This document shows positions 1-24,382 of a stretch of DNA of 24,382 bases, one piece after another. Each line of letters starts with the position of its first letter. The stretch's first letter is position 1. The stretch spans positions 1 to 24,382 of IMG/VR virus record IMGVR_UViG_3300002223_000028, one strand, 5' to 3'. Both the position numbers and the translations under genes were made by a program. Under the pieces are notes generated by a model. It was not told where the DNA came from. It was given only the letters and a program-made list of their open reading frames with translations, and made no database searches. Source of the stretch: a virus.

Positions 1-299
1 TCAGGATAACCGTCAATCTTTTTACACTCATAATAAAGCCAATCCCCGTCAAAATCTTTTGATATTTTTTCTTTAAGTTCTAAATACTGCTTAATGCCAG
101 ATAAAGAATGACCGACACAAGACGGAATGTTCCCCTGATTGCTAATCGTTGAATCAAATGGAGCGGGACAAACTTCGGGATATCTTTGAATGATAGGACT
201 AACGCTTGATAAGGCGTAATCCCTATCATCTTTTGGCGAAGGTATTAAATCTCCTTTAAACCCCTCTGGTACACTAATTTTCTTTTTGAATAAAAACAT
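1..299 (-). CDS. papain-like C1 family cysteine peptidase, N-terminal part (runs off window)
   Basis: Translating the minus strand from the ATG at 299 gives 99 open codons that continue past the left edge. The segment LIPSPKDDRDY followed by a proline-rich stretch and ISNQGNIPSCVGHS matches the start of the mature domain of papain-family (C1A) peptidases. Q55 would be the oxyanion-hole glutamine and C61 the nucleophile (papain pattern NQGxCGSCWAFS). The catalytic His and Asn lie outside the window. There is no signal peptide and no long propeptide, only about 45 residues before the active-site motif. No good Shine-Dalgarno precedes the ATG; the leader is AT-rich and follows the structured element at 328-441. 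It is the last gene seen in the operon, after an XhlA-like membrane gene, so a role in lysis or virion-protein processing is possible. The family call rests on the motif alone. Confidence 0.72.
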   Translation of the reverse strand, partial: MFLFKKKISVPEGFKGDLIPSPKDDRDYALSSVSPIIQRYPEVCPAPFDSTISNQGNIPSCVGHSLSGIKQYLELKEKISKDFDGDWLYYECKKIDGYP

Positions 300-314
300 A
301 AATCTATGTATTTT
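286..314 (+). promoter_or_regulatory. possible sigma70-like promoter facing the plus strand
   Basis: TTGAAT at 286-291 and TATTTT at 309-314 are separated by exactly 17 bases, each matching 4 of 6 consensus positions. Transcription would begin near 321, just ahead of the structured element, and end at the terminator at 413-448. The region is AT-rich, so such a match can arise by chance, and it overlaps the start of the peptidase gene on the other strand. Confidence 0.22.
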
Positions 315-327
315 TCTTAAAATCTAT

Positions 328-441
328 GCGACCTTTCCCTCTCTACTGGATAGCTTACCCGCATCTCTAACCCCTTCAGGAAGAGATGTTTCCGACTACC
401 CAGTAGGAAGGGGGGAAGCCAGGTTAGATCGCTGGCTTCCC
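328..441. ncRNA. highly structured RNA element of unknown class
   Basis: This stretch has no ORF but dense self-complementarity. P1 is a perfect 10-bp stem, 413-422 with 432-441, with a 9-base loop. P2 pairs 343-353 with 396-406; on the minus strand it is an unbroken 11-bp helix with one G-U. It extends outward through 338-341 with 408-411. P3 pairs 362-368 with 382-388 (7 bp) and is capped by a short stem. The P1 loop (426-431) can pair with 329-334, closing the element as a pseudoknot; this works on the minus strand through a G-U pair but has a C-A mismatch on the plus strand. Wobble positions slightly favour a minus-strand RNA, which would be the leader of the C1 peptidase gene. The T-run after P1 favours a plus-strand RNA of about 120 nt. 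I recognise no known family. Confidence 0.55.
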
Positions 442-448
442 TTCTTTT
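413..448 (+). terminator. intrinsic terminator oriented to the plus strand
   Basis: A perfect 10-bp GC-rich stem (GGGAAGCCAG with CTGGCTTCCC) is followed at 442-448 by TTCTTTT on the plus strand. On the minus strand the bases after the stem are C-rich, so it would not be a standard terminator for the operon. The T-run overlaps the stop codon of the zinc-ribbon gene (447-449). Confidence 0.55.
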
Positions 449-650
449 AAAACAGGAGGCCGTCGTCACGGAAAAGTGGAGGGATTTCTTGAAAATTCTT
501 TTGCTCTATGGTGGCGTACACCTCCTTCACCTCGTATTCCCGTTTGCAGGACAGGCATCTAACAATTGGAGCTTTGCTCACTTCGTGGTTAGCCACCTTA
601 ATCAGTTTCCTGTCGCAAACGGGGCAAAAAATCTCTACATTTAATAACAC
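447..650 (-). CDS. small zinc-ribbon protein
   Basis: The product has two Cys-x2-Cys knuckles, CPVC at residues 9-12 and CLSC at 32-35, typical of a zinc ribbon, and an acidic and aromatic C-terminus ending DDGLLF. I place the start at the GTG at 650-648 (67 aa) because AAGGAGG lies 8 bases upstream (659-665), the best ribosome binding site noticed in the window. An ATG at 686 in the same frame would give 79 aa and overlap the preceding gene by 8 bases. The 3' end abuts the terminator hairpin. Phage zinc ribbons of this size are often regulators or partners of larger proteins, but nothing here fixes a target. Confidence 0.68.
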   Translation of the reverse strand: MLLNVEIFCPVCDRKLIKVANHEVSKAPIVRCLSCKREYEVKEVYATIEQKNFQEIPPLFRDDGLLF

Positions 651-658
651 GACCCTCG

Positions 659-665
659 CCTCCTT
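659..665 (-). promoter_or_regulatory. strong Shine-Dalgarno site (AAGGAGG) setting the GTG start at 650
   Basis: The minus strand reads AAGGAGG at 665-659, with 8 bases to the GTG at 650. It lies inside the reading frame of the longer ATG-started alternative, which argues against that longer form. Confidence 0.6.
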
Positions 666-678
666 CCGATAAAATGTG

Positions 679-921
679 CTATACAAATATCTTTAAAATA
701 ATCTGGGTTATCACCAGAACAACCAATCCGACCAATAAACGATTATTTAAACTATCCACTTTTTTACTGAATCTTTTTTCCATTTCCTCTATCTTGGTAG
801 GTAAATGATTGCTAACCTGATTGTCAATTTTAATAATCCATTCTTTCATATTTCTATAATTTGCCTCTAATGAGGTAACTCTTTGATATAATTCTTTGTG
901 ATTTCCGTTTTGTTCTTTCAT
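679..921 (-). CDS. XhlA-like coiled-coil protein with C-terminal membrane anchor
   Basis: The 80-aa product begins MKEQNGNHKEL. It has a heptad-like helical stretch over residues 8-60 and one hydrophobic segment at about 61-79 (LLVGLVVLVITQIILKIFV) reaching the C-terminus. This layout, a soluble coiled coil plus one C-terminal transmembrane helix, is that of XhlA/haemolysin-type phage lysis accessory proteins. The ATG at 921 shares a base with the TAA of the tail-fibre gene (TAATG), which supports coupling. An ATG at 939 would add six residues and a longer overlap. A role in lysis beside an unseen endolysin, or in membrane contact of the tail, is inferred from architecture and position only. 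Confidence 0.6.
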   Translation of the reverse strand: MKEQNGNHKELYQRVTSLEANYRNMKEWIIKIDNQVSNHLPTKIEEMEKRFSKKVDSLNNRLLVGLVVLVITQIILKIFV

Positions 922-3900
922 TAGCTTGAATACTCCCAAACTATAATTATTCCGTCCGACCCCGCTCCGCCAGTCCTGTCTACAGTGCTATCCGCCCAAG
1001 CTCCGCCTCCTCCTGCTCCATAACCCGTGCCAGCGGTTCCATTGCCAACAGTCGCTCTTGAGTTTCCTCCACCCTGTCCTTGATACCCAGAAGCTCCAAA
1101 TCCCGTTACTGCGATAGTGCCCGAAACCCTATGACCGAATCCGCCTGCATTTCCTCTGCTGTTTAGGTCTCCATTGGTTGATACCGCTCCGCCATTTCCT
1201 CCTAAAACAGGGACAGCCGAAGTTCCAAGAGCTAAAGTAGCTCCGCCAACTCCGCCACCACAGGTAACAGTCGTTCCTCCTACTGTGAAAGTCGTGTTAT
1301 CGCCCGTACTGCCCCCATTCGCTCCCACTCCTCCAGCACCGCCAGCTCCAATCGCTACGGTATAGCCAGTGGAAGCCGTAACGGTAAATATCTTTTCTGC
1401 ATAAGAACCGCCTCCGCCTCCTCCGCCAATAGATATATTTCCAGCACTCGCATCTGCTCCACCGCCTCCACCGCCAGCTCCTATCATTTGGACGAAAATT
1501 CTGGTTACGCCTGCCGGACTGGTATAAGTTGTCGTTCCCTGCGTCAGTATCTGGCGAGACACCATCCTTCCTGATATTCCGCTAACAGTAGAATTAAATG
1601 TCGCTGCTCCATCAAACTGTGCCGCTCCGTCTATTTCCAAAGTTCCCAAAGCGTAGACATTGCCGACAGCGGATACCGAGAATTGCGGAGTGGTTGCTAC
1701 TTTGAAATTGATAAAGTTTCCGCTCAAAATTGCTCCGCCAGGACCGCCTACAGATACATCCACATCGAATAAATTAAACGCCAATGTGTTTGTTCCCGAC
1801 CCGCCTGCGGTATAAGTCAAATCCATATCTATCCAACTCCAAGTAGAAGTTGTGGTATTCGGGCCAGTTACTCCCGACAAATTAAGATTCACATCTATAT
1901 TATGAACAACGCTGGTATAAGTATTTCCGTTAGCGTAAACGATATTCTCATCATAAAGAAAAGGATTTATTGTTCCTCCGCCAGTGGGAATATCTATATC
2001 AAAGAAAAATATGTCGTTAGAAACATCATTGGCGTCAAAAGTAATTTTATCCAAGTCCATTACGATAGACCTGCCATTGGTGTAAATATCATCTAAAGTA
2101 GCATTCACGCTTAACACAGGAGTAGCATTTATAGTAAGTCCTGTCCCTATGTCCATAAACACAACTGCTCCTGCCGAGTCATCCCACATCATAATCTGGT
2201 CGTCATCAGGATCAGACAATGATGCTCCTGTCCCTCCATCTGCTAAAGACACATCTGTGCCACCTGCACGATAAATAGCATTACCCTCAATAGTTAAATC
2301 ACCAGCTCCACTTCTGGCCAAGGTAGTGTCAGTAGCGTGTCCGATATTTAATGCAGTGAATTGCGGAGAAGCATCTGTGGTAAGGTCTTGATTAACTAAT
2401 GAAGCGGATTCTACCGTTAAATCACCGCTTAGAGTGATAGTCCTGTCTGCGTCTCCTGGAACTAAAGTTAAAGTCCTTGTTGCGGTTAAATCAGAAGTAG
2501 TTGTTATTGTTAAATAGTGAGAAGCGTTAGAATCCTCTATAAGCAAATCCTCCGCTTGAAGATTACCTGCCAGAGTCAAAGTATCTGTTGCGTCATTATA
2601 AGTCATTCCTGCATCTCCTGCTGGATTATTAGCTCCGTCAAAGTATAAAACTTGGGTGTCTGTTCCGATAATAGAACCAGAACCAGCTGTAATCTGCCTA
2701 TAAACCAATACACTTCCCGCTTTTACAGTGGCTGTAACTCCATTGGTTTCAGGTCTAAATCTTAAAATAAATGTTCCCGAAGTAGCTCCATTTCTTAATA
2801 TGCCTTTAACTTGAGCAAAAGTATCAACATTAGCTGTGTCTATAGAAGCGCTATTAACCCCCGAATTATACGCTCTTGCCGAACCACTCGTTATTGCCGT
2901 TAATGATGTTGGAATAAACCTTTGTAAAACACTTGTGGTAAATCCAGCAGGGCCATTCACAGCAAATGCTATGCCCGAAGCCCCTGTTGAAGAACGAAAG
3001 ATAATATTAAACTCAAAGGTGTAATCAGTATTAGCCGCTGCGGCAAAAGAAAGTCCAGTTGCGTCAGCCAAAGTATTCACAGTTCTTGTTACATCAGAAC
3101 CAAGCACCACCATCACCTCTCCTGCCGTTCCGCTTCCTCCTCCTCCTGTGGCGGATATTGTAGTCCCAGACATAGCAAGACCTGTTCCGATAGTTATCTC
3201 TTGCCAATCACCTGCTCCAGAATCGCCTCGCCCTAAAAGTTTAGAAGCAGAACCAGAGGCGGTTAAGTTCGCATAAGGCAAATCGCCCGTTACTCCATTA
3301 GCCAGATTGACTTGTGCCCAAGCGGGATTATTACTTGCTCCTGTGTTAGATAAATATCTTGTAGCGGTCGCATCTTTGACAAGTAAAGCCAAAGCATCCG
3401 TTCCAGAACCATAAATCAAATCCCCTTGAACTAAAGCTCCTATGCCAGTTATGGCGGTAGAGTCCACTTTACTGGCGGTGGTTATAGTAGAAAGTTTAGA
3501 GTCGGCTATTGAACCTGCCAGCATAGCATTGGTTATACCAAGAGCTTTTACCTGTAAATTACCAGAGCCATCAAGTCCTATAGAACTATCATCTATGTTC
3601 ACGCCTACTTCATTTCCTGTTATTTCTAATCCGCCATTAGCCAATAAATCTAATCTAAAATCAGCTCCAAACAATTCCACTCCGCCAGAAGCGGTATAAG
3701 CAGTTAATGCTCCTAATTGGTCAAATACTATGGCAGTTGTTCCAACGGTAATCGTTCCCGCCGTAGTCATACTAAACAGCTTATTTCCGTTAACTGTTCC
3801 TGCCAAAACATTAAAGAATGTTCCTGTTATTATTTCAGCAGAGGTATCATATCTTGTAGTTCTGGTTAAGATATAAGGTAATCCTGCGTCTCCCACTTGG

Positions 3901-5909
3901 GTTAAAGTATATTCTCCGTTATTAGCTCCTGTAACTTCATCTTGAATCAAGTATTCATTATCAACAGCGGCGGCTACTCCATCTATTGTGCCAATAGAAC
4001 CATTAGCGTTTCCTGTTAAAGTGGCTCCTACACCAGACGCTCCATTATCATAGGTGTTAGCGGCTAAAGCAGCAGTAGTGGCGGCATTAACAGCACCTAC
4101 GAATCTTTGTCCTGTTCCCACCAAATTATCTACATATAATTTTCTTACCGCTTGATTATCTGCTGTGGGATTAGAACCTGGTAAAACAGGTATAGAACCG
4201 AATGTTTTAATTCCGTTAACTGTTTGGTCGCCTGTTAGATTAACAGTGTTTTCAGATAAGGCGATAGTTCCCGCTTGATTAGGTAAAGTAAAGATTCTCT
4301 CAGCTGTTAAGTTGTCAAAATTTAGAATTCCAGTGCCAACAGTATTTCCCATTGGCTGAAAGATAAATCTGCCGTGTATTCCTGAACCAGTAGCCAGTCC
4401 TACCGTAAGTTGGAAATCGCCACCATCACTATTACCTGCTTGGGCAGAACCCGCTTCAAGCTGTAGACCTCCTCCTGCTCCACTTGTAGCTCCCCCTTGT
4501 CCAGCACCTAAAGTTACACCTCCACCAACACCAGTAGCACCAGCAGTTCCGCCAAAAACAGAAAGAGAACCTCCTCCTCCTGTTCCAAAACCATTGCCCG
4601 TCTGAATAGTTAAGTTAGCTCCAGCACTATTACCTGATGTGGCAGAACCAGAAGTAATAGCAATAGCTGTGGGAGAAGCGGCATCGTTTGTAATCATAGA
4701 TGGCGTTATTATTCCACCTACAATACTCAAGACATTTGTTGTTTCATTATAAGTAAAGCCAGCATCTCCAGCAGGAGAACTACCAGCCATATAAAGAACT
4801 TGAGTATCAGAACCTATGGCTGGTAAATCAGCAGTAACTAAAGCCCTACCTGTATATTTAGAACCATCTGCTATAAAAACGTATCTATCAATATAAAATA
4901 AAGAGTCATCTACATCGTTTAAGGCGGGTAAAGTAGTGGCTCCACCTCCGCCACCAGCTCCTAATTGAGTTTCATTACCTGCGTCAGAAAGAAAGAAAAG
5001 AGCTGATTCGCCAAAGCCATCGTCTTTAACATAAGTATCACCTTTATTGGCGGCGGGAGTGGAAGGAGTAGAGATTTCTGTTTGCTCAATATATCCAGCT
5101 CCCATATCAAGATTATCTCCTGCTGTTTGGGGTGAGATAGTCGTACCTGTTCTGTTCCAAATAGATTCTGATGTTATTAACCCTTTAACCTCATCTATTT
5201 GACTCTGTAATCTTATGCTCGCCTCGCCAAAAGAGGTTATTATACCCCAATTAGGATTACTCTCTATTTCTTCAAATAACTCATCTTTTAATCCTTGTAA
5301 TTTAGAAGTATTTTTTAGTTCAACAACATTTAAGTTTTCTATTTTCTCTAATAAATCAACTCCATTCTTTTGTATTTCTAATATGTCTTGTTCTAATTCA
5401 TTAACTTTGTCAGAAATATCTTCTGGAATTTTTGGTATTTCGCTTTTGGTTATCTTTCTTATTTCTTTTTCTGATAAATGTGGTGCTTTTTTATGGTGTT
5501 CTTCCACTTTTTTATAGGCAATAGTTTCTGCAATCTTGGCAATATCTGGCGTTTCTTTTACTTCTTCATAAGAAATAGTTTTATCTTCTTCCACCCTTAA
5601 TTTTTCCGTCAATACTTCCAATTCTGCTCTAAATTCAGATAGCATTTCTTCCACTTGTTCTCTTGGTATTAAAACAGATGGTCTTTGACTTTCCTTGATT
5701 TTAGTTTCTTTGACCAGTTTTCCTGCTTCTTGATAATCCGTCAAAGTAAATCCTTTTTCTTCTAATATCTTTATCTTCAAAGCTAAAACCAATTCCTCAA
5801 ATTCTTGTGAAGTAATATCTATTCCTTCTTCTAATGCTTCTTTTTCTGCTTGTTTAATAAGCTGGTTAAGAAGTTTTTTAAGTTTTAGGTATTGTTGTTT
5901 TGAAATCAT
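921..5909 (-). CDS. giant modular tail fibre with polyglycine adhesin tip
   Basis: This is the largest gene (about 1662 aa from the ATG at 5909; a TTG nine bases upstream is in frame but less likely). Residues 1-230 are charged and alpha-helical, probably a coiled coil attaching the fibre to the virion. The rest is Gly/Thr/Ser/Ala-rich beta structure. Around 558-600 it has TGDQTVNGIKTFGS...AVRKLYVDN, a common trimeric tail-fibre element. Around 933-1076 lies a compact beta-sandwich-like block. A motif beginning GTDTQVLY occurs near 368 and again near 1083. Residues from about 1454 form a glycine-rich C-terminal domain with runs of six or seven glycines, ending GIIIVWEYSS. It resembles the polyglycine-helix adhesin tips of some tail fibres, so this is probably the receptor-binding end. 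The ATG overlaps the preceding stop (ATGA). Confidence 0.85.
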   Translation of the reverse strand: MISKQQYLKLKKLLNQLIKQAEKEALEEGIDITSQEFEELVLALKIKILEEKGFTLTDYQEAGKLVKETKIKESQRPSVLIPREQVEEMLSEFRAELEVLTEKLRVEEDKTISYEEVKETPDIAKIAETIAYKKVEEHHKKAPHLSEKEIRKITKSEIPKIPEDISDKVNELEQDILEIQKNGVDLLEKIENLNVVELKNTSKLQGLKDELFEEIESNPNWGIITSFGEASIRLQSQIDEVKGLITSESIWNRTGTTISPQTAGDNLDMGAGYIEQTEISTPSTPAANKGDTYVKDDGFGESALFFLSDAGNETQLGAGGGGGATTLPALNDVDDSLFYIDRYVFIADGSKYTGRALVTADLPAIGSDTQVLYMAGSSPAGDAGFTYNETTNVLSIVGGIITPSMITNDAASPTAIAITSGSATSGNSAGANLTIQTGNGFGTGGGGSLSVFGGTAGATGVGGGVTLGAGQGGATSGAGGGLQLEAGSAQAGNSDGGDFQLTVGLATGSGIHGRFIFQPMGNTVGTGILNFDNLTAERIFTLPNQAGTIALSENTVNLTGDQTVNGIKTFGSIPVLPGSNPTADNQAVRKLYVDNLVGTGQRFVGAVNAATTAALAANTYDNGASGVGATLTGNANGSIGTIDGVAAAVDNEYLIQDEVTGANNGEYTLTQVGDAGLPYILTRTTRYDTSAEIITGTFFNVLAGTVNGNKLFSMTTAGTITVGTTAIVFDQLGALTAYTASGGVELFGADFRLDLLANGGLEITGNEVGVNIDDSSIGLDGSGNLQVKALGITNAMLAGSIADSKLSTITTASKVDSTAITGIGALVQGDLIYGSGTDALALLVKDATATRYLSNTGASNNPAWAQVNLANGVTGDLPYANLTASGSASKLLGRGDSGAGDWQEITIGTGLAMSGTTISATGGGGSGTAGEVMVVLGSDVTRTVNTLADATGLSFAAAANTDYTFEFNIIFRSSTGASGIAFAVNGPAGFTTSVLQRFIPTSLTAITSGSARAYNSGVNSASIDTANVDTFAQVKGILRNGATSGTFILRFRPETNGVTATVKAGSVLVYRQITAGSGSIIGTDTQVLYFDGANNPAGDAGMTYNDATDTLTLAGNLQAEDLLIEDSNASHYLTITTTSDLTATRTLTLVPGDADRTITLSGDLTVESASLVNQDLTTDASPQFTALNIGHATDTTLARSGAGDLTIEGNAIYRAGGTDVSLADGGTGASLSDPDDDQIMMWDDSAGAVVFMDIGTGLTINATPVLSVNATLDDIYTNGRSIVMDLDKITFDANDVSNDIFFFDIDIPTGGGTINPFLYDENIVYANGNTYTSVVHNIDVNLNLSGVTGPNTTTSTWSWIDMDLTYTAGGSGTNTLAFNLFDVDVSVGGPGGAILSGNFINFKVATTPQFSVSAVGNVYALGTLEIDGAAQFDGAATFNSTVSGISGRMVSRQILTQGTTTYTSPAGVTRIFVQMIGAGGGGGGADASAGNISIGGGGGGGSYAEKIFTVTASTGYTVAIGAGGAGGVGANGGSTGDNTTFTVGGTTVTCGGGVGGATLALGTSAVPVLGGNGGAVSTNGDLNSRGNAGGFGHRVSGTIAVTGFGASGYQGQGGGNSRATVGNGTAGTGYGAGGGGAWADSTVDRTGGAGSDGIIIVWEYSS
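2576..2670 (-). repeat. tail-fibre internal repeat, copy 2
   Basis: It encodes GTDTQVLYFDGANNPAGDAG and then MTYNDATDTLTLAG. It is clearly related at protein level, and partly at DNA level, to the copy at 4725-4815 in the same gene. Confidence 0.6.
4725..4815 (-). repeat. tail-fibre internal repeat, copy 1
   Basis: It encodes GSDTQVLYMAGSSPAGDAG and then FTYNETTNVLSIVGG, the same module as at 2576-2670. The pattern (Q)VLYxxGxxPAGDAGxTYN is conserved, suggesting a duplicated structural unit of the fibre. Confidence 0.6.
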
Positions 5910-6037
5910 AATTCGCAATTATTATCATAAACATAATCATATCCACAAATTTGAACTGGAGAATTAACATAATAAGAAACTGAAAATATAATTAAAAATA
6001 ATATTCCCCAAGTTAGTGTTGTTTCTAAAATTCTCAT
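5906..6037 (-). CDS. 43-aa single-pass membrane protein
   Basis: The small ORF starts with an ATG overlapping the TGA of the 655-aa gene and ends with a TGA overlapping the ATG of the tail-fibre gene, both as ATGA. It exactly fills the gap. Residues 9-25 (TWGILFLIIFSVSYYVN region) form one hydrophobic helix after a short N-terminus. The C-terminal tail is short, with two cysteines and several tyrosines and acidic residues (ICGYDYVYDNNCEL). Perfect coupling on both sides is the main support. I do not recognise the family; a holin-like or virion membrane role is possible but not shown. Confidence 0.6.
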   Translation of the reverse strand: MRILETTLTWGILFLIIFSVSYYVNSPVQICGYDYVYDNNCEL

Positions 6038-8001
6038 AATGATAAATATTTACCAGTTTTCTTTTTATCTTGTTGATATGTTTGCACTCCTATGCCAAAA
6101 GCTCCTAATGCAGAAAGCGGTAATAAATCTGGATTATATTTTGACATATCAATGGCATCTTGAATAACCATAGGAATAAATCGTTGAGCTACTTCATTTT
6201 GAATATTAACTGGTTGCCCAATAAAATCTTGTCCCTTTAATAAAGTTGTAATAAAAGAAAATATAGGTGCTTCCTTTGCTTCTATTTGACGAGTTAATAT
6301 ATCTAATCTTGTTAAGGGTTTATATCCTTCTCCTAAAGTAATTTCTTTGCCAGTAGTAGAACTTACATATTTCCCACTTATAAGTTGTGATGCACTTCTG
6401 ATATATTGTTGAAATCCAGCACCAACATCAATTCTTGTTGGTCCTATTTTTATTTTTGCAAAATCAGAACTATTAGAATCTTCTCCGACTTTTGCTCCTG
6501 CTAATTTAGCTGTTGCCAAGATCCCACCAACCAACCCAGTAAAAGCTAATAAAGACTTGAATGCTTGTTTCCTTACAAATGGAGGTTGTTGAACATAATA
6601 AATAGGATTCATCAAGTTTAAACGAGAGGTTGCTAACTTCGGAGAAAAGAAAAAACTATTCAAAACGATAGACGACCTCTCTAGTGCCTTTGGCAATTTT
6701 CCTCTACCAGTAGCATTGTTAACAAACTCTGCTATGCTTTTTGTTAAATCTCTATTTTCCATTGGATTCAATCCAGCCTTATCTGCGTTCTTAACCATAG
6801 ATTGGAAAATATCCATTCTAAATTTATTGGCGAATCCAGTATAAGCCCTTCCACTTGCTCTCACTACTTTTCCTATTGCGGGTATTCTTTCGGCTAAATT
6901 TGATTGGAATTGTTCTTCTCTTTGAGATAAACTCATTCCCAAATCCGTGAAAGAAAGACCACTCTCCTTCGCCAAGTCAAACAAAGGATTCTTTTTAATA
7001 ACATCCTGATTTATTTGATATATTTTTTCGCTGCTTAAATTAGAAAATTGTTGTCTAAAAGAACTTATAAATTCTTTTGGAAAAGAAGGTGCGGCAAACC
7101 AACCTTGTCTACCGCCAAAAGAAAGGTCAGTAGACGACATAATAGAACGAGGAACATTCGCTAATTCAATTCCTAAATCTTTAATCTTTTGCAACAATGG
7201 TCTTTTTTCTAAAAGAGTTTGAGTAAATTCTTTTGGAAATACCTTATTTAATAAATCTAATTCTCCTTTTGTTGGAATTGTTCCACCTGTTTCTCCGAAT
7301 AATTTAGATAATCCAGTTCGTGCAGAAAATGTTTCTAAGTAAGAAAGTCTAGGACTGCTAGTTATTTCATCAAATAAATTATCTACATTTTCTTGGTTAA
7401 TTTTTCCCTTTAATGATTCAAATTGAACCTTAGGTAAATCTCCTTTTAGTTTAGATAATTCAGCAAAAAACCCTGCCTGTCCTTTGGTTTGTTGTCCTAT
7501 CCCTTTTGCTGCTGCAAATCTTTTTGCTCTCTCTGCTGTGTATAATGTTTCTTGAGTTCCCCTTATGGGTTTTGTTTCTTTTAATGCTTGAATAACCTTT
7601 TCAACAGGGGTTAAGCTTTCTGTTATTTTTACTACATTTTTAACTGGTTTCTTAATTGGAGAAATAAATCCTATTGTAATATTAGCAACATCATCTAAAT
7701 GAGATTGAGCTAATTCTTTTAACCCAAGAGGACTTGGTTGTTTCTTAATATCATTCATTAAATAAAGATGGAATGCTTGTTGCTTAGTATCTTGAGAAAC
7801 TCCACTACTAGCCAATAATCTCTCCCTTTCTGTTGGAAGATTAGTATATTCACCAATAAAATCTTGTATCCCACTTGAAATTTTATCTATTGTTGCATCA
7901 AAAACATTTTTCTGTGGAGTTTGTCTTATAACTTGTCCTGAAAAATTAGAAGGATTATTTAATTTCAATTTCTCTAAATTTTGTAAAGATAGAATTGCCA
8001 T
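6034..8001 (-). CDS. 655-aa helical virion protein, internal/ejected-protein-like
   Basis: The protein is long and mostly helical, Lys-, Ser- and Phe-rich. Its only obvious hydrophobic stretch is about residues 480-500 (FTGLVGGILATAKLAGA region). I see no lytic transglycosylase signature and no convincing catalytic motif. Its position after the nozzle candidate and before the tail fibre matches that of large internal core proteins in T7-like phages. The middle part, with conserved-looking NSFFFSPKLATSRLNLMNP, also recalls C-terminal domains of large phage polyvalent proteins. The ATG follows the previous stop by one base (TAA-T-ATG). The role as an ejected or virion-core protein is inferred from size, composition and order. 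Confidence 0.6.
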   Translation of the reverse strand: MAILSLQNLEKLKLNNPSNFSGQVIRQTPQKNVFDATIDKISSGIQDFIGEYTNLPTERERLLASSGVSQDTKQQAFHLYLMNDIKKQPSPLGLKELAQSHLDDVANITIGFISPIKKPVKNVVKITESLTPVEKVIQALKETKPIRGTQETLYTAERAKRFAAAKGIGQQTKGQAGFFAELSKLKGDLPKVQFESLKGKINQENVDNLFDEITSSPRLSYLETFSARTGLSKLFGETGGTIPTKGELDLLNKVFPKEFTQTLLEKRPLLQKIKDLGIELANVPRSIMSSTDLSFGGRQGWFAAPSFPKEFISSFRQQFSNLSSEKIYQINQDVIKKNPLFDLAKESGLSFTDLGMSLSQREEQFQSNLAERIPAIGKVVRASGRAYTGFANKFRMDIFQSMVKNADKAGLNPMENRDLTKSIAEFVNNATGRGKLPKALERSSIVLNSFFFSPKLATSRLNLMNPIYYVQQPPFVRKQAFKSLLAFTGLVGGILATAKLAGAKVGEDSNSSDFAKIKIGPTRIDVGAGFQQYIRSASQLISGKYVSSTTGKEITLGEGYKPLTRLDILTRQIEAKEAPIFSFITTLLKGQDFIGQPVNIQNEVAQRFIPMVIQDAIDMSKYNPDLLPLSALGAFGIGVQTYQQDKKKTGKYLSL

Positions 8002-8002
8002 A

Positions 8003-9214
8003 TTATTTCCAAAATTGCCACCAAGATTTTGTTTTCTCAGTATTTCCTTGACTATTTTTATGTAAATAATTAGTTAAATAATTTTTAACCTCATCTGGAA
8101 TATCGCTATCAGCTATCTCTCCTTCTAGTTCAGAAGAATTTATACTCTTATCTCCCCTTGAAGCATCTATTTCCTTAATAACTTTATTGATTGCGTCATT
8201 ATTATTAATAAAATAATTCTTTGCTTCATAATCAAAGTTATTAAAATCTTCTAAAGTAACACTAGCATTTGCCGCTCCCTTATTTAGTTGGGTAGTAGTA
8301 AATAAATCATTATTATTTTTTTGTGATTTATCCTCGCTAATTGCTAATTGCCTATTTTTAAAAGCATCTTCAATCTTATCTCTCTCTTCTTGCCTTCTCG
8401 TGTCTAATTCATCTTTAGCCAATCCATAAGTTCTGTCCCATTGCTCGTTTTCTTCCTTGTCCATCATATTAAACAAATCTACATAAGTATCTTTAACCCA
8501 GTCCAAATCTGCTAACTTCTGTTTTTGGTCAAAAGTAGCTAAATCCACAATCTTATCTGTCATCTGCATAGCATCTTGGAACATTCCTCGTTCTAATTGA
8601 TATTGCTGTCCTACTACTGCCGCTTGTCCTGCCACAGCCGCTATTTTGCTGTTATACTGCCTTTCTATCAATCCCTGCTCTCCTCTTAATAAACTACTCA
8701 AACGCCCCGCATACTGCTGTTCTGCCCCTAAAATACGGCTATTTTTCTCTGCCTCAATGGTTGCTTGTTGTTGCTGAAAGATAGTCATCTGCCCTATTAA
8801 CTCTTGTTGTTTCGCAAATCTCTCTGGCGTAAATCCAAATTGAGATAATGTTTGGGTATAAAGTTCTTGTTGAGATGATTGGGAAGCCCTTAAATCTTCT
8901 CTCTTTTTTTGTAATCCGCTAAATATATTTGCTAAAGCAGAAGTTTTTGGTAAATTCTGCTGTGTTCCTTTAATTGCATCAGTTATTTGTTGGTTCTGTC
9001 CCTGAAACTGATTAAGAAAACCGCCAATCATTGCTGATGTTCCTGATGTATCTGGTGTTACAGATGGTGCTTTAGATAAATCTATTTGTGTAGAAACAGA
9101 GTTTTTGGGTATTGACAATGGAAAAGTCTGTGCTGGTAATCCAGTTATCTTTGACGCTTCTTGTAATAATTCATTGGTTCTTTCGGTAGAACCTATTGGT
9201 GATGTTATAGCCAT
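8003..9214 (-). CDS. 403-aa Gln-rich coiled-coil virion protein
   Basis: After a low-complexity N-terminus rich in Ser, Thr and Pro (about 1-90), residues about 110-300 are Gln-, Glu- and Ala-rich and strongly helical. The acidic C-terminal part is Asn- and Asp-rich and ends in an aromatic cap, KSWWQFWK. No enzyme motif is visible. Together with the next gene it occupies the position of the internal virion proteins in podovirus-type gene orders. A tape-measure role cannot be excluded, but the length is modest and no membrane segments are seen. Function is inferred from context only. Confidence 0.55.
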   Translation of the reverse strand: MAITSPIGSTERTNELLQEASKITGLPAQTFPLSIPKNSVSTQIDLSKAPSVTPDTSGTSAMIGGFLNQFQGQNQQITDAIKGTQQNLPKTSALANIFSGLQKKREDLRASQSSQQELYTQTLSQFGFTPERFAKQQELIGQMTIFQQQQATIEAEKNSRILGAEQQYAGRLSSLLRGEQGLIERQYNSKIAAVAGQAAVVGQQYQLERGMFQDAMQMTDKIVDLATFDQKQKLADLDWVKDTYVDLFNMMDKEENEQWDRTYGLAKDELDTRRQEERDKIEDAFKNRQLAISEDKSQKNNNDLFTTTQLNKGAANASVTLEDFNNFDYEAKNYFINNNDAINKVIKEIDASRGDKSINSSELEGEIADSDIPDEVKNYLTNYLHKNSQGNTEKTKSWWQFWK

Positions 9215-9218
9215 AATA

Positions 9219-9512
9219 TTAATTTAATGCTGGACTTGAACCAACGATGAGTCCTTTAGAAACCGTTATTGTTTTTGGTGTTCCATCTCCTGATGTAAAT
9301 GTCCCACTAAGACCATCTACGCCCACTGCTTTAAATTGCTTACTATCAACATATTGAGCGTTTTTAATAATAGTTTCTAAAGCAATCGTTTCTAATCCTT
9401 TATGATTATGATTTTTAATTAAATTTCTTAATTCAGAGATTTGGTTATCTCTCTCTTTTAGTTGCGACCTTAATTCTTCTATTTGTTGTTTTATTTCTTC
9501 TAATTCTGGCAT
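9219..9512 (-). CDS. short coiled-coil structural protein with beta C-terminal part
   Basis: I place the start at the ATG at 9512, giving MPELEEIKQQIEEL and 97 aa. It lies four bases after the preceding stop at 9517-9519. A longer frame from 9581 would overlap the previous gene by 65 bases and begin with a sequence unlike the rest. Residues 1-35 form a parallel coiled-coil heptad pattern. The C-terminal half (GVDGLSGTFTSGDGTPKTITVSKG) reads like a small beta domain of phage fibres. It may be a trimeric accessory fibre or tail component. The family is not recognised. Confidence 0.65.
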   Translation of the reverse strand: MPELEEIKQQIEELRSQLKERDNQISELRNLIKNHNHKGLETIALETIIKNAQYVDSKQFKAVGVDGLSGTFTSGDGTPKTITVSKGLIVGSSPALN

Positions 9513-9516
9513 AATT

Positions 9517-10995
9517 TCAAATGAGGCGAACCTCTGTAATATAGGGTGTATTTTGTGAAGAAGCGGCACAAGTAAGCTCACATCTTATTTGGATATTCTC
9601 GCAATTATGTATTCCTGCAAATTCTAAAGAAGACATTGCTCCATCGGTGGCATAATCTCTTGTTCCCAGCGTGGTAAAACTATCATTTATATTTTTTCTC
9701 CATTTAATCTTTACCCCCTCTCCTGTCTGTAATGGTCTTGCTAATTGCACCTCTACTTTATCAAAACTCTTTTTTCCTCCCCTTGTACCTACTGGATAAA
9801 ACAAACTTTCAAAATAAGAAGAATAAGATATTTGGCGATTTCCCGAAGTAATTATCCTATCCAATCCTATTGTGCCATCGGTTATATTTTTCCATCCAAA
9901 AAAGAAAGTACCTTCATCATAAGAATATATTGAACCTATGCTTATATTTTTTGTAGAACCATCAAATCCTTCTGAAGTTAAAAATAAGTGCGCTATTTTA
10001 TTATCCTTAATTCCATAAATTCCAGCAGGATATAATCCAGAACTAGAAGAAACTCCTACTAATAACATATCTTGCCACCAAACCATAGATGGATAACCCA
10101 AACCTCCTATTTGAATGGTCTTTTCGTTATCATAATCAAACGGTATTTGATTATGAAACTGTAATCCCGATTCGGTTATTTTCCATATTTTTCCTTTATC
10201 GCCACCAGATATAAATATAGTTCCACCAATTCCTAATAAATTAGTCATTCTTTTTTCAGAAAGTTCTAAAATTTGGTCTACAGTTGAAGCTGACCTATCC
10301 CAAAAAAAGTAAGCTGTTATTGGGTTTTTACTTTCAGAAAAATTATTATCTATATTAACCGCAGCAATTATTAAATATCTTCCCAGTTCCGCCAATCCAA
10401 GAGCTTGATATTCTTCTGGTAAAGTAAATACCTGATGCGTTCCACTCCAATTACCATCATTAAATGTCGCCACATTACTAGGAGTAAAATTTTGACCAGA
10501 TGTTTCATATAAAACAGAAATATACCTCCCATCACAAAAATATACCCTTCCATCGTTTTTGCTTACTAAATAATTATGAATAGTTGCCTGAGAAAACAAT
10601 GGACTTCCTGCTAAATTAGTCCAATTAGGTGTATCAAAATACTTTAGATTATTAGTTGTAAATGTTAATAAATAACCTTTCCAATGTAATACATATTTAC
10701 CAGAAGTAGGATTTGATTCTAATAATCCACTAATAGTTACGGGATTTGTTGTTGGTCCTATAACATACGCCTTATTACTATTTGAAGCAGCGTAAAAAGT
10801 AGTAGGAGAAACAGAAGACCTTGTAATGCTTATAAGTAAATCATCAATAGTTCCCGTAGCTGCTACTGGTAAATAATTTATTCTCGCAATTCCTGATTGT
10901 GAAAACACATCTAAATTCTGACTTCTTGCAAAAGCCCCGTTTCCCACATAAGGAGAACTTGATTGTCCTTGATGAAAGTCTTTTATAATTAACAT
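9517..10995 (-). CDS. putative tail nozzle / beta-propeller structural protein
   Basis: The 492-aa product is beta-rich with repeated short hydrophobic strands ending in loops of the kind YVIGP, FISGGDKGKIWKI and DGRVYFCDGRYISVL. This pattern suggests propeller blades, as in the nozzle (tail tubular B-like) proteins of podoviruses. The N-terminus, with NGAFARSQNLDVFSQSGIARINY, resembles the opening of many phage structural proteins that mention named data series. The ATG follows the TAA of the upstream gene directly. Its position downstream of the adaptor and before the internal proteins supports the nozzle idea. This is inference from fold-like patterns, not a recognised signature. Confidence 0.55.
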   Translation of the reverse strand: MLIIKDFHQGQSSSPYVGNGAFARSQNLDVFSQSGIARINYLPVAATGTIDDLLISITRSSVSPTTFYAASNSNKAYVIGPTTNPVTISGLLESNPTSGKYVLHWKGYLLTFTTNNLKYFDTPNWTNLAGSPLFSQATIHNYLVSKNDGRVYFCDGRYISVLYETSGQNFTPSNVATFNDGNWSGTHQVFTLPEEYQALGLAELGRYLIIAAVNIDNNFSESKNPITAYFFWDRSASTVDQILELSEKRMTNLLGIGGTIFISGGDKGKIWKITESGLQFHNQIPFDYDNEKTIQIGGLGYPSMVWWQDMLLVGVSSSSGLYPAGIYGIKDNKIAHLFLTSEGFDGSTKNISIGSIYSYDEGTFFFGWKNITDGTIGLDRIITSGNRQISYSSYFESLFYPVGTRGGKKSFDKVEVQLARPLQTGEGVKIKWRKNINDSFTTLGTRDYATDGAMSSLEFAGIHNCENIQIRCELTCAASSQNTPYITEVRLI

Positions 10996-12051
10996 TTAAT
11001 TATCTAACCTAATGTATAATGTTTTAGAATCACCATCTGAAACGCTCGATGGAGTGATTGTAGCTGGTGGAGTTCCTGCGGTTACTGTTACCGTGCCTTC
11101 TAAAATTGGTTCTGAAGTTACTCCTGCTTTTAATGGCTCACTCGTGGCTGCTGTCCAAGTAAAAACACCTAAATTTGTAGTACTTACCGTAACAAAGAAT
11201 ACATAATATACTCCTGCTGTAACCTCAACAGAAGAAACTGCCGTAGTAACAACGCTGTCCCCAGATATACTTGCTGTAGTAACATCAATTACTTTAGTTT
11301 GCCCATCTTCTGAATAAAGACCTACCTTACAAGTTCCAGCCACATTTATAGATTGAGCCCAAAAAGATATTTTATTTACTGTTATACTATTGGGAACAAC
11401 AATCTGTCCTACTTTCATAATCGTATTATCAGCGGCATTTGCTAAAACACTTAATGATGCAGTATTTATAAAATTAGGTCGTGGGATTAGAGTAACAGCC
11501 GCAGGAGCAGTAGCTTGATCAACAAAACTTAATACAGCAGACCCATTAGTCTTAATAACCTGACCATTAGTACCATCTGCATTAGGAAGTTGCAAAAGAG
11601 CAGTTCCTACCTTTACCTTTCCTGTTCCTTTCGCTTTTATATCTAAAGAAATATCAGTATCATCTCCTGTCGCAGATATAGATGGACTTCCTGAAATCGC
11701 TGCATTAACTAAAGTAACCTCATTTATAGCACCTCCTGTGGCGGTAATTTTTACGAGTTCATTTCCGTTCGTGTCTAAAATAGATGTTCCTATTTTGGGA
11801 CTTGTTAATGTTTTAGCGGTAAGAGTTTCTGTTCCTGTTTTAGAAACAGCTTTATCTGTACCCGTAACTCCACTTAATTTATAATCGTGTGAAGTAGTTA
11901 CCGCAGAACTATCAATGCCAACTTTTGCTTCTATTGCTTCAGCAATATCGTTTATATTAGTATGTTGAGCAGAATGAGAAGGACTGGTTACTGGGTCAGT
12001 AGCCGCAGGATTAGTTAATGCATCTAAACTTGTCGGAAAATTTGAAGCCAT
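10996..12051 (-). CDS. fibre-like virion protein with beta-sandwich C-terminal domain
   Basis: The 351-aa product opens with MASNFPTSLDALTNP followed by SHSAQHTNINDIAEAIEAKVG, an N-terminal block I associate with minor structural and fibre proteins of many environmental phages. The middle (TGTETLTAKTLTSPKIGTSIL, SPSISATGDDTDISLDIKAKGTGKVKVG) is a repetitive beta fibre segment. Residues from about 185 form a jelly-roll-like domain with a C-terminal Thr/Pro-rich stretch. It is probably a virion decoration or short fibre, perhaps carrying a binding domain. Receptor specificity cannot be read. A 27-base AT-rich spacer separates it from the 51-aa gene upstream. Confidence 0.65.
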   Translation of the reverse strand: MASNFPTSLDALTNPAATDPVTSPSHSAQHTNINDIAEAIEAKVGIDSSAVTTSHDYKLSGVTGTDKAVSKTGTETLTAKTLTSPKIGTSILDTNGNELVKITATGGAINEVTLVNAAISGSPSISATGDDTDISLDIKAKGTGKVKVGTALLQLPNADGTNGQVIKTNGSAVLSFVDQATAPAAVTLIPRPNFINTASLSVLANAADNTIMKVGQIVVPNSITVNKISFWAQSINVAGTCKVGLYSEDGQTKVIDVTTASISGDSVVTTAVSSVEVTAGVYYVFFVTVSTTNLGVFTWTAATSEPLKAGVTSEPILEGTVTVTAGTPPATITPSSVSDGDSKTLYIRLDN

Positions 12052-12078
12052 ATATTTTTATTTATTTTATATTATTAT

Positions 12079-12234
12079 TTATGATTTATTTTGAAACGAC
12101 CAAGAAGAAACGTTCCCGATAGAATCATAATTTACCACAATACCATCTGGGTCTGTAGCAGAATTATATTCTAAATCACTATCATTATATGCCCACGCTT
12201 CTCCAGCTTCACTTTGAAAAGTCCAAGTAGTCAT
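12079..12234 (-). CDS. 51-aa acidic small protein
   Basis: This short ORF fills the interval after the adaptor gene. Its ATG comes three bases after the TAA at 12238-12240. It encodes a product opening MTTWTFQSEAGEAWAYND, with four tryptophans, many Asp, Asn and Ser residues and no Cys. The WxFQ motif appears near both ends (WTFQSEAG and WSFQNKS), hinting at a small internal duplication. Its length and tight coupling argue for a real gene. It may be a small virion or head-tail component. The family is not recognised. Confidence 0.6.
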   Translation of the reverse strand: MTTWTFQSEAGEAWAYNDSDLEYNSATDPDGIVVNYDSIGNVSSWSFQNKS

Positions 12235-12237
12235 AAT

Positions 12238-12966
12238 TTATATTGGGTTTTTTATATTAGGACGTATTCTTACCCTCATATCCACATTTCTTTTTGTCGC
12301 CCAATCTTTAATTTGCTGTTCGTATTGGTTAATAACTAATAGTATTTTCTCTGCCTTTACGTTATCTAAATTTCTTGCTATCGCATAATCCATTGCCCCA
12401 CCATAAGCCAAATAAGGGTGTAAAGACAACTGTATTCCTGGTTCTTTGGTAGTATCACTATCTACAAACTGGTCTATATCTCTTGCTAAATAAAGTTTTA
12501 ATCCTAAAGCAGTTGTAACGCCAGTAGTTGCTGGTTTTGGATATAAAAACAAAGAGTTTCCAATAATATCGTAATATCTTGGCGTTCCCGATGTTTCGTA
12601 GTATTCCGTTAGGGCAGAACCTTGTATCTGGGCTTTGTCAAACTGGGTTACAAGTAGATAATTATTATTTTGGTCTAATACCTCTACTCTTTGGATATCT
12701 AAAGAATTTGTAGGCAATTCATAATCTTGTTGCTCTGCTACTAAAGTAGTTGTGGCGATTGGCAGAGTAGTGTAATTCTTGTCATCAAACTCCCAAGTAG
12801 TAGAACTTTTCCATATTAAAAATACTAATTTTCTTAACCAAGAATTAGCTGACCTCGTAAAATCAGCGATAGGAAAAGAAGTTGTATCAGCACTATCTAA
12901 TCCTAAAAGGAAAATTGTGTAGTGATATAAGCTATTTTGTTTATTTGTAGTATCGTTTAATACCAT
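12238..12966 (-). CDS. head-tail adaptor (tail tubular A / gp4-like)
   Basis: The 242-aa product is a mixed alpha/beta protein. An early block with Trp residues (NSWLRKLVFLIWKSSTTWEFDD) is followed by a middle of beta strands (QDYELPTNSLDIQRVEVLD, GTPRYYDIIGNSLFLYPKP) and then a helical C-terminus (HPYLAYGGAMDYAIARN...EKILLVINQYEQQIKDWATKR). The pairing DYxLPxxxxxIxxVxV with YYDIIGNSLxLYPxP is typical of phage adaptor proteins that dock onto the portal ring. In ordinary short-tailed phages this gene directly follows the capsid gene. Here about 6 kb of glycan-related genes intervene. Confidence 0.72.
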   Translation of the reverse strand: MVLNDTTNKQNSLYHYTIFLLGLDSADTTSFPIADFTRSANSWLRKLVFLIWKSSTTWEFDDKNYTTLPIATTTLVAEQQDYELPTNSLDIQRVEVLDQNNNYLLVTQFDKAQIQGSALTEYYETSGTPRYYDIIGNSLFLYPKPATTGVTTALGLKLYLARDIDQFVDSDTTKEPGIQLSLHPYLAYGGAMDYAIARNLDNVKAEKILLVINQYEQQIKDWATKRNVDMRVRIRPNIKNPI

Positions 12967-12967
12967 A

Positions 12968-14308
12968 TTATTTTCTAATGCAGTGCCAATTCCAATGTTT
13001 ATCCATATTAGAACTGCCTAATTCTTCTATGACCTTTATTGTAAAATACTTTTCTATTAAGTTTTTAACCTCTTTTGCTGAACCTCCGCATTTTTCAATA
13101 TAAGCTGGGTAGTACTCAAACATCATTTCCAGTTCGGGATTACTTTCAAATGTCTTTATTAGCCCTCTTAATACCTGTGGCTCTGAACCATCTACATCTA
13201 TTTTTATAAAATTTATTTTGTCTAATATTCCTAAATCTTCAAACACCTCATCCGCAGTAATTGCCTGACACTCAAACTTCTTATCTATTGGTGGCATTTT
13301 TACTTTTTCTTTTTTATCCCACGCTGCCATTTCTAATAATGTTGTCCTGTCTGAATATCCATTTATCTCTATGTTTTTTTTAAGATAAGGAAATTGATTT
13401 GGTGTTGGCTCAAAAGCTATAACTTTTCCTTTTTCTCCAACTTGTCTTGCTAATAAATTAGTAAAATATCCTATACTTGCTCCAATATCTACTGCTATTT
13501 GCCCTTCTTTAACTCTATTTTTAACAATAGCTGATGTTATTGGCTCCCAAGTTCTCTCTATATTTCCAAAGTTCTGCATCACTGATTTCATTCCTTCATC
13601 TGCGTCTTCTGGCATTGAAAAACTATGCCCGTCCATCTCAACATATCCTTTATCTTTATTTATCTGTTCTTTCAATTTTCTGTTTTCTTCCAATGCTCCA
13701 TATAAAGTTGCATAATATGTTCTAACATTTAACCTTTTCCAGTGGTCGCACACATAATCAAGATTAGCAAATATCTTAAATCCTTTTTCTTTTGCTCTTC
13801 TGCTAAACGCTATATCTAAACCGAATACTCTAATTCCATCTGCGTCATACTCATTTAAGAAAGGTGCTTTTACTACTTCTAAAACCCTACGGGATAACAT
13901 TATACAACCAGTTCCCACTGCGTCTACTTCTATAATTCCTTCTTTGTCGTCTAATAAAATAGGTGAATACATACCCTCTGATTTTCTTTCAAATACCACT
14001 GGAGCTGGTATTCCATCTCTATACATAAAGCAGAGAGCGGCAATGACATCTTTTTGATAATCAGCCATATTTATTACTGATGGCGGAGCTACAATATCAG
14101 AATCAATCATAAGAAGATAATCATATCCTTTTGCTAAAAACTTTTGCACAATCATATTCCTATTATGAGAAATTGGTTGTTCATTAAAATACTCAACCTC
14201 AACATCATAATCGGGACTATTCTTCATATAATGCAAACTATCAGATAATTTGGTTTCTATTTCTCCCTGATTTAATACCGCACACAAAATACTCTTTTTT
14301 TGACTCAT
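12968..14308 (-). CDS. GT2-like glycosyltransferase fused to FkbM methyltransferase
   Basis: The product is 446 aa in two domains. Residues 1-215 are GT-A/GT2-like: ILCAVLNQGEI at the start, a metal-binding DSD at 69-71 within YLLMIDSDIVAP, and a candidate base region LDIAFSRRAKEKG at 164-176. Residues about 245-446 are an FkbM-type SAM methyltransferase: the SAM loop VDIGASIGYF at 273-282, AFEPTPNQFPYLKKN at 298-312 and IKIDVDGSEPQVLRG at 368-382. One polypeptide could therefore transfer a sugar and methylate a hydroxyl of the same glycan. Its start overlaps the preceding stop as ATGA. It is the last cassette gene before the adaptor. Domain calls are strong; the acceptor is unknown. Confidence 0.85.
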   Translation of the reverse strand: MSQKKSILCAVLNQGEIETKLSDSLHYMKNSPDYDVEVEYFNEQPISHNRNMIVQKFLAKGYDYLLMIDSDIVAPPSVINMADYQKDVIAALCFMYRDGIPAPVVFERKSEGMYSPILLDDKEGIIEVDAVGTGCIMLSRRVLEVVKAPFLNEYDADGIRVFGLDIAFSRRAKEKGFKIFANLDYVCDHWKRLNVRTYYATLYGALEENRKLKEQINKDKGYVEMDGHSFSMPEDADEGMKSVMQNFGNIERTWEPITSAIVKNRVKEGQIAVDIGASIGYFTNLLARQVGEKGKVIAFEPTPNQFPYLKKNIEINGYSDRTTLLEMAAWDKKEKVKMPPIDKKFECQAITADEVFEDLGILDKINFIKIDVDGSEPQVLRGLIKTFESNPELEMMFEYYPAYIEKCGGSAKEVKNLIEKYFTIKVIEELGSSNMDKHWNWHCIRK

Positions 14309-15114
14309 ACTTCTTCACTTAAATTATTAAAATTATATTCTTTTCCTGTTTTCTTTTTAATTCCAAATTGCTCTAAAATAATACTTTTTGGTTCTTCATA
14401 AAATATCTCTCCCTGTGCAAACAGATGTTCAAATGTAGTTGAGATATTATGGTCGTGAACTACTACACAATACTTACTACCCCCCATTTCTTTTTCTTTA
14501 AACACTATTGGCACAAATTCGTGGCTTTTAACTAATCTAATAAACTCAAAATGCTTACTCGGATTTAGAAATGTTTCATTTTTCATCATTATCGTATGAA
14601 ATGGTGGATGAGTTGTGGGTTTCCAATAAGCCAATCTATCTTGAGTATAACTATAAATATATCCTTGCCTGTGAGTTAATGCCGTTCCTTCTTTAAACTC
14701 TTCTTTGTTAATATTTTCTATAACATCTTTCGCATACATATCGTCAGAAGCAAGATTTACTAATTTTACATTCTTTCTTCCTACCAACTCTTTTAATTCT
14801 GGCAATATATTATTTAATCTTTTTAAAAGTCCTTCGTTCTCGGTTTCTGCATACTTATCGTCCCAAAATGCTATTCCTCCAAAAGTGAATATATGCGGAA
14901 GTGGTATTTTAATCGTTTTAACTAACGGATTATCTCTTTCTTCTGGTCTAAATTGACACCATATTACAAAGTTTTTATCTCTTTGATTAAGAAGTGATTT
15001 TAAAGTAAATTTATGAAACAACTCTATTCTGTTTTTAAACCATTCATCTCCTCTGTAATTTGGTTTTCCTAAACCAGTAAATGGAATAAATAAAATTGTA
15101 ATTTCTTTTTTCAT
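14305..15114 (-). CDS. glycosyltransferase, rhamnosyltransferase-like
   Basis: The 269-aa product has an N-terminal stretch with RIELFHKFTLKSLLNQRDKNF (residues 29-49) and an SDDMY motif at 123-127 that would be the DxD-like metal and nucleotide-sugar site. This arrangement (FTLxSLxxQxDxxF, then a conserved acidic pair about 80 residues later) is typical of a phage and bacterial family annotated as putative rhamnosyltransferases. The sugar donor is uncertain. It is coupled to the HAD gene upstream and to the GT2-FkbM gene downstream by ATGA overlaps, so it belongs to the same cassette. No membrane segment is seen. Confidence 0.72.
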   Translation of the reverse strand: MKKEITILFIPFTGLGKPNYRGDEWFKNRIELFHKFTLKSLLNQRDKNFVIWCQFRPEERDNPLVKTIKIPLPHIFTFGGIAFWDDKYAETENEGLLKRLNNILPELKELVGRKNVKLVNLASDDMYAKDVIENINKEEFKEGTALTHRQGYIYSYTQDRLAYWKPTTHPPFHTIMMKNETFLNPSKHFEFIRLVKSHEFVPIVFKEKEMGGSKYCVVVHDHNISTTFEHLFAQGEIFYEEPKSIILEQFGIKKKTGKEYNFNNLSEEV

Positions 15115-15386
15115 AAATACGAAGTTAAATCATTCCAGCCATTAAAGCGAATCGCTCTATCGTCAAAATACATTGTCGCCGGCGGTTTTTTGTAAAGTTC
15201 ATAACCTATCCTATACTTTCTCAACCATTGCTTTGTCCCTGCGAAATCCTTACAAGCAGTCATTAAAATAATTTTATGCCCCTTGCTTTCTATCCATTCT
15301 AAAGCTGGAATTGCATTATCGTTGAGTTCACCAAAATGATTCCTAATAATACCATCAACATCTATTGCTACGGTCATTTGTTTCAT
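15111..15386 (-). CDS. minimal HAD-superfamily phosphatase
   Basis: At only 91 aa the product has all four HAD motifs: motif I DVDG at 9-12 (nucleophile D9, acid/base D11), motif II Thr at 43 in ILMTA, motif III Lys at about 66-67, and motif IV DD at 75-76 in MYFDDRAI. It lacks a cap domain, as in the smallest HAD phosphatases acting on sugar or nucleotide phosphates. ATG 15386 overlaps the ATP-grasp stop (ATGA). HAD and ATP-grasp genes are often adjacent in bacterial surface-polysaccharide clusters, which suggests a precursor-processing role here. The substrate is not determinable from the sequence. Confidence 0.8.
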   Translation of the reverse strand: MKQMTVAIDVDGIIRNHFGELNDNAIPALEWIESKGHKIILMTACKDFAGTKQWLRKYRIGYELYKKPPATMYFDDRAIRFNGWNDLTSYL

Positions 15387-16327
15387 TTTATAACTTCATG
15401 ATTTTTATCAATTATAATCCCAGACCAATACCTTAAAAGAGTCAATCCATATTCTAATTTTACTTTAACTTTTTCTCCCATTAACATCTTTATCATTAGG
15501 TCTGGCATATTTAATCCTGACGCTACGGCTAATGGCAATCCACCAGAAGGAAATCTATTATTTATATCTATACAATAAGTTCCTTTTTTATTTCTAATAA
15601 ACTGGATGTTCCAACAACCAACCATTTCAAATTTCTCTGCTATTTTCTTAGACAAATCTGATAATTCCTTATCTTTGATTGTTCTTCCTTTGGTGCATAA
15701 TCCTCCTTTCGCCTCTATTCTCGTTATTGGTAATGTTGCTATAACTTTTCCTTTCAAATCCGACAATCCGTCAATGGTATATTCCTGCCCCTCTATAAAC
15801 TCACTTGCAAACATTCTTTCCTTATCCTTAAAGTGAAACTCTAATTCTTCCTGATTATTGACTCTATGAGTATTCTTCGTTCCAGTACTTGATATTGGTT
15901 TTACTATTGCTGGAAACTTGACTTTCTTATCAAATAGCTTCGGTGCATATATGCCCATTTCCTTCAATACCTTTGAGCAAATCACTTTGTTTTCCGTCAA
16001 AATATACACTTCTTGTCTTGATAGACACATTCTTAATCCTAATTCCTTAAAACCTTCGGTAAATTCGGATAGGGCAAGAATATCAGCAGAGTGAGTTGGT
16101 ATTATAATGTCAATCTTTTCAAACTTGCATACCTGCATTACCGCAGGTATAAACCCAACATCACTGGCTTTGGGAAAAATATACCTTCTTTTAGTCATAT
16201 ATAATCCTACTGATAACTCATCTGCATCTCCTGAAATAAGGTTATATCCCTTTCCTTCAAGAGCTTTTAATACATTCATTCCATTTGTCCCTCCAGCACC
16301 CGTGATTAGAACATTCAATTTAGGCAT
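15383..16327 (-). CDS. ATP-grasp ligase (carbamoyl-phosphate-synthase-like)
   Basis: From the ATG at 16327 the product is 314 aa: an N-terminal Rossmann-like pre-ATP-grasp domain (NVLITGAGGTNGMNVLKAL, residues 5-23), then an ATP-grasp fold with IVKP (K143), an EFIEGQE loop at 177-182 and a metal-binding DINNRF at 254-259. Ligases of this type join a carboxylate to an amine, and some act in glycan or peptide modification. An in-frame ATG at 16369 would overlap the GNAT gene by 50 bases. I prefer 16327 because GGAAGAGG precedes it at suitable spacing and MPKLNVLITG is a normal family start. The overlap is 8 bases. Confidence 0.82.
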   Translation of the reverse strand: MPKLNVLITGAGGTNGMNVLKALEGKGYNLISGDADELSVGLYMTKRRYIFPKASDVGFIPAVMQVCKFEKIDIIIPTHSADILALSEFTEGFKELGLRMCLSRQEVYILTENKVICSKVLKEMGIYAPKLFDKKVKFPAIVKPISSTGTKNTHRVNNQEELEFHFKDKERMFASEFIEGQEYTIDGLSDLKGKVIATLPITRIEAKGGLCTKGRTIKDKELSDLSKKIAEKFEMVGCWNIQFIRNKKGTYCIDINNRFPSGGLPLAVASGLNMPDLMIKMLMGEKVKVKLEYGLTLLRYWSGIIIDKNHEVIK

Positions 16328-16697
16328 TTTTGGGTCTACCTCTCTTCCTTGGTGTTTTGATTTCTTCATTTTTGATTTCTTCTTTACTTATTTCTTTTTT
16401 GTCAATATCTAACACCCATTTATCACCAACATTATTTGCCTCATTTAACTTAATAAATCCCGAAGCTACTAAGAATTTACCAAATACTTCCGTATCGGGA
16501 TTAGTGCTTGAAAAAGTAATAATCTTCTTAAGTCCCTTACTTTTAGATATCTCTATCAGTTCAGAAAACATTTCAGAACCTAATCCTTTTTCTCTTAATC
16601 CTTTATCAACAAATATCTGACTTAATTCCATTGCCTCTCCATCAATATCACTTGGCAAATAACTAAGAAATCCACCATTTTTCTCAATTTTCTCCAT
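16320..16697 (-). CDS. GNAT acetyltransferase with C-terminal AT-hook-like tail
   Basis: The 125-aa product has the acetyl-CoA pyrophosphate loop of GNAT enzymes: IFVDKGLREKGLGSEMF (28-44), with R35-x-x-G38-L-G40, then a helix and the NPDTEVFGKFLVASGFIKL strand-helix of the C-terminal GNAT motif. Residues 100-115 are a charged linker rich in Lys and Glu. The end, PRKRGRPK (116-123), matches the core of an AT-hook, a short minor-groove DNA-binding motif. The start overlaps the HNH gene by 14 bases and is preceded by GAGGGGGC. The acetyl acceptor could be an amino sugar, given the context, or a DNA-associated protein, given the tail. Confidence 0.8.
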   Translation of the reverse strand: MEKIEKNGGFLSYLPSDIDGEAMELSQIFVDKGLREKGLGSEMFSELIEISKSKGLKKIITFSSTNPDTEVFGKFLVASGFIKLNEANNVGDKWVLDIDKKEISKEEIKNEEIKTPRKRGRPKNA

Positions 16698-17202
16698 AAT
16701 TTTGTGCCCCCTCTTTATTTTGATTACGACCTTTTTGATGAATTTTTATATGACAACCCCTACATAGGGTCAATCCATTATCTACAATAAATCTTAATTC
16801 TGGAAATTCTGAAAATAATTTTATATGATGTGCGACAATCTCTTTCTTTTGACAATGTTTTTTGCATAATCTACAAATCCATCTATCTCTCCTATAAACT
16901 TCATCTCTCCAAATTTGCCATTCTAAACTATGCCTTATTCTTTCATTCTCTAAATTTATACCTCCTTTCCAATTCCAATGATTTGAACCTCCCAAGTGCA
17001 ATTTTCCCTTGTTCCAGCCCTTAATATTATCAAGATTTTTTGGTTTTTTACCTTTTAGGGCTTTGCTAATCTTTCTTTTGTGTTCTTCTGAAAGTTTCTG
17101 TCCCTTTTTTGTATTACTTCCCTTAATACCATACCTTAACACTCTCTCGTCTTTTTCCTTATTCAGTCCTTTATTCCAAGGTGTATTCCCTTTTTTAGGC
17201 AT
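16684..17202 (-). CDS. NUMOD3/HNH homing-type endonuclease
   Basis: The 172-aa product has N-terminal DNA-binding modules: PWNKGLN near 9-14, LSEEHKRKISKALKGKKP at 37-54 (NUMOD3 signature), WNKGK and HWNWKGG at 75-81. A treble-clef HNH nuclease follows: CRLC at 110-113, AHHI at 124-127, and DNGLTLCRGCHIKIH at 141-155, with two Cys pairs for zinc. It is complete, with all key residues present. It shares one base with the preceding stop (TAATG) and overlaps the GNAT gene, so it is integrated in the operon. Free-standing endonucleases of this kind move with neighbouring genes and may have mobilised part of the cassette. Confidence 0.9.
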   Translation of the reverse strand: MPKKGNTPWNKGLNKEKDERVLRYGIKGSNTKKGQKLSEEHKRKISKALKGKKPKNLDNIKGWNKGKLHLGGSNHWNWKGGINLENERIRHSLEWQIWRDEVYRRDRWICRLCKKHCQKKEIVAHHIKLFSEFPELRFIVDNGLTLCRGCHIKIHQKGRNQNKEGAQNYGEN

Positions 17203-18068
17203 TATTGTTTAGGTGTCCAATAATTAGGAGAACACCAAGGAAATTGATTCAATTTACTCAGATAATACGACCTTGCTATTAGATTAGGTTCTTTTTGGTT
17301 TTTTAATCTTTTCAACTGCTCAATCAATTCTTCTGCCGAATCATAATTCCATACATTAGGATATTTAATACGAGTTATTGGATAACCTCCGTTTAGAAGA
17401 CTTTTCACCATTACTTCTGATGCTCCATCGTGTTCATTTGTCCTTAATCCGCATTGATATTGTGCTATTTCTCTGTTAAATTGTTCTGGCGATACTTTCC
17501 CGTGTCTAATTATGTTTGACTTATATGTGTCTATTTCGTTTAAAGTATCTAATAATCTTGGATTATCTGTTTTATCCACTCCATAAAGATGAAAAGTAAA
17601 TTCTGGTAATTGTTCCGCCAACCAATCAACTAAATCCCAACCATATTCTCCTTCTCGCTTCTGATGTCCACATAAGAATATATGTGGTTCTTTTGACGGC
17701 TTAAATGAAACTGGAAAATCATAAACGCTTTCAAGAAAAGAAGGACAAACTCCAATAACCTTTACTCCGCATCTCTCTAAATTAACTTTCTCTACTTCGT
17801 TCTCACACCAATGCTCTGTGTCTGAAAATAACTTTAGTATTCTTCTGGACTCATAATTCTGCGTAAGATTAAGAATATCAGAGCCACACCAGAATACCGT
17901 TTTCTTGCCTTTGTGTATTTTGAAAGTATCATAATCATTTCTTGTATAAAGACCGAAAAATAATACATCTTGGTCTGGGTCATCTAATCCGTGCCAATCT
18001 TCCATTCCCCAAGTTTTCTTGGCTTTTTCATTAAACGAAATTACCGACAAAGAAGTACGTAGCCTCAT
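17202..18068 (-). CDS. GT-B-like glycosyltransferase
   Basis: The 288-aa product has the C-terminal domain layout of family 1/4-type glycosyltransferases: a strand start at HIFLCGHQKREGEYG (129-143), then FTFHLYGVD (158-166), NIIRHGKVSPEQFNREIAQY (185-204) and the nucleotide-sugar signature EHDGASEVMVKSLLNGGYPI (212-231), with two glutamates, E212 and E218, near the usual E-x7-E spacing. The N-terminal half is a shortened acceptor domain. Four cysteines may mean nothing. Its ATG overlaps the CgeB-like gene's stop. The target sugar and acceptor are unknown; soluble cytoplasmic action is likely, since no membrane helix is seen. Confidence 0.8.
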   Translation of the reverse strand: MRLRTSLSVISFNEKAKKTWGMEDWHGLDDPDQDVLFFGLYTRNDYDTFKIHKGKKTVFWCGSDILNLTQNYESRRILKLFSDTEHWCENEVEKVNLERCGVKVIGVCPSFLESVYDFPVSFKPSKEPHIFLCGHQKREGEYGWDLVDWLAEQLPEFTFHLYGVDKTDNPRLLDTLNEIDTYKSNIIRHGKVSPEQFNREIAQYQCGLRTNEHDGASEVMVKSLLNGGYPITRIKYPNVWNYDSAEELIEQLKRLKNQKEPNLIARSYYLSKLNQFPWCSPNYWTPKQ

Positions 18069-18949
18069 TTTATTCTTTTCATTATTTCTTTAATTCTTTC
18101 TTCATAACTAAACCTTTGAATAAACTTATATCCTTGTTCTTTTATTTTTTCTCTTTCCTCTGGATTATTAAGGTAATGGTCAATAATCCCTCTTAATTGA
18201 TGAACCATCTTATACCCTAAATAATGTTCTCCAGCAATAAATCCTTCTTCTTTTAATCCTTCAAACATAGGGAATAAAGCCAATCCTCTGTGATTTAATA
18301 TCTGATAAATTCTATCATCCCAATAAAACTCTTCATAAGGTTGAACAGGAGTGAAAATCATCTTTGCCGAAGCTATTAAATCTGCTAAATCTTGACCAAT
18401 AAGAGTAGGAAATACTTTGAATCTTGCTCCATATTCTGATTTCAGGAACTCGATATATGGCTTATTAAACCCATAAATCTCTCCATAAAACGCAAGATCA
18501 CAAGCGTATTCTTTTTTTGGCAATCCTTTTAAGGCAGAGCCAGTGGCTAAATGTAACGGAAAAACATTATCGTACTTATGTCTTCTAACCCAAGTGTCGT
18601 CATTCAAGAAAACATAATCAATCAAAGGTATTGTTTCTTCCATTGTTTTATCATTAAGAAACCAAACCTTATCTGTGAACCAACAAACCTTTTTGCAGGT
18701 TATTGCGGTAAGTATTTGTTTTAATCTTTCAACAGAAACAGGATAATTCATTTCAGTATCAGTATGGACCCCTCCTTGATGAAATAAGAATAAATCTACT
18801 TTCTTGGCTTTCTTTAATAAATCCGCCATATCAAAATCTCTGTCATTGACACTCTCTACTTTATATTTAGTTTTCAAAGTTCTTTCTATCTCTTTCGTGA
18901 ACGCATATTGCGGTTCAGAAAAGTCAGCAAAATAAACTATGTTTTTCAT
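18065..18949 (-). CDS. CgeB-like glycosyltransferase
   Basis: The 294-aa protein has a Rossmann-like N-terminus (KNIVYFADFSEPQYAF). The middle has VDLFLFHQGG and DYVFLNDDTWV, then DLAFYGEIYGFNKPYIEFL (151-169). The C-terminus, FYWDDRIYQILNHRGLALFP (208-227) and YLNNPEEREKIKEQGYKFI (259-277), is the hallmark of CgeB-type glycosyl transferases first described in spore-coat modification. The ATG at 18949 opens the cassette directly after the structured element that follows the capsid gene. No Shine-Dalgarno is obvious, and the 3' arm of the stem lies within a few bases of the start codon, so initiation may depend on the RNA fold. Confidence 0.8.
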   Translation of the reverse strand: MKNIVYFADFSEPQYAFTKEIERTLKTKYKVESVNDRDFDMADLLKKAKKVDLFLFHQGGVHTDTEMNYPVSVERLKQILTAITCKKVCWFTDKVWFLNDKTMEETIPLIDYVFLNDDTWVRRHKYDNVFPLHLATGSALKGLPKKEYACDLAFYGEIYGFNKPYIEFLKSEYGARFKVFPTLIGQDLADLIASAKMIFTPVQPYEEFYWDDRIYQILNHRGLALFPMFEGLKEEGFIAGEHYLGYKMVHQLRGIIDHYLNNPEEREKIKEQGYKFIQRFSYEERIKEIMKRIK

Positions 18950-18953
18950 TTTA

Positions 18954-19004
18954 TCGTTCTCATACGCCTCGGGGAAAAGCGTATGATTCTCTCCCCGAGA
19001 ACGA
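18954..19004 (-). ncRNA. structured RNA element between capsid gene and glycan cassette
   Basis: Three sets of perfect complements overlap here. An outer stem pairs 18997-19004 with 18954-18961 (8 bp). An inner stem pairs 18979-18985 with 18961-18967 (7 bp, CATACGC/GCGTATG). A third pairs 18993-18999 with 18968-18974 (7 bp, CTCGGGG/CCCCGAG). The second and third interleave; the inner hairpin loop CCCC can pair with GGGG upstream as a pseudoknot within the outer stem. There is no U-run, so it is not a standard terminator. It may slow or process the transcript, or control initiation of the next gene, whose ATG lies five bases away. Confidence 0.55.
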
Positions 19005-19024
19005 CATTAATTAGTAATGTTACT

Positions 19025-19888
19025 CTATTTTGGCATTGCGTAGGCTTTTACTCCTGCGGTAGTATCAAGAATCTTGACACCGTAGGCAAAGTCCCCAACA
19101 AGCCTGCTGTACAACCCATCTCCTTTGATAAGTTGTATTCTTGGCCCCGAAGCCATACCGTCAATGTTCGCAAACGCATACGCCATCGCTCTTTTATGGA
19201 TTAAGAAGTTTGTCTCCTTAATTCCAATAATTTGCGTTGGCACTTGCGTAGTAACGGTGACAGGAACGCCAAACAATGTAACCAGTTTCCCAGTTGTCAT
19301 TGGAGCACGCCCACCCCCGAACATACTTGCGTCAAAGATAGCATTTCTTCTCATTAAGTCCCAATAGGACTTAGGGCCCATAATCCAGATAACATCCTCT
19401 CTGGGTATGCTATAAGAGTCAAGGACTTGCATAGCATCTCGAGCTTTTGTTGTACTCATAGAGCCAGAATCTCCAACTCTTAATATAAGACCATCTCTTG
19501 CGGCTTCTAACAAAGCAGTATCAAACTTCTTTGCTAAGCTATTAGCGATGGCTTCGGTATATGCTTTCTGGACATTGTACTTGTTGGCAATCTGCGCCAT
19601 TGAGAAATCGGTAAATCTCAAAGACCACGCATCCCAAGTTCCCACGACCAATTTTGTTCTTGTGTCAGCGACATATCGGTCTGTCAGCGCACCAGTTGTA
19701 ATGGTAACACTTGAAGGAGCTGCTAATTCTCCCAATGCTGGGATATAAATAGATTCTCCTCCTGTAGCCACATCATCTGAAAAATCAGTGAAGTGAGCTG
19801 CGGCGACCAATTTCACCTTAAAGAACATCTTGATATAGTCCGAGAAAATATCGGGTTGCCAACTTCTATGTGAAGGATTTGCTGCCAT
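19025..19888 (-). CDS. major capsid protein
   Basis: The 287-aa product lies directly downstream of the acidic scaffold-like gene. Its character fits a HK97-fold coat protein: an N-terminal arm, then VATGGESIYIPALGEL, TITTGALTDRYVADTRTKLVVG, a long spine helix (AQIANKYNVQKAYTEAIANSLAKKFDTALLEAARDG region) and DVIWIMGPKSYWDLMRR, with strands returning to end in YGVKILDTTAGVKAYAMP. The last motif, VKxxxTxAGVxAxAMP, is typical of coat proteins of this class. The GC content and codon use look somewhat higher than in the cassette genes, as expected for a highly expressed gene. Assignment rests on sequence character and gene order. Confidence 0.82.
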   Translation of the reverse strand: MAANPSHRSWQPDIFSDYIKMFFKVKLVAAAHFTDFSDDVATGGESIYIPALGELAAPSSVTITTGALTDRYVADTRTKLVVGTWDAWSLRFTDFSMAQIANKYNVQKAYTEAIANSLAKKFDTALLEAARDGLILRVGDSGSMSTTKARDAMQVLDSYSIPREDVIWIMGPKSYWDLMRRNAIFDASMFGGGRAPMTTGKLVTLFGVPVTVTTQVPTQIIGIKETNFLIHKRAMAYAFANIDGMASGPRIQLIKGDGLYSRLVGDFAYGVKILDTTAGVKAYAMPK

Positions 19889-19900
19889 TTTTTAATGTAC

Positions 19901-20500
19901 CTATACTCCCGTCTGCTTTCTTTGCGCTTCTTTAAATCTCTCTTGTAGAATCAAATCTACTTCTTCCTCTTTCATTGTTGAGGAAACTTTCTTATCAAAC
20001 GAAGCGCCACCAAGCGAAGAGGGAGAAGGTATTTTATTCTCTCTTGCGACCTTTTCTCTCGATGCTGCTACATACAATTTAGCTTCTTCAGTTTTTGCAG
20101 CTTCTTGCGGAGTAAGATTTTTAGCTTTTGCCATTATAGCAATAAAGTCTAATTCCTGTTCGGAAAAATCTCTTAAAGAAGACACAGTTTTAGCTAAGTC
20201 AAAGACATCTGGTTCAGCCATAGAAGGTTGTCCTTTTTGGGCTAAATCCGCCTTTAATCTTTTAGCTTCTTCCTCTGCCTTCCTTGCTCTGGCATAAAGC
20301 TCTTTGTTCTTTTTCTCCAACTCTGAAGGAGCTTGCGGAGGTGTTTCAGGGGTTTCCTCCTCCCCGATAGGAGTTTCTTCTATTGGGGTTTCTCCTTCCC
20401 CAAGGTTATCAATGGTTTCCTCAATGTTTTCTTCTGCCATAATTTTATAGAGTGTTATGAACTCAATGCGTTTTTGAGTGGTTACGCCTCCACCGACCAT
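19901..20500 (-). CDS. acidic scaffold-like protein
   Basis: The product is Glu-, Lys- and Pro-rich. From M21 (ATG at 20440) it reads MAEENIEETIDNLGEGETP, then an acidic proline-rich stretch, a strong coiled coil (ELEKKNKELYARARKAEEEAKRLK region) and a C-terminal helix. This is the classic composition of phage head scaffolding proteins. The ATG at 20500 directly follows the upstream TAA, giving 199 aa, and coupling favours it. The ATG at 20440 gives 179 aa with a more typical start. I keep the longer frame as the outer limit. Its position between portal and capsid genes is that of the scaffold. No protease motif is visible. Confidence 0.75.
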   Translation of the reverse strand: MVGGGVTTQKRIEFITLYKIMAEENIEETIDNLGEGETPIEETPIGEEETPETPPQAPSELEKKNKELYARARKAEEEAKRLKADLAQKGQPSMAEPDVFDLAKTVSSLRDFSEQELDFIAIMAKAKNLTPQEAAKTEEAKLYVAASREKVARENKIPSPSSLGGASFDKKVSSTMKEEEVDLILQERFKEAQRKQTGV

Positions 20501-20728
20501 TTACAATCCAGTAAAATTATCTTTCTCTTTCGGCTTTTCTTTCCCCAAATTTTCTAAAATAATAAGTATTGACTTTATTTCTCTTGCTAATATTGTCGCT
20601 TTTTGCTTCGCTTCTTCATTGTCTGTTTCTATAATTTTATCTTTTAACTCATTTAACCGAACATTGATAATATCTGTAATTATCGCACGGTTCATTTTTA
20701 AAAATTCTGTCTGGGGTCTTGTGTACAT
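20501..20728 (-). CDS. 75-aa helical protein in head module
   Basis: The small charged protein has one long amphipathic helical stretch (about 12-63) with KDKIIETDNEEAKQKATILAREIKSIL, followed by a Lys- and Glu-rich tail. No motif identifies it. It sits tightly between portal and scaffold genes: its ATG comes one base after the portal stop, and its stop abuts the scaffold ATG. A head-assembly accessory is plausible from position, as in many phages that carry a small coding unit here. Confidence 0.65.
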   Translation of the reverse strand: MYTRPQTEFLKMNRAIITDIINVRLNELKDKIIETDNEEAKQKATILAREIKSILIILENLGKEKPKEKDNFTGL

Positions 20729-20729
20729 T

Positions 20730-22451
20730 TTAAGCCATTATTGTTTGTGGTAATTGGGAAAAAGAATTTGGTTGCGGTCTTGCCGTTGAACCACCTCTTT
20801 GGTTTGCGACTTGTTGCACTTGTTCTTCCATTCCCATTTCTGGTTCTTCTAAATCTATTTCTCTTGGATTAAATCCCGCAATATCTAACATTTTATAAAA
20901 TACTTTCCTTGTTCTTTTGTCCTGTAAAATAGCAGGATTAGTTGATAATAATTGTAATACTGTTTGCAGTACTTGTGATTTTCCCGCTAAATCCATTTCT
21001 TCTCCCTCTATTGTTATTTCAAGTTTATATTTTAAATCTTCATAAACACTTCTTGGTATTTCAACTTTTTGGTCTCTTAAAATTTCCGCCTGTATTCCCC
21101 TCCTTATCTTCCATTGTTCTGAAGTTAGATATTTACTACTTACCATCAATTTTCTCATTTTTTCTGATAATTGTAGCTTAAAGAACTTTTCGCTATCTTC
21201 GTCAGAAGACATCAAGTTCTTCATAAATATCTCGTGTTTTCCTTTTTTCGCCTTCTTGAACTCTGGAATAACCCAATCCCACAATACTTCCTTAATAAAT
21301 GAAGCTAAATTCTCTTTCTTTTGGTCATAGAACCCTCCAGCCATTTTTGCTTGTAATATAGTAGAACCCAATGGCGTTCCAGCAGGGGCTCTCGAACCAG
21401 TCAATGGTTCTGTGGTAAATGTTTTTTTAAAGGCATTTTGTTCCCATCTCTGTTCTTCCTGATTGTAGAAAGCAAGATTTCTTTCCTCCATAGCGATAGG
21501 AGTAATTTCAGAAACTGCCCGAATAACATCTCCGTTTTCTGTTTCGTATAAAAAGTTGGAATTGATGTTTTGGTCTCTTGTCTGCCATAAATGCTTGGAA
21601 GTCCAATGTAATCCCTCCGCTTTATAGTTGGATATTCTATTTAAGTAAATCTGTTCTGGCATAATTTTTTCAACCTGTCCTCTTCCCAAGGTTCTTCCCT
21701 CAACTTCTTCCCACGCCAAATCTTTATAAGGACTATCTATTTTAACCGAAGCTAAAATATGACCATCGTGAGAAACCAAGAAATAATTATCCCTGCTTTT
21801 TAAAAATCCTTCCGGAAACCAGCACTCATAAACTTTTATTTTACCGACTTCATCTTGCCTTCTTCCCGTATAAAATTGGTAATCAACAGAAGAAACAGCG
21901 ACATCTTTAAGTTGTTCCCAACTTCTCATTTTCCCTTCTTTATAAAATTCGTCAGGCAGATAAGAATGTATTTCTATAACGGGTATGTTTTTAATTGACG
22001 AAACCGCATTATCTGGTCTAAAAATAAGGTTTCTTAATGGCACTATTTTAACTTCATTATCAACTTTTTTAAGAACTAAGTGTCCATCTCTTGGTAAATT
22101 ATAAACATATCTATTTAGTTCTCTGGCAAAATAACTTTCTTTCATCCATTGATTTAATTCCTTTTCCATCAACCAGGCAGTCCAATAGTTCTCATCTTCC
22201 GAAATAATACGGATATCTTTCGTATCAATATCCATCTGCTTTGCCGCCACCTCAACTGGAAAAGTGGAGATATTGTAGAACACCTGTTGCAATCCGCCTT
22301 GAATATCACCGTCTCTAAACTGGGACAACGAATATCTTTCAATCAAATCCAATAAAGACCATTGCGTAGGAGCAAAAGACGGATTTTGGTAAATCCTTTT
22401 ATAATCGGAGTATTGTATTTCTTTTTTAATTCTATCTATAATCTCATTCAT
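20730..22451 (-). CDS. portal protein
   Basis: At 573 aa this is the expected size. It lies directly after the packaging genes and two tiny genes and before the scaffold and capsid genes. The N-terminal third has helices and Trp residues ([46 protein letters not shown]), then a stretch of beta strands ([28 protein letters not shown]). [20 protein letters not shown], around residue 350, followed by a long helix, fits the stem/wing helix of portal rings that line the DNA channel. The C-terminal tail is low-complexity (Gln-, Pro- and Ser-rich), like portal tunnel-exit or crown segments. The ATG overlaps the upstream stop (ATGA). Confidence 0.8.
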
Positions 22452-22579
22452 TTCTTCTTTGATTTCCTGGACTTGCTATAAGCTATGGCGATAGCCTGCT
22501 TTGCGGGATAACCACTATGCCGCAACTCTTTGATATTACTTGATATTGTTTTTTGAGAACCTCCTCTTTTTAACGGCAT
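22448..22579 (-). CDS. 43-aa conserved basic phage protein
   Basis: The product opens [19 protein letters not shown] and continues [20 protein letters not shown]. This pattern (MPLKxGxSxKTISxNIxxLxxxGxPxKQAxAIAxxKA) is a small protein I recognise from many tailed phages, usually near head genes, function unknown. Its stop codon overlaps the ATG of the portal gene (ATGA), and its start follows the previous gene's stop by one base. The C-terminus is strongly basic (KSRKSKKK), which fits nucleic-acid contact. It is too short for most gene callers. Confidence 0.75.
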
Positions 22580-22580
22580 A

Positions 22581-22724
22581 TTACGCTTTATTTTTAGCTT
22601 CTTTTATAGTCATCCGTCCCATTTCTTTAGCTACTATTGTTCTTTTCCCAGTTTCCGCCATCATTATTTTTGCTTTAGGAGCTGATTTAGACAAACTTGC
22701 TGATTTTGAATATCCACGTGGCAT
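22581..22724 (-). CDS. 47-aa basic small protein
   Basis: Its ATG at 22724 comes one base after the terminase stop (TAA-T-ATG), and its TAA ends one base before the next ATG. The product opens [20 protein letters not shown] and is rich in Lys, Arg, Ser and Ala, with six methionines and no cysteine. The middle ([19 protein letters not shown]) reads as a short helix. Exact tiling with its neighbours is the main evidence. A DNA- or capsid-associated role is possible from its charge only. Confidence 0.62.
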
Positions 22725-22725
22725 A

Positions 22726-24051
22726 TTAAATAAAACTTCTTATTTTTTTAATTCTTTGACTTTTGAATAATTCTTTTAATGGATTGATTTGTAATGGTTT
22801 TCCAGGATTTAATCCCCAAACCGCTAACGCTAAACTCATAACTGCGTCATCGTGGTATCCCCTTGGAGCAGTATAACTGATTGTTTTAAGTGGTTCTCCT
22901 GTTTTTTCATTAAGATAATTATATTCAAACGCCTTTAACTCATCTACTAATAGTTCTATTGGCGGTATTCTTAAATATCCTTCGTCTACAAACACTATCA
23001 ATTTTCCTATAAGTTCCATTTTGGTCTTACCGGAAAAAGTGAAATCTTCTACAAATATCCTTGATTGCAATAAATCCTCATAAATAGGTCTTCCCACTCC
23101 CGTAGCATCAATAATCACCCTGGCATTATTATACCTTCTCGCCTTCTGGATAATATGCTCTTTTTGTAAGGTATAATCCACTCCTTTTAACCTATCCCAA
23201 TGTACTACTTCGTTAGTTTGACTATCTACCACAGTAATTACCGTATAATCATCTACTCTTCCCAAATCCACTCCTATAGTATAAAACTTTCCCGCTCTTG
23301 CTTCCTGTAATTGCAAATCACTAATTATAACCTTGTCTAAATTCCTAAACACTGTTCCTGCTTCGTCCACATACTCTGCCATAAATTCCTGTCTAAAAAG
23401 CAATTCTGGCATCACTCTCTTGATTCCTTCTAACTTTATCTCGTCAGTTTCCACTCCATCCAATGAAGTAAAGTGAAAAGAAGCTCCTTTCTCTTTAAGA
23501 ATATAATCCATTTTCTGGAACCAATTCTTACCTCTTGGCGTAGAAATCAAGTATGTTCTACAATCCCTGCTCTTGGCTATAGTTAATGGATAGATATACT
23601 GCTGATAAATCTTTTCTGATATTCTCGCCGCTTCATCCACTACACATAGGTCTAATTCTTCTCCTAAAAGAGACATCGGTTCAGTGGCAGACTTACATTG
23701 TATCCACACGGATTCCGAAATTTTTACCTGCGGAACAGGTCTGGAAGAGACGAATTGTCCGAAACTCCTGTCAAAAGCCAACAAAAATTTGACCACATAC
23801 TCAAACACCTTACTCGCCAATTCGTAAGTCGGAGCCACTATCCATATCTTACAACTTTGCTTTTTTCCTTTCCTAATATCAGATAACGCTCCTAAAAAGA
23901 ACTTTACAATAATATATCCCGTAATCGCCGATTTTCCCCATCTTCTTCCTGCTCTTATCAATACTTCTCCGTTATCACACCCCAAGACCTCTTCCTGTCC
24001 TTTATGGGGATACCATTTCAGTATCTCTCGAAGTTTTTGGTCCTTAATCAT
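22726..24051 (-). CDS. terL: terminase large subunit (packaging ATPase and nuclease)
   Basis: The 441-aa product carries the full set of motifs. The ATPase domain has a Walker A variant GRRWGKS at 35-41 (of the RxGK(S/T) type used by terminases), Walker B CVVDEA at 136-141 (D139, E140) and coupling motif STPRG at 170-174. The RNase H-like nuclease domain has GVDLG (D262), IIDATGVG (D315) and GYHDDAVMSLALA (D401, D402) as metal ligands. The gene packs DNA into the prohead through the portal and cuts it. Its ATG overlaps the stop of the 90-aa gene upstream. All key residues are present, so it should be functional. Confidence 0.95.
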   Translation of the reverse strand: MIKDQKLREILKWYPHKGQEEVLGCDNGEVLIRAGRRWGKSAITGYIIVKFFLGALSDIRKGKKQSCKIWIVAPTYELASKVFEYVVKFLLAFDRSFGQFVSSRPVPQVKISESVWIQCKSATEPMSLLGEELDLCVVDEAARISEKIYQQYIYPLTIAKSRDCRTYLISTPRGKNWFQKMDYILKEKGASFHFTSLDGVETDEIKLEGIKRVMPELLFRQEFMAEYVDEAGTVFRNLDKVIISDLQLQEARAGKFYTIGVDLGRVDDYTVITVVDSQTNEVVHWDRLKGVDYTLQKEHIIQKARRYNNARVIIDATGVGRPIYEDLLQSRIFVEDFTFSGKTKMELIGKLIVFVDEGYLRIPPIELLVDELKAFEYNYLNEKTGEPLKTISYTAPRGYHDDAVMSLALAVWGLNPGKPLQINPLKELFKSQRIKKIRSFI

Positions 24052-24320
24052 AACAAATAAAACAACAGGGCAAACAACCTCTTATGAAAAGGAATACCAT
24101 AATACCTTTTTGCTAATCTTTCTTTGTGAAATTTCTGATAAGGGTGAACTTCATCATTTTCTTTGAGGTATATCCTGCTTTCCAAATCAAAACGCTCTTT
24201 AAATGTCCAATAGTATAACTTATAAACGGGATTTTCTTTGAATTTTAATCTGTAAAACGGAATCCTGTAATTGTACCACCAGTTCGGATAGTTGATAGAT
24301 TGTTTTAGAAAATGTTTCAT
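24048..24320 (-). CDS. 90-aa basic, aromatic-rich protein of unknown function
   Basis: The product is notably rich in Tyr, Phe, Trp, Lys and Arg (NYPNWWYNYRIPFYRLKFK near the start; HKRLFALLFYLL at the end). It has no cysteine and no recognisable helix-turn-helix. The TGA overlaps the terminase ATG (ATGA). A small terminase subunit would be expected in this position, but the sequence lacks the usual DNA-binding helices, so I do not assign it. It could be a small structural or packaging accessory. Confidence 0.6.
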   Translation of the reverse strand: MKHFLKQSINYPNWWYNYRIPFYRLKFKENPVYKLYYWTFKERFDLESRIYLKENDEVHPYQKFHKERLAKRYYGIPFHKRLFALLFYLL

Positions 24321-24341
24321 TGTGAGATTCTTGTATTTTCT

Positions 24342-24378
24342 GTGGGGTTAGTAAGTATATATATCCACAATTCCCCAC
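24342..24378. repeat. weak inverted repeat upstream of the 90-aa gene
   Basis: GTGGGG at 24342-24347 and CCCCAC at 24373-24378 can form a 6-bp stem around an AT-rich loop (TATATAT). It may sit in a promoter or leader for the operon, but the window ends four bases later and no promoter is clear. Confidence 0.25.
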
Positions 24379-24382
24379 TCGC

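Follow-up and report, generated by a model that had tools for sequence, protein, structure and literature searches.

The window, i.e., the whole stretch of DNA analysed here, is the IMG/VR virus record IMGVR_UViG_3300002223_000028 (24,382 bp), and the ORF list and family searches place all of its main genes on the minus strand (Table 1). Between the major capsid protein (MCP) gene and the gene for an SU10-like adaptor lies a block of eight genes, with precisely the coordinates and gene count given in the original prediction. Seven of the eight are of glycan type: four glycosyltransferases (GTs), one of them fused to an FkbM methyltransferase, together with ATP-grasp, GNAT and HAD-like proteins. 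The earlier list of three GTs and a GT2-FkbM fusion partner thus becomes four GTs, and the description of the block as a sugar-building set holds for these seven genes but fails for the remaining one, which encodes an HNH endonuclease.

Table 1. Features of the window, with the basis for each assignment
Feature	Position	Strand	Basis or remark
TerL	24051-22726	-	window
Portal	22451-20730	-	window
Scaffold-like	20500-19901	-	window
MCP, upstream flank of slot	19025-19888	-	phrog_267 major head protein 9.1e-16
Gap between MCP and cassette, 75 bp	18950-19024	-	sole gap >1 bp within MCP-cassette-adaptor
Eight-gene block	12968-18949	-	between MCP and SU10-like adaptor
GTB1, GT-B type glycosyltransferase, cassette gene 1	18065-18949	-	Pfam Glyco_trans_1_2 8.8e-11, above cut-off
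GTB2, predicted GT-B glycosyltransferase	17202-18068	-	AlphaFold2 and Foldseek
HNH endonuclease with NUMOD3 motif	16684-17202	-	phrog_119 HNH 1.8e-15; NUMOD3 above cut-off; AHH...N...CxxCH
Short GNAT-like acyltransferase, 125 aa	16320-16697	-	Acetyltransf_1 2.5e-6, above cut-off
ATP-grasp ligase, PylC/carbamoyl-phosphate-synthase-like (PRK12767 type)	15383-16369	-	ATPgrasp_Ter 4.8e-20; PylC-like_N 1.4e-9
Small HAD-like phosphatase (weak assignment)	15111-15386	-	phrog_1238 7.1e-14; DVDG and DDRAIRF motifs
RhaT, predicted GT-A-like glycosyltransferase	14305-15114	-	Rhamno_transf 5.3e-5, just above cut-off
GT2-FkbM fusion (GT2 domain and FkbM methyltransferase domain)	12968-14308	-	TIGR01444 fkbM 5.6e-23; phrog glycosyltransferase 5.9e-10
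SU10-like adaptor, downstream flank	12238-12966	-	Pfam SU10_adaptor 3.0e-11; 1 bp past cassette end
Ser/Thr-rich (25%) protein, 351 aa, just after adaptor	10996-12051	-	composition; candidate acceptor

In relatives, GTB1 is likewise first or nearly first after the MCP. GTB2 has no Pfam family match, and it is its AlphaFold2 model (pLDDT 86, pTM 0.82) that identifies it as a GT-B glycosyltransferase, with SenB as the best Foldseek match (1.6e-10) and further matches to the GT-B enzymes SdgB, TarM and GtfA, of which SdgB and GtfA are protein-glycosylating. RhaT is predicted to be a GT-A-like glycosyltransferase; its AlphaFold2 model (pLDDT 85) gave weak GT-A-like matches (TM about 0.4), and residues S123-D124 are invariant, with D125 nearly so. 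In the GT2-FkbM fusion, for which a Pfam search also returned FkbM (1.8e-14), the GT2 domain covers residues 1-215 and carries a DxD motif at 69-71 that is retained in 38 of 42 GT2 homologues, and the FkbM motif VDIGASIG lies at 273. Most relatives have the GT2 domain alone, without FkbM, as the last gene before the adaptor.

The earlier ATP-grasp, HAD and GNAT calls were all recovered, the HAD assignment only weakly and the GNAT as a short protein. The ATP-grasp ligase matches NCBIfam PRK12767 at 8.2e-56, under the equivalog cut-off, and PDB entry 2pn1 at 3.7e-20. For the HAD-like protein, which has no Pfam match, the D-DG and DDRAIRF motifs are conserved at 45% identity in the relative L003. 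Homologues of the GNAT-like protein are present in the slots of G004, G007-9 and L056; given its short length, a role as a full acetyltransferase was set aside. An AT-hook-like basic tail, RKRGRPK, ends this protein. The HNH/NUMOD3 gene is probably a homing-type mobile insert outside the glycan pathway, and it is missing from G003, G006, most relatives and L003, the relative whose MCP is 73% identical.

The cassette genes overlap by 1-50 bp, the last one stopping 1 bp before the adaptor, and a terminator scan found no minus-strand terminator-like site within the block or in the gap between MCP and cassette. Because of this tight packing and the lack of a terminator-like site on that strand, the cassette is probably co-transcribed with the flanking virion genes. 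A promoter scan returned as many promoter-like sites as in shuffled sequences. The protein encoded just after the adaptor has the highest Ser/Thr content in the window and no family match in the searches, and its composition makes it a candidate glycan acceptor; beyond it lie more virion-type genes and a 1,665-aa fibre gene.

The slot of L003 contains the same GTs at 54-61% identity. Along with HNH it is without GNAT, it adds a Gfo/Idh oxidoreductase and a Methyltransf_24 protein that are both absent from the window, its GT2 has no FkbM domain, and its RhaT is fused to a different methyltransferase domain. Across further contigs the order is MCP, GTB1, GTB2, a variable middle, RhaT, GT2 and adaptor, where the middle comprises UDP-glucose/GDP-mannose dehydrogenase, methyltransferases, ATP-grasp or GNAT and is empty in L065 (3.3 kb); in G010, a DegT aminotransferase adjoins RhaT. 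In all relatives of this cassette type with both flanks, the GT set lies at the junction and is neither scattered nor early. L008, retrieved via GTB2, proved to be a different phage and was discarded as a relative. In other phage groups, GTB2 and RhaT with a methyltransferase are encoded just upstream of the terminase genes.

A census of the junction was obtained from an IMG/VR scan with an alignment of the adaptor only, so that loci were not picked by slot content; it comprises the best 80 of 157 loci by similarity, and is biased to nearer relatives, of which 69 had the MCP in view and 59 remained after 90% dereplication. Among these 59 contigs (best 80 of 157 loci), with family labels from iterative profiles built here that may over-reach and with GTG17_9 a broad GT-B group, at least one glycan-type gene lies between MCP and adaptor in 51 and none in 8, at least three in 37, and at least one GT in 49. 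A GT is the first gene after the MCP in 35 of the 49, the last before the adaptor in 25 and at either end in 44, small ORFs and HNH genes being ignored in these end-gene counts (best 80 of 157 loci). The slots vary from empty (78 bp) up to 12.5 kb, with single-glycosyltransferase slots in between. One GT stands between MCP and adaptor in the minimal alleles L121, L155, L169, L172, L175 and L187; Pfam gave a GT match for five of these, in most cases weak and in part under the curated cut-off, and none for L172. The expectation that such phages go straight from capsid to adaptor therefore applies to the 8 of 59 adaptor-keyed contigs and to the isolate MW202577.1, which have no glycan gene there, and not to the others. 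The virus records are fragments, and absences outside the slot carry little weight; one relative, G013, is complete (38.6 kb, 26-bp end overlap). Among 50,697 isolate phage records there was no MCP or GTB2 relative, and the only match was a distant portal in MW202577.1.

An adaptor tree of 67 contigs, which include contigs found via cassette genes and MW202577.1, was rooted at its midpoint. The window belongs to a 45-row clade in which no slot was scored empty, all 8 empty-scored rows falling among the other 22. Slot content clusters on this tree yet needs 17 changes, versus 27 in shuffles. The simplest history, with a direction that follows from the midpoint root, would begin with a slot that was empty or contained a single GT and that later expanded and was re-stocked repeatedly. 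The cassettes have their end genes in common, and tailoring enzymes are exchanged between phages. This arrangement recurs in dozens of independent contigs and is not chance, and the comparison of relatives at the junction speaks for a slot reserved for glycan genes and linked to the virion genes.

The chemistry encoded in the slot extends further in relatives. Six dereplicated contigs have a slot of 8.5-12.5 kb with a PEP mutase, a split phosphonopyruvate decarboxylase, and cytidylyltransferase-like and LicD proteins; these phosphonate genes belong to the relatives, and the window is without them. The two PEP mutases scanned match Pfam PEP_mutase at 3.1e-35 and 4.2e-45, the EDKx5NS motif is intact in 10 of 10 recorded homologues (eight from the slot lineage and two from large phages), and the NCBIfam score of 214 is under the model's equivalog cut-off of 319.6. 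The phosphonopyruvate decarboxylase is encoded as two adjacent half-proteins with TIGR03297 as their best match (9.9e-20 and 9.5e-15), each half spanning part of the model and falling under its whole-protein cut-off. One set of contigs (G015 and L108, with L109 a near-copy) adds a GDP-mannose dehydratase and a DegT aminotransferase, and a second (G017 and L110-L112) adds an M28-type hydrolase as well as NeuA-like and NeuB-like proteins, some of its members also encoding an Fe-alcohol dehydrogenase or a B12-radical SAM protein; L107 has the second set too, with its MCP out of view. An adaptor tree places the first set within contigs of the GTB1/GTB2 type, and the chemistry was therefore exchanged in place. 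Taken together, the gene content of some relatives predicts a complete-looking phosphonate route.

Several observations lie beside this prediction. The label PPDb in G010, G013 and the L068-L094 group was partly transketolase (confirmed for G013 by a Pfam scan) and was not counted among the phosphonate genes. In L078-L094 and G013, transketolase-like halves, DegT and SDR genes are located just upstream of the terminase genes. G015 (IMGVR_UViG_3300009285_001589; L045/L046) encodes a GroES (Cpn10, 8.3e-14) at 14986-15291 (numbered on the reverse orientation of the record), inside the cassette and next to the phosphonate genes. The larger phage contigs L114 and L115 (138 and 145 kb) carry PEP mutase, phosphonopyruvate decarboxylase and Fe-alcohol dehydrogenase among other sugar genes. 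In the literature searched, no phage PEP mutase was described from a virion operon, and a likely PEP mutase has been reported in a glycoconjugate region of archaeal Borg elements (PMC12660748).

The explanation we lean towards, at slightly better than even confidence, is that the window carries one allele of a modular slot whose genes serve soluble glycosylation of the virion itself. The slot would sit in the late (virion) operon of a phage lineage with an SU10-like adaptor, where cytosolic enzymes (ATP-grasp, HAD, GNAT and methyltransferase) would assemble a nucleotide-linked sugar or a short glycan and tailor it, and the four GTs would attach it stepwise to a virion protein during particle making, with the capsid, the adaptor, or nearby Ser/Thr-rich or fibre proteins as possible acceptors. 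The capsid-proximal GTB1 and the adaptor-proximal GT2 would be constant and the middle genes swapped between phages, such that related phages would display different coats. We infer this pathway, the virion as its target and any benefit, which could be an altered surface, shielding or changed adsorption.

Across 19 contigs, none of the 184 cassette proteins is a multi-pass membrane protein (at least two TM-like segments), leaving no flippase or polymerase candidate, and one weak TM-like segment was found in 11 of the 184, several of these being TPP enzymes. Because no multi-pass membrane protein is encoded, the cassette products are expected to act in the cytosol, where virions assemble; and since soluble GTs are encoded between the capsid and adaptor genes, glycosylation of virion proteins in the cytosol provides the best explanation. 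The presence of GT genes inside the virion gene cluster is also a property of phage virion glycosylation systems. No acceptor site for the glycan could be predicted. Counted against the virion reading are other phage groups in which two of the GTs have homologues immediately upstream of terminase and in the same orientation as it, although this location does not look like an early region. In G013, the terminase genes are directly preceded by sugar-supply genes (split transketolase, CapD-like and DegT); therefore supply of the donor and its transfer may be encoded in separate parts of the late region.

The original prediction had left the choice between glycosylated virion proteins and late remodelling of the host surface. 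Under the latter, a host lipid carrier and export would place the glycan on the cell, blocking superinfection or the sticking of progeny to debris, and we regard this as doubtful while still a serious contender. Its gene families do resemble O-antigen and capsule loci, FkbM, LicD, NeuB and UDP-glucose dehydrogenase being typical of cell-surface polysaccharide loci, and the phage could borrow lipid carriers and flippases from its host, so that missing export genes are compatible with a surface glycan. Moreover, pelagimyophages encode GTs in a hypervariable island amid their structural genes, and the authors of that study read them as modifying the host O-chain (PMC7029224). However, the 19 cassettes, with no multi-pass membrane protein, offer no GtrA/GtrB-like, Wzx or Wzy candidate, the slot between capsid and adaptor suggests late expression and is a poor fit to early superinfection exclusion, and the single-GT alleles would need to work alone. 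Serotype conversion of the gtrABC or oac type would pair a GT with a membrane flippase and a bactoprenol-linked or membrane acyltransferase, for which there is no candidate among the 184 cassette proteins. As no membrane export machinery is encoded, modification of the virion is preferred over that of the host surface, and the original interpretation is partly supported.

That the slot is no more than an insertion hot spot, tolerated, held open by homing endonucleases and filled with morons of no common function, is quite unlikely. The window, G004, G015, G016 and G017 do have HNH, NUMOD3 or LAGLIDADG-like genes within the slot or next to it, but random cargo would vary, whereas the contents are nearly all glycan enzymes with retained catalytic motifs, and the end genes are constant across adaptors only 38-50% identical. 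Glycosylation of phage DNA, as in T4-like phages, is a frequent role of phage GTs (mentioned in PMC12619734 and PMC7029224) but is very improbable here, as the GT genes are among virion rather than replication genes and ten of the larger non-structural genes of G013 include no hydroxymethylase or thymidylate-synthase-like enzyme, MT-A70 being the sole DNA-base enzyme seen.

Phage glycosyltransferases are commonly interpreted as enzymes of DNA modification or serotype conversion. With whole, interchangeable sugar pathways at a constant position between two virion genes, and no genes for export among them, glycosylation of the virion is the simplest interpretation here, and the pattern suggests that in some phages the surface of the particle is diversified much as capsules are in bacteria. 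A broader proposal, which we hold tentatively and consider possible yet unlikely, is a small-phage lineage with exchangeable "glycotype" cassettes that make their own virion glycan from scratch, including phosphonate- and nonulosonate-type glycans in some members, such that the slot would be the virus-particle counterpart of a bacterial capsule or O-antigen locus. Virion-linked glycosylation by phages is already known, and the predicted phosphonoglycan version is the newest part; if the phosphonate route is true, viruses would join the sources of surface phosphonates, and such a pathway would be unusual for a virus.

Among known systems, chlorovirus PBCV-1, a eukaryotic virus, decorates its capsid with its own GTs and sugar-nucleotide enzymes; the slot resembles it in its virus-encoded GTs and sugar enzymes and differs in that the capsid is unrelated and the PBCV-1 genes are dispersed. 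Mycobacteriophages use one or few GTs and host sugar donors, unlike the four GTs and donor-building or tailoring enzymes found here in an operon at a fixed junction, with chemistry exchanged between relatives. Their capsid and tail-tube subunits carry glycans added by phage-encoded glycosyltransferases (Freeman et al. 2023, as cited in PMC12619734), and it is phage-encoded GTs that the two systems share, the glycan being a predicted one here. The host recognition cluster of pelagimyophages is likewise a hypervariable structural-region island with several glycosyltransferases and LPS-type sugar enzymes (PMC7029224). Those phages are large T4-like myophages with an island between VrlC and neck gp14 that contains tail fibres (PMC7029224), whereas the lineage studied here has a small genome (38.6 kb in the complete relative), an MCP/adaptor slot of almost only glycan enzymes and a fibre gene elsewhere. 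Finally, G015, G017 and L107-L112 resemble bacterial pnt clusters, for which phosphonate decoration of surface glycans was proposed, in having a PEP mutase with a nearby cytidylyltransferase-like and a LicD-type gene (PMC6697681); they differ in that these genes, absent from the window, stand in a phage virion gene cluster and have predicted activity.

Hints on the host come from several sources. Nine TerL sequences searched against a genome collection yielded a single close match, in L051, a contig from a Candidatus Paceibacterota MAG (3,555 bp, coverage 2.25) whose TerL at 2980-3552 is 68% identical to that of the window. Paceibacterota was set aside as a weak host candidate, given a single low-coverage and possibly mis-binned contig and no other TerL match in 379 sampled Candidatus Paceibacterota genomes. 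Over 370 starts from the window and relatives, the Shine-Dalgarno signal is almost absent (GGAG in 2.4% versus 2.0% in shuffles), and the region upstream is A-rich, with A at -3 and -6 and T at -1; this context fits hosts not relying on Shine-Dalgarno and does not identify one. G013 carries a gene of the SLT transglycosylase type, which suggests a host with peptidoglycan. Further insertions were observed among the relatives: the 797-aa TerL of L033 (G006; 3512-5905) has a large internal insertion resembling an intein with endonuclease, the capsid gene of L049 (G016; 5621-7268) is apparently split by a LAGLIDADG-like ORF, and LAGLIDADG-like ORFs lie just before the MCP in G004 and G015.
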